DNA from: Collinsella aerofaciens
GTDB lineage: Bacteria; Actinomycetota; Coriobacteriia; Coriobacteriales; Coriobacteriaceae
Reading direction: 5' to 3'
NCBI RefSeq assembly: GCF_028206795.1
Contig: NZ_JAQLFJ010000007.1
Span: forward strand, 55,766 to 119,765
DNA: 64,000 bases
Shown: in pieces, positions 1 through 64,000 of the stretch
Layout: every line of letters starts with the position of its first letter
How positions within the stretch are numbered: position 1 is the first letter of the stretch
Position numbers and translations under genes: made by a program
The notes under the pieces: generated by a model
Database searches by the model: none
The model's input: only the letters and a program-made list of their open reading frames with translations
Told to the model about the DNA's origin: nothing

Positions 1-22
1 TGAAGGCAGAATGCTCTGTCGG

Positions 23-1090
23 CTATTTTGAGTTCTTGATGCGGCGTGTGGCTGTGGCGGTTATTCCGAGTCCCATGGCGGCGATTCCTGCGAGTGCTAT
101 TGCGCTCGGTGCTGTGTCGCCCGTGTTCGCGAGCTTGCCGGCGGTCGTATTTGCTTGCTTGCCGCTGCTCGAGTTCGCCTGCTTGGTGGAGCTTGGTAGG
201 GCGTCTTTGCCGGTTGCAGGTGAGGCAACGGGCGGTGTCGCCTCGGCGGGTTGCGTTGAGCCGGAGGGAGGCGTCGTCTCGGTCGGTTTCGTTATCTCGG
301 GCGAGGTGGCCTTGTCTGCCGCGGCTTTCGCCTCTTCGTATGCCTTGCAGGCGTCGTCATAGGCCGCTTGCGCCTTTTCCAAATTGTCGAGGAGCGCATC
401 TCGCCAGGCTGTGAACCGGTCGATATCGGCTTTATATTTCTCTACAGCACGTTCACAGTCATTAACTCGTCTTTCCTCTCTTCTGAGGCGGTACTGGAAC
501 TCGCGGAGCTCCGTTTCGCAATAGTTTACGTGCGTTTTTGCCGATATGATCTCATTGTGCAACTGCTTTATTTGCTGTTTAGTAGTTTCGACAAACTCCT
601 CGTAGCCGAGTGCTTCGAGTGTCTTAAGCATCTCATGTTTCTTCTCTAATTCTGCCTGGAGCTCGCTTACCCGGTTGATGGCCCCGTCGTATTTGGCTTG
701 GGCAGCATCGATGTCCGCTTGCATGGTGGGAAGGAGTTCCCTCCCTTCGGCGGCTTGCGCCGCCATCTTTTCGCGGTACTCTTGAAAACGGGTAATGTCA
801 TCATTGAATCTCGCAATTTTCTCGGGACTTGCGGCGTTTTTTGCGGCCTCGAGGTTTTTGAGCGCTTCCTGCATGGCTGCATACGCTTTTTCTTTTGCGG
901 CGGCCGCGTCTTCTGTCTGCGGGGCGCCCGAATTGCCGTTGGCGGCGCTCGTCTGCGAAACGGCCGCACCGGTGGGGGCGCTGGTTTCTGCAGCGATCGC
1001 CGTTACGGGGGCGATTCCCGCGACAAGTGCCGCGGAAAGGGCGATGCCCACAGTTGCTCGTCTTGCTCTTCTTGCGAGAATGTCGTTCAT
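23..1090 (-). CDS. Sortase-anchored coiled-coil surface protein
   Basis: A 355-residue secreted wall protein. The N-terminus is a signal peptide: basic residues (ARRARR) followed by a hydrophobic stretch and an Ala-rich cleavage region near residue 34. Residues about 60-270 are charged and helix-rich (Glu/Lys/Ala heptad-like), predicting a long coiled coil. A Pro/Thr/Ser-rich linker follows. The C-terminus has a sortase-type signal, LANTGD, then a hydrophobic segment and a basic tail (RRIKNSK). The motif has Ala where Pro is usual in LPXTG. Just before it, two motif-like units occur (KQANSSSG and KQANTTAG), so the signal looks like the last of three degenerate repeats. A GAGG ribosome site precedes the ATG. 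The function of the coiled coil is unknown; adhesion or wall scaffolding would be a guess. Confidence 0.8.
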   Translation of the reverse strand: MNDILARRARRATVGIALSAALVAGIAPVTAIAAETSAPTGAAVSQTSAANGNSGAPQTEDAAAAKEKAYAAMQEALKNLEAAKNAASPEKIARFNDDITRFQEYREKMAAQAAEGRELLPTMQADIDAAQAKYDGAINRVSELQAELEKKHEMLKTLEALGYEEFVETTKQQIKQLHNEIISAKTHVNYCETELREFQYRLRREERRVNDCERAVEKYKADIDRFTAWRDALLDNLEKAQAAYDDACKAYEEAKAAADKATSPEITKPTETTPPSGSTQPAEATPPVASPATGKDALPSSTKQANSSSGKQANTTAGKLANTGDTAPSAIALAGIAAMGLGITATATRRIKNSK

Positions 1091-1121
1091 CTCGGCACCT
1101 CATTTCAAGGGTCGGCGACTA

Positions 1122-1152
1122 ACTTGGTAGCACTAATGCAAGTATACCAAGT
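1122..1152. promoter_or_regulatory. Inverted repeat upstream of the surface-protein gene
   Basis: ACTTGGTA (1122-1129) and TACCAAGT (1145-1152) form perfect 8-bp arms around a 15-bp centre, with GGTCG/CGACC pairing further out. It lies about 32-62 bp upstream of the leftward surface-protein gene and upstream of the rightward ABC exporter, where an operator would be expected. The regulator is unknown. Confidence 0.4.
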
Positions 1153-1301
1153 GGTCGACCCGACACTGGCTGGGTGCGCGCCTCTCCGCTTCTTTGGAAA
1201 CCGAATCCCATTAGAAATGACGAGTTGTTTACGCTTCTTTTGGGGTGGCGGTACTATCATGGTTCGAATTGAATGTGAATGATGATAGGGAGCGCCTATA
1301 C

Positions 1302-3167
1302 ATGATTGAGCTGCTCAGGCGTTTTGGTGGTAAGTTTCGCCGGTATATGGTGATTGGCCCTGCGTGTAAGCTGATCGAAGTGATCTTTGACCTGCTGACG
1401 CCGCTGGTGATTGCCCAGATGATCGATAAGGGTATTGGCGCACACGATGTCAACGCCGTTATCCACTACGGCATGGTACTTGGCGCCATGGCTGTGATCG
1501 GCATCTCGTTTACGCTCGTCTGCCAAAAGATGGCGGCGCTCACCTCGCAGGGCATGGGCACCGATATCCGCGGTGCGCTCTACCAGCACATCAACGAGTT
1601 GAGCTATGCCGAACTCGACCGCTTTGGCACGCCGTCGCTCATCACGCGCATTACCAACGACGTTAACCAGGTCCAGCTCGCTGTGGCGCTGGGCGTGCGC
1701 ATGCTCATCCGCTGGCCCTTTCTAGCGGTGGGCTCCATGTGCGCGGCCCTTGCCATCGACCTTAAGCTCGGCATGATCTTCTTGATCTGCACGCCCGCTA
1801 TCGGCCTGGTGTTTTGGTTTGTCATGGCGCGCTGTATCCCGTATTACAGGCAGCTGCAGGCAAAGCTCGACCGCATCGCGCTTATCTGCCGCGAGGGGCT
1901 TTCGGGCGCCCGCGTTGTTCGCGCCTTTGTGCGTGAGGACCACGAGCGCGAGCGTTTTGCCCAAGCCGCCGATGACCAGGCCAATACTGCCATCGCGGTG
2001 GGCAAGCTCTCGTCGATCCTTAATCCCGTCACGTTTCTTGTGATGAACCTGGGCGTGTGCGCCATCCTGTGGGTGGGCGGCATCCAGGTCAACGTGGGCG
2101 AGCTCACGCAGGGTCAGGTCATGGCGTTTGTGAACTACATGACGCAGACGCTCACCTCCATCGTGTACGTCGCCAACCTGGTCGTGGTCTTTACCAAGGC
2201 GAGCGCCAGCGCGTCGCGTATCAACGAGGTGCTCAATTGCGTGCCGAGCATCGCTGACGAGGGCAACCAGCCGGTCGCGCTGCCTGAGCCGAGCGACCTG
2301 ACGGGTGGCGCTGTTCCGGTCCCTGCGCTGAGCTTTGACCATGCGAGCTTCTCGTTTGGCGCCGGCGCGGCAAATGCCGTGAGCGATGTGACTCTGGAGC
2401 TGCCGGTGGGCAAAACCTTCGGCATTATCGGCGGCACGGGCAGCGGTAAGTCGACCCTCGTTTCGCTTATCCCGCGCCTGTACGATGCGGGCGTGGGCAG
2501 CGTGTACGTGATGGGCTCCGACGTGCGCGCCTGGCAGCTCGACCAGCTGCGCCACGTGGTCGCGACCGTTCCGCAGCGTGCGTCGCTGGTGAGCGGCACT
2601 ATCCGCAGCAACCTGACCTGGCGTGACGAGTCGGCGACCGACGAGGAGCTCTGGGCAGCGCTCGATATGGCGCAAGCGAGCGAGTTCGTGCACAACAAGC
2701 CCCAGGGCCTCGACGCCCCGGTCGAGGCGGGCGGTAAGAACTTTAGCGGTGGCCAACGCCAGCGCCTGACCATCGCGCGCGCCCTGGTGGGCTCGCCTCA
2801 GATATTGATCATGGACGATTCTGCCTCGGCGCTCGACTTTAAGACCGACGCGGCGCTTCGCCATGCCGTCCGCGAGCGCAGTGTGCGCGGTGCCGCCGAG
2901 GGCGGGCTGCCGCTCACGACCGTCATCGTGAGCCAACGTGTCTCGACCGTTCGCGATGCCGACATGATCTGCGTACTCGACCACGGCTCGGTTGCGGGCC
3001 TGGGCGCGCACGATGAGCTCTACACGACCTGCCAGCTCTACCGCGAGATTTGCCAGTCGCAGCTTCGCCGCGAGGAGCTCGAGGGTCAGCAGGGGAGTAC
3101 GGCGCCCGCGCCCGCCCCAGGCGCCCCGACCGTCCCCACATCCGTCTGCGCAAAGGAGGGCTGCTAA
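1302..3167 (+). CDS. Heterodimeric ABC exporter, subunit with degenerate ATP site
   Basis: A 621-residue half-transporter: an N-terminal type I exporter membrane domain (about residues 1-310) and a C-terminal nucleotide-binding domain. Walker A is GGTGSGKST near residue 377 and the signature is FSGGQ near 480. After Walker B (LIMDD, near 502) the catalytic Glu is replaced by Asp, and the switch His is Gln (SQR, near 543). Its own Walker B site therefore looks catalytically weak, while its signature is intact to complete the partner's site. A GTG at 1245 is in frame, but the ATG at 1302 has a good ribosome site (AGGGAG), so it is preferred. It ends one base before the partner gene starts. The substrate, perhaps a drug, lipid or peptide, cannot be told from sequence. 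Confidence 0.88.
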   Translation: MIELLRRFGGKFRRYMVIGPACKLIEVIFDLLTPLVIAQMIDKGIGAHDVNAVIHYGMVLGAMAVIGISFTLVCQKMAALTSQGMGTDIRGALYQHINELSYAELDRFGTPSLITRITNDVNQVQLAVALGVRMLIRWPFLAVGSMCAALAIDLKLGMIFLICTPAIGLVFWFVMARCIPYYRQLQAKLDRIALICREGLSGARVVRAFVREDHERERFAQAADDQANTAIAVGKLSSILNPVTFLVMNLGVCAILWVGGIQVNVGELTQGQVMAFVNYMTQTLTSIVYVANLVVVFTKASASASRINEVLNCVPSIADEGNQPVALPEPSDLTGGAVPVPALSFDHASFSFGAGAANAVSDVTLELPVGKTFGIIGGTGSGKSTLVSLIPRLYDAGVGSVYVMGSDVRAWQLDQLRHVVATVPQRASLVSGTIRSNLTWRDESATDEELWAALDMAQASEFVHNKPQGLDAPVEAGGKNFSGGQRQRLTIARALVGSPQILIMDDSASALDFKTDAALRHAVRERSVRGAAEGGLPLTTVIVSQRVSTVRDADMICVLDHGSVAGLGAHDELYTTCQLYREICQSQLRREELEGQQGSTAPAPAPGAPTVPTSVCAKEGC

Positions 3168-5027
3168 ATGAATCCGTACACTTCCTCCGGTTCGGTCGCC
3201 ACGATGACGGCCAACGTGTCCGGCAACGATAGCCTCAACGACCTGGGAGACGGTCCGCGCCAGCCCGGCGATCCCGAGCGCTATCCCGTGGGTGCGGTGA
3301 CCCGCCGCCTGCTGGGCTATGTTCGCCCGCACCGCGTCTCGTTTGTGGCATCGTTTTTGAGTGCCGCTGTCTCGGTGATTCTGCAGCTCTACACGCCCAT
3401 TCTCATTGGTGAGGGCATTGACCTGATCGTTGCTGCGGGCCAGGTGGACTTCGATGCGCTGCTGCCGCTCGTTACCAAACTCGCACTCGTCGTGGTGGGA
3501 GCGGCGTCCTTCCAGTGGCTGCAGGGCTACTGCGTCAACCGCCTGTCCTACGAGACGGTGCGTGACATGCGCGTGGAGGCGAGCGATAAGCTCAGCCGTA
3601 TGCCGCTCAGCTTTATCGACAGCCATGCCCACGGCGACCTTATGAGCCGCGTGGTCAACGACGTCGATCAGGTGGGCGACGGTCTGCTGCAGGGCTTTAC
3701 CCAGCTCTTTACCGGTGTTATCACCATCGTTGGCACGCTCGCGTTTATGCTCTCCATCAACCTGACCATGACGCTCGTAGTGGTGCTCGTCACGCCGCTC
3801 TCCATCTTTGCGGCCAGCGCCATCGCCAAACTCTCCAACAAGAGCTTTACGGCGCAGCAGCGTATTCAGGGTCAGCTTGGCGGCCATATCGAGGAGTACG
3901 TGGGCGAGCAGAAGCTTGTCGACGCCTTTGCCTATGGCTCGAACGCTCAGCAACGCTTCGATGCCCTCAATGCCGAGCTCTACACCGCGGGCGAGCGCGC
4001 GCAGTTTATGGGTTCGCTCTCCAACCCCGGCACGCGCTTTATCAACAACATCATCTATGCCGTGGTCGCCGTGATCGGCTGCGTGGGCGTGATCACGGGC
4101 GTGCCTGCGGCGCTTACGGTGGGCGGCGTTCAAATCTTTCTGTCTTATGCCAACCAATACACCAAGCCGTTCAACGAGGTCACCAACGTCATTACGCAGA
4201 TCCAGACCGCGTACGCCTCGGCGCGCCGCATGTTTGCGCTGCTCGATGCGCGCGAGCAGGAGCCCGACGCGGAGGATGCCGTGGAACTTGCCGTCCCGCA
4301 GGGCGAGGTGACCTTTGAGCATGTGGACTTTAGCTACGTGCCCGACCGCAAACTGCTGCAGGATATCTGCATCGAGGCTAAGCCCGGCATGCGCTTTGCC
4401 CTGGTCGGCCCCACGGGCTGCGGCAAGACGACGCTCATCAATTTGCTACTGCGTTTTTACGATATCGATGCCGGTCGCATTGCGGTCGATGGCCGTTCCT
4501 CGCGTGACTACACGCGCGCAAGCCTGCGCCGCGCCTTTGGCATGGTGCTGCAGGATACGTGGCTGTTCGAGGGCACGGTGGCGGAAAATATCGCCTATGG
4601 TTGTCCCGATGCCACGCGCGAACAGGTTGTCGAGGCGGCCAAGCGCGCGCACGCGCACAAGTTTATCGTGCAGCTGCCAGGCGGCTACGATACGGTGATC
4701 GGCGAGGACGGCGGCACGTTTAGCCAGGGTCAAAAGCAGCTGCTGTGCATCGCGCGCGTCATGCTCACCGACCCGGCGATTCTGCTGCTGGACGAGGCGA
4801 CGTCGAGCATCGATACCCGCACCGAGCTGCAGGTGCAGGCGGCATTCGACGAGCTCATGGCCGGCCGTACGAGCTTTGTGGTGGCGCATCGCCTGAGCAC
4901 GATTCGCAACGCCGACTGCATCCTGGTGATGCGCGACGGCCAGATTATCGAGCGCGGTACACACGACAAGCTGCTAGCGACAGGCGGCTTCTACGCCGAA
5001 CTCTACCGCAGCCAGTTTGCCCAGTAG
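3168..5027 (+). CDS. Heterodimeric ABC exporter, catalytic subunit
   Basis: A 619-residue half-transporter that begins immediately after the partner's stop codon, with a strong AAAGGAGG ribosome site inside the upstream gene. A six-helix exporter membrane domain (about residues 45-350) precedes the ATPase domain. Walker A is GPTGCGKTT near 414, Walker B is LLLDEATS near 541 with the catalytic Glu, and the switch His is present (VAHR). The signature is altered to FSQGQ. The degenerate signature here pairs with the degenerate Walker B of the upstream subunit, while this intact Walker B pairs with that subunit's intact signature. This is the arrangement of asymmetric exporters such as TM287/288 or BmrCD. 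Confidence 0.9.
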   Translation: MNPYTSSGSVATMTANVSGNDSLNDLGDGPRQPGDPERYPVGAVTRRLLGYVRPHRVSFVASFLSAAVSVILQLYTPILIGEGIDLIVAAGQVDFDALLPLVTKLALVVVGAASFQWLQGYCVNRLSYETVRDMRVEASDKLSRMPLSFIDSHAHGDLMSRVVNDVDQVGDGLLQGFTQLFTGVITIVGTLAFMLSINLTMTLVVVLVTPLSIFAASAIAKLSNKSFTAQQRIQGQLGGHIEEYVGEQKLVDAFAYGSNAQQRFDALNAELYTAGERAQFMGSLSNPGTRFINNIIYAVVAVIGCVGVITGVPAALTVGGVQIFLSYANQYTKPFNEVTNVITQIQTAYASARRMFALLDAREQEPDAEDAVELAVPQGEVTFEHVDFSYVPDRKLLQDICIEAKPGMRFALVGPTGCGKTTLINLLLRFYDIDAGRIAVDGRSSRDYTRASLRRAFGMVLQDTWLFEGTVAENIAYGCPDATREQVVEAAKRAHAHKFIVQLPGGYDTVIGEDGGTFSQGQKQLLCIARVMLTDPAILLLDEATSSIDTRTELQVQAAFDELMAGRTSFVVAHRLSTIRNADCILVMRDGQIIERGTHDKLLATGGFYAELYRSQFAQ

Positions 5028-5132
5028 GGGCCACCGATTGGCGGCAGATGGTTTACATCTGCGTCGTTAGTACTAAGATATTCATCTAATAAATTGCATT
5101 AGTGGCTTTAGTTTTGGGGGAAACGAGGCAAC

Positions 5133-5690
5133 GTGACTATGACGTGCTCTTTGGTGGTTAACAGCAAGAGCGGTAATACTAGGATGGTTTCGGGCGCGAT
5201 CAAGCGCGCTCTGCAGGCTGCGGGTGTTGAGTTTGTCCATGCCGCGGCGTTGAGCGACGATGCGGATGCAGATCAGGTTGCGCTCGAGGCGCAGGGCGCC
5301 TGCACGGCCGACACGGTGCTCGTCGGTTTTTGGTGCGACAAGGGCGCGTGCACGCCTTCGGTCGCGGCGTTGCTCTCCGCCTTGCACGGCAAGCGCGTCT
5401 TCCTGTTTGGCACCTGCGGTTTTGGCGCCGACCAGAGCTATTACCAGCAGATTATTGATCGCGTGACTTCCAATTTGGCTGGGGATGCCGAGCTTGCGGG
5501 CTGGGCGATGTGCCAGGGCAAGATGGGCCCCGCGGTCAAGCAGCGCTACGAGGCCATGCTCGAGCAAGATCCCGACAACGCTCGCTATAAGATGCTGCTC
5601 GACAACTGGGTTGCCGCGAAGGACCATCCCACCAAGGAAGACCTGGACAACATGGCCGCAGCCGCCAAGAAGGCCGTTTTGGGCGAGTAG
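5133..5690 (+). CDS. Flavodoxin family protein (BilS-like)
   Basis: A 185-residue soluble protein with a flavodoxin-like fold. The N-terminal strand SLVVNSKSGNTRMVS matches the phosphate-binding loop of flavodoxins, and GFWCDKGACTPSVAALL followed by GKRVFLFGTCGFG matches the short flavodoxins of the family annotated as BilS. BilS-like proteins can accompany bilirubin reductase genes, but no bilR-like gene is next to this one. The start is GTG at 5133 or ATG at 5139. The gene stands alone and ends at a strong terminator. Cys residues at the putative FMN-proximal loops are unusual but unexplained. The redox partner is unknown. Confidence 0.7.
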   Translation: MTMTCSLVVNSKSGNTRMVSGAIKRALQAAGVEFVHAAALSDDADADQVALEAQGACTADTVLVGFWCDKGACTPSVAALLSALHGKRVFLFGTCGFGADQSYYQQIIDRVTSNLAGDAELAGWAMCQGKMGPAVKQRYEAMLEQDPDNARYKMLLDNWVAAKDHPTKEDLDNMAAAAKKAVLGE

Positions 5691-5734
5691 ACCGTCGCTC
5701 GCGGTGCCGCGCGTTCAATCGTACAAACGTGAAA

Positions 5735-5759
5735 GCCTCGAGATTCTCGAGGCTTTTTT
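5735..5759 (+). terminator. Rho-independent terminator of the flavodoxin gene
   Basis: A perfect 8-bp stem GCCTCGAG/CTCGAGGC with a 3-nt loop is followed by six T residues. It sits 45 bp after the flavodoxin stop codon. Confidence 0.88.
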
Positions 5760-5905
5760 CTTGACACTTGTGGACGCAACCGTGGCAAGCGTTTGGGGTG
5801 ACATTTTCCATCACCTCGATGACGAGGCCGTTCTGGACAACACGCTCGCATACGTTCGCTGGATGTATTCAGAGTGGGAAGGGCTTTCCTGATGGATGGG
5901 GTTTC

Positions 5906-6013
5906 GGAAAGTGCGTCCCAGAATTTGCCTTTGGAATGGGATGGAGTTTCCCAACGGGGCCGTAAGCGGAAACTGCATCCCGCTCCGGACGTGAATTCTG
6001 GGACACGGTTTCC
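5906..6013. repeat. Long imperfect inverted repeat in a gene-free stretch
   Basis: The 560-bp gap between the flavodoxin and sulfatase genes has no convincing coding sequence. It holds an inverted repeat with arms of about 46 nt (5906-5951 and 5968-6013). The best-matched parts are TCCCAGAATT and GGGATG.AGTTTCC. About three quarters of the positions pair, and several mismatches are G-U compatible. The reading frames that cross it are by-products of the palindrome. Confidence 0.65.
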
Positions 6014-6021
6014 GGATGCAA

Positions 6022-6043
6022 AAAGGCCACATGACGTGGCCTT
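6022..6043 (-). terminator. Terminator-like hairpin read leftward
   Basis: AAGGCCAC/GTGGCCTT stem with a short loop. Read on the minus strand it is followed by a T run, so it fits a terminator for transcripts arriving from the sulfatase gene. Confidence 0.6.
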
Positions 6044-6148
6044 CAACTTATATATGTCCAGCAGATGTCCCCATGACAAGCCGCGTTTCAACACCGAGGC
6101 GTCTGCCCGGCGACGCGGAATGTAAGGTTCATCGCGAGTTCCGCACGC

Positions 6149-6173
6149 AAAGGGGGCCACTTAATGTGGCCTC
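6149..6173 (-). terminator. Terminator-like hairpin after the sulfatase gene
   Basis: GGGGCCAC/GTGGCCTC stem around a 5-nt loop, about 80 bp beyond the stop codon of the leftward sulfatase gene. Read leftward it ends in CCCTTT, a short T run. It is related in sequence to the hairpin at 6022-6043. Confidence 0.6.
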
Positions 6174-6250
6174 CGTCTTGCGCAGGACTGTCCGAGCAGG
6201 GAACCTTGCATACCTCCACCCGGACAGACGTTTCAGTTATGAGTGACCCG

Positions 6251-8551
6251 CTACTTGATCTTGGTCGTACCCGGTGCCAGGTTGGGGTCGGTCTCGTTGG
6301 CCTCGGTCTGGAAGTGCTCGGTGTACACGTTCTTGCCGTCGCGGAACATCTCGTAGTACTGCATCTTGGCGTAATCCTCGCGCGCCTTGGTGGCGGCTGC
6401 GGCCGCGGCGTCGTCACCGGTGACGTTGGAGGAGAGCGCCCAACGCAGGCTGGCGTCCTCGTAGCCGACGGAGTTGATGGCGGGCAGCGACTCGCGCAGC
6501 GTCATGTGCGCTTTCTGGTAGTCGGTCAGCGGTGCGCCGATCAGCTGCATGAGCTGCGTGGACAGGTAGTTGGTGGACAGGTCGTCGACCTCGCTCGTCT
6601 GGTCGCAGCCGGCAACGTCGTAGTTGGCCCAGATGATGTAGTCGGTCTGCCACAAGCGCTCCTGGTGAGTGGCGTCGTCCTCGTCGGTAAACCACTTGTC
6701 GTTGAACTTGGACGGGAAGAACGGCTGATGGTCGCCCCAGAACACCACGACCACCTTGCGATCGAGCTTGCTCAAGGCATTGAGGAAGTAGCGCAGCGCC
6801 TGGTCGGACTGCTCGATGCACGAGACGTACTCGTCGACATCGGACAGCGTGCCGTCCTCGATGGTCTTGGCGTCCAGATCGGTCGTGTCGATGTTGAGGT
6901 GCATCTGCTTATCTGCCGGCAGCAGGCCCGTATCGTAGCCCGAGTGGTTCTGCATGGTCACGTCGAAGATAAACTGCGGATCGGCGTTCTGGTCGAGTAG
7001 CTCAAGAATCTTGTCGTAGGTCGCCTGGTCGGTCACCATGTCGCGCAGGGTGTCGGCTCCCTGGAAGTCGTTGATGGACAGGAACTGGTCAAAGCCAAAG
7101 TCCTTGTAGACGTTCTCGCGGTTCCAGTTGGTTGCGTGGTTGGGGTGCATGGCCGTGGTGGTGTAGCCGAGCGACTTGAACTGCTCTGCCAGGTTCCCGG
7201 TCGTTTCCATGTTGTAGATGGTGTAGGGGTACACGCCCGAGCCCAGGTTGGCCATGGAGTTGCCGGTCATAAACTCAAACTCGGTATTGGCGGTGCCGCC
7301 GCCGTAGGCGCTCACGTAGAGCTTGCCGCGGCTGAGGCAGTTGGACAGACTCTTAAAGTACTGCGGGCCCTCGTAGCCGGCGCGCATGTTCTGATAGATC
7401 GACAGGTCCGAGAAGGTCTCGTTCATGATGGCGATGACCGTGGGCTTCTCGCTGTCGAATTGGTCCTTTGCGGCGGCGCGCTCGTCACTCTTGGCGGCCT
7501 CGGACTTGTCGTAGGCCTTGGCGTACTTTTTGAGCGTGGCCTTGGCATCGTCGACGGAGTAGTCGGCGGGTTTGGGCGGCTTGATGGACTGCGCTGCGCT
7601 AATGAAAGCGGGCAGGTAGCCCTCGCGCCAGTAGCTCTCGAGCGGGCGCCAGGTGTAGACGGTGATGCCGAGGGTGTTGTAGTAGTCGATGAGCGTGACG
7701 TGCGCGGTCACACCGCCCAGGCACAGCACGGCGACGAGCAGGTTGGTGAGCAGGATGCGCTTGGCGTTGGCGGCACCCTTCTGACGGTGCGGCGCCACCA
7801 GGCCGGCGTACTCGCATAGCAGCATGGCGATGGCGGTAAAGCCCATGGACAGCACGCAGAACAGCGAGAGCGAGAAGGTGTAGCCGTTGCCGGCGACCGC
7901 GGCGGCGGTGGAAATGGCCGAAAGGTCGCCCGGCTGGATGGGCATGGATTTAAACGTGATGACGAAGAACTCGGCAATGCCCAGGACAAAGAGGGCAAAG
8001 GCCAGGACCGCGGGAGCTGCACCGTGGCGCTGGAACAAGAAGAACAAGCCGATCATAAGTGCGGTGATGATGGCCCACTCGAGCAGGATGCACAGGGGGT
8101 AGACCCAGGTAAAGTCGTGGTTGGACGAGACCTCCATGCCCAACAGCGCAAAGATGCCGGCGACCAGCAGGCACAGCACGGCGGCGACGAGCGGTTTGCC
8201 CACGAAGGCGCCGCGCAGGCGGGCGAGCTTGCCGGTGGGGGCAGGGGCGTCGGGCGCGGCGAACGCAAAGACGCGCGGGGCGATGCGGTCGCGGGCGATG
8301 CTGGCCCAAGCGCAGCCGGTGAGGATGGCGTTGGTCAGGATGAGCATCACAAAGGCGAGCGGCTCGTTTTGCGCGACGAGGCCAATAGCGCCCCAGACGG
8401 TCAAAAAGAGCTGGAACAGGCCAAAGGCGACACTCCAGGCGAAGGCGCCTTTGGTGACGGTGCCCGACTGAGCGCGAATGGCCTTGGCCTCGCGCAAAAC
8501 AAGGTAGACGGTCGCCGCAAGACCGACGAGCGAGATGGCGGCAGCGAACAT
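6251..8551 (-). CDS. Membrane sulfatase, LTA synthase (phosphoglycerol transferase) family
   Basis: A 766-residue membrane enzyme of the LtaS/MdoB alkaline-phosphatase superfamily. Residues 1-330 carry about seven hydrophobic segments, and the C-terminal half is an extracellular sulfatase-type domain. The expected catalytic features are visible: IAIMNETFSDL (metal-binding Glu), GGGTANTEFEFMTG (nucleophile Thr) and FWGDHQPF (metal-binding Asp-His). Known relatives move glycerolphosphate from phosphatidylglycerol onto lipoteichoic acid or glycans at the outer membrane face. The ATG at 8551 is preferred over the GTG at 8566 because AGGAG lies 7 nt upstream of it. The exact acceptor polymer is not predictable. 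Confidence 0.88.
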   Translation of the reverse strand: MFAAAISLVGLAATVYLVLREAKAIRAQSGTVTKGAFAWSVAFGLFQLFLTVWGAIGLVAQNEPLAFVMLILTNAILTGCAWASIARDRIAPRVFAFAAPDAPAPTGKLARLRGAFVGKPLVAAVLCLLVAGIFALLGMEVSSNHDFTWVYPLCILLEWAIITALMIGLFFLFQRHGAAPAVLAFALFVLGIAEFFVITFKSMPIQPGDLSAISTAAAVAGNGYTFSLSLFCVLSMGFTAIAMLLCEYAGLVAPHRQKGAANAKRILLTNLLVAVLCLGGVTAHVTLIDYYNTLGITVYTWRPLESYWREGYLPAFISAAQSIKPPKPADYSVDDAKATLKKYAKAYDKSEAAKSDERAAAKDQFDSEKPTVIAIMNETFSDLSIYQNMRAGYEGPQYFKSLSNCLSRGKLYVSAYGGGTANTEFEFMTGNSMANLGSGVYPYTIYNMETTGNLAEQFKSLGYTTTAMHPNHATNWNRENVYKDFGFDQFLSINDFQGADTLRDMVTDQATYDKILELLDQNADPQFIFDVTMQNHSGYDTGLLPADKQMHLNIDTTDLDAKTIEDGTLSDVDEYVSCIEQSDQALRYFLNALSKLDRKVVVVFWGDHQPFFPSKFNDKWFTDEDDATHQERLWQTDYIIWANYDVAGCDQTSEVDDLSTNYLSTQLMQLIGAPLTDYQKAHMTLRESLPAINSVGYEDASLRWALSSNVTGDDAAAAAATKAREDYAKMQYYEMFRDGKNVYTEHFQTEANETDPNLAPGTTKIK

Positions 8552-8764
8552 GCTGAGACTCCTCACAAACTAAAACCTACGAAAGCGGGGGTTTACCCGA
8601 TTGTTACCTAAATATGCGCTGCATTTGCGGGCTGCGCACAACAACCAGCCATATTAACGCGCATATGCGGTGGTGTGGCGCAATGTGGTGGCGACCTGCG
8701 CGATAATGGACGGGAATTACACGGAAACGTAAAGGCTTCTTAAAGAATTAGCGAGGATGAGGCG

Positions 8765-9613
8765 ATGAACGAGCAGGTTTGCACCAAGGCTGTGGATGCG
8801 TGTGGCTATCCGGTCGAGACGACGGGCAATGCGGTGCTGGACACGTTGGAGCACCGTTCCTCCACGCGTGCTTTCGCGCGCGATGACAGCGACCGTCCCG
8901 TAGCGGTGACCGACGAGCAGCGGGCGGCGATCTTGCATGCGGCGAGCCGCGCACCGTCGGCGGGCGCCATGATGATGTATTCCATCGTGAGCATTCGCGA
9001 GCAGGCTACGCTGGACCGTCTGGCCGACCTGTGCGACCACCAGCCTATGATCGCCAAGGCGCCCTGGGCACTAATATTTGTGGTCGACTATGCCAAGTGG
9101 ATCGATCTGTTTGAGCACGTGGGCTGCTTTGAGCCCGAGTTTGTCGAGCGCACGGGCAAGTCGCCCCGCCGCGCACCGGGTCTGGGCGACTTTGCCATCG
9201 CGGCGCAGGATGCCGTGATCGCTGCGCAAAACGCCGTGGTTGCCGCCGAGGCCCTGGGCCTGGGGAGCTGCTACATTGGCGACATCGTGGAGAACGCCGA
9301 GGAAGTTGCCGAGCTGCTCGATCTGCCGCCCTATACCATGCCGCTGTCGATGCTCATCATCGGTACGCCCCGTAAGGAGCGTCCGGCGATCGCGCACCCC
9401 GTGGTGAACCTGGTGCACGAGGAGCGCTACTGCCGTGCGGATGCCGCGACTATGGATGCGCAGGTGGCCGAGATGGATGCGATGTTTCGCCCGCATGCCC
9501 GCGAGGTGGGCGAGCGCGTGGTGGATATCTACACCCGCAAACACACCAGTCCCTTTATGGCCGAGATGAGCCGCTCCATGGAGTGGTGGTTCAAAAACTG
9601 GCTCGGAAAATGA
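8765..9613 (+). CDS. Nitroreductase family protein
   Basis: A 282-residue FMN-dependent nitroreductase-like oxidoreductase. FMN-binding signatures are visible: EHRSSTRAF near residue 30, SRAPSAGAMMMYS near 60 and NAVVAAEALGLGSCYIGDI near 155. The length and C-terminal extension resemble NfsA/NfrA-type enzymes, which reduce nitroaromatics, quinones or flavins with NAD(P)H. It is divergent from the sulfatase gene and monocistronic. A GAGG ribosome site precedes the ATG. The natural substrate is unknown. Confidence 0.85.
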   Translation: MNEQVCTKAVDACGYPVETTGNAVLDTLEHRSSTRAFARDDSDRPVAVTDEQRAAILHAASRAPSAGAMMMYSIVSIREQATLDRLADLCDHQPMIAKAPWALIFVVDYAKWIDLFEHVGCFEPEFVERTGKSPRRAPGLGDFAIAAQDAVIAAQNAVVAAEALGLGSCYIGDIVENAEEVAELLDLPPYTMPLSMLIIGTPRKERPAIAHPVVNLVHEERYCRADAATMDAQVAEMDAMFRPHAREVGERVVDIYTRKHTSPFMAEMSRSMEWWFKNWLGK

Positions 9614-9616
9614 CGG

Positions 9617-9647
9617 ATGTGACAAAGGGACAGTCCCTTTGTCACAT
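9617..9647. repeat. GACAAAGGG palindrome, copy 1
   Basis: A perfect 14-bp inverted repeat, ATGTGACAAAGGGA / TCCCTTTGTCACAT, with a 3-nt loop, starting a few bases after the nitroreductase stop codon. Related palindromes occur at 12102, 22989 and 35501, and a degraded one at 42241. There is no clear T tract, so it may act as an mRNA 3'-end stabiliser or a mobile palindrome. Confidence 0.8.
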
Positions 9648-9731
9648 TCCATATCGCCGCGGTGGCCTAAAGGCCGTATAAATGTTTATCTAGCTGGGAA
9701 AACAGTGCCATTCAAACATAGGACGATTACC

Positions 9732-9737
9732 TATAAT
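9732..9737 (+). promoter_or_regulatory. Probable -10 box of the kup promoter
   Basis: A perfect TATAAT lies 35 bp upstream of the kup ATG in an AT-rich stretch. The -35 is weak (CATTCA/TTCAAA region). Assignment rests mainly on the -10. Confidence 0.45.
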
Positions 9738-9772
9738 TCCTTCGAACATTAAAGTTGGGAGGAAACCGGCTT

Positions 9773-11800
9773 ATGGAACAAAAGGCCAAGGAGGCAGCCT
9801 CGCACGCTGCGATTCCTGTGAGCATCTCGGCGATGCTCGTCACGCTGGGCGTGGTGTATGGCGATATCGGCACCAGCCCCATGTATGTAACCAAGGCGCT
9901 CGTCGCCGGCAACGGCGGCATCGGAAGCGTCACGGAGGAGTTCGTGCTCGGCGCGCTCTCCCTTGTCGTGTGGACGGTCACGCTGCTGACCACCATCAAG
10001 TATGTGCTCATCTCGCTGCGCGCCGATAACCATGGTGAGGGCGGCATTTTTGCCCTGTACAGCCTGGTCAAGCGCTGCGGAAAGTGGCTTATTATCCCTG
10101 CCATGCTGGGCGGCGCCGCGCTGCTCGCCGATGGCATCCTGACGCCGGCCGTTACCGTTACCACGGCCATCGAGGGCCTGCGCACCATCCCGGCGGTCCA
10201 TGCCGTGCTGGGCGATGACCAGGGCCGCGTCGTCGCCATTACGCTCGCCATCATCATCGTGCTCTTCCTGGTACAGCGCATCGGTACGGCCAAGATCGGT
10301 CACGCCTTTGGCCCCATCATGACGCTGTGGTTCCTGTTCCTGGGCGGCACGGGTCTGTTCTTTGTCTTCCAGCACCCCGCCGTGCTGCTGTGCCTCAACC
10401 CGGTGCGCGGCATCGCCTTTTTGCTGAGCCCCAACAACCACGCGGGCATCATGATTCTGGGCAGTTGCTTCCTCGCCACCACCGGTGCCGAGGCGCTCTA
10501 CTCCGACATGGGCCACGTCGGCCGCGGCAACATCTACGCTACCTGGCCGTTCGTTAAGTGCTGCCTGCTGCTTTCCTATATGGGCCAGGGCGCTTGGCTT
10601 ATGAACAACGCTGCCAACCCCGAGCTCATGGGCATTGCCGACCTCAACCCGTTCTACCAGATGCTCGCCCCGGGCCTGCGCCCGTTTGCCGTCGGCCTTT
10701 CCACCGTCGCGGCCATCATTGCCTCGCAGGCGCTCATCACCGGCGCATTCTCGCTGGTGTCCGAGGCCAGCCGTCTGGACCTCATGCCGCACATGCAGGT
10801 CTTCTACCCTGCCGAGACCAAGGGCCAGCTTTATATTCCCATGGTCAACAACGTCATGCTTGTCGGCTGCGTCATCGTGGTGCTGCTGTTCCAGAACTCG
10901 GCGCATATGGAAGCCGCGTACGGCCTTGCCATTACGCTGACTATGATGTGCACCACGCTTCTGCTCTTCTTCTACCTGCACGAGGAGCGCAAGCTCAAGG
11001 TTGCTCCGTGGATCTTCGCGGCCTTCTTCCTTTTGCTCGAGGGCTTTTTCTTTGTGAGCTCGCTCACCAAGTTCTTCCACGGCGGCTATTTCACCATTCT
11101 GATGGCCGCGCTCATCATGGGCATTATGGTGTGCTGGTACAACGGCACGGCGGTCGAGCAGCGCCAGTTTACGCTGCTGCCGCTGCGCAGCTACCTGCCG
11201 CAGCTCAAGCGCCTGCGCGACGACGACCGTTACGAGCGCATGAGCGACAACGTCGTGTACCTGACCAAGGACACCCATACCGACTACATCGACCGCGATA
11301 TCGTCTATTCGATCTTGGACAAGCATCCCAAGCGTGCCCGCGCCTGGTGGTTTGTGAATGTCGAGACCATGGACGAACCGCACACCTTTGCCTATTCGGT
11401 CGAGACGTTCGGCACCGACTACGTGTTCCGCGTGCATCTGTACCTGGGCTACAAGATCAACCAGCGCGTCAATGCCTACCTGCGTCAGGTTGTTCAGGAC
11501 CTGGCTGCCACCGGCGAGCTGCCGCCGCAGACGCATGACTACTCGGTCTACAAGGATCCGGGTAACATCGGCACTTTCAAGTTCGTCCTGATCCGTAAGC
11601 TTCTGGCGCCCGAAAGCGATGTGGAGCCCAGCGAGCGTACGGCCATCACGCTCAAGTACATCATCCGCCGCGCCGCCGGCACGCCTGCACGCTGGTATGG
11701 CCTGGAGAACTCCAACGTGAGCTTTGAGTACGTGCCGCTGTTCACCAAGTTCAAGGCTGTGAATAAGATGCAGCGCCTGGCCCCCAACGAGCGGCCGTAG
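9773..11800 (+). CDS. kup: Kup-type potassium uptake transporter
   Basis: A 675-residue multi-pass membrane protein of the KUP/HAK/KT family, which takes up K+ with protons. The N-terminus has the family signature VVYGDIGTSPMYV, followed by GEGGIFALYSLV and DGILTPAVTVTTAIEGL. About twelve hydrophobic segments span residues 15-450, and the cytoplasmic C-terminal domain (about 460-675) is the usual size. The ATG at 9773 is chosen because GGGAGGA lies about 9 nt upstream. It is the first gene of a potassium locus that continues with a small membrane protein and a KdpDE-like sensor/regulator. Confidence 0.93.
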   Translation: MEQKAKEAASHAAIPVSISAMLVTLGVVYGDIGTSPMYVTKALVAGNGGIGSVTEEFVLGALSLVVWTVTLLTTIKYVLISLRADNHGEGGIFALYSLVKRCGKWLIIPAMLGGAALLADGILTPAVTVTTAIEGLRTIPAVHAVLGDDQGRVVAITLAIIIVLFLVQRIGTAKIGHAFGPIMTLWFLFLGGTGLFFVFQHPAVLLCLNPVRGIAFLLSPNNHAGIMILGSCFLATTGAEALYSDMGHVGRGNIYATWPFVKCCLLLSYMGQGAWLMNNAANPELMGIADLNPFYQMLAPGLRPFAVGLSTVAAIIASQALITGAFSLVSEASRLDLMPHMQVFYPAETKGQLYIPMVNNVMLVGCVIVVLLFQNSAHMEAAYGLAITLTMMCTTLLLFFYLHEERKLKVAPWIFAAFFLLLEGFFFVSSLTKFFHGGYFTILMAALIMGIMVCWYNGTAVEQRQFTLLPLRSYLPQLKRLRDDDRYERMSDNVVYLTKDTHTDYIDRDIVYSILDKHPKRARAWWFVNVETMDEPHTFAYSVETFGTDYVFRVHLYLGYKINQRVNAYLRQVVQDLAATGELPPQTHDYSVYKDPGNIGTFKFVLIRKLLAPESDVEPSERTAITLKYIIRRAAGTPARWYGLENSNVSFEYVPLFTKFKAVNKMQRLAPNERP

Positions 11801-11860
11801 ACGTCGGCGGCTACACGGAGTTAGTTTTTGATGGATAAGCATGAGGCCGGGGAGGTAAAC

Positions 11861-12055
11861 ATGGATACAAAGGCGCTCGATGGCCGTGAGGCGGTGGTCG
11901 AAATGGTGCGTGAGGCGCGTGTCGACGCCGCCGAAGATCGGTTCTTTACGAATCGTGCCAACATGGACATGGCCGACCGTGTGATCTCGATCGTGGTGAC
12001 GCTGCTTGTCGCGGCGTGCGTGTGCGCACTGCTCGCGCACGTGCTGTTTGTCTAG
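11861..12055 (+). CDS. Small single-span membrane protein in the potassium locus
   Basis: A 64-residue protein with a charged N-terminal half (rich in Glu, Arg and Asp) and one hydrophobic segment near the C-terminus (VISIVVTLLVAACVCALLA). The ATG at 11861 has a strong GGGGAGG site. An in-frame ATG at 11831 has none. I do not recognise the family. It lies 60 bp after kup and before the sensor kinase, so a role as a Kup accessory subunit or a link between transporter and kinase is possible, but this is inference from position only. Confidence 0.65.
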   Translation: MDTKALDGREAVVEMVREARVDAAEDRFFTNRANMDMADRVISIVVTLLVAACVCALLAHVLFV

Positions 12056-12101
12056 CGACTGCCGGTCGTAGAAGGCTTTACACTTAGAACCACCACGAGG
12101 G

Positions 12102-12145
12102 AAAACCACCACAAAGGTGCCTGTCCCCTTTGTGGTGGTTTTTGT
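12102..12145 (+). terminator. Terminator hairpin, member of the AAAGG...CCTTT palindrome family
   Basis: AAAACCACCACAAAGG (12102-12117) pairs with CCTTTGTGGTGGTTTT (12127-12142), followed by more T residues. It separates the kup/small-protein unit from the kinase. Its centre (AAAGGtgcctgtccccTTT) resembles the palindromes at 9617, 22989 and 35501. Confidence 0.75.
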
Positions 12146-12163
12146 TTTTGAGGGAGGGGTACG

Positions 12164-13795
12164 GTGTCTATGGACGTCCGTGCGGACGGCGATATCGCCG
12201 ATAACTTTTGGTGGCGGCGCACAACGCTGACGCGCCGCACTCCTCTGTATGACGCCTGCGTATCGGTGGGGCTGCTGGTCGCGGCGACGATTGTGGGCGC
12301 GCTGCTCGACCATCCGGGTCTCGCGCCGAGCATCATGATCGTCTATGTGTTCGCCGTTCAGCTGTGCGCATTCTTTACCTGGAGTCGTCTGTATTGCTTG
12401 CTGAGCTCGGCTGCCGCCGTGGCGCTCTACAACTTCTTGTTTGTCGACCCGCGCTACTCGCTGTCGCTTATCGACCGCGTCTATCCCGGCATGTTCTTCA
12501 TCATGTTCGTGGTCTCGCTTGTGTCGAGCTCGATTGCGTTGGCCCTGCGCCGCGCCTTGGCACAGGCTGCCGCCAGCGACCGCCGCACGCATATGGTGCT
12601 CGAGACCAACCGCATGCTGCAGCGGTGCGCCGATCAGCAGCAGATTGTCCATGCTATGTCAACGCAGCTGGCGCGTCTTTCGGGCTGTCCGGTCGTGTGG
12701 TACAGCGCTGACGCCGAGGGCGATGACCTGCTGCCGCGTGCGACGTACACGGCCGTGGGCGATGCCGCGCCGGTGCACGAGCTGGCGCCGCAGATGCCGC
12801 CGCGGCTCTCGGCGTCCGCCTATGTGGGAACGCCGCTCGACGCCACGTTTGGCGGCTCGGCGTTTTATGGCATCTACCTGACGGTTCGCACGGGCGACGG
12901 CTTCGTGCGCTCGGGCGACCCCGCCTCGGTGGTGGGCGTGCTGGCTATCGTTGCCGAGCCCGACGTGCTGACGCATGAGGAGCGGACGCTTGCCGATGCT
13001 ATCGTGAGCGAAGGCGAGCTGGCACTCGACCGCGCCCGCGCCATGGAGGCCCGCGAGGAGGCGGCGGTGCTCGCCAAAAACGAACAGCTGCGCGCCAACC
13101 TGCTGCGCTCAATCTCGCACGATCTGCGCACGCCGCTTACCAGTATTTCGGGTAATGCCGACGTGCTGCTCGACCAGGGCTCGACCGGCACTGCAGTGCT
13201 CGATGCCCAGACGCGCCGCGGCCTGCTTCTATCCATTCGCTCGGATGCGCTGTGGCTCAACGCCACCGTCGAGAATCTGCTCGCCATCACCAAGCTCGAG
13301 GGCGGCGGTATGCGCCTGTCGACCACGCTCGAGCTCATGGACGATATCGTCGAGGAGGCACTGCGCCACGTAAATCCGGCCGTGCGCGAGCACGACCTTA
13401 AGGTGGTGGCGTGCGATGAACCGGCGCTCGTTAACGTCGACGCGCGTCTGATGGTACAGCTCGTGGTGAACCTGGTGAACAATGCCATCACCTATACGCC
13501 CGCGGGCTCGCATATCATGATTTCGATTAGCATCGACGATGGACGCGTGGCGTGCTTGGTGGCCGATGACGGCCCGGGCATCGCACCCGAGGACCGCGAG
13601 CGGATTTTTGAGTCGTTCTATACCGCCAACCATGGTCTGGCCGACAGCCACCGCAGCGTGGGCTTGGGTCTTTCGCTCTGCCGTTCCATTGCGTTGGCGC
13701 ATGGCGGTAGCATAGAGGTTGCCGCGGCGGACCCGCACGGTTCGGTCTTTACGATTGAACTTCCCGCCGCCGACGTTTCGTTTGATAAGGAGTAG
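12164..13795 (+). CDS. KdpD-like sensor histidine kinase lacking the N-terminal KdpD/Usp domains
   Basis: A 543-residue kinase. Residues about 25-115 are four closely spaced hydrophobic helices of the DUF4118 (KdpD membrane) type. A GAF-like region follows (about 140-285), then a HisKA motif SISHDLRTPLTSI with the phospho-His near residue 319. The HATPase boxes are visible: NLVNNAITYTP, DDGPGIAP and GLGLSLC. Classical KdpD is about 900 residues with cytoplasmic KdpD and Usp domains in front; both are absent. Start is GTG at 12164, six bases after AGGGAGG. The response regulator gene follows with a 4-bp gap. Confidence 0.9.
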   Translation: MSMDVRADGDIADNFWWRRTTLTRRTPLYDACVSVGLLVAATIVGALLDHPGLAPSIMIVYVFAVQLCAFFTWSRLYCLLSSAAAVALYNFLFVDPRYSLSLIDRVYPGMFFIMFVVSLVSSSIALALRRALAQAAASDRRTHMVLETNRMLQRCADQQQIVHAMSTQLARLSGCPVVWYSADAEGDDLLPRATYTAVGDAAPVHELAPQMPPRLSASAYVGTPLDATFGGSAFYGIYLTVRTGDGFVRSGDPASVVGVLAIVAEPDVLTHEERTLADAIVSEGELALDRARAMEAREEAAVLAKNEQLRANLLRSISHDLRTPLTSISGNADVLLDQGSTGTAVLDAQTRRGLLLSIRSDALWLNATVENLLAITKLEGGGMRLSTTLELMDDIVEEALRHVNPAVREHDLKVVACDEPALVNVDARLMVQLVVNLVNNAITYTPAGSHIMISISIDDGRVACLVADDGPGIAPEDRERIFESFYTANHGLADSHRSVGLGLSLCRSIALAHGGSIEVAAADPHGSVFTIELPAADVSFDKE

Positions 13796-13799
13796 CGCC

Positions 13800-14513
13800 G
13801 TGTCGAACTCTGCCGTAAAACCGCTCATCTTGGTCGTTGAGGACGACCCAGCTGTTCGCAACCTTATCGTTGCCGCGCTCGAGGCGCACGGCTTGCGCCA
13901 TATGGCCGTGGAGACCGCCCATGCCGCCATCGCCGCCGCCTCATCGCAGGCACCGAGTATTGTGCTGCTCGATCTGGGCCTGCCCGATATGGATGGTGTC
14001 AAGGTGGTGGAGTCGGTGCGCGCATGGTCGGGTATGCCGATTATTGTGGTTTCGGCGCGCAGCGAGGATGCGGACAAGATTCGTGCACTCGATGCCGGCG
14101 CCGACGACTACCTGACCAAGCCGTTTTCGGTCGAGGAGCTGCTCGCGCGCATTCGCACGACGCTCAGGCGCCTTTCGTATACGCAAACGGGCGGCGTTGT
14201 CTCCGAGGGCTCGTTCGATACCGGTGAGCTGCATATCGATTTTGATGCCGGCATCGCCACGATGGATGGCGAGGAGCTGCATCTGACGCCGATCGAGTAC
14301 AAGCTCCTGTGCCTGCTGGCACACAACGCCGACAAGGTACTGACGCACCAGTTTATCCTGCACGAGATTTGGGGCACGGCAACTAAGAGCGACCTGGCGA
14401 GCCTGCGCGTCTTTATGGGCACGCTGCGCAAGAAGATTGAGTCCGACCCCGCGCACCCGCGCTATATCCAAACGCATGTGGGTATCGGTTACCGATTGGT
14501 CACCCAAGGCTAG
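13800..14513 (+). CDS. KdpE-like OmpR-family response regulator
   Basis: A 237-residue two-domain regulator. The receiver domain has the acidic pair at VVEDD, the phospho-acceptor Asp near residue 58 (LLDLGLPDMDG) and the Lys of YLTKPF. A winged-helix trans_reg_C domain follows (HLTPIEYKLLCLLA ... VGIGYRL). Start is GTG at 13800 with AAGGAG about 7 nt upstream, just after the kinase stop. It is the cognate partner of the preceding kinase. Likely targets are kup and this locus; no kdpFABC is present in the window. Confidence 0.92.
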   Translation: MSNSAVKPLILVVEDDPAVRNLIVAALEAHGLRHMAVETAHAAIAAASSQAPSIVLLDLGLPDMDGVKVVESVRAWSGMPIIVVSARSEDADKIRALDAGADDYLTKPFSVEELLARIRTTLRRLSYTQTGGVVSEGSFDTGELHIDFDAGIATMDGEELHLTPIEYKLLCLLAHNADKVLTHQFILHEIWGTATKSDLASLRVFMGTLRKKIESDPAHPRYIQTHVGIGYRLVTQG

Positions 14514-14538
14514 ATCGCCAACCACCATCCCAATATGA

Positions 14539-14603
14539 GTTGCGGTGAAATACGGTCTAAATTTACCTAATTCCAGGCAAAACAGTCCGTATTCCACCGC
14601 AAC
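14539..14603. repeat. Inverted repeat between convergent genes
   Basis: 17-nt arms (14539-14555 and 14587-14603; GTTGCGGTG.AATACGG) pair at 16 of 17 positions around a 31-nt loop. It lies between the 3' ends of the response regulator and the leftward rRNA methyltransferase gene, so a bidirectional terminator is possible, although no strong T tract follows. Confidence 0.7.
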
Positions 14604-14608
14604 TTTGT

Positions 14609-17176
14609 TTACTTGCCCTTGGGCTTGCTGGCGTAGAACTTCTTCTTTCTGGGCTTGCCGGCGGGGGAGGGTTTGCCGGCAAAGTTGGACTTGCCGTTGC
14701 CGGCCTGTGCATGTACGGGTGCTGCCGCACGGGGCTTGCGGGCGTCGGGGTTGCGTAGCTCCTCGGTTCGCTCTGCAATCTCCTCGGCGCTAAAGCCGAC
14801 CTCGGCCATGGCGTCCTCGATGGGAAGTCGGCGCACGATATAGCAATGATGCACCTTCCGGTTGCGCGCGAAATCCTCGGGGATGGTCTGCGCCGTAATG
14901 TCCTCCAGCACGACGCCCGCGCGTGCGAGCTTGCGCGTCTCGGGGCGGAAGCCGCGCAGGTTGCAGCTAAAGATGGCATGCCCGCCCTGCGCGAGCAGGC
15001 GAGATACGCCGGCCAAAAGCTCAACATGGTCGCGCTGGACGTCCCAGGTGCGACGGCCCATCTTGGACGAGTTCGAAAACGTGGGCGGGTCGACAAAGAT
15101 CAGATCCCAGCGGTTGCGCGTCTGGCGCTGGTCGCGAATCCAGGCGAGCACGTCGTCGCGCACAAAGTGATGCTGCGGACCCACAAAGCCGTTCTGGCGC
15201 ATGTTGCGCTCGGCCCAGTCCAGGTAGGTGTTGGAAAGGTCGACCGTCACAGTTTCCTCGACGCCGCCGTCTGCCGCATAGCAGGTGGCGGTACCGGTGT
15301 AGGCGAACAGGTTGAGGAAGCGGCGCGCCTGTTTGGCGTGCTCGCGCACCAGGTTGCGGGTGACGCGGTGGTCCAGGAAGATTCCCACATCCAGATAATC
15401 GTCAAAGTTGACGGCAAAGGTAAGGCCGCCCTCTTCGATGAGCGGCAGACGACGGCGCGCGATGTTGGCGCGCTCGCCCGATGCGCCCTTGCCGGCGCCC
15501 TGTTTGCCGTACTGCGAGCCGCCGCGCGAACGCATGCGGGCCTTGGCGTGCACGTGCTCGGCCGGAACATCAAGAATACGCGGCGCGATGGCCAGAATGT
15601 CGAGCATGCGGGCCTGGGCTAGCGCGGGATCGATGGTCTTAGGCGCGGCGTACTCGGCGATGACGAGCCAGCGGCCCGGCGTCTGCGGGCAGCCCTCGTA
15701 CAGGTCGATGGCGGCGGAGTAGTCGGGCAGGTCGGCATCGTAGACGCGGTAGCAGCTCACGCCCTCGCGCTTGGCCCACTTGCGGCGCAGACGGGCATTC
15801 TTGCGCAGGCGGTTGGCGAACTGCTCGGACTCGGGGATGAGCACGGGCAGCGGTTTGCCGTCGCCCAAGTCGAGCGTGGCGGTAGGTTCGGGCATGGAGG
15901 AAGCGGCGGCTTCGTCGTTGGCTTCGTTGGCATCCGCAACCTCGGCCTCGGCATCCGCACTGGTCGCAGCCTCAAACGCTGCGGCGGCGTGGTCGAGCGA
16001 GGGCCAAACCTCAATAGCCGCCTCCTCGTTATTGGGCATGACGGCGATGGAGCGCGCGGGCTCGGCATGGAGCGCGCGGGCCATAAGGCCATCGCGGGTG
16101 AGTGCGGCGACCGGTGCCGAAGCGAGCTCGGGCGCGCGGCGCAGCTCGCCGACCAGCGTCATGGCGTCGTGCATGAGCGAAAGCGGGGTCTCGGTGGTGT
16201 CTGCGACCACGGCGGCACCGGCGACGGCGCCCGCATGGTCCAGCACGGTGGCGGGCTTGGCGGCACAAAAGTCGACAAAACGCTTGTAGCCAGCGCTCTT
16301 GACCATGCGCTCGGCGGTCTTGCGGGCGGCAGGGTCGATGTCCGCGGCCACGATGCGTGCCTGGCGCTCGCGTGCTGCCGCCTCGCGTTCGCGCGCCTCG
16401 GCAAGCAGCTGCTCCCACAGAGCGGCGTCGTGCAGCTGCCAGCCCTCAAAGCCCCAGCGCTCGCGTGCGGCGCCCGGGGCGCGGTCGGTCAGAATGTTCA
16501 CGGCCTCTAGCAGCAGACCGCCGTCGGCGCACGAAGCATCGATCAGCGTGGGAAGGGCTTCATTCTCGTAATCGTCGACCGTCAACTCGCGCTCGCACAG
16601 TGCGGTCCAGCCGACCTGCGCCAGCACCAGGGCGGCGTAGTCGGGGCGCAACACGTGCGCACCCTCGCCGGCACGGGTCGCCGCGGGCGGCAGGCGCTTG
16701 AACAGCGGGTCGCCCGAAAGGTCCAGGCTTATGCTCGCGCGGCGCTGGCGCAGCGAAAGCAGCAGGTGAACATCGGGATCGGCGGCGTCGACATCGGCGC
16801 GACGGCCCGTGGTTTCGGCCAAGCGGTCGCATAATGCGTCCTTGGCGCGCAGGGCCGAGAAGCGCGTGTTGCGCAGCTGCTCGGTCACGCCGCGGGCGGT
16901 GATGGCAATGGTGGCGCCGGGGCGGATGATGGTCTCCCAGGCGATGTCGTAAACGCTGTCGTAAAGTTCATCGGCATCCTGCGCCTCAAAGCGCCCGAGT
17001 ACCACGAACACACGGCTCGCCAGGCGCGACCACAGACAGGCGCGGTAGCCTTCTTCGAGCTCGCCCTCAAACGTGGCGCGGCCCTTCAGCCGGCGAACAT
17101 GCGAAAGCCCGAGGCGTTTAAGCTCATCGGCGAGTGCGGACTCAAAGCCCTCGGGGCAGCTTGCGTAAAATTCCAT
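14609..17176 (-). CDS. rlmKL: RlmKL-like 23S rRNA methyltransferase with degenerate RlmL half
   Basis: An 855-residue protein aligned end to end with bifunctional RlmKL. A THUMP domain (about 45-155) is followed by the RlmL (m2G2445) half and a C-terminal RlmK (m7G2069) half. The RlmL half keeps landmarks (DRAPG near 231, RWGFEGW near 240), but its AdoMet motif, normally DPMCGSGT, reads DASCADGG (213-220). The catalytic NPPY expected near 325 is absent (VVADTTETPL). The RlmK half looks intact (NLFAYTGTATCYAADGG, VDPPTFSNS). An Ala/Glu-rich low-complexity linker follows the RlmL half. The C-terminal tail is Lys/Pro rich. Only RlmK activity is expected. Confidence 0.88.
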   Translation of the reverse strand: MEFYASCPEGFESALADELKRLGLSHVRRLKGRATFEGELEEGYRACLWSRLASRVFVVLGRFEAQDADELYDSVYDIAWETIIRPGATIAITARGVTEQLRNTRFSALRAKDALCDRLAETTGRRADVDAADPDVHLLLSLRQRRASISLDLSGDPLFKRLPPAATRAGEGAHVLRPDYAALVLAQVGWTALCERELTVDDYENEALPTLIDASCADGGLLLEAVNILTDRAPGAARERWGFEGWQLHDAALWEQLLAEAREREAAARERQARIVAADIDPAARKTAERMVKSAGYKRFVDFCAAKPATVLDHAGAVAGAAVVADTTETPLSLMHDAMTLVGELRRAPELASAPVAALTRDGLMARALHAEPARSIAVMPNNEEAAIEVWPSLDHAAAAFEAATSADAEAEVADANEANDEAAASSMPEPTATLDLGDGKPLPVLIPESEQFANRLRKNARLRRKWAKREGVSCYRVYDADLPDYSAAIDLYEGCPQTPGRWLVIAEYAAPKTIDPALAQARMLDILAIAPRILDVPAEHVHAKARMRSRGGSQYGKQGAGKGASGERANIARRRLPLIEEGGLTFAVNFDDYLDVGIFLDHRVTRNLVREHAKQARRFLNLFAYTGTATCYAADGGVEETVTVDLSNTYLDWAERNMRQNGFVGPQHHFVRDDVLAWIRDQRQTRNRWDLIFVDPPTFSNSSKMGRRTWDVQRDHVELLAGVSRLLAQGGHAIFSCNLRGFRPETRKLARAGVVLEDITAQTIPEDFARNRKVHHCYIVRRLPIEDAMAEVGFSAEEIAERTEELRNPDARKPRAAAPVHAQAGNGKSNFAGKPSPAGKPRKKKFYASKPKGK

Positions 17177-17251
17177 GGGTGACCTCTCTGGTTGCGTCGC
17201 TCCATTATATGATGGATACTTCGTTTACTCTCGCCCCCGAAAGGAACCCAT

Positions 17252-18079
17252 ATGATTGATGCGTGCCCCGATTCCGCCGTGCTCTTTTTTGACGTGGACG
17301 GCACGCTGACGTCGTTCGATCCCGACAACATGACCGACAAGGACTTTTCGGCGGTTCACCCCTCGCAGGCGGTCGTCGAGGCGTTTCATCGTCTGCGCGA
17401 CGCGGGACACCATGCATTTATCTGCACGGGTCGTCCCTTGTGGCTGATTGCCGATGGCCTGCGCGCGCTGAACCCGGCGGGTGTCGTTGCCATGGCGGGA
17501 GCGACGCTCGAGGTCGAGGGCTGCGTGGTGCATGAGGACTGCTTTGACGAGGACGTTATTGAGGAGCTTGCACGCCGTATGGCCGCGGCAGGGATTGAAG
17601 CCTTTTTCGAGACCAACGTGGCTACTTTTGCCCTGGAACCCGCGGGTGTTGAGCAGTCGTCTCTGATCGGCACTTCTGTGGTGCACAGCACCGAGGAAAT
17701 GCGCGTCGACGGCCGTCTGCGCGTGGGCAAGGTAGGCATCGTCGCGAGCGACCTGGCTCGCGTAGCCAACGATGATGGCTTTATCGATCGCGAGTTTGAG
17801 CTGTGCAACACCGGTGGCCAGAATCGCGAGCTGAGTCCCAAGGGCATCGACAAGGGCGTGGGCGTGGCGCGAGCGCTGGCGTATCTGGGCCGTGAGGGAA
17901 ATGCGCGCACCTTTGGCTTTGGCGATTCGGGTAACGACCTGGGCATGCTCGCTGCGGTCGAGACGGCTGTCGCCATGGGCAACGCCATGCCCGAGGTCAA
18001 GGCGCTCGCCGACTACGTGACTGATGATGTCGCACACGACGGCACCGTCACAGCGATGCAGCATTTCGGCCTCATCTAA
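17252..18079 (+). CDS. HAD-superfamily phosphatase, Cof type
   Basis: A 275-residue soluble hydrolase. Motif I is FFDVDGTLT near residue 12, motif II is the FICTGRP region near 53, and the C-terminal motif is FGFGDSGNDLGML near 226. The cap insertion between them identifies the Cof/IIB subfamily, which dephosphorylates sugar phosphates or cofactor intermediates. The ATG follows AAAGGAA. It is divergent from the rRNA methyltransferase gene and appears monocistronic. Substrate is not predictable. Confidence 0.88.
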   Translation: MIDACPDSAVLFFDVDGTLTSFDPDNMTDKDFSAVHPSQAVVEAFHRLRDAGHHAFICTGRPLWLIADGLRALNPAGVVAMAGATLEVEGCVVHEDCFDEDVIEELARRMAAAGIEAFFETNVATFALEPAGVEQSSLIGTSVVHSTEEMRVDGRLRVGKVGIVASDLARVANDDGFIDREFELCNTGGQNRELSPKGIDKGVGVARALAYLGREGNARTFGFGDSGNDLGMLAAVETAVAMGNAMPEVKALADYVTDDVAHDGTVTAMQHFGLI

Positions 18080-18207
18080 TGAATCCCGCGTTCTGACGTT
18101 TGCTTAAACTGCGACTCTTTGCTTTTGCACGCTCAATCGATTTATCAATCCAAACACTGAGGTGTTTATACCGTTCGCCGAGAAGATAAAAAACCGCAGT
18201 TAACGCC

Positions 18208-18236
18208 TTGATAAACGTAGGTAAAGTGTTTATCAG
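18208..18236 (+). promoter_or_regulatory. Promoter and overlapping operator of the aldolase gene
   Basis: A -35 TTGATA (18208-18213), a 17-bp spacer and a -10-like TATCAG (18231-18236) lie 37 bp upstream of the start. TGATAAAC (18209-18216) and GTTTATCA (18228-18235) form a perfect 8-bp inverted repeat covering both boxes. A related inverted repeat, AAACAC/GTGTTT, sits upstream at 18152-18167. Repression by an unidentified regulator is likely. Confidence 0.5.
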
Positions 18237-18272
18237 TTTATCGGCCGTATGCTAACGAAAGGAATCAGGCAG

Positions 18273-18977
18273 ATGGCAATCAAGGTGTTCGCTGACGGTG
18301 CAAACCTCGAGGGCATGCTCGACATGTACGAGAACGGCAACGTTCAGGGTTTCACGACCAACCCGTCCCTTATGAAGAAGGGCGGCGTGACGGATTACCG
18401 CGCGTTTGCCAAGGAGGTCCTGACCCATATCACCGATGTGTCCGTCTCGTTTGAGGTCTTTGCCGACGACGTCGAGACCATGGAGGTCGAGGCGCGCGAG
18501 ATCGCTACCTGGGCCGAGAACGTCTACGTCAAGATTCCGTGCGTGACCACCAAGGGCGAGTCCACCGCCGAGCTGGTCCGCAAGCTTTCCGCTGACGGCG
18601 TCAAGGTCAACGTCACTACCATCTTTACGCCTAAGCAGGTCGATGAGATGGTCGAGGCCGTTGACACCGAGACGCCGTCCATTATCTCGCTCTTTGCCGG
18701 CCGTATTGCCGATACCGGCGTCGATCCCATTCCGTTTATGACGGAGTCGGTCAAGAAGGCCGCCGCCAAGCCCAACTGTGAGGTCCTGTGGGCGTCCACG
18801 CGCGAGCTCATTAACATTTACCAGGCAGAAGCCTGCGGTTGCCAGATCATCACGGTGCCCAACAGCATCCTGGCCAAGCGCAAGAACATCGGCCGTGACC
18901 CGTACGAGGTTTCGCTCGACACCGTGCGCGGTTTTGCCAAGGATGTCGCCGCTTTGGGCTTCCATATCCTGCCGTAG
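18273..18977 (+). CDS. Transaldolase / fructose-6-phosphate aldolase family protein
   Basis: A 234-residue TIM-barrel class I aldolase. It begins MAIKVFADGANLEGM and has FTTNPSLMKKGG, with the Schiff-base Lys at about residue 87 (NVYVKIPC). The length matches the short transaldolase/FSA subfamily rather than the 310-330 residue classical transaldolases. Whether it acts as transaldolase in the pentose-phosphate pathway or as an F6P aldolase cannot be decided. The ATG at 18273 follows AAAGGAA. The gene's last 19 coding bases are repeated 156 bp downstream. Confidence 0.88.
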   Translation: MAIKVFADGANLEGMLDMYENGNVQGFTTNPSLMKKGGVTDYRAFAKEVLTHITDVSVSFEVFADDVETMEVEAREIATWAENVYVKIPCVTTKGESTAELVRKLSADGVKVNVTTIFTPKQVDEMVEAVDTETPSIISLFAGRIADTGVDPIPFMTESVKKAAAKPNCEVLWASTRELINIYQAEACGCQIITVPNSILAKRKNIGRDPYEVSLDTVRGFAKDVAALGFHILP

Positions 18978-19131
18978 GGCGAACACGAGCTGCGCCGAGG
19001 GTTGTTCGCCCCGGCCTTTCCTTTCCCTATCGCTCACGCGCTTCGCGAGGGTCGCTCTAGGCAAAGGAAAGGCCGGGGCTGCCGACACGAACTTGCCGGT
19101 AGGTTGGTGATAGGCTTCCATATCCTGCCGT
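18957..19131. repeat. Structured insert flanked by a 19-bp duplication of the aldolase 3' end
   Basis: GGCTTCCATATCCTGCCGT occurs at 18957-18975 (end of the aldolase gene) and again at 19113-19131. Between them are 137 bp holding a hairpin GGCGAAC/GTTCGCC and a 16-bp perfect inverted repeat (CCCCGGCCTTTCCTTT at 19009-19024; its complement at 19063-19078), whose 38-nt loop can pair further. This looks like an inserted palindromic element with a target duplication. No protein is encoded. Confidence 0.7.
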
Positions 19132-19214
19132 GGACAAAGGTACCCCCGCCTGCGCCGTGCAAAATTGAGAGTATTCAGCAAGGTAAAGGCTTTTACCAGC
19201 TGGGTGAAGCATGG

Positions 19215-19259
19215 AACAGCCCCCGTTTTGGCTCTGATGACGCTAAAACGGGGGCTGTT
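19215..19259. terminator. Bidirectional terminator hairpin
   Basis: AACAGCCCCCGTTTT (19215-19229) and its exact complement (19245-19259) form a 15-bp stem around a 15-nt loop. It lies between the convergent aldolase and tex genes. The T run after the rightward arm is short (GTTTCTTG). Confidence 0.75.
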
Positions 19260-19358
19260 TCTTGCTTTTTCGTCTCTGAGGGGCATCCGGAACGGTGGAA
19301 TTTGCAGAATACTCGCGATTTTGCACGTCGCGAGAGGGGGGACCCTTGCTTTGGCGGT

Positions 19359-21506
19359 TTACTTCCCCTGCACCATGGTGAGGGAGATTTTCTTGCGGTC
19401 GCGATCGACCTTTTCGACCCACACCTTGACCGTGTCACCGACGCGCACCACGTCGCTCGGGTGCTTGACAAAGCGGTTGGCCAGTTTGGAGATGTGCACG
19501 AGGCCGTCCTGGTGCACGCCCACGTCGACGAACGCGCCAAAGTCGACGACGTTGCGCACCGTGCCCTTGAGTTCCATGCCGGGCTCCAGGTCGTCGATGG
19601 AAAGTGCCGAGCGGCTAAAGACCACCTCGGGCGCGTCGTCGCGCGGGTCGCGACCGGGCTTCTTGAGCTCGTTAACGATGTCGATGAGCGTCAGGGTGCC
19701 GCAGTCCAGGTCGCTTGCCAGCGCCGAGATGCTGCCCAGACGGCGCTCGATGTCGGGCACGCCGCCGCGGCTGAGTTCGCTGGCTTTAACGCCTGCGCGC
19801 TCCAGGACGGTCGTTGCCACCTCGTAGCTCTCGGGGTGGACGCTTGTCGCGTCGAGCGGGTTCTTGCCGCCGCTGATGCGCAGGAAGCCCGCGGCGTTGA
19901 GATATGCCTTGGGCCCCAGCTTGGGGACCTTCTTAAGCTGGCGGCGATCGGTAAAGGCGCCGTTTTCCTCGCGGTAGGCCACGATGTTCTTGGCCACGCT
20001 CGGCGTGATGCCCGATACGTATCCCAGCAGGCTTGCGCTTGCGGTGTTGACGTCGACGCCCACGCGGTTGACGACGTCCTCCACCACGTGGCCCAGGGTG
20101 CGCGAGAGTTCGGCCTGGTCAAGGTCGTGCTGGTACTGGCCGACGCCGATAGACTGGGGCGGAATCTTGACGAGCTCTGCCAGCGGGTCTTGCAGGCGGC
20201 GGCCCAAGCTCATGGCGCCACGCACGGTGACGTCCAGGTCCGGGTACTCCTGGCTGGCGAGTTCGGAGGCGGAGTAGACCGACGCGCCGGCCTCGTTGAC
20301 GATGGTGTAGCGCAACCCGGGCGCCTGCTCGGCAATGAACTCCGAGACGACTTCCTCGGTCTCGCGGCTGGCGGTGCCGTTGCCGATGACGATGGTGTTG
20401 ACGCCGTCCTTCTTGACGAGGCGGGCGAGTTCGCGCTTGGTACCGGCGACGTCGTGGCGCGGCTTGGTGGGGTAGACCACGCCGTGGTCGAGCAGCTTGC
20501 CGGTCTCGTCCATGACGGCGACCTTGCAGCCGGTGCGGTAGCCCGGGTCGAGCGCGAGCACGCGGGCGCCGCGCACGGGGCGTGCCGAGAGCAGGCCCTC
20601 AAGATTCTTGGCAAAGACGTTGATGGCCTCGGTCTGGGCACGGACGGTGAGCTTGGCGCGTGCCTCGCGCTCCAGCGAGGGAGCCATCAGGCGCTTGTAG
20701 CCGTCGGCGATGGCGGCATCGAAGATGGGGGCGAAGACGCCCTGGCGTCGGGGCCAACGACTGCCAAGGCGTGCCGTGGCAGCGGCGCCGTCGACGTTCA
20801 CGCGCACGCGGAGCTTGCCCTCGCGCTCGCCGCGGTCGATGGCCAGCACGCGGTGGTTGGGGATGCGGCGCAGGGGCTCGTCATAGCTGTAGTACGGCTC
20901 GTAGGGAGTCTTCTCGGCGGGGTCGGTAGCCTCGACGACGATATCGGCGGTGTTTTGCGTAAAGGCGCGCAGGTCGGCGACGTTCTCTGGGTCCTCGGCA
21001 ACCGTTTCGGCCACGATGTCGGCGGCGCCGGCGAGTGCCTTCTCGGCCGTGTCGAAGCCGGCCTCCTCGTTGACATATGCCGCGGCGGAGTCGAGCGCGC
21101 TGCCCTTGGCCGAGGCCTGCATGATGATCATATTGGCGAGCGGCTCCAGGCCTGCCTCGCGGGCCTTCTGCGCACGGGTCATGCGCTTTTTGCGGTAGGG
21201 CTTGTAGAGATCCTCGACGCGCTGGAGCTGCGTGGCCTCGCGGATCTGCTGTTCGAGTTCGGGCGTGAGCTTGCCCTGGGCGTCGATAAGCAGAATGACG
21301 TCCTCTTTACGCTGCTCAAGATTGCGCAGGCAGGACAGGCGCTCGTCGAGGGCGCGCAGGGCGACGTCGTCCATGCCGCCCGTGGCTTCCTTGCGGTAGC
21401 GCGAGATAAAGGGAATGGTGTTGCCCTCGTCGATGAGCTTGACGGCCGCCTCGATGTTGGCGGCCTTAAGGTTGAGCTCGCGAGCGAGCTGGGCGATAAG
21501 ATCCAT
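19359..21506 (-). CDS. tex: Tex family RNA-binding transcription accessory protein
   Basis: A 715-residue protein matching Tex. It has the N-terminal helical region (DEGNTIPFISRYRKEATGG), a YqgF/RNase H-like domain (VLALDPGYRTGCKVAV), helix-hairpin-helix segments (GVDVNTASASLLGYVSG) and a C-terminal S1 domain (GTVRNVVDFGAFVDVG). Tex binds nucleic acid and influences transcription; its precise role is unsettled. The ATG at 21506 has AGGAG a few bases upstream and is preferred over the in-frame ATG at 21593. It is transcribed leftward toward the aldolase gene. Confidence 0.93.
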   Translation of the reverse strand: MDLIAQLARELNLKAANIEAAVKLIDEGNTIPFISRYRKEATGGMDDVALRALDERLSCLRNLEQRKEDVILLIDAQGKLTPELEQQIREATQLQRVEDLYKPYRKKRMTRAQKAREAGLEPLANMIIMQASAKGSALDSAAAYVNEEAGFDTAEKALAGAADIVAETVAEDPENVADLRAFTQNTADIVVEATDPAEKTPYEPYYSYDEPLRRIPNHRVLAIDRGEREGKLRVRVNVDGAAATARLGSRWPRRQGVFAPIFDAAIADGYKRLMAPSLEREARAKLTVRAQTEAINVFAKNLEGLLSARPVRGARVLALDPGYRTGCKVAVMDETGKLLDHGVVYPTKPRHDVAGTKRELARLVKKDGVNTIVIGNGTASRETEEVVSEFIAEQAPGLRYTIVNEAGASVYSASELASQEYPDLDVTVRGAMSLGRRLQDPLAELVKIPPQSIGVGQYQHDLDQAELSRTLGHVVEDVVNRVGVDVNTASASLLGYVSGITPSVAKNIVAYREENGAFTDRRQLKKVPKLGPKAYLNAAGFLRISGGKNPLDATSVHPESYEVATTVLERAGVKASELSRGGVPDIERRLGSISALASDLDCGTLTLIDIVNELKKPGRDPRDDAPEVVFSRSALSIDDLEPGMELKGTVRNVVDFGAFVDVGVHQDGLVHISKLANRFVKHPSDVVRVGDTVKVWVEKVDRDRKKISLTMVQGK

Positions 21507-21587
21507 GGGACTCCTTGCGTTTAAGGTGCGTTCGCAGCACAGGGCTACCAAGGATACCACCCGTTCCAAAAGACTGTTTTGGGGTCG

Positions 21588-21749
21588 CGCCACGAAAACG
21601 GCCTATCTACTACGTTTGAACCGTATGGGTCGACCATGCCTGGTTTTACCGAAAATCGGCAAGCCGTCTACCTGCGGTTTTTATTTCGCGAAATTTGGCA
21701 TGGTTGAGGGCGATTGGTTAAACGTAGTAGATAGGCGCATTTCGTGGCG
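21588..21749. repeat. 162-bp nested inverted-repeat element
   Basis: Arms of 30 nt (21588-21617 and 21720-21749) pair at 27 positions, with the three mismatches forming one internal block. The shared cores are CGCCACGAAA and GCCTATCTACTACGTTT. The 102-nt interior holds a second pairing (CCATGCC/GGCATGG). It lies upstream of tex and downstream of the oxidoreductase gene and encodes nothing recognisable. Together with the terminator at 21814 it accounts for most of the 410-bp gap. Confidence 0.75.
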
Positions 21750-21813
21750 AACGAACCAAGCCGAGGTGCAAAAAGGCCCCCGTCTCAGAAAAATCGTCGT
21801 CAAGGTAGCAAAA

Positions 21814-21845
21814 TGCCCCGCGGGCAGGAGGTTGCTCGCGGGGCA
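21814..21845 (-). terminator. Terminator of the SDR/MFS/oxidoreductase operon
   Basis: TGCCCCGCG/CGCGGGGCA 9-bp stem with a 14-nt loop. Read leftward it is followed by TTTTG. It lies about 75 bp past the stop of the oxidoreductase gene. Confidence 0.75.
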
Positions 21846-21917
21846 AAGAAGAGGGGCTTATTTGTGGCGGACCGAGGGGCTCGGCATGGGGTTTCTGCCG
21901 CGGTCGCTCTTAAGGCG

Positions 21918-22958
21918 TTACAGCTCGACGAGCTGGCCGGTCTCGGCGGCCTCCTTGATGGCGTTAAGAAGCGTGAGCGTCTTAACGTTGTCGGCGGGGG
22001 TCACGACGGGCTCGACCTCGCGGCGGACAACCTTCACAAAGTGCTTGAGCTGCATCTTGTGCGGCAGCGCCGGGTCCACGGCCGGGATCTCCATCTGCAG
22101 CGGCTTGTGCCAGTTGGAGGCACCGTCGTAGGAGAACTGGTGCAGGCGGGGCAGCGAAAGGGCGCCCTTAGTGCCGCCGATAAAGTAGGCATCGGCGTCG
22201 AAGGGGCGGTACTGCGGATCCTCGCGAGCGGTGGCCTCCCAGTTCCAGGGGCTGGCGGTGGCGTCGGAGATGGTCATGCTCGCGAGCGCGCCATCGGCAA
22301 AACGGACGTTGACCACGGCGGAGTCCTCGGTCTCAAAACCGCGGGCGGCGCTGGACTGCATGCCCTGGACGGCAACGGGCTCGCCCAGCAGGTAACGGAG
22401 CAGGTCGACGTCGTGCACCAGGTTGACCAGGATCGGGCCGGCACCCTTCTTGCGGCGCCACTCGACGTCGAAATACTCGTCATTCTTATAGATCATGTAG
22501 TGGAAGCTCGACACGGTGAGCTTGCCCAGCTCGCCGGACTCGATGATCTCCTTGGCCTTGTTGACGAAGGGGTTGTGGCGACGGTGCTGACCCACGAGCA
22601 CGGGCACGCCGGCGGTCTCGGCCTCGGCGGCGAAGGCCTGGGCATCCTCGAGGTCGTTGGAAATCGGCTTTTCGACCAACGGCACGATGTTGCGCTTGAT
22701 GGCCTCGCGGGCAACGCCCAGGTGCAGGTCGTTGGGGGTGGCGATGATGACGGCCTCGGGCTTGACCTCGTCCATCATCTGGGCGGGATCGGTGTAAAAC
22801 GGCACGCCGGCGGCCTCGGCCGTGGCGCGGGCGCCCTCAAAGGCGTCGGCGATGGCGACGAGCTCGGCCTCGGGCTCCTCGGTGACAAAGCGGATGTGGT
22901 TGCGGCCCATGGCGCCGGCGCCGATAACGGCAATGCGGACGGGATTGAGCTCAGACAT
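21918..22958 (-). CDS. Gfo/Idh/MocA family oxidoreductase
   Basis: A 346-residue NAD(P)-dependent dehydrogenase. The Rossmann motif AVIGAGAMGRNH is at residues 9-20, and the family EKP motif is present (VEKPIS near 95). The C-terminal substrate domain includes LVNLVHDVDLLRYLLG with the conserved Asp/His. Relatives oxidise inositols, sugars or sugar acids. It is the third gene of a leftward operon after an SDR dehydrogenase and an OFA-type MFS transporter, which suggests uptake and oxidation of a polyol or sugar acid. A GACAAAGGG palindrome lies in the gap before it. Confidence 0.9.
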   Translation of the reverse strand: MSELNPVRIAVIGAGAMGRNHIRFVTEEPEAELVAIADAFEGARATAEAAGVPFYTDPAQMMDEVKPEAVIIATPNDLHLGVAREAIKRNIVPLVEKPISNDLEDAQAFAAEAETAGVPVLVGQHRRHNPFVNKAKEIIESGELGKLTVSSFHYMIYKNDEYFDVEWRRKKGAGPILVNLVHDVDLLRYLLGEPVAVQGMQSSAARGFETEDSAVVNVRFADGALASMTISDATASPWNWEATAREDPQYRPFDADAYFIGGTKGALSLPRLHQFSYDGASNWHKPLQMEIPAVDPALPHKMQLKHFVKVVRREVEPVVTPADNVKTLTLLNAIKEAAETGQLVEL

Positions 22959-22988
22959 TTCGACTCCTTAATACTGGTGGCCGGTGGA

Positions 22989-23019
22989 ATGCGACAAAGG
23001 GGCTGTCCCTTTGTCGCAT
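22989..23019. repeat. GACAAAGGG palindrome, copy 2 (intra-operon)
   Basis: ATGCGACAAAGGG / CCCTTTGTCGCAT arms around a 5-nt loop, in the 69-bp gap between the MFS and oxidoreductase genes. Relative to copy 1, the stem change TG to CG near the base is matched on the opposite arm, a compensatory difference. It could set differential mRNA stability within the operon. Confidence 0.8.
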
Positions 23020-23027
23020 CGGTAAAA

Positions 23028-24284
23028 CTAGGCGGACTTCTTCTTGCTGTCGGAGACCATCATGTAGACGGTGAGCACGACGGCGATGGCGGCGATTACA
23101 ATGGCGCCGTAGAAGGACTGCTGGTAGGCGGCGCTGCCAGCCTCGGCGTGATACAGCACGGCGGTGATGGGCTGGCTGATCCAGGTGGAAGCGGCATAGC
23201 CCAAAAACATGATGCCGTAGTTGACGCCGATGTTGCTGGTGCCGAAGGCGCCACCGGTGAGCGGCGGGTAGATGACGAGCAGGGCGCCAAAGCTAAAGCC
23301 GAGCAGGGCGAGCGCCACAAAGAACATACTCTGCGTAAAGCTCATCGACATGATGACGAGTGCGACGATGGTGACGACAAGGCTGATGAGCAGCGACTTA
23401 TAGGCGCCGAGCTTGTCGATGATCTGACCAAAGGACAGACGGCCGACCAGGTTGGCGCAGGTGTTGACGGAGACGACCACACCGCCGAGGGCGACGGCTG
23501 CGGCGCTCGTGGGATCGGCGAAGAGCTGGACGGCGGCGATGGAGGCAACCTTGCCGACGAGCAGGGTGCCGGCGGTGGCGGCAAAGGCGAAGGTGACGAT
23601 GAGGACCCAGAAGCGCGGGGTCTTGACCATCTCGCCTGGGGTGAGGTCGCCGAAGGTGCCGGCATGCGCGCCGCCCTTGGGGGCCTCGAAGCCCTCGGGC
23701 AGCCAGCCGGCCTCGGGGGCCTTCAGGAACAGGGCGGAGGCGGCGATCGTCACAAAGAAGATGACGCCGAGTGCCTTGAGGGCGCCAAAGATGCCCAGGC
23801 TCGGGATGAGCAGCGAGGCGAGCACCGGGGACAGCACGGCAGGGCCGGCGGTCGAAGCGGCCAGGGTGATGCCGGAGGCGAGGCCCTTCTTGTCAATGAA
23901 CCACTTTTGGCCGGTGGTGAGCGCCGGGTTGTAGCCCAGACCGTTGCCGATGGCGGCGACGAGCGAGAACCACAGGTAGAACTGCCACGGCTCGGTGACG
24001 GTGCCGGACATGAACCAGCCCAGGCCGTAGCACACGGCGGCAGCGATCACGACGTTGCGCGGACCGATCTTGTCGGAGATGCGGCCGGCGAAGATGCCCG
24101 TCACGGCCATGATGGTCTGGAAGACCGGGAACGCCCAGGTAAGGGCGCTCGACCACTCGGGGTAGACGGCGAGCAGGTTCTTGCTCACGACGGAATACAG
24201 CGCGATGGAGCTGATGAAGAACATGGTGACGCACGCGGCGGAAAGCACGACGGCGCGACCCTTGTTGGAGTTGGTGGAAGCCAT
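23028..24284 (-). CDS. MFS transporter, OFA (oxalate/formate antiporter-like) family
   Basis: A 418-residue transporter with about twelve hydrophobic segments. The features fit the OFA group: the cytoplasmic motif GRISDKIGPRNV after helix 2, GNGLGYNPALTTGQKWF in helix 4-5, and a central loop near residue 200. Members carry small carboxylates. The ATG at 24284 is chosen over the one at 24344 because an AAAGAG site precedes it and the extra N-terminus is non-hydrophobic. It is the middle gene of the operon, so its substrate probably feeds the flanking dehydrogenases. Confidence 0.88.
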   Translation of the reverse strand: MASTNSNKGRAVVLSAACVTMFFISSIALYSVVSKNLLAVYPEWSSALTWAFPVFQTIMAVTGIFAGRISDKIGPRNVVIAAAVCYGLGWFMSGTVTEPWQFYLWFSLVAAIGNGLGYNPALTTGQKWFIDKKGLASGITLAASTAGPAVLSPVLASLLIPSLGIFGALKALGVIFFVTIAASALFLKAPEAGWLPEGFEAPKGGAHAGTFGDLTPGEMVKTPRFWVLIVTFAFAATAGTLLVGKVASIAAVQLFADPTSAAAVALGGVVVSVNTCANLVGRLSFGQIIDKLGAYKSLLISLVVTIVALVIMSMSFTQSMFFVALALLGFSFGALLVIYPPLTGGAFGTSNIGVNYGIMFLGYAASTWISQPITAVLYHAEAGSAAYQQSFYGAIVIAAIAVVLTVYMMVSDSKKKSA

Positions 24285-24350
24285 TGGACTCTTTCTAATC
24301 GATACGGGGGAGGAGCGGGCGTGTCTGCGGGACCTCCCTGTCATGTTGGT

Positions 24351-25232
24351 TTACTGGTCGGTCGGCTTGGCGACGCCGGACTCATCGGACCAGAGCTCGA
24401 CACCCTTGTTCTTAAGGTAGTTGTCGGCATAGGCGCGACGGCCGCCGGGCTTGGCGGTGAGGTCGCCCATCATGTTGGAGAAGCCGCCGTCGACCTTGAT
24501 GGCGTCGCCGGTGGTAAAGTCCGAGCGCGTGGACGCCAGGAACATGACGGCGTTGGCGATATCGCTGACCTCGCCGATGCGGCGCGTGGCGATCAGACGG
24601 CTGCGGCTCTTTTCGACCTCGGGGTCGGCGTAGAAGTTGGCCGACATCGGGGTCTTAACGAAGCAGGGCTCGACGCAGTTGGAGCGGACGCCGTAGGGGC
24701 CCCACTCGGCGGCGAGCATCTTGGACATCATGTTGACGCCGGCCTTGGTGGAGCTGTACACGCCCGAGAACGTCTCGGGGGAGTGGCTGGCGACGGTCGA
24801 GATGTGCACCAGGCGGCCCTGGCCGGCCTTGATCATCTCGCGACCAAAGCGCTGCGAGGTGATGAAGTAACCGGTGAGGTTGACGTTGAGCACCTGCTCC
24901 CAGTCGCTCAGCGGCAGGTCTTCCATAGCTGCGAAGCGCAGGATGCCGGCGGTGTTGACGAGAACGTCGACGCAGCCGAAGTTGGCGATAGTGGCGTCGA
25001 CGGCAGCCTGAACCTCGGCCTCGTCGGTGGCGTTCATCTTGTAACCCTCGGCGTGGATGCCAAACTCGGCGGCGAGGTCGGCGGCTGCGGCCTTGACCTT
25101 CTCTTCGTCCAGGTCGAGCAGGACGACGTTGGCGCCGTTGCGGGCGAACTCGCGGCAAATCTCGGCGCCCATACCGCCGAGTGCGCCGGTTACGGCGCAG
25201 ACATCGCCCTCGAGCTTAAGCCAATTGCTCAT
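24351..25232 (-). CDS. Short-chain dehydrogenase/reductase
   Basis: A 293-residue classical SDR. The cofactor motif is TGALGGMG (residues 15-22), NTAG is near 91, and the catalytic Ser and Tyr-x3-Lys are in HISTVASHS and VYSSTKAG. Asp in LLDLDEE at the end of the second strand predicts NAD(H) preference. It is first in the leftward operon with the MFS and Gfo/Idh genes and diverges from a LysR gene. The substrate is probably a polyol or sugar acid, by context only. Confidence 0.9.
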   Translation of the reverse strand: MSNWLKLEGDVCAVTGALGGMGAEICREFARNGANVVLLDLDEEKVKAAAADLAAEFGIHAEGYKMNATDEAEVQAAVDATIANFGCVDVLVNTAGILRFAAMEDLPLSDWEQVLNVNLTGYFITSQRFGREMIKAGQGRLVHISTVASHSPETFSGVYSSTKAGVNMMSKMLAAEWGPYGVRSNCVEPCFVKTPMSANFYADPEVEKSRSRLIATRRIGEVSDIANAVMFLASTRSDFTTGDAIKVDGGFSNMMGDLTAKPGGRRAYADNYLKNKGVELWSDESGVAKPTDQ

Positions 25233-25465
25233 AGGAACTTCCCTTCTTGTGCCTCCCGGTGGGTCGCTCCCATTAACCGACCCACGTGGTTTTCGCTGGT
25301 TATCGTATGCTTTGCATTTGCGCAGGTGAATTGCATATTTGTTAGAATAGCGTTAACCGTAGGTTTACACTGTGCGATGCAGTTTATTTTCAATTGAGCG
25401 CGTGACCTGCGAAAACAACCCCCTGTGGCACCATGCGGTCACGGGCGCGAAAACGGGAGATTGAC
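25233..25465. promoter_or_regulatory. Divergent intergenic region controlling the SDR operon and lysR
   Basis: This 233-bp gap separates the leftward operon from the rightward LysR gene, the usual place for a LysR-controlled promoter. It is locally AT-rich. A possible rightward promoter is TTGCGC with TAGAAT 19 bp later (about 25318-25348). No clear T-N11-A operator could be singled out. Confidence 0.4.
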
Positions 25466-26344
25466 GTGTACGATCGACGACTTGAGGCCATATCGGCCGC
25501 CGCGGAGCTGGGAAGCTTCTCGCGTGCGGCGGCAAAGCTGCGCGTGTCGACGCCGGCGCTCGTCAAGCAGGTATCGGGTTTTGAGGCGGAGTTCGGTATT
25601 ACGCTGTTCGAGCGCTCGCACTCGGGCGTCAAGGTGACGCCGGCGGGTGCTCTGCTGGTGGACGACGCGCGCTCGATTATGCGCCAGTCCGAGGACGCCC
25701 TGCGCCGTGCCCGACGTGCGGCGGGCGATGGTGGTGCCGTGCGCCTGGGCGTGTCGATGATGTGTCCGGGGCGCCAAACGCTGTCGATGTGGACGGGCAT
25801 CCACGATCTGGAGCCGTCGCTGCGATTTGAGATTGTGCCGGTAAGCGACCTCTACGACGAGCGCGAGACCGTCATGCGCAGCTTGGGCCGCGAGGTCGAT
25901 GTGGTGCAGTCGAGTTTTTCGACTCCGCGCTGGGGCGACACCTGCCAAAAGCTCCGCATCGTCAACGTGCCGTTTTATATCGACCTGCCGCGCGCGAGCC
26001 CGCTGGCGCGCAAGACGCGCATCACGGTCGCCGACTTGGAGGGCATGCGCCTGCGCGTGCTTCGCCACGGCAACGACGCCATGGACAGCCTGCGCATCGA
26101 CCTGTTGGCCGACGGCGGCGTGGACGTGATCGACGTGGACAGCTTTGACTTCGCGCTCTTTAACGAGGCGGAGGAAAAGGGCGACGCGGTTCTCACCTGC
26201 GGAGCGTGGTCGGGGGTGCACCCGGCCTTTGTGGGCGTACCGTTCCTGTGCGGCCGCGAGGTGCCGGTCTTTCTGCACTACCCGCTCGAGCCAACCCTCC
26301 AAGTACAAAAATTCGTCAACGCCATGGCTCAGCTTCTCAAATAG
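25466..26344 (+). CDS. LysR-family transcriptional regulator
   Basis: A 292-residue regulator. The N-terminal winged helix is standard (LEAISAAAELGSFSRAAAKL, then TPALVKQVSGFEAEFGITLF), followed by a two-lobed inducer-binding domain from about residue 85. GTG at 25466 is preferred because GGGAG lies 6 nt upstream; the ATG at 25433 has no visible site. It is divergent from the SDR/MFS/oxidoreductase operon and is its likely activator. The inducer is unknown. Confidence 0.87.
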   Translation: MYDRRLEAISAAAELGSFSRAAAKLRVSTPALVKQVSGFEAEFGITLFERSHSGVKVTPAGALLVDDARSIMRQSEDALRRARRAAGDGGAVRLGVSMMCPGRQTLSMWTGIHDLEPSLRFEIVPVSDLYDERETVMRSLGREVDVVQSSFSTPRWGDTCQKLRIVNVPFYIDLPRASPLARKTRITVADLEGMRLRVLRHGNDAMDSLRIDLLADGGVDVIDVDSFDFALFNEAEEKGDAVLTCGAWSGVHPAFVGVPFLCGREVPVFLHYPLEPTLQVQKFVNAMAQLLK

Positions 26345-26464
26345 CTATCGTGTCGATGATTCTTTAATCCCCGTCCTAGAAAAATCATCTGGTAGAGTTG
26401 ACCCCGCATGATTTACAAGACACTATGCGCCACCTACTCTTTTGTCATTTAGGGGATTGAACTT

Positions 26465-27549
26465 GTGAATACTTCTGTCGCCAAGAAGGCCAGCCAGGCG
26501 GTGCGCCTGCTCATGATGGTGCTTACGGCAGTTCTTATCTTCTTCTTCATCAATGTTATGGTGCTCGTCTCCGACATCCAGGGCACGGCACGCGTGGTCA
26601 ACTATGCCGGCCTGGTGCGTGGCACCACGCAGCGAATCGTTAAGCTCGAGGATGCGGGCCAGCCACAAGACGATCTGCTCAAAGCGGTGGATTCATACAT
26701 TTGCGCTACGGAAGCGACGACCTCAATCTCGTCCGACTCGATGACGATGAGTATCAGGCAAAGATGACCGAACTCGCGGGCTATTTTGACGAGCTTCGAA
26801 CCGAGATTGCCCGTGTGCGCGAAGTCGGCTACGAGAACACCGACATCATCGCCATGAGTGAGGAGTTCTTTGGTATTTGTGACGATGCCACGAGACTCGC
26901 TGAGGACTACTCCCAAGAGAAGGCGACGGCGCTCAATCGTCTCGAGGGCTTGGTGATCATCAACATCGTGGGCTTGGTGACGACCTTTGCGGTCGAACTT
27001 GCCCGCGCGGTGCGTACTGCCGCACTCAATCGCGAGCTGCAGAACAAAGTCTATCTCGACGAAGCCACGGGGCTGCCCAACAAGAACAAATGCGAGGAAA
27101 TCTTGGGGCAGGGGCATCCCGTTTCCGCTGAAGAGCCCGTCGCACTTTGCGTCTTCGATCTTAACAATCTGCATACGGTCAATAACCGCTTTGGCCACGA
27201 GAAGGGCGACGAATACATCCGTGCTTTTGCCCATCAGCTGGGGCGGGTGGCGTCCGAGACCTGTTTTGTGGGTCGCGACGGTGGCGATGAGTTTATCGCG
27301 GTGTTGTGGGATGCCGATCGAGCTGCCGTGGAGTCCTGCCTCACGCGGATTTGTGTGAACGTGAATGAGTATTCCGAGGCTCACCCCGACATGCCTATCA
27401 GCTATGCGGTGGGTTATGCGCTTTCCAGTGATTTTGATGAACCGCCTACGATGCGCGAGCTCTTTTCTCGTGCCGACAAAAACATGTACATCGACAAGAA
27501 CCGCGTAAAGACAGCCGAGACAGCCGGGCCGCAACGCGAGGACCGCTAA
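26465..27549 (+). pseudogene. Membrane diguanylate cyclase (GGDEF) gene with a frameshift
   Basis: The N-terminal part (GTG at 26465) encodes a membrane helix and an extracytoplasmic helical sensor beginning TARVVNYAGLVRGTTQR, as in PilJ-like input domains. The frame is lost at the TTT run at 26700-26702. From there the +1-shifted frame continues the same domain (RYGSDDLNLVRLDDDEY), then a second membrane helix and a full GGDEF domain with an intact active site (RDGGDEF) and DEATGLPNKN. One extra T would restore a single 361-residue protein. The cause may be a real mutation, phase variation or an assembly error. If intact, the enzyme would make cyclic di-GMP. Confidence 0.82.
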
Positions 27550-27590
27550 GCCTGTAACAGAGGGCGGCTAATTTGGCATGTGGCATAGAA

Positions 27591-27624
27591 AAGCCCCCGC
27601 AGCTCGTGTGGCTGCGGAGGCTTT
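27591..27624. terminator. Terminator between convergent genes
   Basis: AAGCCCCCGCAGC/GCTGCGGAGGCTT stem (one mismatch) with a 7-nt loop and a short T run. It lies between the diguanylate cyclase gene and the leftward ABC exporter. The rest of the 200-bp gap holds nothing recognisable. Confidence 0.75.
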
Positions 27625-27748
27625 ATTCGTTGCGGTGCATTGTGTTTGGGTCGTTGAGATGAGTCGATTTGCCCCGAAAGAGGAGGGCATTGACCTTAGG
27701 GTCATGCCCGACGAATGAACGGCAAATCGGCCATCTCGGCGGGCCGAA

Positions 27749-29668
27749 CTACTCCAGTTCAAACGCTCCGGTATAGAGCTGGTAGTAGTACCCGCGCTTG
27801 GCGATCAACTCGTCGTGGTTGCCGCGCTCGATGATGCGGCCGTGGTCAAGGCAGATGATCGCATCGGAGTTGCGCACGGTGGAGAGACGGTGCGCGATGA
27901 CAAACGTCGTGCGACCCTCCATGAGCTTGTCCATGCCTGCCTGCACGATGGCCTCGGTGCGGGTATCGATGCTCGACGTGGCCTCGTCCAGAATCATCGC
28001 CGGCGGATCGGCGACGGCGGCGCGCGCGATCGAAATCAGCTGGCGCTGGCCCTGCGACAGCTGGGCACCGTTGCCGGTGAGCATGGTGTCGTAGCCGTCG
28101 GGCAGGCGGGTGATAAAGTCGTCGGCGCCGGCGAGCTTGGCGGCCTCGATGCACTCCTCGTCGGTGGCGCTCAAGTTGCCGTAGCGGATGTTATCCATGA
28201 CGGTACCAGTGAATAGGTTCACATCCTGCAGCACCACGCCCAGCGAACGGCGCAGATCGGACTTGCGAATCTTGTTGACGTTGATGCCGTCGTAGCGGAT
28301 CTTGCCGTCGGCGATGTCATAGAAGCGGTTGATGAGGTTGGTGATGGTCGTTTTGCCGGCACCGGTGGCGCCGACAAACGCGACCTTCTGGCCCGGCTTG
28401 GCAAATACGGACACGCCGTGCAGCACCTCGTGGTCGGGCGTGTAGCCAAAGTCGACGTTGTCCATGACTAGGTCGCCACGCAGCGGCACGTACTCAATCT
28501 CGCCGGTTGCGCGGTGCGGATGCTTCCACGCCCACATGCCGGTGTGGTGGTCGGCTTCCTCGAGCTGCCAAGTGTCGGGGTTTACCTGCGCGTTGACGAG
28601 CGTCACGTAGCCCTCGTCGGCCTCGGGCTCCTCGTCGATGAGCTCAAAGATGCGGTCGGCGCCGGCAAGGCCCATGACCACGGCGTTGATCTGCTGCGAG
28701 ATCTGGCCGATCTGGCCGCAGAACTGCCTGGTCATGTTAAGGAACGGCACCACGACGGCAATGGACAGGCCCATGCCCGAGATGCTCAGGTTGGGCACGC
28801 CCAGCGCCAAGAAAATGCCGCCGGCCAGTGCGACCAGCACATAGAGCAGGTTGCCCAGGTTCATGAGGATGGGCATGAGGATGTTGGCGTACATGTTGGC
28901 CTTCTGCGAGACTTCGAAGAGTTTCTCGTTGCGCTCATCGAAATCGGCCTCGGCGGCAGATTCGTGGCAGAACGCCTTGACGACCTTCTGGCCGTTCATA
29001 ACCTCCTCAATGTGGCCCTCGACCACGCCGAGTTCGGTCTGCTGCGCGATAAAGAACCGCGCGGAGTTGGAGCCGAGGAGCTTGGTCATAAAGGTCATAA
29101 AGGTGACGCCTGTCACAATGACCAGGCACATCCACACGCTGTAGTACAGCATGATAAAGAACACCGAGCAGATGATGATGACCGTCAAAAGCAGGTTGGG
29201 CAGCGACTGGCTGATCATCTGGCGCAGCGTGTCGATATCGTTGGTGTAGTGGCTCATGATGTCGCCGCGCTGATGCGTGTCGAAGTAGCGGATCGGCAGG
29301 TCCTGCATACGGTTGAACATCATCTCGCGCAGCTTCTCGAGCGAGCCCTGCGTGATGATGGCCATGGCGCGGTTCCAGAAGAGCGAGGACAGGACGCCGA
29401 CGCCGTAGATGCAGGCGAGCGTCGTGACGAGCTGTAGGATCTGCGGGCGCGCGGCTTCCCAATCACCCGACTGCCACGATTCGCTAATAATCTGCAGGGC
29501 ACTTTGAAGGAACATCGGGCCGATGGCGTTGATGATGGCGCAGAGCACCACGCCGGCGGCAACGAGGGGCAAAAGCACGGGATAGAAGCCAAAGAGCGTC
29601 TTGATGAGGCGCGGCAGGGTGCCGCCCTTGCGGTTGAGCGCGCGCTCGGCGGTCGTTGCCTTACTCAT
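27749..29668 (-). CDS. Heterodimeric ABC exporter, catalytic subunit (MarR-linked)
   Basis: A 639-residue half-exporter with six membrane helices and a C-terminal ATPase. Walker A is GATGAGKTT near 434, Walker B MILDEATSS has the catalytic Glu, and the switch His is present (IAHR). The signature is altered to LSQGQ. An insertion of about 30 residues precedes the ATPase domain. The ATG at 29668 follows GGAGG and overlaps the upstream partner's stop by 8 bp, so the two are translationally coupled. It is the last gene of a marR-ABC-ABC operon. Confidence 0.9.
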   Translation of the reverse strand: MSKATTAERALNRKGGTLPRLIKTLFGFYPVLLPLVAAGVVLCAIINAIGPMFLQSALQIISESWQSGDWEAARPQILQLVTTLACIYGVGVLSSLFWNRAMAIITQGSLEKLREMMFNRMQDLPIRYFDTHQRGDIMSHYTNDIDTLRQMISQSLPNLLLTVIIICSVFFIMLYYSVWMCLVIVTGVTFMTFMTKLLGSNSARFFIAQQTELGVVEGHIEEVMNGQKVVKAFCHESAAEADFDERNEKLFEVSQKANMYANILMPILMNLGNLLYVLVALAGGIFLALGVPNLSISGMGLSIAVVVPFLNMTRQFCGQIGQISQQINAVVMGLAGADRIFELIDEEPEADEGYVTLVNAQVNPDTWQLEEADHHTGMWAWKHPHRATGEIEYVPLRGDLVMDNVDFGYTPDHEVLHGVSVFAKPGQKVAFVGATGAGKTTITNLINRFYDIADGKIRYDGINVNKIRKSDLRRSLGVVLQDVNLFTGTVMDNIRYGNLSATDEECIEAAKLAGADDFITRLPDGYDTMLTGNGAQLSQGQRQLISIARAAVADPPAMILDEATSSIDTRTEAIVQAGMDKLMEGRTTFVIAHRLSTVRNSDAIICLDHGRIIERGNHDELIAKRGYYYQLYTGAFELE

Positions 29669-31502
29669 GTGCCTCGCCTCCTTCCTGGGTCTGAGCTTGC
29701 GTTGCGGTCGTGTCGGTGTTGTCTGCCGCCGTGGTCGTATCGCCGGAAACGTCGCCGGCGTCCTCGCCCTCGGCAGACATCTTGTTTTGCGAGGTGAAGG
29801 TCTCGCGGTAGATCTCGCTCGTCTGGAGCAGCTCGTCATGGTTGCCGATCTGCGCGATGCGGCCGCCCTCCATGACGATGATGCGGTCTGCATCCTGCAC
29901 CGAGCTGATGCGCTGGGCAATGATGAGCTTGGTCGTGTTGGGCAGGTAGCTTGCCAGCCCTGCGCGAATCTTGGCGTCGGTCTTGGTGTCGACGGCGCTG
30001 GTGGAGTCGTCAAGAATCAAGATCCTGGGGCGACGCAGCAGAGCGCGGGCGATGCACAGGCGCTGCTTCTGGCCACCAGAGACGTTGGAACCGCCCTGCT
30101 CAATCCAGGTGTTGTAGCCCTTGGGGAAGCCGTCGACAAACTCGTCGGCGCAGGCCAGGTGCGCGGCCTCGCGGACCTCCTCGTCGGTGGCGTTCGGATC
30201 GCCCCAGCGCAGGTTCTCGGCGATCGTGCCGCTAAACAGCACGTTTTTCTGCAGCACCATGGCGACCTGGTGGCGCAGCGCGTCCAGGTCGTAATCGCGC
30301 ACGTCCACGCCGCCTACGCGCACGGTGCCCTCGGTGGCGTCATATAGGCGGGCGATGAGGTTTACCAACGTGGACTTGGCCGAACCGGTGCCGCCGATGA
30401 TGCCGATCGTCTCGCCGCTCTTAATGTGCAGGTCGATGTCGTCGAGCGCCTGGCGCTTCGCATGCTCGGAATACTTAAAGCTCACGTGGTCGAAGTCGAT
30501 GGAGCCGTCGGCCACCTCGTGCACGGGCTCGGCGGGATCGGCGATCGTGGGCTCGGCGGCCAGCACCTCGGTAATACGGTGCGCCGATTCGTCGGCCATG
30601 GTCACCATGACAAAAATCATCGACAGCTGCATCAGGCTCATCAGAATCTGGAAGCCGTAGGTAAAGGTCGAGGACAGCTGGCCCACGTCGAACAGCGTGC
30701 CTTGGCTCGTGATGATGAGCTTGGAACCCAGGTAGATGATGACAACGAACGCGCCGTTGACGCAGATGTTCATCATGGGGTTGTTAAAGGCAAGGAGCTT
30801 CTCGGCGCGGGTGAAGTCCATCTGTACGTCGCGCGCAGCGGTCGCGAACTTTTCCTTCTCGTAGTCCTGGCGCACATAGCTCTTGACCACGCGCATGCCG
30901 GTGACGTTTTCCTCGACGGATTCGTTAAGGGCGTCGTACTTGTGGAATACGCGCGAGAAGATGGGGCGCACCTTGTAGATGATAAAGAACAGGCCAAAGC
31001 CCAGCAGTGGAATCATGGCCAGGTAGACAAACGAGACGCTGCCGCCCATGGCGTAAGCCATGACGAAGGCGAAGACCAGCACCAGTGGCGACCGCACGGC
31101 GATGCGGATGAGCATCATAAAGGCCTGCTGCACGTTGTTGATGTCGGTGGTGAGGCGGGTGACGAGCGAGGAGCTCGAGAACTCGTCGATGTTCGCAAAG
31201 CTGAACGTCTGGATCTTGTAGAACAGATCCTGACGCAGGTTTTTGGCAAAACCGCAGCTTGCGTGGCTACAGGTGACGCCGGCTGCCGCACCAAAGGCGA
31301 GCGACGTCAACGCGATGAGCACGAGGAGACCCGCGGTGGGAAGTATCTCGGCCACGGTGGCACCGTCTTTGATGGCGTCGATCAAGTTGGCGGTGATAAA
31401 TGGAATCAGCATCTCGCAGAGCACCTCGCCAAGCACGAGCAGCGGCGTGGCAACGGCGACCTTCATATAGTCGCGGATGCTTCCCATGAGGGTTTTAATC
31501 AT
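29661..31502 (-). CDS. Heterodimeric ABC exporter, subunit with degenerate ATP site (MarR-linked)
   Basis: A 613-residue half-exporter. Walker A is GGTGSAKST near 367 and the signature VSGGQ is intact. Walker B reads ILDDSTS with Asp in place of the catalytic Glu, and the switch His is Gln (IAQR). This is exactly complementary to the partner downstream. A 40-residue Thr/Glu/Ala-rich C-terminal tail is unusual. Its start overlaps the MarR stop by 8 bp. MarR control suggests drug or toxic-metabolite export. Confidence 0.9.
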   Translation of the reverse strand: MIKTLMGSIRDYMKVAVATPLLVLGEVLCEMLIPFITANLIDAIKDGATVAEILPTAGLLVLIALTSLAFGAAAGVTCSHASCGFAKNLRQDLFYKIQTFSFANIDEFSSSSLVTRLTTDINNVQQAFMMLIRIAVRSPLVLVFAFVMAYAMGGSVSFVYLAMIPLLGFGLFFIIYKVRPIFSRVFHKYDALNESVEENVTGMRVVKSYVRQDYEKEKFATAARDVQMDFTRAEKLLAFNNPMMNICVNGAFVVIIYLGSKLIITSQGTLFDVGQLSSTFTYGFQILMSLMQLSMIFVMVTMADESAHRITEVLAAEPTIADPAEPVHEVADGSIDFDHVSFKYSEHAKRQALDDIDLHIKSGETIGIIGGTGSAKSTLVNLIARLYDATEGTVRVGGVDVRDYDLDALRHQVAMVLQKNVLFSGTIAENLRWGDPNATDEEVREAAHLACADEFVDGFPKGYNTWIEQGGSNVSGGQKQRLCIARALLRRPRILILDDSTSAVDTKTDAKIRAGLASYLPNTTKLIIAQRISSVQDADRIIVMEGGRIAQIGNHDELLQTSEIYRETFTSQNKMSAEGEDAGDVSGDTTTAADNTDTTATQAQTQEGGEAHE

Positions 31503-31998
31503 CCAGTTCCTCCCAAGTTACACGGATTTTCTCGAGCATTTCGGCGAGCTGCTCGCGCTCGTCGTGTGTGAGGGCGCTAAAGGCCTGCTCTCTAAAGCGA
31601 ATGCGGGCCGCTTGGTCGATGCGGGCATTTTCCCGGCCGGTTTCGGTCAGGCGAATGGTGAGTTGCCGTCGATCCTTGGGGTTACGGCTGCGCTCGATGA
31701 GGCCGTTGAGCTCGAGTTTGGACAGGATCTCGGAAAGCGACCCTGGCTTGAGGTCAAAGTGCATGCCGAGTTCCTGCTGCGACATCTCGCCGCCGGGCTG
31801 TTTGGCCAGCAGGCAGATAATGGGCGCCTTGCCGGATACGCCACCACCATGAAAGTGCATGTAATGGCCGCAAAAGCCCAGGTTATTGAGGATGCGCTTG
31901 GCAAGCTTGTCTTCCGAGCTAACCGCTTCGGGTACATCAGCCGGCTGTGACGGGTCGCCGCCGGGTTCATGCGGATAGGCGAGTGGTTCAACACACAT
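31495..31998 (-). CDS. MarR-family transcriptional regulator
   Basis: A 167-residue winged-helix regulator. The recognition region is SQQELGMHFDLKPGSLSEIL and the wing is RSRNPKDRRQLTIRLTETG, the typical MarR wing. The N-terminal region contains a His-rich stretch (CGHYMHFHGGG). It heads the operon with the two ABC genes and probably represses it through the inverted repeat at 32020-32055. A GGAG site precedes the ATG. The ligand is unknown. Confidence 0.9.
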   Translation of the reverse strand: MCVEPLAYPHEPGGDPSQPADVPEAVSSEDKLAKRILNNLGFCGHYMHFHGGGVSGKAPIICLLAKQPGGEMSQQELGMHFDLKPGSLSEILSKLELNGLIERSRNPKDRRQLTIRLTETGRENARIDQAARIRFREQAFSALTHDEREQLAEMLEKIRVTWEELDD

Positions 31999-32019
31999 AT
32001 CTAAGCTTCGCTCCTTTCT

Positions 32020-32082
32020 TTAGTTAGGTAGTGGAATTGTTTTGTGCCTAACCAATTTAGGAGCGTGAGAAATCAATGTCAA
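32020..32082 (-). promoter_or_regulatory. marR operon promoter and putative MarR operator
   Basis: Reading leftward, a -35 TTGACA (32082-32077), a 17-bp spacer and a -10 TAAATT (32059-32054) precede the operon. TTAGTTAGG (32020-32028) and CCTAACCAA (32047-32055) form an inverted repeat with one mismatch that overlaps the -10 and transcription start region, the expected position of an autorepressor site. Confidence 0.6.
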
Positions 32083-32099
32083 GGTACCAAACTTATTAA

Positions 32100-32270
32100 G
32101 TTACGGCGTTTTGCCAAACGCCGTAACCGCTCGACGCTGCAAACGTTCCTAGGCGGCAATCTGGCGTTCAATCGTCGGGCATGGCCACAAGGCCTATGCC
32201 CTCCTCTTTCACGCCACCTTGCTCGCTTAGGAACGCTTTCGCTGTCCGTCCTCAACCTGCGGCGTTGCCC
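32100..32270 (+). repeat. Structured intergenic repeat, copy A (divergent)
   Basis: Starts with a 12-bp perfect hairpin GTTACGGCGTTT/AAACGCCGTAAC (32100-32127), then CGACGCTGC. A long stem follows: outer GTTCCTAGGCG (32145-32155) with CGCTTAGGAAC (32224-32234), inner GGGCATGGCC (177-186 of this kilobase) with GGCCTATGCCC. The architecture is that of copies B-D, but most stem bases differ. It fills much of the 424-bp gap upstream of the kinase gene; downstream of it nothing else is recognised except short GGGGAC-type motifs. Confidence 0.75.
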
Positions 32271-32422
32271 TTGTTGGCACTTGGGGACGTTCCTTTTCTG
32301 TCGGCACCTAGGGACACTCCTTGTCAAGGCTTTGGTGCAAACTTCCGTCCGCAGCGCTCCCTGCGCTACACTTAGTCGCATTGTGGCGCCGCCGCGCCGT
32401 GCCCGAACCAAGGGAGACTCTC

Positions 32423-33247
32423 ATGAAGAACACTCAGCTGCTGCTGATCAACGATATGTGCGGTTACGGCAAGGTTGCGCTTTCCGCCATGCTGCCGGTG
32501 CTGTCGCACATGGGCTATCGCATCCACAACCTGCCGACGGCCCTCGTTTCCGATACGCTCAACTATCCCAAGTTCTACATCCACGACACCACCGAGTACG
32601 TGCGCCAGAGCCTCGCCATCTGGGAGGAGCTCGGCTTTGAGTTCGACGCCATCTCGACCGGCTTTATCGTGACCGAGGAAGAGACGCGCGTCATCTCGGA
32701 CTTTTGCCACCGTCGCGCGCAAAAGGGCACCAAGGTGTTCGTTGACCCCATCATGGGCGACAACGGCAGGCTCTATGCGGGTGTGCCCGAGTCCACGATT
32801 GGCCTTATGCAGCACCTGCTGGAGTGCGCAGACTACGCGGTGCCCAACTATACTGAGGCGTGCCTGCTTGCCGATAGGCCTATCGCCGAGCAAATTACGC
32901 CCGATGAGGCCCGCGCCCTTGTGGACGCCGTGCGCGAGCTGGGTGCCAAGTCGGTGGTCATTACGAGCGCCGTGGTCAATGGCACGAACGCGGTTATCGG
33001 TTACGACCATGTAGCGGGGGAGTACTTCACGATTCCCTTTGAGCTCATTCCGGTGTATTTCCCGGGCACGGGCGACACGTTTTCGGCGGTGCTCGTCGGC
33101 CGCGTTATGGCCGGTTGGAGCCTGCAGCGCGCGACGGGCGATGCCATGCGCGTGGTGGCGGAGCTTATCGAGCGCAATGCCGACCAAGAGGACAAGTCGG
33201 CCGGCCTTCCCATCGAGGCCTGCCTGGATGTGGTTGACCATGAGTAA
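32423..33247 (+). CDS. pdxY: Pyridoxal/pyridoxamine kinase (ribokinase family)
   Basis: A 274-residue kinase of the PdxK/PdxY group, which phosphorylates pyridoxal and related vitamers with ATP in PLP salvage. The substrate-binding segment is INDMCGYGKVALSAMLPVL, followed by PTALVSDTLNYP, and the ATP/anion-hole motif is FPGTGDTFSAVL near residue 213. The ATG at 32423 has AGGGAG upstream and gives the usual length. The next gene overlaps it by 8 bp. The symbol is a family-level assignment; a related ribokinase role cannot be excluded. Confidence 0.8.
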   Translation: MKNTQLLLINDMCGYGKVALSAMLPVLSHMGYRIHNLPTALVSDTLNYPKFYIHDTTEYVRQSLAIWEELGFEFDAISTGFIVTEEETRVISDFCHRRAQKGTKVFVDPIMGDNGRLYAGVPESTIGLMQHLLECADYAVPNYTEACLLADRPIAEQITPDEARALVDAVRELGAKSVVITSAVVNGTNAVIGYDHVAGEYFTIPFELIPVYFPGTGDTFSAVLVGRVMAGWSLQRATGDAMRVVAELIERNADQEDKSAGLPIEACLDVVDHE

Positions 33248-33569
33248 CGCCGACGAGAGCAGCACCGAGGCGGCGGGCGAGAACAAGCCGCTCGGTGCCC
33301 CGCGCGGCAGGCGCCCACGTATTCGCATTAGCTGCGTGGACCAGCTGGGCACATGCCGCTGCCATCACGGGCACAAGCCGGGTGACGTCTTCGACTTCGA
33401 CCGCGACCGCGGCAAGATGTGTTCCATGGCATGTCACGTGGGCCTTCCCTATATCGACATCCTGCGCTACGGCGGAACCGTGCCCGGTAACGAGCCCGGC
33501 ACGGCAAAGTTCTGCTGTCCCGAGGTCGATACGCTGAACGTCTGGCTTGCTGAGATCGTCGACGAGTAA
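33240..33569 (+). CDS. Cys-rich TIGR04076-like protein coupled to the kinase gene
   Basis: A 109-residue soluble protein. After a charged N-terminus, it has Cys residues in a pattern resembling the TIGR04076 family: ISCVDQLGTCRCHHGHKPGD, then KMCSMACHVGLPYIDILRYGG and KFCCPEV. The function of this family is unknown; the Cys/His spacing suggests metal or cluster binding. Its ATG lies inside the last codons of the kinase gene (ATGAGTAA overlap), so it is translated by coupling and may share a process with the kinase. Confidence 0.7.
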   Translation: MSNADESSTEAAGENKPLGAPRGRRPRIRISCVDQLGTCRCHHGHKPGDVFDFDRDRGKMCSMACHVGLPYIDILRYGGTVPGNEPGTAKFCCPEVDTLNVWLAEIVDE

Positions 33570-33597
33570 TCGAGCGAGGTTTTTCTCCCTCAAAGAT

Positions 33598-33667
33598 AAC
33601 GAGCGTGGATAATCTCCCGTTTAGAGCGCGCTTGAACGCTCAAAGTGGGAGATTATCAACGCTCGTT
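33598..33667. repeat. 21-bp-arm inverted repeat between convergent genes
   Basis: Arms 33598-33618 and 33647-33667 pair at 20 of 21 positions (AACGAGCGT.GATAATCTCCC), with further pairing inside the 28-nt loop (TTTAGAGCG/CGCTCAAA). It ends in a short T run and separates convergent genes, so it may terminate both. Confidence 0.78.
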
Positions 33668-33709
33668 TTATGCCGATGGCGTGGCACGTGCGTCCGCGTG
33701 CTCGCTTGC

Positions 33710-34156
33710 CTATAACTGCTCGAGCATGGCCATGCAGCCGGCGAGCACATCGCGGTAGGTGGCATCGAAGTTGCCGGTGTACCAGGGATCGGCCACGTCG
33801 CCGGGGCGATCGGTCCAATCGAGCAGACGCGAGATCTTGCCATCGGGGTCGCTGCCAAAAATGCGACGCAGACCTCGCGCGTTCTCGGCATCCATATAGA
33901 CAATGTGGTCCCAGTCACCATACTCTGCGCGATGCACCTGGCGGGCGCGGTGCGCAACGACGGGAATCCCGACTTCACGCAGCTTGGCAACGGTGCCACG
34001 ATGCGGCGGATTGCCGATCTCCTCGGTCGATGTCGCGGCGGAATCAATGGCAAACTCCGCCTCGCGCCCAGCGCGGCGCACGAGCTCGGTAAACACGGAC
34101 TCAGCCATCGTCGAGCGGCAGATATTTCCATGACAGATAAACAGTACACGTTGCAT
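33710..34156 (-). CDS. Low-molecular-weight protein tyrosine phosphatase
   Basis: A 148-residue phosphatase. The P-loop FICHGNICRS has the nucleophile Cys at residue 8 and Arg at 14. The general acid Asp is in VADPWYTG near 123. The length is typical. It dephosphorylates phosphotyrosine, often on polysaccharide-export kinases, but no such kinase is nearby. The ATG at 34156 follows GAAAGGAA; the upstream in-frame ATG would add a charged leader without support. Confidence 0.92.
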   Translation of the reverse strand: MQRVLFICHGNICRSTMAESVFTELVRRAGREAEFAIDSAATSTEEIGNPPHRGTVAKLREVGIPVVAHRARQVHRAEYGDWDHIVYMDAENARGLRRIFGSDPDGKISRLLDWTDRPGDVADPWYTGNFDATYRDVLAGCMAMLEQL

Positions 34157-34201
34157 ATGTGGTTTCCTTTCGATCGCCATCATCGAGCTCGAGTATCGCA
34201 T

Positions 34202-35443
34202 CTACGCCTGCACCCTCGCCCGCTTGCGCTCCCAGCGAGCCAACTTAATCGTCACCAGCGTGAGCGCCCAGGCCACAAGCGAGAACGCGGCGCCCACTGC
34301 GCCCACGTACGCAATACCAATGCTGCTTACCACGGCGCCGCCCACTGCGGTGCCAAACGAAATGCCGACATTAAACGCCATGGGTTCTACCGAGCTCGCG
34401 AGCACCATCGATTTGGGATGGCGGCTGCGAGCCACGTCCATAAAGTGCGTGATGCACGACACCGAGAACAGGTACATGAGCATCGCCAGGCTAAAGACAA
34501 AGACAAGTGCGAGCGGCATGGCAGCGCCTACGGCAAACAGCCCAAACAATGCCACCGCCTGCAGCACAAACGTCACAAGCAGCGCCTTCATGCCAAAGCG
34601 CGCATCGATCCATCCGCCCAGGATGTTCGAGATCAGGCAGAACACGCCGTAGGCCATAAGCGTGGTACTGGCTTCGACCGTGCCCATGCCCAGCACCTGC
34701 TCAAGATAAGGCGTCACGTAGCCGTAGAACACATAGACCGAGCCCACGCCAAACAAAAAGATAAGCATGCCGGTGATGATACTCGGCTCGCGCAGCAGAC
34801 TCGCCTGCTCGCGAAAGGTGGCGGGCTCGTCGGTTTGCCCAGCGCGCGGCATAAACGCCACGAGCGCTTCGCAGATCAAAACGGCAAAGGTCAGCGCGCC
34901 GTACATGGCAACGTGCCAGTCGAGCGTGTCGGCCACAAACTTACCGATCGAGGTCACAAAGACCATCGCCACGGAAAACGCACCATATACTACCGAGATG
35001 GCAAGCGAAGTTTGCTGTGGGGACAGAAGCTCAGGGATGTACGTCACGCCCACGGCGAGCAGCGCACCCGAGACAGAGCCCAGGACAATGCGCGAGATAA
35101 AGAGCACCTGGAAGTTGGGCGCCAGTGCCATAAACAAATTGCCAAGCACAAAGACGATGCTATAGCACACGAGCAGCTGGTAGCGGCGAAAACGGCCCGT
35201 GCTGAGCGCAAGCGTCGGCGTAGCGATGGCGTAGACGAGCGCGAACACGCTGATGAGCTGGCCCGCAGTGGCAAGTGATACGCCGAGTTCCGTTGCCAAG
35301 TCGCTTTCGATGCCGATGACCACGAACTCGGAGCAGCCGAGCGAGAATCCCAACAGCACGAGCAGCGCCAGGCAGAGCTTGGTGCGCGCGGGGGAGAGCG
35401 CGGCGGCGGTTGACTTTCTTTTAGGCGTGGTTGCGGCGGTCAA
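34202..35443 (-). CDS. MFS exporter (drug:H+ antiporter-1 / AraJ-like)
   Basis: A 413-residue transporter with twelve hydrophobic segments. The region SEFVVIGIESDLATELGVS in helix 1 and the loop after it are typical of the AraJ/YdhP-type DHA1 sugar or drug efflux family. Start is probably TTG at 35443 with GGAG about 8 nt upstream; GTG at 35452 is the alternative. It is 45 bp from the phosphatase gene and may be co-transcribed with it. The substrate is unknown. Confidence 0.82.
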   Translation of the reverse strand: MTAATTPKRKSTAAALSPARTKLCLALLVLLGFSLGCSEFVVIGIESDLATELGVSLATAGQLISVFALVYAIATPTLALSTGRFRRYQLLVCYSIVFVLGNLFMALAPNFQVLFISRIVLGSVSGALLAVGVTYIPELLSPQQTSLAISVVYGAFSVAMVFVTSIGKFVADTLDWHVAMYGALTFAVLICEALVAFMPRAGQTDEPATFREQASLLREPSIITGMLIFLFGVGSVYVFYGYVTPYLEQVLGMGTVEASTTLMAYGVFCLISNILGGWIDARFGMKALLVTFVLQAVALFGLFAVGAAMPLALVFVFSLAMLMYLFSVSCITHFMDVARSRHPKSMVLASSVEPMAFNVGISFGTAVGGAVVSSIGIAYVGAVGAAFSLVAWALTLVTIKLARWERKRARVQA

Positions 35444-35500
35444 GGTTGTCACTCCAATGTCGCATGAATAAGCGGGATTCAATCCCTGCAACTCTAGCAG

Positions 35501-35533
35501 AATGTGACAAAGGGGCAGTCCCTTTGTCACATT
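35501..35533. repeat. GACAAAGGG palindrome, copy 3
   Basis: AATGTGACAAAGGG / CCCTTTGTCACATT: a perfect 14-bp inverted repeat with a 5-nt loop, between divergent genes upstream of the MFS start. Confidence 0.8.
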
Positions 35534-35553
35534 GCGCTGCCGGCCAGTCGCCC

Positions 35554-35618
35554 AAACCGTCACAACATTCGATGAAAATCTCGAAATCGAAGAAAAGCGT
35601 CGAATGTTGTGACGGTTT
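35554..35618. repeat. 19-bp perfect inverted repeat
   Basis: AAACCGTCACAACATTCGA (35554-35572) and its exact complement (35600-35618) flank a 27-nt purine-rich loop. It lies only 20 bp from the palindrome at 35501, in the promoter region shared by divergent genes. No terminator-type T tract follows. Confidence 0.8.
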
Positions 35619-35704
35619 TCGTGTTTGGCGCGGGTGAGCTTCCGCGTCATCTGAGGGTATAAGGCTAGCAAGTGTTTATTTGCGAGGCCTAAGGGGCGCC
35701 CCGT

Positions 35705-36574
35705 ATGGATATCGATAACTTTGAATGGTGGTATAGCGAGGGTGAGGCTCCGGACGAGGAGTGGGACGAACCCACGCCGCGTGACGTGTCGAGCGACGAG
35801 GACGAGACCGGCAACGACGTCGCCGCCGACTCGGACGCCGCCCTCGACCCCGTCGAGCCTCTGACCTTCGAACAAGCCTGGGCCCAGGCCGAGGCAGACG
35901 AGGCCAAGGCCGACGCTACGGCCACGCTCGGCGAGCCAGCCGACATGTCGATCTCGCCGGCAAAGACCCCGCAGCCGCGTCACACTATCGACCCCGACAG
36001 CACGGCATCCTTCAGTATTCTCGACGTGCCCTCGCAGGGCGCTCAGGCGCCCGCACCCACACGTCGCCCCAATCTGTCTCGCGAGGAAGATGCAGGACGT
36101 CGCTCGCCGCTTGGCCCCATCCTTATCGCCTTTATGGCCGGCGTTATCGCATGCTCGGTAATTGGAAACGTCTGGAGCCATGTCGAACAACAGCGAAAAG
36201 ACGCCGCCAAGGTCGAGATGTCTGTCGAGCAATCGCTCAGCCGCACGCGCTCGGTACATGTGTCGGTCGAGGTCAAGGACGGCGCGACGTGGGACACCGC
36301 GCGCGGCGACAGCCAAATGCTCATCCATATCGTGGGGCGCACGCTCAAAGGGCAGACGATTGACGAGTATCAATACGTCAATTCCGCTGGTGACGGCATC
36401 GAGCTCAAGCCCGGCGACTACGAGCTCACCGTCGATGAACCGCCCGTCGCCACCGACGGCATGCGCTTCCGTGCCTCAAAGCGCATGGTCCCCGTGAACT
36501 TTAACTCACAGGCGCCCGACACGGTCGACACCACACCGCAGGGTGGGTTCGACCTTTACGTAGATGCCCAGTAG
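35705..36574 (+). CDS. Unknown single-span membrane protein with acidic N-terminus
   Basis: A 289-residue protein of unrecognised family. Residues 1-130 are strongly acidic and low-complexity (Asp/Glu/Ala/Pro), with no cysteine. One hydrophobic helix lies near residues 137-155 (LGPILIAFMAGVIACSVIG). An external domain of about 130 residues follows and contains beta-like segments (SVHVSVEVKDGATWDT, GDYELTVDEPP), resembling a small extracytoplasmic binding or peptidoglycan-associated fold. Orientation is predicted as cytoplasmic acidic domain and outside C-terminus. The start is ATG at 35705. It is followed by the epimerase gene in the same direction. Confidence 0.75.
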   Translation: MDIDNFEWWYSEGEAPDEEWDEPTPRDVSSDEDETGNDVAADSDAALDPVEPLTFEQAWAQAEADEAKADATATLGEPADMSISPAKTPQPRHTIDPDSTASFSILDVPSQGAQAPAPTRRPNLSREEDAGRRSPLGPILIAFMAGVIACSVIGNVWSHVEQQRKDAAKVEMSVEQSLSRTRSVHVSVEVKDGATWDTARGDSQMLIHIVGRTLKGQTIDEYQYVNSAGDGIELKPGDYELTVDEPPVATDGMRFRASKRMVPVNFNSQAPDTVDTTPQGGFDLYVDAQ

Positions 36575-36687
36575 GCGCTCGCCGCTCATTCCGCTATGGC
36601 TACTCAATAATCGCCTGCCGTCCCGTCCCGCCGCCAAGAGTGGGACAATAGCCCTCGACACTATTGTTTACCTTTGGAGGAAGTAGC

Positions 36688-37581
36688 ATGTCTACCGTCA
36701 CTACTATCAAGCGCGGCGGCCTCACCGCGGCCATCGATTCCATGGGCGCCCAGCTCACGAGCCTTGCCCTCAACGGCAACGAGTATCTGTGGCAGGGCGA
36801 CCCCGCCTTTTGGGGCAAGCACGCGCCCATCCTGTTCCCCATTGTGGGCTCGCTGCGCAACAACACGGCAACGTCTGCGGCCGGCACCTGCGAGATGCCG
36901 CGCCACGGACTCGCGCGCATTGTCGAGCACAAGCTGGTCGAGGTTTCGGAGGACGGCTCCTCGGTAACGTACGAGATCACCGATACGCCCGAGTCGCTCA
37001 AGGCGTTCCCGTTCCACTTTAAGCTCAACATGACCTATGCCTTGACCGGCGATTCCACCCTCACGCAGACCTTTGCCGTCACCAATACCGGCGACGTGGA
37101 CCTGCCGTTCTCGGTGGGCGGCCACCCCGCGTTTAACGTACCGGCTCCCGGTGCCGAGGACGAGGCATTCGAGGATTACGAGCTGGCGTTTACCGAGGCT
37201 TGGACGAACGAGGCTCCCATCATCACGCCCGACGGTCTTATGACGTTCGAGGGTAGTTACAAGGCTCCTGATAACTCGGACGTGCTGCCCATCACGCACC
37301 GCAGCTTCGATAACGACGCCATCATGTTCACCGATACCCCGGGCTCCACGCTCACGCTGCGCGGCCGCAAGTCGGGCCACGGCGTCAAGATCGACTTTGA
37401 GGGCTTTAAGTACATTGGCGTGTGGTCTGCCGCCAACGATGCCCCGTTTGTGGCGCTCGAGCCCTGGACCGGTCATACCACCATGGACACCGAGGACGAC
37501 GTCTTTGAGCACAAGGTCAACACCATCACCTTGGCTCCCGGCGCTACCGACAAACGTAGCTTTAGCGTCACCTTGCTCTAG
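36688..37581 (+). CDS. Aldose 1-epimerase family protein (LacX-like)
   Basis: A 297-residue galactose-mutarotase-fold protein. Features include YLWQGDPAFWGKHAPILFPIVG near residue 30, the RHGLAR segment with the conserved His near 73, GGHPAFNVP with the second His near 145, and the C-terminal EPWTGHTT. This arrangement matches the LacX/YeaD-like branch, which interconverts sugar anomers or sugar phosphates. The ATG at 36688 follows GGAGGA. The gene ends directly before structured repeat copy B. Confidence 0.85.
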   Translation: MSTVTTIKRGGLTAAIDSMGAQLTSLALNGNEYLWQGDPAFWGKHAPILFPIVGSLRNNTATSAAGTCEMPRHGLARIVEHKLVEVSEDGSSVTYEITDTPESLKAFPFHFKLNMTYALTGDSTLTQTFAVTNTGDVDLPFSVGGHPAFNVPAPGAEDEAFEDYELAFTEAWTNEAPIITPDGLMTFEGSYKAPDNSDVLPITHRSFDNDAIMFTDTPGSTLTLRGRKSGHGVKIDFEGFKYIGVWSAANDAPFVALEPWTGHTTMDTEDDVFEHKVNTITLAPGATDKRSFSVTLL

Positions 37582-37584
37582 AGG

Positions 37585-37735
37585 TTCCGCCGTTCTGACG
37601 AACGGCGGGCCGGTCGACGCTGCGCGCCGCCCAGAGCGACAATTTGTCATTCAAAAGGCATGGCATGACCAGAAGGTCTATGCCTTGCCTTTTTCATGCC
37701 AACTTGTTTGCTCTGGGCGGCGCTCGCTGGCATTG
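37585..37735 (+). repeat. Structured intergenic repeat, copy B
   Basis: Directly after the epimerase stop. First hairpin: CCGCCGTT (37587-37594) with AACGGCGG (37601-37608). Then GGTCGACGCTGCGC. Outer stem GCCGCCCAGAGCGACAA (to 37642) with TTGTTTGCTCTGGGCGGC (from 37704). Inner stem AAAAGGCATGGCATGACC (37653-37670) with GGTCTATGCCTTGCC (37675-37689), loop AGAA. The single-stranded AATTTGTCATTC and TTCATGCCAACTTG are the same as in copies C and D. Confidence 0.85.
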
Positions 37736-37859
37736 CCAAAACATCGACGCTCCCAATGACTACCGTGTGTCTATTAATTTTTCGAGCTTGTACTGCGCTG
37801 CTGGTCGCTGGCGTATATCCTGTCTTGTTGTCAGCAAAACGAAATAGGGAAGGCACCAG

Positions 37860-38786
37860 ATGCAATCTCGACAACAACACGGCACGCATGTCCAGCCGGT
37901 ATGCAGCCGTCGCATCTTTTTGGGTAGCGCTCTCGCTGCGAGCGCTTCTATCGTCGCCGGCGCACTTGCCGGTTGCCAGCGTCCCTCCACGCTGGAAGTA
38001 GTTCAGCCCACGACGGGCGGCGGTCGCGACGACCTGTCCGATTCCGTGATCGGCAAGGACAAGATCCGTATCGGCATGGAGGCGGCCTACGCCCCGTACA
38101 ACTGGCAGGTCTCCGAAGCCAGCGAGTACACCATCCCCATCGACAACGTGCAGGGCGCCTATGCCGATGGTTACGACGTGCAGATCGCCAAGATCGTCTG
38201 CAAGGCCCTCGGCGGCGAGCCCGTTGCCGTCAAACAGAGCTTCTCGGGCCTTATCGACTCGCTCAACAACGGCCAGATCGACCTCATCATCGCCGGTATG
38301 AGCGCCACGCCCGAGCGCGAGGAGTCTGTCGGCTTTTCCGACCCGTACTTTATCGGTTACTTTGGCCTGTTCGTAAAAGAGGGCTCGCCCTACCAGAATG
38401 CGACCAAGCTCAGCGACTTTAGCGGCGCTACGGTCCTCGGGCAAAAGGACACCATGCTCGATACCGTCATCGACGAGATTCCGGGCGTTGTCCACAAGAA
38501 CCCGGTCGATTCGGTTCCCACGGTGTTTTCGAACCTGCTGCAGGGCACGTGCGACGCCGTGACCTATAACACCGAGAACGAGAAGGGCTATATGGCCCAA
38601 AACCCGGGCATCGTCCCCATTCATTTTGCCGAGGGCGAGGGCTTTAAGCAGGAGGTCGCGGCAAACGTCGGCTGCCGCAAGGGCTCGGACAAGCTCCTTA
38701 AGCTCATCGACAAGACACTCAAGGGCATTAGCCAAGAGGAGCGCGACCAAATGTGGGACGCGTGCCTCGACCGCCAGCCGGCATAG
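37860..38786 (+). CDS. Polar amino-acid ABC importer, substrate-binding lipoprotein
   Basis: A 308-residue periplasmic-binding-type protein. The signal has a Tat-like twin-arginine motif (SRRIFLG, residues 16-22) and a lipobox ending at Cys39 (GALAGC), so it is probably a Tat-exported lipoprotein. The mature part is SBP family 3: RIGMEAAYAPYNWQV, GYDVQIAKIVCKALG, then DLIIAGMSATPEREESVGFS. Known relatives bind glutamine, glutamate, arginine or cystine. It is first in an operon with permease and ATPase genes. Confidence 0.88.
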   Translation: MQSRQQHGTHVQPVCSRRIFLGSALAASASIVAGALAGCQRPSTLEVVQPTTGGGRDDLSDSVIGKDKIRIGMEAAYAPYNWQVSEASEYTIPIDNVQGAYADGYDVQIAKIVCKALGGEPVAVKQSFSGLIDSLNNGQIDLIIAGMSATPEREESVGFSDPYFIGYFGLFVKEGSPYQNATKLSDFSGATVLGQKDTMLDTVIDEIPGVVHKNPVDSVPTVFSNLLQGTCDAVTYNTENEKGYMAQNPGIVPIHFAEGEGFKQEVAANVGCRKGSDKLLKLIDKTLKGISQEERDQMWDACLDRQPA

Positions 38787-38795
38787 GGAGGCAGC

Positions 38796-39944
38796 ATGAA
38801 AACCATCAATCGTCTGGCCTCCTTTATCAAGGCCGACCACCGTTATGTGTACCTGGGCACGAGCGTTATCGCGGCGCTCGGCCTGGCGTTTAGCCAGCGC
38901 AACCCCACACCGCTGAGCTTCTTGGCTCCCACGGGCGTGTTTCAAGATTGCCTTTGGGCAATCCTGTGGGCGTGGCTCGTCGTGTCGGCGGCGGCGCTGG
39001 TCACCAAGCTTATGCACTGGAGCGACTATCGCGAAAAGTCGCCGTTCGCATCCGAGCGTTTCCGTCGTGGAGCACGTTTAGGCAGCTACGTCGTGGTCGC
39101 CATCGCGGCAGTTTTCTTTATCGACCGCTGCGTCATGTCGTTTATCGACCTGGTGCAGGTGAGCATTGTCTCGGATTCCAACCCCAGCGACTTTTTGTCG
39201 AGCCTGGTCTACATGACCTACAAGAGCGGCGACTTCTTCATTCGCGGTATCGAGATCACCATCGCGCTTGCCACCTTCGGCACCGTCATCGCATTCTTCC
39301 TGGCACTGCTCTTTGTGTTCCTGCGTATTCAGACCTTCGACCGCGTGGATAACGACCTGGTGCGCTTCTTTAAGAGTATCGGCCGCGGCTTTGCGACCAT
39401 CTACTCCACCATCGTGCGCGGCACGCCCATGATGGTCCAGGGCCTGCTCATCTATTACGCGGGCTTCACCGTTTTGCGCGGCATGGGCTTCGAGACCGCT
39501 CAGGCCAACCAGATTTGGAGCACCTTCACCGCCGGCCTCGTTACCATCTCGCTCAACTCCACCGCCTACATGATGGAGGTCCTGCGCGGCGGCATCGAGT
39601 CCATCGATCCCGGTCAGGCCGAGGCGGCGCGCTCGCTGGGCCTTTCGCAGTGGCAGGCTATGCGCAAGGTCGTGTTCCCCCAGGGCATTAAAAACGCGAT
39701 TCCGGCGCTCACCAACGAGCTCATCATCAACATCAAGGATTCGTCGGTGCTCTCGGTCATCGGCGTGTTTGACCTCATGTACGCCACCACCACCGTCGCC
39801 GGCGTGTACTACCGCCAGATGGAGGTCTACTGCGTGGCGCTCGTGGTCTACCTGATCCTGACGCTCGTGGCGAGCCGCCTGCTCGAGGCCTTTGGCAAAA
39901 AGCTCGGCGCCGAGGCTCCGGTCACGCTGCCCAGCTCCAACTAG
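38796..39944 (+). CDS. Polar amino-acid ABC importer, permease
   Basis: A 382-residue HisM/GlnP-type permease. The C-terminal half carries the BPD_transp_1 domain: [20 protein letters not shown], the loop [14 protein letters not shown], and the EAA motif [21 protein letters not shown]. The N-terminal 130 residues hold three extra hydrophobic segments, longer than the family's usual 220-250 residues. It lies 9 bp after the binding-protein gene and just before the ATPase gene. Confidence 0.9.
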
Positions 39945-39966
39945 GCTCAAGACGAGGAGAATTATC

Positions 39967-40752
39967 ATGGCAGATACCGCCATTACCGGCGTTGCGGCCG
40001 CCGCACAGACCAATGAGCCGCTCATCCGCGTTGAGGGCCTGCGCAAGAGCTTTGGCTCGCTCGAGGTACTCAAGGGCATCGACCTGTCCGTTAACCCCGG
40101 CGAAGTCGTCACCATTATCGGCGCCTCGGGTTCGGGCAAGTCGACCTTCCTGCGCTGCCTCAACCTGCTCGAGACCCCGGACGCGGGCCACATCTGGTTC
40201 CACGGCCAGGACCTCACGGCCGAGCGCTGCAACATCAACAAGCTGCGCGAGGACATCGGCATGGTGTTCCAGGGCTTTAACCTGTTCAACAACATGGATG
40301 TGCTCGACAACTGCACGCTCGCGCCCGTCACGCTCAAAAAGATGAGCAAGGCCGAGGCTGAAAAAATAGCGATGGAGCATCTGACGAGCGTGGGACTCGA
40401 AAAGTTCGCGCACGCCGCCGTGGGTCGCCTGTCCGGTGGTCAAAAACAGCGCGTGGCCATCGCTCGTGCCCTATGTATGAATCCGCAGATCATGCTGTTC
40501 GACGAGCCGACCTCCGCACTCGACCCCGAGATCGTGGGAGAGGTGCTCGAGGTCATGCGCAAGCTCGCTGCCGACGGCATGACCATGGTCGTCGTCACGC
40601 ACGAGATGGCCTTTGCCCGCACGGTGTCCGACCGCGTGGTCTTTATGGACAAGGGCGTAGTGCTCGAGGATGCCGCGCCGGCGGAGCTCTTCGGCAATCC
40701 CAAACACCAGCGCACCCGCGAGTTCCTCTCGCGTTATCTCGAGGACAAATAA
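39967..40752 (+). CDS. Polar amino-acid ABC importer, ATPase
   Basis: A 261-residue GlnQ-type ATPase. Walker A is GASGSGKST near residue 55, the Q-loop is [12 protein letters not shown], the signature is LSGGQKQRV near 158, Walker B is [13 protein letters not shown], and the switch region has VTHEMAFAR. All catalytic residues are present. The ATG at 39967 follows AGGAGAA; upstream in-frame codons lack a site. It powers import with the preceding permease and lipoprotein. Confidence 0.94.
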
Positions 40753-40775
40753 CCGACCGCAAACGCTTATGTGGC

Positions 40776-40800
40776 AGGGCCGCTCCGGTGGGGCGGCCCT
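40776..40800 (+). terminator. Stem-loop after the importer operon
   Basis: AGGGCCGC/GCGGCCCT stem around a 9-nt loop, 24 bp past the ATPase stop. There is no T tract, so it is a weak terminator or a 3' stabiliser. Confidence 0.45.
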
Positions 40801-40824
40801 CGTCATCACAATCGAAAGGATGTC

Positions 40825-42240
40825 ATGGCCGAGGTTTGGCGCTTTTTTGCGCATGAGGATGATTTTGCCGATTTGGACAAGGCCGGCGCATGCGAGCGCC
40901 TGGGCCGTGTGCTGTCGTTTCCGACCATTTCGAGCATGGATGCCGAGGCGGTGGACTGGCAGCCGTTCGACGACCTGCGCGCGTATATGCAGCAGGCTTG
41001 GCCGCACGTGTTCGCGGCGGGCGAGGTCGAGCTTATCGATCATTCGCTATTGGTGACGCTTAGCGGTTCCGACCCTGCCCTCAAGCCCATTATGCTCATG
41101 GGTCACATGGACGTGGTTCCCGTGGTGCCGGGCACCGAGGACGATTGGACGCACGCCCCCTTTGGCGGACATGTGGACGATGCCTACATTTGGGGCCGCG
41201 GCGCCATCGACATGAAAGACCAAGTCGCAGGCATTCTCGAGGCGGTTGAGTATGCGCTGGCGCACGGTTGGCGGCACGAGCGCACGCTGCTCCTGGCCTT
41301 TGGCCAGGACGAGGAGACTACGCAGTACGGCGCAGGCGCCATCGGCCGCGCGCTCGAGGAGCGCGGCATTGAGCTTGAGTACCTGATCGACGAGGGTGAC
41401 TACCGCATCGTTTCGGCTGCCGAGTACGGCGCGGGCGAGGGCTGGCTTATGCATGCCGACCTTGCCGAGAAGGGCTACGCCGATATTGTGCTCAAGACGA
41501 AGAGTGAGGGCGGGCATTCGTCCAACCCCTACGGCGGCACATCGCTCGAGGTGCTGAGCCGTGCCATCACCGCAATCTGCGATATCGAATGGCCGACGCG
41601 CGTCACGGACCTGCTTGCCGCACAGCTCGTCGAGCTGGGGCTTTACACGGCCGACGAGATTGCCTCCAACAAGGACACCATCGTGCGCGAGTGCCTCGCC
41701 AGCAAGAAGCTCTATCCGCTGGTGACGACCACCTGTGCACCGACCCAAATCGAGGGCGGCAGTACCGGCGCCAACGTGATGCCGCAGGATATGTGGGCCA
41801 ATATCAACTTCCGCATGCTCGAGGGCACGAGCGTGGCCGATGTCGTGGCCCGCTGCCGCGTCGCCGTTGCCGAGGCGGGGCTCGCCGACCGTGTCGAGGT
41901 CGAGCTCGGCCCTGGCAGCTCCGAACCCTCGCCGTCTCCGCGCATCGGCGGACCGGGACTCGAGGCGGTTCGCTCCATCGCCGCCCGCTATTTCCGTGAT
42001 CCAAAGGGGACGGAGGAAAACGGATCATCCGAGCCGTTGGCGATTGTCCCCTCGACCGTGATCGGCGCGACCGACGCTGCCAACTACCAGCGCATTTGCT
42101 CCGAGTGCATTCGCTTCTCGGCCTTTGTGGTCGACGATGACGAGTGCGATCGCGGCGTCCACGGCACCAACGAGCGCATTACCCGCCGCGCCTACCTCCA
42201 GGGTGTCCGCTTCCTCATCGCCCTGCTCCATACGCTCTAG
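40825..42240 (+). CDS. M20 family metallopeptidase (ArgE/DapE/ACY1-like)
   Basis: A 471-residue zinc peptidase. The metal-binding signatures are MGHMDVVPVVPG, YIWGRGAIDMKDQ and GQDEETTQYG, and the lid domain is in the middle (GGHSSNPYGGTSLEV). The family releases amino acids from N-acyl amino acids or dipeptides. It follows the amino-acid importer operon by 72 bp and may process imported small peptides; this is inference. The ATG at 40825 follows GAAAGGA. Confidence 0.88.
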   Translation: MAEVWRFFAHEDDFADLDKAGACERLGRVLSFPTISSMDAEAVDWQPFDDLRAYMQQAWPHVFAAGEVELIDHSLLVTLSGSDPALKPIMLMGHMDVVPVVPGTEDDWTHAPFGGHVDDAYIWGRGAIDMKDQVAGILEAVEYALAHGWRHERTLLLAFGQDEETTQYGAGAIGRALEERGIELEYLIDEGDYRIVSAAEYGAGEGWLMHADLAEKGYADIVLKTKSEGGHSSNPYGGTSLEVLSRAITAICDIEWPTRVTDLLAAQLVELGLYTADEIASNKDTIVRECLASKKLYPLVTTTCAPTQIEGGSTGANVMPQDMWANINFRMLEGTSVADVVARCRVAVAEAGLADRVEVELGPGSSEPSPSPRIGGPGLEAVRSIAARYFRDPKGTEENGSSEPLAIVPSTVIGATDAANYQRICSECIRFSAFVVDDDECDRGVHGTNERITRRAYLQGVRFLIALLHTL

Positions 42241-42270
42241 AATGCGACAAGGCGATAGTCCCTTTGTTAG
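42241..42270. repeat. Degraded GACAAAGGG palindrome
   Basis: AATGCGACAAGG ... AGTCCCTTTGTTAGC directly after the peptidase stop is a decayed relative of the palindromes at 9617, 22989 and 35501; the arms no longer pair well. The text TTGGGGACGTCC follows at about 42274, a motif also present near 43778. Confidence 0.6.
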
Positions 42271-42488
42271 CCGTTGGGGACGTCCACTCATTCCGTGCGG
42301 GTTATATGCAGGTTTGCCTGCGCACGCTATCATGTATGGGTTAGACCGCAATTATGTACCCCATACGCGAAGGGATGCGCATGTATCTGAAGATCGACAT
42401 GTTCTAGCCGGGCTTACCCCCGCAGCGGCGCCCCGCGCCCCATCAACTCTGCCGATTTTCACCTTCACGCATATAAAGGAGTCCAGCC

Positions 42489-43556
42489 ATGCGCGACAAG
42501 CTCGAAAAGATCATCAAGGCCTACGAGGAACTCGAGAAGAAACTTTCCGACCCGGCCGTCGCCTCCGATATCAAGGAGTTCACGCGTCTCAACAAGGAGT
42601 ACGCGCACCAGTCCGACCTCATCGCCGCCTCGCGCGAGTACATCGGCGCGCTCGATGACATCGAGGCTGCCAAGGAAATGCTGCACGATACCACCGATGC
42701 TGACGAGAAAGAGATGCTCCAGATGGACATCTCCGAGAACGAGGACAAGCTTCCCCAGCTCGAGGAAGACATCAAGTACATGCTCATTCCGAGCGACCCC
42801 AACGACGACAAGAACACCATCGTCGAGATTCGCTCCGCCGCCGGTGGCGACGAGGCGGCCATCTTCGCCGGCGACCTGTACAAGATGTATCAGCGCTTTT
42901 GCGAGTCGCGTGGCTGGAAGACCACCGTGCTCGATTCCAGCCCCAGCGAGGCCGGCGGCTTCAAGTCCATCGAGTTCAAGGTCGAGGGCGACCGCGTCTA
43001 CTCCGTTATGAAGTACGAGTCCGGCGTGCACCGTGTCCAGCGCGTCCCCAAGACCGAGTCCCAGGGCCGCATCCAGACTTCAACGGCTACCGTCGCCGTG
43101 CTTCCCGAGGCCGAGGAAATCGACGTCCAGATCAACCAGTCCGACTTGCGCATCGACACCTACTGCGCCTCCGGCCCTGGCGGTCAGTGCGTTAACACCA
43201 CCTACTCCGCCGTGCGCATCACCCACCTGCCCACCAACACCGTGGTGCAGTCGCAGGAGCAGCGTTCCCAGATCCAGAACCGCGAGGTCTGCATGCAGAT
43301 GCTGCGCGCCCGTCTGTACGAGATGGAACTCGAGAAGCAGCAGGCCGAGCTCGGTGCCGAGCGCCAGAGCCAGATCGGCCACGGCAACCGTTCCGAGAAG
43401 ATCCGTACCTACAACCAGCCCCAGGACCGCGTGACCGATCACCGTATCGGCTTCAACTCCACCTACAATGGCGTCCTTCTGGGCGATCAGCTCGGCACCG
43501 TCATCGAGGCGCTCGCCGCCGCCGAGCGAGCCGAGAAGCTGGCTCAGGCCGTGTAG
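42489..43556 (+). CDS. prfA: Peptide chain release factor 1
   Basis: A 355-residue class I release factor recognising UAA and UAG. The tripeptide region RVPKTESQG (PKT at 187-189) is the PxT type of RF1 rather than the SPF of RF2. The peptidyl-hydrolysis motif GGQ is at residues 231-233 in SGPGGQCVNTTYSAVR, where Cys follows GGQ instead of the usual His. The C-terminal domain is complete. A strong AAAGGAG site precedes the ATG. It heads the prfA-prmC-sua5 housekeeping cluster. Its stop codon touches structured repeat copy C. Confidence 0.95.
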   Translation: MRDKLEKIIKAYEELEKKLSDPAVASDIKEFTRLNKEYAHQSDLIAASREYIGALDDIEAAKEMLHDTTDADEKEMLQMDISENEDKLPQLEEDIKYMLIPSDPNDDKNTIVEIRSAAGGDEAAIFAGDLYKMYQRFCESRGWKTTVLDSSPSEAGGFKSIEFKVEGDRVYSVMKYESGVHRVQRVPKTESQGRIQTSTATVAVLPEAEEIDVQINQSDLRIDTYCASGPGGQCVNTTYSAVRITHLPTNTVVQSQEQRSQIQNREVCMQMLRARLYEMELEKQQAELGAERQSQIGHGNRSEKIRTYNQPQDRVTDHRIGFNSTYNGVLLGDQLGTVIEALAAAERAEKLAQAV

Positions 43557-43737
43557 GTTACGCGGTTTTACCAAACCGCGTAACCGGTCGACGCTGCGCG
43601 CCGCCCAGAGCGACAATTTGTCATTCAAAAGGCAAGGCATGACCAGAAGGTCTATGCCTTGCCTTCTTCATGCCAACTTGTTCGCTCTGGACGTCGCTCG
43701 CTGTCCGTCCTCTACCTGCGGCGTTGCCTTGCCCCGG
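43556..43737 (+). repeat. Structured intergenic repeat, copy C
   Basis: Begins at the prfA stop. First hairpin GGTTACGCGGTTT/AAACCGCGTAACC (43556-43585), then GGTCGACGCTGCGCGCCGCC. Outer stem CCCAGAGCGACAA with TTGTTCGCTCTGG (from about 43679). Inner stem AAAAGGCAAGGCATGACC with GGTCTATGCCTTGCC, loop AGAA. The tail CTGTCCGTCCTCTACCTGCG matches copy A's tail closely, marking the 3' end of the element. Confidence 0.85.
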
Positions 43738-43750
43738 ATGTGGGGCACTC

Positions 43751-43826
43751 ATTGGGGACAGACTTAAATGAGTAGTCGTTGGGGACGTTCTTAAATGACT
43801 AGTCAAACAAGAACGTCCAACGACTA
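43751..43826. repeat. 27-bp tandem repeat with overlapping inverted repeat
   Basis: Two 27-bp units (43751-43777 and 43778-43804; core TTGGGGAC...CTTAAATGA.TAGTC) match at 22 positions. In addition TAGTCGTTGGGGACGTTCTT (43773-43792) pairs with AAGAACGTCCAACGACTA (43809-43826). It lies in the long prfA-prmC gap. The remaining 43827-44217 is AT-rich and shows no coding sequence or recognised RNA; it probably includes the prmC promoter. Confidence 0.7.
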
Positions 43827-44217
43827 GGTTGGGTACATTGCTTTGGGATGTTATTTAATCTGCTTTGATAGTTATTGAGCCGTTCACCTGCGCAAAGCAA
43901 TGATCGGCATGCGTCTATCGCCGAAAATAATGCTTAAATTATCGTTCGAGAAGTCGCGGGGCGATTTTTGACGCGTCGCGCGTCAAGCGATGTGGCAAGC
44001 GTTTGGTTAGATATTGGTCAGTTTATGGGCAACCTTGCCAAAAGCTTGACGAATGCAAATGTAGACGTCGACGAATGAACACTTTGAGCGAGCCCGGTGC
44101 AAAATTCTGGGCTGATTCTCGATAATCGCCTTCAATCGCCCCTTGCCAAGCGCTGGCCTCGCGTACAATCTGCTCCGACATTCGCGCGCCGCCCGGCGCT
44201 TAAGAGGGGAGGACCCC

Positions 44218-45492
44218 ATGGCAAACGAGATCTGGACCATCAAGCGTTGTCTCGAGTGGACCAAGGAGTACCTGGCCGAGCGCGGCGAGGAGCACCCCCG
44301 TCTTTCTGCCGAGTGGCTGCTGTGCGCCGCCACGGGCCTGGCGCGCATCGACTTATATATGCGCATGGACGAGACGCTTAACGCGGCCCAGCTCGAGACT
44401 ATGCACGCGGCCGTCGTTCGTCGCGCCAAAGGCGAGCCGCTGCAGTACATCACCGGCAGCACGCAGTTCCGCATGATCGACGTCGCGTGCGCCCCCGGTG
44501 TGCTCATTCCGCGCCCCGAAACCGAGATGCTCGTCGAGGAAGTCCTCAATTATCTGGATGCCGAGGTGCTGAGCCCCGAGGCTGCTGCCCGTCAGCGTGT
44601 TGAGCTGCCTTGGAACGATGAGGTCGAAGAGGCACGCAAGGCCGAGGCCGCGCTGGCAGACGAACGGGCGACTGCCGAGCGCCGTGCCGCCAACCTCACA
44701 GCTGCCGACGAGGCGGCGCTAGGCGGCGATGTGCTGGGCAGTCGCGCTTATGCCGAGGAACTGGCCGATCGCGAGGCCGAGGAAGCCGCCGCGCAGGCGG
44801 CAGAAGCCGAAGCGGCAGAAGCAGAGGCCATGGAAACCCCCGAGCCCGAGCTCGACGAATACGGCATCGCCATTGAGGACAACGACCAACAGGCGACTCC
44901 CGCGCAAGATGCCGCCGAGGCCAACGTATCTGCTCCAGCTGAGCCCCGCACTGCCCGCGTTCTCGAGGTCGGCTGCGGCACGGGCTGCATTTCGCTCTCC
45001 CTTGCCTGGGAGCGCCGCGGCCACGTTACCTGCACTGCTACCGATATCGAGCCGCGCGCCATCGACCTTGCTACCAAGAACCGTGATGCGCTTGGCCTCA
45101 CGTCCGACGAGGTTGCCTTCAGCCTCACAAACCTGGTGAGCTCCATTCCCCGCGAAGAGTGGGGCACCTTTGACGTACTCGTCTCCAACCCGCCCTACAT
45201 CCCCACCGATGTCATGCGCTCGCTGCCGCACGAGGTCAAGGACTTTGAGCCCGATCTGGCGCTCGAGGGTGGCGCCGACGGCCTCGATATCTTCCGCCGC
45301 CTGCTCAACGCGGCGCCCTACATGTTGCGCGCCGGCGGCCTCTTTGCCTGCGAGCTCTACGAGGGCGCGCTCGACGCTGCGGCCGAGCTCTGCCGCCAAG
45401 CGGGTCTGTCGGACGTGCGCATCGTCCACGACCTCACCGATCGCCCCCGCATCGTCCGAGCCATCGTCACCGAGCCCAAACAGCGCCAGTAA
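44218..45492 (+). CDS. prmC: Release-factor glutamine methyltransferase with large acidic insertion
   Basis: A 424-residue HemK/PrmC enzyme that methylates the GGQ glutamine of release factors. The N-terminal helical domain ends in LIPRPETEMLVEEVL (residue 110). The catalytic core has motif I VLEVGCGTGCIS at 248-259 and the NPPY motif in VLVSNPPYIPTDV. Between them lies an insertion of about 130 residues (113-244), rich in Ala and Glu, low-complexity and acidic. Typical PrmC has about 280 residues. The ATG at 44218 follows GGGGAGGA. It is downstream of prfA, the substrate gene. Confidence 0.92.
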   Translation: MANEIWTIKRCLEWTKEYLAERGEEHPRLSAEWLLCAATGLARIDLYMRMDETLNAAQLETMHAAVVRRAKGEPLQYITGSTQFRMIDVACAPGVLIPRPETEMLVEEVLNYLDAEVLSPEAAARQRVELPWNDEVEEARKAEAALADERATAERRAANLTAADEAALGGDVLGSRAYAEELADREAEEAAAQAAEAEAAEAEAMETPEPELDEYGIAIEDNDQQATPAQDAAEANVSAPAEPRTARVLEVGCGTGCISLSLAWERRGHVTCTATDIEPRAIDLATKNRDALGLTSDEVAFSLTNLVSSIPREEWGTFDVLVSNPPYIPTDVMRSLPHEVKDFEPDLALEGGADGLDIFRRLLNAAPYMLRAGGLFACELYEGALDAAAELCRQAGLSDVRIVHDLTDRPRIVRAIVTEPKQRQ

Positions 45493-45506
45493 TATTTATT
45501 AACTGG

Positions 45507-45536
45507 TTAGCAAAAATTATAAAGTAGTTTATAATT
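45507..45536 (+). promoter_or_regulatory. hicAB promoter with palindromic operator
   Basis: A -35-like TTAGCA (45507-45512), a 17-bp spacer and a perfect -10 TATAAT (45530-45535). The palindrome AATTATAAA-gtag-TTTATAATT (45515-45536) covers the spacer and -10, the expected place for antitoxin autorepression. Confidence 0.65.
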
Positions 45537-45560
45537 AGGACGGCTGAAAGAGGTCGGCCC

Positions 45561-45746
45561 ATGCAACCTCCTACCTTTCGGGAAATCATTGCCCTACTCA
45601 AGCACGATGGATTCGTGAAGGTCGCGCAAGTCGGTAGTCATGCTAAGTATGTTTCTGGTGACCGCGTTGTCACCGTGAACGGCTCTGGTGGTGATCGACC
45701 AAAGAAGGGCACGTGGGCAAGTATTCGTCGCCAAGCTGGATGGTAG
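45561..45746 (+). CDS. hicA: HicA-type mRNA interferase toxin
   Basis: A 61-residue dsRBD-fold toxin: an N-terminal helix (FREIIALLKHDGFVKV), then the catalytic His in GSHAKYVSG near residue 26 and a C-terminal RPKKGTWASIRRQAGW. HicA cleaves mRNA when free of antitoxin. Start is ATG at 45561 after a GAAAGAGG site. It is directly upstream of hicB and interrupts the prmC-sua5 neighbourhood. Confidence 0.88.
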   Translation: MQPPTFREIIALLKHDGFVKVAQVGSHAKYVSGDRVVTVNGSGGDRPKKGTWASIRRQAGW

Positions 45747-45757
45747 TTGGAGGCAAA

Positions 45758-46204
45758 ATGAGGCAGCGATTTACCTATGACTGCGTTCTCATAAAAGAAG
45801 ACGATGGTTACTGCGCTAGCTTCCCGCAGATTCCCGGCGCCTTTGCCGATGGCGATACGCGCGAAGAAGCGATTGCCCATGCCACCGAGGCGCTGATGGC
45901 GTTTTTGGCCGACGACCTCAACAACGGTTTGACTCCGGCAGGGTACGAACGCTCGGCCGAGGTCGTGGCCCTTTCAGTCGAAATCGACCACGAGGACGCT
46001 CGGGAAGCGGCGTGCCGAACATTTAAAGACGCAGCGCTGGACCTCAAAGTCTCCGCTCCGCGGATTACCGCGCTGGTCAAAGCCGGAAAGCTCGATGTTG
46101 AACTCGTCGACGGCCGTCGGATGATAACGATAGGCAGCATCGAGCGCTACGCCGCCCAAGAACGCCACGCCGGCAGGCCAAAGAAGTTCGTCGCAGTCCA
46201 ATAA
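45758..46204 (+). CDS. hicB: HicB-type antitoxin with C-terminal DNA-binding region
   Basis: A 148-residue antitoxin. Residues 1-55 form the HicB RNase H-like fold (YDCVLIKEDDGYCASFPQIP, then FADGDTREEAIAHATEAL). The C-terminal part (SAPRITALVKAGKLDVEL) resembles a helix-turn-helix that would bind the promoter palindrome. The ATG at 45758 follows GGAGGC located near the end of hicA. It neutralises HicA and probably autoregulates the pair. Confidence 0.88.
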   Translation: MRQRFTYDCVLIKEDDGYCASFPQIPGAFADGDTREEAIAHATEALMAFLADDLNNGLTPAGYERSAEVVALSVEIDHEDAREAACRTFKDAALDLKVSAPRITALVKAGKLDVELVDGRRMITIGSIERYAAQERHAGRPKKFVAVQ

Positions 46205-46338
46205 CCCCCTCACTTTCACCGACTACTAGAGCCGCTCACCAAACCAACATGCGCTCTGGGCAAATAGGTTGAACGTTTCGTGCGAGAATGCCCCACAGTA
46301 AACAAACTTGCACCAGAGCGTAAGGGGCTGGCATACAC

Positions 46339-47082
46339 ATGCAGACGGTCTATCGGGTATACGAGGGAACGCGCGAGCCGCATCGGCTTGCCGTCGAGCG
46401 CACGGCCGAGGTGCTCGGCCGCGGCGGCCTGGCTTTGATCCCGACCGAGACCGTCTACGGTGTCGCCGTGGCAGTCAACGCCTTCTCGGACGCCGTGCCC
46501 CAAGATACAAGCGAATTCCCATCGTGGCCGCGCGATCCGCAGGCTGCCGTCAATGGCGCCGCAGTCCCTGCGCTCGGCACCGGCTATCGCCGTATCTTCA
46601 CTCTCAAGCAACGTGAACTCACGCAAACCGTCGCTTGGCTGGTCGATGGCGTCGAAGCACTCGACCGCTATGGCGTGGATATCCCGGAAGATGCCCGCAT
46701 ACTCGCGCGACGATGCTGGCCGGGAGCCCTGACTATCGTGGTCAAGGCAGCCCCCTGCGTGCCGACCTTTATGCGCGCTGCCGACGACACGGTGGCACTT
46801 CGCGCTTCGGCCTCGCCCGTGGTGCAGGCGCTCATTCGCGCCTGTGGCAGCCCCCTTGCCTGCACCAGCGCCAACACGCATGGCGCGCCCGCGCCGGCAA
46901 GTTTTATCACGGTGGAGGGTCGCATCCTGGAGGGGGTCGATGTTGCCGTCGACGCCGGTGAGACCCCGTGTCGCGACGCCTCGACCATCGTGTCGTTTCA
47001 GCACGGCGAGCTCCAGATCCTGCGCCAAGGCGCACTTCCCGCATCAGAGATCGAACGGGTCCTGTCCGACCCGATGCAATAG
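46339..47082 (+). CDS. Threonylcarbamoyl-AMP synthase (Sua5/YrdC/TsaC family)
   Basis: A 247-residue YrdC-domain protein that makes threonylcarbamoyl-AMP for the t6A modification of tRNA. LIPTETVYGVAVAVNA is near residue 33 and the KxR nucleotide loop is LKQREL near 93. SACTS-type residues LACTSANTHGAPAP are near 175. Between the first motifs there is an insertion of about 40 residues (48-88), which is unusual. It belongs to the conserved prfA-prmC-sua5 order, interrupted here by hicAB. Confidence 0.87.
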   Translation: MQTVYRVYEGTREPHRLAVERTAEVLGRGGLALIPTETVYGVAVAVNAFSDAVPQDTSEFPSWPRDPQAAVNGAAVPALGTGYRRIFTLKQRELTQTVAWLVDGVEALDRYGVDIPEDARILARRCWPGALTIVVKAAPCVPTFMRAADDTVALRASASPVVQALIRACGSPLACTSANTHGAPAPASFITVEGRILEGVDVAVDAGETPCRDASTIVSFQHGELQILRQGALPASEIERVLSDPMQ

Positions 47083-47095
47083 AAAGGTTTAAGCG

Positions 47096-48637
47096 ATGTC
47101 GTTGAATCTGGGCAGCCTGGGCATGGAAGATGCCTCGTTTGACTTTGGCGGTTCCTACATCATGGCGCTCGACTGCGGCACCACCTCGGTACTTGCGACC
47201 ATCGTCGACGAGTACGGATGCATCGTCGCGCAGGCACGTCGCAGCGTCAAAACCAGCTTCCCGCGTCCCGGCTGGGTGGAGCAAGACCCCATGGCGGTCC
47301 TTGCTAGCCAGATCGCCGTCATGATGGAAGTCCAGTTTAAGAGCGGTATCCACTCCGACCGCATTGCCGCCATCGGCATCTCCAACCAGCGCGAGACCAC
47401 GGTGGTCTGGGATCGCGTGAGCGGTCAGCCGATCTATAACGCTATCGTATGGCAGTGCCGCCGTACCGCACCTCTGATCGACGAGCTTGTCGAGCAGGGC
47501 GCAGAAGGGCTGGTGCGCTCCCGCACGGGACTCACGCTCGACCCGTATTTCTCGGCCTCCAAGGTACAGTGGATTCTCGACAACGTCGACGGCGCACGCG
47601 AGAGCGCGGCGGCGGGCGACCTCATGTTTGGCACCATCGACACCTGGCTCATCTACAACCTCACCGGCGGCCAGGTCTTTGCCACCGACTACACCAATGC
47701 CAGCCGCACGGCACTCTTTAATATCCATACGCTCGATTGGGACGACGACCTGCTGGCGCTCTTTGACGTTCCACGTTCCATGATGCCCGAGGTTCGCTGG
47801 AGCTCGGGTGACTACGGCCGCGTCGCGAGCGACATCATGACCAACATGCCGCCCATCATGGGTGTGGCGGGCGACCAGCAGGCGTCGCTGTTCGGTCACT
47901 GCTGCTTCCATCCCGGCCAGACCAAAAACACCTATGGCACGGGCTGCTTTATGCTCATGAACACCGGCGACGAGATCGTCGAATCCAAGAACGGTCTGGT
48001 CTCCACCATCGGTATCGCTGCGAACGGGAAGATCAGCTATGCGCTCGAGGGCTCCATCTTTGCTGCCGGTTCCACCATGAACTGGCTTCGCAACAACATG
48101 GGCATCATCTCGAGCGTGAGCGAGTCGGCACAACTCGCCGCTTCGATTAGCGACAACGAGGGCTGCTACTTCGTTCCCGCCTTTGCGGGTCTGGGCGCTC
48201 CCTGGTGGGACCCGCATGCCCGCGGTATCGTGTGCGGTCTGACCGGCGCCTCGAGCCGTGCGACCATCGTACGTGCCGCCTGCGAATCCATGGCATATCA
48301 GAGCTACGACGTGCTGCGCGCCATGGAGCAGGACGTGGGGCTTTCGATCGAGCGCCTGTCTGTCGATGGCGGTGCCTCGCGCAACGAGTTCATCATGCAA
48401 TTCCAGGCCGACCTGCTGGATATCCCCGTGCTGCAATGCGAGACGGTGGAGACCACGGCAATCGGTGCCGCGTACTTGGCGGGTCTTGCCGTCGGCTATT
48501 GGGAAGACCTGGAAGAGCTGGAGCAAAATGCCCAGATCGTTAGGACCTTCCTTCCCCACATGTCCGCCGAGCGCCGCGAACAAAACCTTGCGGGCTGGTG
48601 TGATGCAGTCAGGCGCTCGCTCAGTACCGCACAGTAG
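47096..48637 (+). CDS. glpK: Glycerol kinase
   Basis: A 513-residue FGGY-family kinase that phosphorylates glycerol to glycerol-3-phosphate. The N-terminal motif is ALDCGTTSVLATIVDEYG, followed by ISNQRETTVVWDR and IVWQCRR. The two nucleotide regions are TYGTGCFMLMNTGD and VDGGASRNEFIMQFQADLL. A short N-terminal extension of about 20 residues precedes the first strand. The ATG at 47096 follows AGAAAGG. No glpF or glpD is nearby. Confidence 0.93.
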   Translation: MSLNLGSLGMEDASFDFGGSYIMALDCGTTSVLATIVDEYGCIVAQARRSVKTSFPRPGWVEQDPMAVLASQIAVMMEVQFKSGIHSDRIAAIGISNQRETTVVWDRVSGQPIYNAIVWQCRRTAPLIDELVEQGAEGLVRSRTGLTLDPYFSASKVQWILDNVDGARESAAAGDLMFGTIDTWLIYNLTGGQVFATDYTNASRTALFNIHTLDWDDDLLALFDVPRSMMPEVRWSSGDYGRVASDIMTNMPPIMGVAGDQQASLFGHCCFHPGQTKNTYGTGCFMLMNTGDEIVESKNGLVSTIGIAANGKISYALEGSIFAAGSTMNWLRNNMGIISSVSESAQLAASISDNEGCYFVPAFAGLGAPWWDPHARGIVCGLTGASSRATIVRAACESMAYQSYDVLRAMEQDVGLSIERLSVDGGASRNEFIMQFQADLLDIPVLQCETVETTAIGAAYLAGLAVGYWEDLEELEQNAQIVRTFLPHMSAERREQNLAGWCDAVRRSLSTAQ

Positions 48638-48760
48638 GGCTGCGATGGGCTGCTCGATACAACAAACCGCTAAACTAATGCATGGCGTGCGGCGGCAACA
48701 TTGCTGCGCGCCTTGTCAGCAAGGCCGTTTTGCGGCCGCAACGAAAGGGGCAATCAACCC

Positions 48761-49408
48761 ATGACCGTCACCTATGATGCGTCCCGTGTGACGCTTGTCG
48801 ATCACCCGCTCGTTCAGCACAAGCTGTCGATCCTGCGCGATAAAAACACCGGCACCAACCAGTTCCGCCAGCTCGTGCGCGAGCTTGCGCTCTTTGACGG
48901 CTACGAGGCCATGCGCGACCTGCCTATGGAAGACGTCGAGGTCGAGACCCCCATCACTACCGCCACGTTCAAACAGCTTGCCGGCAAGAACCTCGCCATC
49001 GTGCCCATCCTGCGTGCGGGCCTTGGCATGGTCGACGGCATCCTCGACCTGGTGCCCTCCGCTCGCGTGGGCCACATCGGCATGGAGCGCGACGAGGTCA
49101 CCCACGAGCCGCATGAGTATTACTGCAAGATGCCCAAGGATATCGACCAGCGTATCTGCCTGGTTGTCGACCCCATGCTCGCCACGGGCGGTTCGGCCGA
49201 GATGGCTATCAGCTACCTGCGCGAGCGCGGTGTCAAGGACATCCGCATGCTGTGCATCGTCGCCGCGCCCGAGGGCCTCAAGTCGCTGACCGAGAAGGAT
49301 CCTGACGTACATATTTATACGTGCGCCATCGATGACCATCTCAACGAGGCCGCCTACATCGTTCCCGGCCTGGGCGACGCCGGCGACCGCATCTACGGCA
49401 CGCTCTAG
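48761..49408 (+). CDS. upp: Uracil phosphoribosyltransferase
   Basis: A 215-residue enzyme making UMP from uracil and PRPP. The PRPP-binding motif is [17 protein letters not shown] near residue 128, and the C-terminal uracil site is [16 protein letters not shown]. The ATG at 48761 follows AAAGGGG. upp commonly lies just upstream of the ATP synthase operon in Gram-positives, as here. Confidence 0.95.
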
Positions 49409-49449
49409 TCGCTGGGCTAAACGGCCGCGGCTGCAAATACGAAGAAACG

Positions 49450-49484
49450 GTGCGCGCGGACGAACAAAAGGCGACCGCGCGCAC
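49450..49484. other. Stem-loop in the upp-atp gap
   Basis: GTGCGCGCGG (49450-49459) pairs perfectly with CCGCGCGCAC (49475-49484) around a 15-nt loop. It has no T tract. The 280-bp gap otherwise shows an AT-richer stretch at 49530-49610 that may hold the atp promoter, but no confident -35/-10 pair. Confidence 0.5.
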
Positions 49485-49688
49485 TCCTGTTAACGGACGT
49501 TTTGCCCTGCAGGGTTCGAGAAAAACGTATTACCGTACCTGCGGCATAAAGTTGGTCTTAAGAAAACGAACAGGTGCGTATTAACCGATGCTTTTTCGGT
49601 TGTACTTTAGCGATTGGCTCGTACAATATTCACCAATGTTTGGCGGGAACTGTTCTGTGAGGCGTTAAAAAGGAAAGTGAGGACGCCA

Positions 49689-50000
49689 GTGTTTCAGATA
49701 GCCGATCTGCTCGCTATCGTTGCAGGCGCCATCGCGGGCGCAATTGCCTTCCTTCCCTTTGTCTTTACGCTCAAGCCGGTTCTTGACGATAAACAGAATG
49801 CGGACATGCTCAAGGGTATGGTGAGTCTGGCGGTCTCGGCAATCGCCCTGCTCGTCTTTACCTTGGTTGTGTTTGTGTTGTTCGGAGAGGCATTTCGCAT
49901 GTTCCTCCTGGGCGAGGCGATCGGCTTCGTGGCCTTTATGGCTGCCTGCGCGGTTCGTGTCGCCAAGGCGCTGCGAGATCCTCATGAGGTCGAAAGGTAA
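49689..50000 (+). CDS. AtpI-like membrane protein
   Basis: A 103-residue protein with three hydrophobic segments, directly upstream of atpB, the usual place of AtpI, which helps assemble the c-ring. Sequence similarity to AtpI is not obvious, so this is mostly positional. GTG at 49689 is preferred because GAGG lies about 7 nt upstream; a TTG at 49614 is in frame but unsupported. Confidence 0.6.
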   Translation: MFQIADLLAIVAGAIAGAIAFLPFVFTLKPVLDDKQNADMLKGMVSLAVSAIALLVFTLVVFVLFGEAFRMFLLGEAIGFVAFMAACAVRVAKALRDPHEVER

Positions 50001-50003
50001 GTC

Positions 50004-50807
50004 GTGGAAATTTTTGAAAAGCTGCCTGATGAGATTAATCATCTGGTCAGCGAGTTCAGCTCCACCCCCGTCGTGGGCGATCTAAGCTGCGGCATCACGC
50101 AGTACTCGTTTTGGCTGATCGTCTCCACGATCGTGCTCCTGATCGTCCTGGCCGTGTTCAAGAAGAAGCAGACCCTGGTTCCCAAGGGCTTCTTCGTCAA
50201 CGGTTTCGAGTACATCATCGAGTACGTCGAGAACGATATCGGCAAGGGCGTTGTGGGTGAGAACTGGAAGAAGCACTTCCCGTTCCTGTGCTCGCTTTTC
50301 CTGTTCATCCTGATCAATAACATGATCGGCCTGATCCCGGGAATGAAGCCCGGCACCGGCGCAATCGGCTCCACCGCCGCGCTCGCCATCTTCGCCTTCG
50401 TGTACTTCATCTACTACGGATGCAAGGCTCACGGCGTGATCGGCTACATCAAGAGCCTCGCCCCGCAGGGCGTGAGCTTCCCGATGAACGTGCTCGTGTG
50501 GGTCGTCGAGCTTTTCTCGACCTTCCTGCGCCTCATCACGCTCGCCGTCCGTCTGTTCTGCAACATGTTCGCAGGACACGTGGTCATGGGCTCGTTCGCC
50601 ATCATGGCGAGCATGTTCATGCAGCCGCTGCTTCAGCAAGTTTCCGCGGCCCACGCCGTCGGCGCCCTGCCTTCGCTGGCCTGGCTTGCCATCCTCATCC
50701 TGATCTATGCGATCGAGCTTGTGGTCGGCGCCATCCAGGCCTACGTCTTCACGGTCCTTACCGCCGTGTATGTCTCCGAGGCAGAGGAGGTCGCGGAGGA
50801 GGAGTAG
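50004..50807 (+). CDS. atpB: ATP synthase F0 subunit a
   Basis: A 267-residue membrane subunit forming the proton half-channels. The C-terminal helix has the essential Arg in ITLAVRLFCNMFAGHVVMG (near residue 192). Several hydrophobic helices precede it. Start is GTG at 50004, 3 bp after the upstream stop. Confidence 0.93.
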   Translation: MEIFEKLPDEINHLVSEFSSTPVVGDLSCGITQYSFWLIVSTIVLLIVLAVFKKKQTLVPKGFFVNGFEYIIEYVENDIGKGVVGENWKKHFPFLCSLFLFILINNMIGLIPGMKPGTGAIGSTAALAIFAFVYFIYYGCKAHGVIGYIKSLAPQGVSFPMNVLVWVVELFSTFLRLITLAVRLFCNMFAGHVVMGSFAIMASMFMQPLLQQVSAAHAVGALPSLAWLAILILIYAIELVVGAIQAYVFTVLTAVYVSEAEEVAEEE

Positions 50808-50932
50808 TCTTCCGTTCGCGCCTTAAAGGTAAGGCAATTCGTTAAACCGCTGGTGCCCGTACCCATGGAGCCCGGCAGTTATAAATAAGGTTATCCTGCG
50901 TGAAATAAGACACGCACGACAAAGGAGGAATC

Positions 50933-51127
50933 GTGGGAGTTATCGGTTACGGTCTCGGTGTTATCGGCGCTGGTCTTGCTATCGGCCTGTCTGCTCTGGG
51001 TGCTACGGGTGCTATGGCCCGTCAGCCTGAGGTCCAGGGCCGCGTGTTCACCGTCTTCATCATGGGCTCCGCCTTCGGCGAGGCTCTGGCTCTGATCGGC
51101 TTCGTTGTCGCGCTGATCGTTAAATAG
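50933..51127 (+). CDS. atpE: ATP synthase F0 subunit c
   Basis: A 64-residue helical hairpin, slightly shorter than usual (70-80). The polar loop is GAMARQPEVQG (about residues 26-36), and the ion-carrying Glu is residue 50 in GSAFGEALALIGFV. No Ser or Thr follows the Glu, so the Na+-type motif is not obvious and proton use is likely. The GTG start has a very strong AAAGGAGGAA site, as expected for the high-copy subunit. Confidence 0.93.
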   Translation: MGVIGYGLGVIGAGLAIGLSALGATGAMARQPEVQGRVFTVFIMGSAFGEALALIGFVVALIVK

Positions 51128-51142
51128 CACGGAGCGTCAAGT

Positions 51143-51745
51143 ATGAATCTTTCATCCCAGAAGAGCGCGATCGCACTCTCCGCGTCCGCGGCCGCGCTGC
51201 TCATGCCGGTTTCCGCGTTCGCCGAGGACGGCGCCGCCGGTGCGGACATCCTCATCCCTAAGATGGCGGAGTTCATCCCGGCGCTTATCGCCTTCCTGAT
51301 TATCTGGATCGTGCTGGCCAAGGTCGCCCTGCCGGGCATCATGAAAACCATGGAGGAGCGCGGCAAGAAGATTGAGGAGAGCCTCGACGAGGCCGAGAAG
51401 ACCAAGCAGGAGGCTATCGCCAAGCGCGCTGAGTCCGACTCGATTGTCACCGACGCCCGTCGTCAGGCTGCCGACATCGTTCTCGAGGCCCGTAAGGACG
51501 CCGAGTCCGAGCGCGCCCGTATCATCGAGGCTGCTCACAAGGAGGCCGAGGAGATCATCGCCAAGGCCCATACGACCGTCGAGGACGAGCGCAAGTCCAT
51601 CTACGCCGGTGCCGCGAGCTCCATCGCCGACCTGTCCGTTGCCGTCGCCACCAAGATCGTGGGCGAGGCACTCGAGGACGAGGCCGGGCAGAAGAAGCTC
51701 ATCGAGCGCTACATCCAGGAAGCAGGTAGCCTGAATGCCGACTAG
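51143..51745 (+). CDS. atpF: ATP synthase F0 subunit b with signal-peptide-like N-terminus
   Basis: A 200-residue stator subunit. A membrane helix (FIPALIAFLIIWIVLAKVAL, about 44-63) is followed by a long charged coiled coil. The first 28 residues look like a cleavable signal peptide (ALSASAAALLMPVSAFAEDG), an addition to the usual b subunit. It overlaps atpH by 11 bp. Confidence 0.92.
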   Translation: MNLSSQKSAIALSASAAALLMPVSAFAEDGAAGADILIPKMAEFIPALIAFLIIWIVLAKVALPGIMKTMEERGKKIEESLDEAEKTKQEAIAKRAESDSIVTDARRQAADIVLEARKDAESERARIIEAAHKEAEEIIAKAHTTVEDERKSIYAGAASSIADLSVAVATKIVGEALEDEAGQKKLIERYIQEAGSLNAD

Positions 51746-52211
51746 CCGCTATCAGGACAAGGTGCTCGAGACCTACGCGCGCTCCCTTCTGGAAGCCGCC
51801 AAGGCCGAGAACCATGTGTTCGAGGACCTCGAGATGATCGAGCGCCTGGCTTCCGCCAGCCCCGAGATCATCGCCGTGCTCGACACCATGTCCAAGCGCG
51901 ACCAGCTCGACCTTCTTCCCAAGGTGGCAGCTGCCTTTAAGTATGTTGCCGAGGAAGACGAGGATGTAGTGGGCGTGACCGTCACCACGGCGATCCCGCT
52001 CGACGACGAGCTGCGTCAAACCATCACTAAGAAATGCGAGCAGGACTTCGGCCGCAAGGTATTCCTTATCGAGCAGGTCGACCCGTCTATCGTGGGCGGC
52101 CTGGTGCTCGAGGCCCGCGGCGAGCGTCGTGACATTTCCGTCAAGACGCAGCTGCGCATCGCACAGGAGACCCTCGCAAACTCTGCTAATTCGTACGGAG
52201 GTGAAGCCTAA
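51735..52211 (+). CDS. atpH: ATP synthase F1 subunit delta
   Basis: A 158-residue OSCP/delta subunit linking F1 to the stator; shorter than the typical ~175-180 residues. The conserved C-terminal segment [22 protein letters not shown] is complete. Its start lies within the end of atpF and its stop shares a base with the atpA start (TAATG). Confidence 0.92.
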
Positions 52212-53809
52212 TGTCCGAAACCCTCAATGCCCAGGATATCGCCAAGAAACTGCAGGAGCAGCTCACGAGCCTCTCCGCGACGGTCGATACGCATGAGGTT
52301 TCAACGGTCGACGAGGTAGGCGACGGCATCGCGCGCGTCACTGGCCTCAAGAGCGCCATGGCAGGCGAGCTTCTGGAGTTCAAGAGCTCCGATACCGGTG
52401 AGACCGTCTTCGGCCTTGCCCAGAACCTTGACCGTGACGAGGTCGGCGCCGTTCTGTTTGGTGCCGTCGACTCCATCAAGGAAGGCGACGAGTGCCGCAC
52501 TACTGGCCGCATTATGGATATCCCCGTGAGCCGTGCCATGCTCGGCCGCGTCGTCAATCCGCTCGGCCAGCCCATCGACGGTTTGGGTGACATTGTCGCC
52601 ACGCACCGCCGCCCTATCGAGTTCAAGGCCCCCGGCGTCATCGACCGTACCCCGGTGTGCGAGCCGGTTCAGACCGGTCTGCTCGCCATCGACTCCATGG
52701 TGCCTATCGGCCGTGGTCAGCGTGAGCTCATCATCGGCGACCGTAAGACCGGTAAGACCGCCATTGCCATCGACGCTATCCTCAATCAGCGCGGCAAGGG
52801 CATGGTCTGCATCTATGTCGCCATCGGCCAGAAGGCCTCCACGGTTGCCAGCATCCGCGAGACCCTCGCTCAGCACGGTGCGCTCGACTACACCATTATC
52901 GTTTCGGCCACCGCTGCCGATTCCGCCCCTATGCAGTACATCGCGCCTATGGCCGGTGCCGCTATCGGCGAGTTCTTCATGTACAACGGCGAGGACGGCA
53001 AGCCCGCCAGCGAGACCAACCCCGGCGGCCACGTGCTCGTCATCTACGACGACCTGTCCAAGCAGGCTGTGGCCTACCGTCAGATGTCGCTGACGCTGCA
53101 TCGTCCGCCCGGACGCGAGGCCTATCCTGGCGACATCTTCTACCTGCACTCTCGTCTGCTCGAGCGTGCCGTCAAGATGTCCAAGAAGAACGGTTACGGC
53201 TCCATGACGGCTCTTCCGATCATCGAGACCCAGGACGGCGACGTCTCGGCCTACATTCCGACCAACGTCATTTCCATTACCGATGGTCAGATCTACCTGC
53301 AGTCCGAGCTCTTCTTCCAGGGCCAGCGCCCGGCAGTCGACGTGGGCATCTCCGTGTCCCGCGTCGGTGGCGACGCACAGACCAAGGCCATGAAGCAGGT
53401 TGCCGGCAATCTTCGTCTTGACCTCGCTTCGTACCAGGAGCTCGCCGGCTTTACGCAGTTCGGCTCCGACCTCGACGAGGCCACGCAAAAGCAGCTTACC
53501 CACGGCGCTCGCATGACTGAGCTCCTTAAGCAGCCGCGCTACAAGCCGTTCGAGGTTGGCGAGCAGATTGCAGTTCTGTTTGCAGGCAACGAGGGCTTCC
53601 TGGACGACCTGGAGATCGCCGACGTGCTGCCTTTCCGCGCTGAGCTTATCGAGTACCTGGACAACGGCTTTGGCTCGCTGCTCGATAAGGTTCGTGCCAA
53701 GAAGATCGACGATGACACCAAGGCTGAGCTTCTGCGCGTTATCGGTGACTTCAAGCAGCAGTTCATGGCCAAGCACCATGCCGATACGACTGGATCAGAG
53801 GAGAACTAA
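52211..53809 (+). CDS. atpA: ATP synthase F1 subunit alpha
   Basis: A 532-residue regulatory nucleotide-binding subunit. The Walker A is [15 protein letters not shown] near 175, and the region [18 protein letters not shown] carries the Arg finger. The first base of the ATG is the last of the atpH stop. Confidence 0.97.
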
Positions 53810-53814
53810 GCCCT

Positions 53815-56177
<2,363 letters not shown>

Positions 56178-56180
56178 GTT

Positions 56181-56573
56181 ATGCGTATCCGCATCGTGTG
56201 CCCCGTGAGCCTCGCCTATGAGGGTGACGCTGCGTTTGTGTCGATTCCGTCTACGGATGGCGAGTTTGGCGTTTTACCTGCTCACTCCAGCGAAATCTGC
56301 ACGATCGACCGCGGTTACGTTCGCGTTTCCGATAAGGCCATGGGCACTGTCGACCATACGTTTGCCGTGGTCGGCGGCTACGCCCAGGTCGCGGACGATG
56401 TCGTGACCGTCCTCGCCGAGCGCGCTTGCGATTTGGCGACCGTCGATGCCGACAAGGTTAAAGCTGATATTCAAGGTTTTGAAGAGAAGCTGGGTAATTT
56501 GTCGGAGGATGATGCACGCCGCGCCTACCTCTATAATGAAATCGCATGGTGTAAGCTCAAGCTTGCCCAATAG
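56181..56573 (+). CDS. atpC: ATP synthase F1 subunit epsilon
   Basis: A 130-residue subunit: an N-terminal beta-sandwich (SIPSTDGEFGVLPAHSSEI) and a C-terminal pair of helices (VDADKVKADIQGFEEKLGN), which can inhibit hydrolysis. It closes the atp operon and is followed by a terminator. Confidence 0.93.
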   Translation: MRIRIVCPVSLAYEGDAAFVSIPSTDGEFGVLPAHSSEICTIDRGYVRVSDKAMGTVDHTFAVVGGYAQVADDVVTVLAERACDLATVDADKVKADIQGFEEKLGNLSEDDARRAYLYNEIAWCKLKLAQ

Positions 56574-56610
56574 TCAAACGCTTTAGCGTTCGACCATTTG
56601 CGAACACATC

Positions 56611-56648
56611 ATGCCCGGGATGGCCCAGCCACCCCGGGCATGCTTTTT
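56611..56648 (+). terminator. Rho-independent terminator of the atp operon
   Basis: ATGCCCGGG (56611-56619) and CCCGGGCAT (56633-56641) form a perfect 9-bp stem followed by GCTTTTT. It sits 38 bp after atpC and just upstream of murA, so murA may be expressed by read-through or by its own promoter. Confidence 0.85.
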
Positions 56649-56661
56649 GAAAGGGTAGACC

Positions 56662-57945
56662 TTGGATATTATCCGCGTTGAGGGTGGCCACGCCATCGGA
56701 GGTTCCGTGCCTGTTTCGGGTGCTAAAAACTCCGCGCTCAAACTTATGGCGGCAACGCTTTTGGCGCCGGGCAAGACGACGCTGCGGAACGTGCCCGATA
56801 TTTCCGATGTCCACGTGATGGGCAAGGTGCTCAAGGGCATGGGCGCTACGATCGATGTTCTCGACGAGCACACGCTCGAGATCGATACCTCCCAGGTCGA
56901 TTCTTGGGAGGCGCCCTACGAGCTTGTCGCCAAGATGCGCGCCTCCACGGCTGTGATGGGCCCCCTGCTGGGTCGTTTCCATCGCGCCAAGATCGCCATG
57001 CCGGGCGGCTGCAACCTGGGTGCTCGCAAGATCGATATGCATATCTTGGGTCTCGAGGCTCTGGGCGTCGAGTTCGACACCGCCCACGGCTACATCAACG
57101 CCAGTGCTCCCCAGGGTCTGCACGGCACCACCGTCACGCTCGAATTCGCGAGCGTGGGCGCCACCGAGAACCTCATCATGGCTGCCGTGCGCGCACAGGG
57201 CACCACGGTTATCGACAACGCTGCCCGCGAGCCCGAGATCGTCGACCTTGCCAACATGCTCAACGAGATGGGTGCCAAGATCGTCGGCGCAGGCACGCCC
57301 GTTGTGACCATCGAGGGCGTGGAGGAGCTGCATCCCGTTACCCATTGCGTGGTGGGTGACCGCATTGAGGCCGGCACCTTTATCGTCGCCGGCGCCCTCA
57401 TGGCCGATGAGCGCGGCGTCGATGTTACGGGCTTCTGCCCCATCCACCTGGGAATGGTGCTCAAAAAGATGGAACTTATGGGCATCGAGTGCGAGCGTAT
57501 CGAGAACGGCGTCCACGTCAATCGCGTCGAGCGCATCAGGCCGGTCGATATCCAGACGCTTCCGTTCCCGGGTTTCCCGACCGACATGCAGGCGCAGATC
57601 ATGGTGCTTTCGGCCCTTGCCGACGGAAGCTCCGTAATTACCGAGAACATCTTCGAGAACCGCTTCATGTTCGCCTCCGAGCTCGTGCGTATGGGTGCCG
57701 ATATTCGTATCGAGAGCCATCACGCCATGATTCACGGCGTCAAGGGCTTCTCGGGCGCACAGGTCACCTCACCCGACCTGCGTGGCGGCGCGGCGCTTGT
57801 GGTTGCCGGTCTTATCGCCGATGGCGTTACCGAGGTCTCGGCCATCCATCACATCAAACGTGGCTACGAGCAGTTTGTCGAAAAGCTGCAGGCGCTTGGC
57901 GCGCATGTCGAACATGCCACCGTTCCCGATCCCGTCATCTACTAA
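56662..57945 (+). CDS. murA: UDP-N-acetylglucosamine 1-carboxyvinyltransferase
   Basis: A 427-residue EPSP-synthase-fold enzyme catalysing the first committed step of peptidoglycan synthesis. KNSALKLMAATLL at residues 22-34 binds substrate, and the active-site Cys is at 117 in MPGGCNLGARKIDMH, so fosfomycin sensitivity is expected. The start is TTG at 56662, after GAAAGGG. Confidence 0.94.
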   Translation: MDIIRVEGGHAIGGSVPVSGAKNSALKLMAATLLAPGKTTLRNVPDISDVHVMGKVLKGMGATIDVLDEHTLEIDTSQVDSWEAPYELVAKMRASTAVMGPLLGRFHRAKIAMPGGCNLGARKIDMHILGLEALGVEFDTAHGYINASAPQGLHGTTVTLEFASVGATENLIMAAVRAQGTTVIDNAAREPEIVDLANMLNEMGAKIVGAGTPVVTIEGVEELHPVTHCVVGDRIEAGTFIVAGALMADERGVDVTGFCPIHLGMVLKKMELMGIECERIENGVHVNRVERIRPVDIQTLPFPGFPTDMQAQIMVLSALADGSSVITENIFENRFMFASELVRMGADIRIESHHAMIHGVKGFSGAQVTSPDLRGGAALVVAGLIADGVTEVSAIHHIKRGYEQFVEKLQALGAHVEHATVPDPVIY

Positions 57946-57957
57946 TGCAGGTTGCCT

Positions 57958-59184
57958 ATGTTTAACAAGAAACCCCTAGCGGATAACACCCGAAGACCCT
58001 CGACTGGTGCGCAGGCCAAGATCTACAGCCGCGACAATGTCGCACGCTATTCCGAGCGCGCCCGTCAGCGCCGTCGCGGCCGCACGGTTCGCCGCGTAGC
58101 TCTCATCGCCGTACTCGGCGTGCTGCTGAGCGCCACGACTGCTGCGGGTCTGTGGTTTGCCACTATCATGGGCAAGCTTGGCGACTCCAATGTCATTACC
58201 AACAACCTGCGCCAGATTCTGGTCGATACCAATGAGGCAAAAGATCCGTTCTACGTGTTGCTTCTTGGTACCGACGGTCGTCCGGGCGAGGATACGTATC
58301 GTGCCGACTCGATTATCCTGGCACGCATCGACCCCACGCAAAAGCAGGCGACGCTCATTTCCGTTCCGCGCGACACCAAGGTCGTGTACAAGGGCGAGAC
58401 CATGAAGATCAACGCCTGCCACACCGTTGGCGGCGCCGAGGCCATGGTCCAGGCGGTCAACGAGCTGTGCGGCGTGCAGATTTCTCACTATGCTGAGGTC
58501 AGCTTTGACGGCATGCAGGCGCTGATTGATTCGGTTGGCGGTATCGACATCAACGCGACCGACGACGTCGACGATCCCGAGCACCTGGATATTAAGATTA
58601 CCGCTGGTCAGCAGCATATGGACGGCGCTACTGCCCTTACCTATGCCCGCTGCCGCTACACCTATGCCGACGGCGATTACACGCGCATGCGCCATCAGCG
58701 TCAGGTGCTTGGCGCCCTTGCCAGCCAGATTCTCAATAACTTCGATGCCACGAAGATCTTTGGCCTGGTTAATTCGCTGTCCGATATGCTCGTAACCGAT
58801 ATGAGCGTTCAGGATATCGTCTCCACGGTTAATGCCATGCGCGGCATGGATGTCGAGGGCATCTACTCGGCCAACCTGCCTTCGTATGCTGACGACAGCA
58901 CTATGATCGACGGCGTGAGCTATGTCTTTGTCTACGAAGACGAGCTTAAGGAAATGATGGCCCGCGTCGACGCCGGTGAGGATCCCAAGGGCCCCAACAC
59001 CATGGGCCTTTCAGACGGCTCCAGCTCCACGATCGGTGACCTCAACAACAATACGTCCGAGGACTACGCATATGGCACCGCGACCTCGTCGGGTGGCTCG
59101 GACGATTCCGACGATTCGAGCGACGGCTCCGATTACTACGAAGAGCCCACCGGCGACGGCAACGGCTACGAAGCCAACTACTAA
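57958..59184 (+). CDS. LytR-CpsA-Psr (LCP) family cell-wall glycopolymer ligase
   Basis: A 408-residue protein with an N-terminal cytoplasmic basic stretch and one membrane helix (about 40-65). The LCP domain has VLLLGTDGRPGEDTYRADSI, LISVPRDTKV and the Arg-rich YARCRYTYADGDYTRMRHQ. LCP enzymes attach teichoic acids or polysaccharides to peptidoglycan. The C-terminal 60 residues are Ser/Asp/Gly-rich and disordered. The ATG at 57958 is preferred over TTG at 57952. It is 12 bp after murA. Confidence 0.92.
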   Translation: MFNKKPLADNTRRPSTGAQAKIYSRDNVARYSERARQRRRGRTVRRVALIAVLGVLLSATTAAGLWFATIMGKLGDSNVITNNLRQILVDTNEAKDPFYVLLLGTDGRPGEDTYRADSIILARIDPTQKQATLISVPRDTKVVYKGETMKINACHTVGGAEAMVQAVNELCGVQISHYAEVSFDGMQALIDSVGGIDINATDDVDDPEHLDIKITAGQQHMDGATALTYARCRYTYADGDYTRMRHQRQVLGALASQILNNFDATKIFGLVNSLSDMLVTDMSVQDIVSTVNAMRGMDVEGIYSANLPSYADDSTMIDGVSYVFVYEDELKEMMARVDAGEDPKGPNTMGLSDGSSSTIGDLNNNTSEDYAYGTATSSGGSDDSDDSSDGSDYYEEPTGDGNGYEANY

Positions 59185-59355
59185 GTTACGGCGTTTTACC
59201 AAACGCCGTAACGGCTCGACGCTGCGCGCCGCCCAAGGCGACAATTTGTCATTCAAAAGGCAGGGCATGACCAGAAGGTCAATGCCCTGCCTTTTTCATG
59301 CCAACTTGTTCGCCTTGGACGTCGCTCGCTGACGTTGGCTCAACCTGCGATGTTG
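59185..59355 (+). repeat. Structured intergenic repeat, copy D
   Basis: Starts right after the LCP stop. First hairpin GTTACGGCGTTT/AAACGCCGTAAC (59185-59212), identical in stem to copy A. Outer stem CCCAAGGCGACAA with TTGTTCGCCTTGG: both arms differ from copies B and C, keeping pairing. Inner stem AAAAGGCAGGGCATGACC with GGTCAATGCCCTGCC, again changed on both arms. The loop AGAA and linkers are unchanged. Confidence 0.85.
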
Positions 59356-59378
59356 ACTGCTCCCCTTGTATCAAAAAC

Positions 59379-59406
59379 CGCCCCGTTCTCTATAGAGGAC
59401 GGGGCG
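59379..59406 (-). terminator. Terminator of the peptidase T gene
   Basis: CGCCCCGT/ACGGGGCG stem with extra pairing in the loop (TCTC/GAGG); read leftward it continues into GTTTTTG. It is about 30 bp beyond the pepT stop. Confidence 0.8.
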
Positions 59407-59435
59407 ATTCGTCTTTTGGGCTTATGCAGCCAGGC

Positions 59436-60683
59436 TTATGCAAAGCGGGCGACGAGCTCCTGGAGCACGTCGGTCATCTTGACGAGCGAACTGACCGGGA
59501 CGAATTCGTTGACGCCGTGGTAGCAATAGCCGCCGGTGGAAAGGTTGGGGCAGGGCAGACCGCGGAACGACAGCTGCGCGCCGTCGGTGCCGCCGCGAAT
59601 CGGCAGCACTTGGGGCTCAACGCCGCAGGCAAGGTAGGCTTCCTTGGCAACATCAATAAGCTCGGGAAAGTCACAAACGATCTCGGCCATATTTCGATAT
59701 TGCTGCTTAATCTCGACCGTCACGCGCTCCTCACCCAGACGCTGGTTGAGCATCGAGGCGGCGGCATCAATAAGGTCGAGTTTCTGCTGGAACTTGGCGG
59801 CGTCATGGTCGCGGACGATGTAGCGCGCCGTGGCGTGGTCGACGGTTGCAGATACACCCTCAAGGTGATAAAAGCCCTCGTAGCCTTCCGTATACTCCGG
59901 GCGCTGCACGTAGGGGAGCAACGCGTTGAAGTCGCAGAACAGATTGCCTGCGTTGACCATACGGCCCTTGGCGTCGCCCGGGTGGATGGACTGGCCCTCA
60001 AAGCGGACGGTCGCCTCGGCGGCGTTAAAGCACTCCCACTCCAGCTCGCCGATGGGGCCGCCGTCGACCGTGTAGGCGTACTTGCAGCCAAAGGTATCGA
60101 TATCCAACAGCTCGGCTCCGTGGCCGATCTCCTCGTCAGGGCAGAAGCAAATGCCGAGTGCGGGATGGGGCAGAGAAGGGTCCTGAGCGATACGTGCGAC
60201 AAGCGACATGATCTCGGCGACGCCTGCCTTGTCGTCCGCGCCCAGCAGCGTGGTGCCATCGCTGCAGACCAGGTCCTCACCCGCGAGGTCGTTCAGGGCG
60301 GGAAGCTTGACGGTACTCATGGCAACGGGCTTACCGTCAACCGTGCCGCAGACCAGGTCGCCGCCTTCGTAGTGCACGATGTGCGGCTTCACGCCGGCGC
60401 CCGGTGCAACTTCGGTGGTGTCGAGATGGGCGATCAGGCCCAGGGCGGGCTTGTCCTCAGCGCCCGCACTTGCGGGGATATGCGCGCAGACATAGGCATG
60501 CTCGGTCACGTGGGCATCTTCCGCACCAAGCTCGCGCAGCTCTTCAGCCAGCACGTTGGCAAGGTCAAACTGAACGGCGCTCGAGGGTACCTGGTCGCAG
60601 TTTGCATCCTCGGACTGCGTGTTGATCTGGACGTAGCGCAAAAAGCGCTCGAGGACATCGGGGTTCGTGGTGGTGTTTTCCAT
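59436..60683 (-). CDS. pepT: Peptidase T (tripeptide aminopeptidase)
   Basis: A 415-residue M20B zinc peptidase that removes N-terminal residues from tripeptides. Metal-binding motifs are IAHLDTTEVAPG, LLGADDKAGVAEI and CFCPDEEIGHG, and IRGGTDGAQLSFRGLPCPN is in the C-terminal part. The ATG at 60683 gives the usual length; upstream in-frame codons extend without a site. It is divergent from the regulator gene. Confidence 0.94.
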   Translation of the reverse strand: MENTTTNPDVLERFLRYVQINTQSEDANCDQVPSSAVQFDLANVLAEELRELGAEDAHVTEHAYVCAHIPASAGAEDKPALGLIAHLDTTEVAPGAGVKPHIVHYEGGDLVCGTVDGKPVAMSTVKLPALNDLAGEDLVCSDGTTLLGADDKAGVAEIMSLVARIAQDPSLPHPALGICFCPDEEIGHGAELLDIDTFGCKYAYTVDGGPIGELEWECFNAAEATVRFEGQSIHPGDAKGRMVNAGNLFCDFNALLPYVQRPEYTEGYEGFYHLEGVSATVDHATARYIVRDHDAAKFQQKLDLIDAAASMLNQRLGEERVTVEIKQQYRNMAEIVCDFPELIDVAKEAYLACGVEPQVLPIRGGTDGAQLSFRGLPCPNLSTGGYCYHGVNEFVPVSSLVKMTDVLQELVARFA

Positions 60684-60803
60684 AAAGACCGCTCCAATCT
60701 TGGTCGTCGTGTGCAACAAGAACTCTAGCACGGTATGCCACGGCATACCGCGACGCTTGGATGGGGTAGAATCAGCCAATGAATGCAGAAGGGACGGAAG
60801 ATC

Positions 60804-61226
60804 ATGGATACGACAAATAGCTCGCGCGAACTACATCTGACGGTGGCGAACGAAGACTACTTGGAGTGCATGGTTCGCATTGAAAGCGAAGAGGGGGAAA
60901 CCAACGGCGTGCGATCGGTCGACATCGCGCAGCGCCTTGGCGTCTCCAAGGCATCGGTCAATAAAGCGGTTTCGGCGCTCAAAGCATCCGAACTTGTCGA
61001 GCAATCGCACTACGGCAAGGTAGTCCTGACCGATCGCGGCCGCGAGGTTGGTACGGCTATCTGGTACCGTCATCGCCTCATCCGCACGTTTTTGGTTCAG
61101 GAGCTCGGTGTCGAATTTGAGCGAGCCGATTCCGAGGCCTGCATGATGGAGCATGCGCTATCCGAGGACACGATGAACCGCTGGCTCGCCTATCTCGAAA
61201 AGCAGGGAATCAGCGTCGAGGAATAG
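60804..61226 (+). CDS. DtxR/MntR-family metal-dependent regulator
   Basis: A 140-residue iron- or manganese-dependent repressor. Residues 36-66 form the winged helix (SVDIAQRLGVSKASVNKAVS). The dimerisation region has YRHRLIRTFL and SEACMMEHALS. Candidate ligands are Asp18 and Glu21 (MntR-like), and Cys113, Glu116 and His117 (DtxR-like), a mixed set. There is no SH3 domain, as in MntR. The ATG at 60804 is favoured over the one at 60783. Its gene targets are not visible. Confidence 0.82.
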   Translation: MDTTNSSRELHLTVANEDYLECMVRIESEEGETNGVRSVDIAQRLGVSKASVNKAVSALKASELVEQSHYGKVVLTDRGREVGTAIWYRHRLIRTFLVQELGVEFERADSEACMMEHALSEDTMNRWLAYLEKQGISVEE

Positions 61227-61236
61227 CGGGATATAT

Positions 61237-62130
61237 ATGGATACGAGTTATTACAACCGCTTTGGTGCCGAGGAACTTACGCGCCGCTTGTCGAGCGAGA
61301 CCTTGTTGGCGCAGGGCCCCATGGGCAGTGTTCTGTTGAGTGAGTACGATGCCGCCGACATTCCACCGGCGTTTTGGAATCTGGCAGAGCCGCAGACCGT
61401 TTCTCGTATTCATCGCTTGTATGTCGCCGCCGGCGCGCAGGTGCTCATTACCAACACCTTTCAGGCATCGAGCTATGCCCTCAAGCACGATCAGATTGTG
61501 CCGTCCGTGGCGGAGGTCAATCGCGGGGCCGTCGACGATGCCCGCCAGGCGCACCCTCAGCTGCTACTGGGCTCGATGGGCCCGATCGGTATTGAGTGGT
61601 TTGCCGAGGACTCTGCCGAGTATCGTGAAATCCGAGGCATTGCGCGCGAACAGGCGCACGCCTTGCTCAATGCCGGTGTTGACGGTCTGCTGATCGAGAC
61701 GGTGACGTCTATCCGTAATTTGCAGCCCACGCTTGCCGGCGCCCGAGATGCCGCCGACGGCATGCCTGTCCTGGTGAGTTTTGTCGTTGACGATAAAGGC
61801 GACCTGTTGGGCGATGGCCTCAACATCGAGGCAGCCGTTTTGTACGCCGAAAAACACGGCGCAAACTCGGTTGGTGTTAATTGCTGTTCGCTTGCGGCCG
61901 CGAACGCGGCGGTGCCCAGGATGGTTGCATCGGCGACTACTCCCGTCACGGTGCGTCCCAACGTAGGCGATCCGGTCCAGACTCAGGATGGCCCCGTATG
62001 GCACGAGAACCCCGAAGCTTTCGCGCGCGCATGCATCGAATGGAGACATGCCGGTGCCGCAATGGTGGGCAGTTGCTGTGGAACCACGGCAATCACTACG
62101 GCAGCGATGGCCGAGGCGCTCGATATATAA
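61237..62130 (+). CDS. Homocysteine S-methyltransferase family protein
   Basis: A 297-residue TIM-barrel methyltransferase domain. The zinc Cys residues are Cys216 (GVNCCS) and Cys280/281 (GSCCGTT). The N-terminal GPMGSVLL and the loop TNTFQASSYAL match the family. Members transfer methyl groups to homocysteine from betaine, SMM or methyl-folate. It is 10 bp after the DtxR-like gene, suggesting co-transcription. Confidence 0.88.
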   Translation: MDTSYYNRFGAEELTRRLSSETLLAQGPMGSVLLSEYDAADIPPAFWNLAEPQTVSRIHRLYVAAGAQVLITNTFQASSYALKHDQIVPSVAEVNRGAVDDARQAHPQLLLGSMGPIGIEWFAEDSAEYREIRGIAREQAHALLNAGVDGLLIETVTSIRNLQPTLAGARDAADGMPVLVSFVVDDKGDLLGDGLNIEAAVLYAEKHGANSVGVNCCSLAAANAAVPRMVASATTPVTVRPNVGDPVQTQDGPVWHENPEAFARACIEWRHAGAAMVGSCCGTTAITTAAMAEALDI

Positions 62131-62135
62131 AGGGC

Positions 62136-62162
62136 AAAACCGCTCCATACGGGGCGGTTTTT
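62136..62162 (+). terminator. Terminator after the methyltransferase gene
   Basis: AAAACCGCTCC/GGGGCGGTTTT stem with a 4-nt loop followed by T residues, just after the stop codon. Confidence 0.85.
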
Positions 62163-62286
62163 ATTGCCTGCATGTCCTCGGCAGCATTTGCCCAAATGGT
62201 GAATGCTGGTGCCGGCAGGTTGCCGAGTGTGTATCGCGGGTATACCTCATGCGTACCATGATCCAAACACTGTGAGGTGTCTGCGC

Positions 62287-63687
62287 GTGTGCGCGATAAT
62301 TCATTTTGGAACTGACGGTTGGCGCGCTCGCGTCGATGAGGACTTCACTGCCGATAACGTTGCCCGTATCGCCGATGCCGTCGGCGAGTTGTGGCAAAAG
62401 ACCAATCCGGGCAAAACGGTATATATAGGGTTCGACACTCGGCCCCTGGCGCGCGAGTTCGCTGAGCTTGCGGCGGGTGTGCTAGCAGCGCACGGGCTAG
62501 ACGCCGTGCTCGCTTCGCGACCTGTTCCGACCCCTGCCCTTACGTGGGCGGCGGCTTATGACGGTGAGGCGTGCGGCGCACTCATGGTGACGGGGTCCCA
62601 TCATCCGCAGGGTTATCTGTGCCTCAAGATTCGCATGGGTGACGGCTCAACCGCCAACCAGGATGTCATCGAAGAGCTCGAAGAGACCATGGCTCCCGAG
62701 CCAATGGAGATCGAGGGGCAATATCGCACCGCGGATATCATTCCTGACTATATGCAAGCGGTGGCATCGTTTGTCGATGCCGAAGCCATCCGCGCCGCGC
62801 ACCTGCGCGTGGTTGTTGACCCCATGGGCGGCGCAGCCCAGGGCTATCTAGCCGACTTGCTGCGCGAGCTTGGCGTTGAGGTGCACGAGATTCACGCCGG
62901 GCAGGCGCCTGACCAAGAAGATATCTGCCCCGACCCCGTTGAGCCGTGGGTGGACGCTTGCGAGCATACGGTTATCGAGGACGGAGCTTGCGCTGGCCTG
63001 GTGACCGACGGCGACGCCGACCGTATCGGCGCGGTTGACGAGCGCGGCAGATATATACATCCGCATCAGATCATGGCGCTCGTTTTGGGCGACTTGGTTC
63101 AATTTCGTAATTTGGAGGGGCGCGTTGTCGTCAATCTTTCGTGCTCGACGCTCGTGCGTCGCATTGCCGAGTCGCTTGGCTGCCGCGTGACCGTCAAACC
63201 AGTCGGTTTCAAATATATAGCGGCAGAGATGAAGAAGGGTGGCGTCCTCATAGGCGGCGAAGAAGCCGGTGGTATCGGCATCGCCGCGCATATGCCCGAG
63301 CGCGATGGAATCCTCGCCTGTCTGATTCTGTGTGAGCTTATGGCAAAGACGGACGCGCCTTTGGGCGTTCTGGTCGACCAACTCGAGGACAGTTTTGGTA
63401 AGACGAGTTACGGTCGACGCGATTTACGCCTTGAGGCCGAAGATGCCGAAACGTTACGAACCCTGCTGCCGGGCGTAAACCCCAAGTCGATTTGTGGCAA
63501 GGTGCCGCAAAACGTTAGTCATATGGATGGCTTGCGTTTAGCATTCGAGGATGACACGTGGCTGCTGGTCCGTCCTAGCGGGACCGAACCAGTGGTGCGC
63601 GTCTACGCCGAGGGGTTCTCAGTGGAAGAGCGTGATGAGTTGCTCGATGCTGGCTGTGCTTTAGCTAGGGGAACGTATCCGCTTTAA
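62287..63687 (+). CDS. Phosphohexomutase (phosphoglucomutase/phosphomannomutase family)
   Basis: A 466-residue alpha-D-phosphohexomutase. Domain 1 has HFGTDGWRARV and the active-site Ser at about 104 in VTGSHHPQGY (usually TASHNP). The metal loop is TDGDADRIG, the sugar-binding loop is IGGEEAGGIG, and the phosphate loop is RPSGTEPVVRVYAE. It interconverts sugar 1- and 6-phosphates; glucose versus mannose cannot be decided. The start is probably GTG at 62287. Confidence 0.88.
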   Translation: MCAIIHFGTDGWRARVDEDFTADNVARIADAVGELWQKTNPGKTVYIGFDTRPLAREFAELAAGVLAAHGLDAVLASRPVPTPALTWAAAYDGEACGALMVTGSHHPQGYLCLKIRMGDGSTANQDVIEELEETMAPEPMEIEGQYRTADIIPDYMQAVASFVDAEAIRAAHLRVVVDPMGGAAQGYLADLLRELGVEVHEIHAGQAPDQEDICPDPVEPWVDACEHTVIEDGACAGLVTDGDADRIGAVDERGRYIHPHQIMALVLGDLVQFRNLEGRVVVNLSCSTLVRRIAESLGCRVTVKPVGFKYIAAEMKKGGVLIGGEEAGGIGIAAHMPERDGILACLILCELMAKTDAPLGVLVDQLEDSFGKTSYGRRDLRLEAEDAETLRTLLPGVNPKSICGKVPQNVSHMDGLRLAFEDDTWLLVRPSGTEPVVRVYAEGFSVEERDELLDAGCALARGTYPL

Positions 63688-64000
63688 CCATGAGACTGCC
63701 TTATATAAAGAGATGCTCGGCGAGCGGTAGTTAACGGCTGGCAAACGTTAGTCGGATCCCAAATTGTGTAGGAAATGTGTACGCCCAGATTCCCGCCCCC
63801 GGCGCCCCTCCGGTCTGGCAATATATCTCCTTGCCGCGCGGCCCGGTCGGACCGGATCAGCCGCCAGGCGTGCACCTTGAGAACCGGATACTGCGAGGAT
63901 GGACACATTCAGTGTCGCATCCGGGCAGACATCGAACCATTTGAAATGGTCTAACTTGGATTTGTTTTTCGCAAGGCCGCCGAGAGGCGGCCCCGAGAAA
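63688..64000 (+). other. Probable rRNA operon leader at the right edge
   Basis: No gene is seen. Starting near 63873 is a run of structured motifs: CTTGAGAAC (63877-63885), a hairpin CCGGAT...ATCCGG (63884-63924) with GACAC/GTGTC inside, the palindrome CCATTTGAAATGG (63937-63949) and a GGCCGCC-gaga-GGCGGCC hairpin (63975-63992). This is typical of 16S rRNA leaders in this group, with the antitermination-like GAGAAC segment, so a 16S gene probably begins beyond 64000. The stretch 63688-63870 shows only GC-rich secondary structure. Confidence 0.55.

What the first reader, a model, noticed from the sequence alone, without database searches (positions are those of the whole stretch)
37585..37735. 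Four-copy ~170-bp intergenic element with compensatory changes in three stems
Copies at about 32100, 37585, 43556 and 59185 share one fold: a 5' hairpin, then a long stem with an outer and an inner part and an AGAA-type loop. All stems differ between copies while still pairing. First hairpin: GGCGTTT/AAACGCC, CCGCCGTT/AACGGCGG and GCGGTTT/AAACCGC. Outer stem: CCCAGAGC/GCTCTGG versus CCCAAGGC/GCCTTGG. Inner stem: GGCATGGC, GGCAAGGC/GCCTTGCC and GGCAGGGC/GCCCTGCC. Linkers (AATTTGTCATTC; TTCATGCCAACTTG) are constant. Seen directly in the sequence: the pairings. Inference: selection for an RNA or DNA structure. Three copies begin within a few bases of a stop codon. It could be a non-coding RNA family, a mobile palindromic element (MITE/REPIN-like) or a processed 3' end.
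Basis: seen in the sequence. Interest (0 to 1): 0.8.

Follow-up and report, generated by a model that had tools for sequence, protein, structure and literature searches.

The report
Hairpin repeats abutting stop codons
Collinsella gut bacteria carry dozens of copies of a long folded DNA repeat that usually starts right after the stop codons of ordinary genes; its main stem changes in matched pairs probably because DNA copying repairs one arm from the other, so the matched changes alone are weak evidence for a new working RNA.

Summary
In detail: the four copies are real, share one fold, and their stems differ while pairing. They belong to a dispersed family: 25-47 model matches in 21 of 43 genomes of the genus; a long-hairpin model matches 102 of 296 genomes of the class. 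No Rfam family reaches its cut-off in the window, and Collinsella-1 is a separate RNA. The interpretation needs changing. (1) Covariation is very strong, but in the long hairpin G.U and A.C mismatches are about equal (59 vs 73; tRNA control 27 vs 0). Two copies have internal loops rewritten into perfect pairing, and tips are inverted at two sites. That suggests replication template switching plus module exchange rather than selection on the RNA. The first hairpin does show G.U excess (25 vs 5), so it may differ. (2) The strongest regularity is position: the first hairpin begins -1 to +5 nt from a same-strand stop codon in 21 of 26, 18 of 28 and 3 of 4 copies. I read it as a REP-like palindromic repeat of a new, long, two-hairpin type in 3' UTRs, probably acting on translation termination or mRNA 3' ends (inference). 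Its mobiliser is unknown.

The parts
32076..32099 (+). 7-codon ORF (MSRYQTY) whose TAA directly precedes copy W1; translation not shown
   Evidence: read; similar sequence before the G003 copy at 1614491
32097..32244 (+). copy W1: first hairpin 32100-32127, linker, long hairpin of a different subtype
36664..37581 (+). aldose-epimerase-like gene ending 2 nt before the first hairpin of W2
   Evidence: PF01263
37581..37729 (+). copy W2: first hairpin from 37584, linker with GACGCTGC, long hairpin, TCGCTG foot
37730..37754 (+). variable tail; similar tails follow other copies
42489..43556 (+). prfA (peptide chain release factor 1), TAG directly before W3
   Evidence: TIGR00019
43554..43703 (+). 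copy W3; first hairpin 43557-43584, linker, long hairpin, TCGCTG foot
   Evidence: orthologous site in 20 genomes
57952..59184 (+). LytR/CpsA/Psr family gene, TAA directly before W4
59182..59331 (+). copy W4; first hairpin 59185-59212, long hairpin
59379..59406 (+). separate intrinsic-terminator-like hairpin downstream of W4
27648..27748 (-). fifth copy, long hairpin only, shortly past the stop of an ABC transporter gene (27749-30013, -)

Best explanation
A REP-like dispersed palindromic repeat of a new, long, two-hairpin type. Unit of about 150 nt: a 12-bp hairpin, a GACGCTGC linker, a long hairpin with conserved internal loops and one bulged T, then a TCGCTG foot and a variable tail. SHOWN: in most copies checked it lies on the coding strand with its first hairpin -1 to +5 nt from the stop codon, and copies stay at the same genes across strains while their modules differ in new combinations. 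INFERRED WITH GOOD SUPPORT: paired changes in the long hairpin arise largely because replication template switching copies one arm from the other and copies exchange modules; symmetric G.U and A.C mismatches, loop erasure and tip inversion are the footprints. INFERRED (about 0.35): transcribed as part of the 3' UTR, the first hairpin meets the terminating ribosome and modulates termination, stalling or 3'-end decay of the upstream mRNA, as reported for E. coli REPs within 15 nt of a stop codon. How it reaches new stop codons is unknown.
For: Copy number: 36 of 43 genus genomes match R1, 21 of 43 with 25-47 matches, counts that include some antisense self-matches. Position: 21 of 26 (G003), 18 of 28 (G024) and 3 of 4 (window) copies start -1..+5 nt from the stop of a same-strand ORF of 60 aa or more; rough binomial P about 5e-33 for G003. 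Of 82 copies in named records (not independent), 33 start within 20 nt of a same-strand stop and 18 at 29-43 nt, about the length of the first hairpin. Orthology: at the prfA site 20 of 20 loci read from element-rich genomes keep the element, with three body types (10, 5, 5) and several first-hairpin types; 10 of 10 outgroup loci read lack it. Template switching: long hairpin G.U 59 vs A.C 73, close pairs 134 vs 306, tRNAs 27 vs 0; G003 152546 has a 28-bp perfect repeat across normally mismatched loops, a second copy 22 bp; inverted tips. IS110 insertion at the CGCT of the foot, a trait known for REPs.
Against: No expression data were seen. The first hairpin shows more G.U than A.C (25 vs 5 and 26 vs 4 on two alignments; 24 vs 13 on distinct arms), though 18 of 26 such cells come from two columns; RNA selection there is not excluded. 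Weak selection on a very stable hairpin could also give G.U near A.C. REP features fail: length, GTAG/CGTC tag, RAYT flanks. Five of 26 G003 and 10 of 28 G024 copies do not fit the -1..+5 rule. On the 3' side 15 of 65 copies lie within 20 nt of an opposite-strand ORF stop, so the orientation bias is strong but not shown to be absolute. RepRanger puts only 446 of 4,072 predicted E. coli REPs within 15 nt of a stop (PMC12306157). Internal loops are kept in nearly all copies, so something selects for them.
Confidence: 0.6

Rival explanations
1. A structured 3'-UTR RNA (cis-regulator or processed sRNA) kept by selection for pairing in the transcript.
For: Start at stop codons, mostly in sense; conserved internal loops and motifs TTCAATCGTC / CCTCCTCTTTCA; very strong covariation; G.U excess in the first hairpin; site kept in 20 loci.
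Against: In the long hairpin A.C equals or exceeds G.U (73 vs 59; 53 vs 40 on a second alignment), unlike tRNAs; loss of the body at sites that keep the first hairpin; loop erasure tolerated; body type at one gene varies; no common function among upstream genes was apparent by eye.
Confidence: 0.25
2. An actively mobile non-autonomous element (MITE/REPIN) moved by a transposase that prefers sites just past stop codons.
For: Dispersed copies; 11 of 33 G024 sites and 9 of 31 G003 sites unmatched in the other genome; tandem and nested copies; Y1 transposases in 37 of 43 genomes, and of the 6 lacking them 5 have no R1 match and 1 a weak one.
Against: Long-hairpin matches do occur in three of those six (G015, G017, G039). 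Of 13 stretches holding Y1 genes, only two have a copy: one about 3 kb away, one interrupted by an IS200-like element. The RAYT-like gene of G003 and G001 is flanked by another repeat (two other stretches showed no flanking repeat). No clean empty site with duplication recognised; most sites shared.
Confidence: 0.25
3. Transcription terminators.
For: Position after genes; strong hairpins.
Against: No T run; scans find no terminator-like site inside W3 or W4, but one downstream of each; W1 and W2 were not scanned.
Confidence: 0.05
4. attC-like recombination sites of dispersed cassettes.
For: Hairpin with unpaired bases directly after stop codons, variable stems, target of an IS110-family element; resemblance to attC recalled, not tested.
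Against: Upstream genes look like ordinary chromosomal genes, several at conserved sites; no integrase was looked for.
Confidence: 0.02

Closest known systems
REP / BIME repeats and the GTAG or CGTC REP families (PMC3733652: abstract, sections 6 and 15 read)
   Same: Extragenic, dispersed, palindromic; placed close to the 3' ends of ORFs, GTAG REPs often supplying a TAG stop. REPs as IS110 targets: PMC11208160 (passages), PMC1525189 (listing only).
   Different: About 150 nt in two hairpins instead of 20-40 bp; no constant GTAG or CGTC tag at the foot; not found beside a RAYT. Collinsella, Eggerthella, Atopobium, Slackia and Actinobacteria do not occur in that paper's main text.
Stop-proximal E. 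coli REPs reported to stall ribosomes (passages on its ref. 17 in PMC12306157; the original not read)
   Same: Hairpin within 15 nt of the stop codon.
   Different: Proposed there for 260 of 496 E. coli REPs; here -1..+5 nt for 42 of 58 copies. Effect untested here.
RNA hairpins made and kept by template switching (PMC8794818, passages read)
   Same: Paired stem changes, loop inversion and stem extension from one template switch.
   Different: The passages seen concern rRNA genes; here a dispersed repeat with A.C as common as G.U in the long stem.
REPINs / RAYT systems (PMC3116915, search listing only)
   Same: Short non-autonomous repeats in many copies.
   Different: The RAYT-like gene here lies between copies of another repeat, CATTGGGGACAGAC.
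Collinsella-1 RNA, RF01700 (PMC2864571, one passage)
   Same: Same genus.
   Different: One match in each of 2 of 3 genomes, at other places.

Membership tests
REP (repetitive extragenic palindrome) | dispersed, extragenic, many copies | tested here: met
   25-47 matches in 21 of 43 genomes; 42 of 58 copies at gene ends
REP (repetitive extragenic palindrome) | 20-40 bp single palindrome | tested here: not met
   about 150 nt, two hairpins; only the 28-nt first hairpin would fit
REP (repetitive extragenic palindrome) | unpaired GTAG or CGTC tag at one foot | tested here: not met
   bases before the first hairpin vary, TAG or TAA being the gene's stop; CGTC occurs in an internal loop, not at the foot
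REP (repetitive extragenic palindrome) | association with a RAYT gene (GTAG type) | tested here: not met
   no adjacent copy in the 13 Y1 stretches searched except one split by an IS200-like element; one RAYT-like family flanked by another repeat. Not all Y1 genes of the genus were searched
REP (repetitive extragenic palindrome) | target of IS110-family insertion (frequent, not strictly defining) | tested here: met
   IS110 transposase (NF033542 over cut-off) joined at CGCT of the foot in the left junctions found
MITE | terminal inverted repeats and target-site duplication | tested here: inconclusive
   14 site pairs compared by eye; no clean empty site or duplication recognised; no systematic search made
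Rfam RNA family | match above gathering score | tested here: not met
   0 matches in the window; at W2 the best weak match is mir-789, 30.6 bits vs cut-off 100, E 0.00045
Collinsella-1 RNA (RF01700) | match to the model at the element | tested here: not met
   one match each in G001 and G024, none in G003; the places are not among the elements listed
Structured RNA kept by selection | G.U tolerated far more than A.C in stems | tested here: inconclusive
   long hairpin not met, 59 vs 73 and 40 vs 53; first hairpin G.U in excess, 25 vs 5 and 26 vs 4, 24 vs 13 on distinct arms
Intrinsic terminator | GC-rich hairpin plus T run | tested here: not met
   (W3 and W4 only)
attC site | core boxes and integron integrase | not tested
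   resemblance only

The most novel reading that the evidence does not exclude
A genome-wide system of interchangeable hairpins placed exactly at translation stops: the cell, or a mobile element that targets stop codons, keeps a double hairpin at the first bases past the stop of dozens of ordinary genes (prfA by family search; rpoC, lysS, tyrS and others named by eye), forming a 3'-UTR regulon acting on termination and mRNA 3' ends. The first hairpin, which the ribosome meets, is under RNA-level selection (hence its G.U excess), while the long one only needs its shape and loops and so is freely rewritten.
Probability: 0.25. Interest if true: 0.8.

Novelty: new variant of a known kind. Interest (0 to 1): 0.55.

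Why it matters
It is a case where covariation, the usual evidence for an RNA structure, is at least for the long stem better explained by how palindromic DNA mutates; a G.U versus A.C count should accompany covariation claims for palindromic repeats. If the stop-codon placement is functional, common gut bacteria carry dozens of natural constructs for testing what a hairpin at the stop codon does to termination. It also describes an unnamed repeat at which several assembly contigs end and into which IS110 and IS200-like elements insert.

Tried and rejected
Rfam: nothing at gathering in the window, nothing credible at W2 with a permissive threshold. Collinsella-1: separate. RAYT mobilisation: Y1 transposases co-occur by genome, but the one RAYT-like family with flanking repeats carries another REP. 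IS200 origin: the IS200-like gene inside one copy is an insertion; the same IS sits elsewhere without the element. IS110 origin: the shared long tail of several copies is an IS110 inserted at the foot. Terminator reading: no T run. Insertion that truncates genes: of 16 unshared sites queried 14 pairs were read; 13 are gene ends; by my reading the C-terminus is the same in 8 and differs by one or two codons in 5. At 3 of the 14 the counterpart keeps remnants, so a deletion is likely (L243, L251, L253). CGTC-tag reading: CGTC lies in an internal loop. Rows dropped: alignment A1 held a misplaced row (L014) and was replaced by A2, from which L003 (inverted tip, no first hairpin) was left out. A3 and A5 held 1 and 6 antisense self-matches; include the ones of their alignments, and repeats the counts without them (A5 two-sided changes then fall from 201 to 68). 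In one search, 46 of 156 sequences had tips that my patterns did not class, and one of the 8 'inverted' is an antisense match. Literature: listings (8 of 12 shown) showed no description of this repeat; subscription papers are mostly not held.

Full report
OBSERVATION. The four copies are real. A covariance model (R1) built from 25 copies, W1-W4 among them, finds them at 32097-32244, 37581-37729, 43554-43703 and 59182-59331, and a long-hairpin-only copy at 27648-27748 on the - strand. The other - strand matches in the window are the palindromes matching themselves, apart from one marginal hit at 43524-43587 (E 0.011). W1-W4 fold about 10 standard deviations below shuffles, the fifth copy about 4. 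Anatomy: a 12-bp hairpin with a four-base loop; a linker with GACGCTGC; a long hairpin with an outer stem, a bulged T, a CAA/TTG clamp, a small internal loop, a 6-bp variable stem, a TCAA/TTTC internal loop, an inner stem and an AGAA-type loop; a TCGCTG foot; then a variable tail.

EXTENT. The window's own assembly is not held. The nearest genome, G001, has contig lengths (33029, 58926, 24963) equal to those of Collinsella aerofaciens BSD2780120874b_170522_H1 records, so I take the genus to be Collinsella. In 43 genus genomes 36 match R1 at E <= 0.001: 21 have 25-47 matches, one incomplete genome has 12, five have 6-16 and sixteen have 0-3; counts include some antisense self-matches. A model of the long hairpin alone (R2) matches 54 of 65 genomes of the family, 5 of 6 genera, and 102 of 296 of the class, 30 of 125 genera, the matched genomes being listed as the same order (E <= 1e-6, 13 candidates scored per genome). 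I did not read the matches outside the genus.

POSITION. Of the copies that reach E <= 1e-14, 21 of 26 in G003 and 18 of 28 in G024, and 3 of 4 in the window, have the first hairpin -1 to +5 nt from the stop of a same-strand ORF of 60 aa or more. The 42 G003 and G024 copies with such an ORF end nearby (39 of them within -1..+5) use TAG 31 times, TAA 11, TGA 0; TGA is rare in general, 3 of 48 in a rough gene set of the window, so this is not notable. A rough chance level of 1.7% of strand-positions between genes gives P about 5e-33 for G003; the baseline is crude. The five G003 misfits: two behind an older partial copy (L106, L115), one behind a terminator-like hairpin (L094), one behind the tiny ORF as in W1 (L108), one without an ORF (L110). 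Of 82 copies in named records, many of them orthologous, 66 have a same-strand stop of an ORF of 80 aa or more within 200 nt upstream; the gap to the long hairpin is 20 nt or less in 33 and 29-43 nt in 18, and 15 of 17 of the latter that were printed show the first hairpin after the stop. On the other side 65 have an opposite-strand ORF stop, 15 of them within 20 nt, the rest spread out. So sense placement is the rule but was not shown to be absolute. Another palindrome, GTGACAAAGGGACAGTCCCTTTGTCAC, starts 3, 8 and 1 nt past three stop codons of the window, and a copy stands in the place of W2 in G019. So stop-abutting palindromes may be a general habit here.

HISTORY OF SITES. Past prfA (the W3 site) 30 loci were read: all 20 from element-rich genomes carry the element directly after the stop (three of them cut short by a contig end or another repeat), the 10 others do not. 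Body type is one of three (10, 5 and 5 loci), combined with different first hairpins and tails. Past the epimerase gene (W2 site) 20 of 21 loci from element-rich genomes carry it, 9 with the first hairpin mostly deleted, four cut by other repeats. Between G003 and G024, 22 of 31 listed G003 sites are shared, and 11 of 33 G024 sites are unmatched. Of 14 unshared sites read, three counterparts show remnants, so deletion; at the others gain and loss cannot be told apart.

WHY THE STEMS COVARY. On 105 distinct rows 46 of 53 pairs change on both sides, 1027 two-sided cells against 318 in shuffles, score 0.478 against 0.150 (the alignment was fitted to the model). Selection on an RNA helix should tolerate G.U and purge A.C. 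Whole unit: 24 vs 22 on the MAFFT alignment, 85 vs 78 of 5530 cells on the larger one. Long hairpin: 59 vs 73, and 40 vs 53 on the second set without antisense rows. First hairpin: 25 vs 5 and 26 vs 4, 24 vs 13 on distinct arms, 18 of 26 such cells being in two columns. Among close pairs, one-sided changes in the long hairpin leave 134 G.U and 306 A.C in the first set, 68 and 81 in the second, with 391 and 68 two-sided changes against 594 and 209 one-sided (pairs overlap and are not independent). Seventeen tRNAs of the fetched sequences give 27 vs 0, with the caution that a tRNA finder itself prefers G.U to A.C. Footprints: G003 152546 (L092) has a perfect 28-bp inverted repeat that runs through loops mismatched elsewhere; L044 has a 22-bp case; no other of the 156 sequences reaches 22. 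The tip is inverted in L092 and in eight W2-site loci, probably one event. Such signs are described for template switching (PMC8794818, passages). So templated rewriting explains the long hairpin well; for the first hairpin RNA-level selection remains possible. That internal loops are otherwise kept suggests selection on them by something.

MOBILITY AND NEIGHBOURS. Y1 transposases occur in 37 of 43 genomes; of the six without, five have no R1 match and one a weak one, but three of the six have long-hairpin matches (G015 3, G017 5, G039 1); two genomes have Y1 and no R1 match. Of 13 stretches with Y1 genes, two hold a copy. Of four stretches tested for repeats, the two holding one RAYT-like gene (NF047646 below cut-off, PF01797 over it, for the G003 gene) show it between CATTGGGGACAGAC repeats; the other two show none. 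An IS110-family element (NF033542 over cut-off) joins CGCT of the element foot in the left junctions found, with CTG resuming in three right junctions. One copy is split by an IS200-like element. That IS110 elements aim at REPs is known (PMC11208160, passages; PMC1525189, listing).

HOW IT MOST LIKELY WORKS. Shown: a REP-like repeat held at stop codons, with modules recombined between strains. Well supported: templated rewriting of the long stem. Inferred: it is transcribed and its first hairpin meets the ribosome at termination. E. coli REPs within 15 nt of a stop are reported to stall ribosomes (PMC12306157, passages), though that tool finds only 446 of 4,072 predicted REPs so placed. I give this step about 0.35. 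What places it at new stop codons is open.

KNOWN OR NEW. It fails REP-defining features (length, tag, RAYT) and matches no RNA family in the searches made, so I file it as a new variant of a known kind, not as a member of a named REP family. PMC8040213 (passages and section 8) discusses palindromic candidate RNAs of the gut, none described there as this one; its tables were not open to me.

Noticed in passing
window 9617-9648, 22989-23020, 42242-42273, 35502-35533: Another palindromic repeat (GTGACAAAGGGACAGTCCCTTTGTCAC); three of these four start 1-8 nt past a stop codon of the rough gene set, and a copy replaces W2 in genome G019.
   Followed up: partly
L117:2614-3672 (G003) and L124:2963-4010 (G001): A RAYT-like Y1 transposase gene lies between inverted copies of a CATTGGGGACAGAC repeat, a distinct REP-like family; similar sequence follows several elements.
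   Followed up: partly
L078, L126, L001, L007, L009, L011, L046, L316, L356: An IS110-family element inserts at the TCGCT foot of the repeat (probable core CT); its ends carry inverted GGATTGGGTCAT.
   Followed up: partly
L088, about 1310-2080: IS200-like element inserted inside the long hairpin of one copy.
   Followed up: partly
window 32076-32099: Seven-codon ORF (MSRYQTY) ending exactly at W1, preceded by an AGGAG; similar in G003.
   Followed up: no
G001:C3:33270-33466, G024:C1:3652-3848: Single matches of the Collinsella-1 RNA (RF01700); none found in G003.
   Followed up: no
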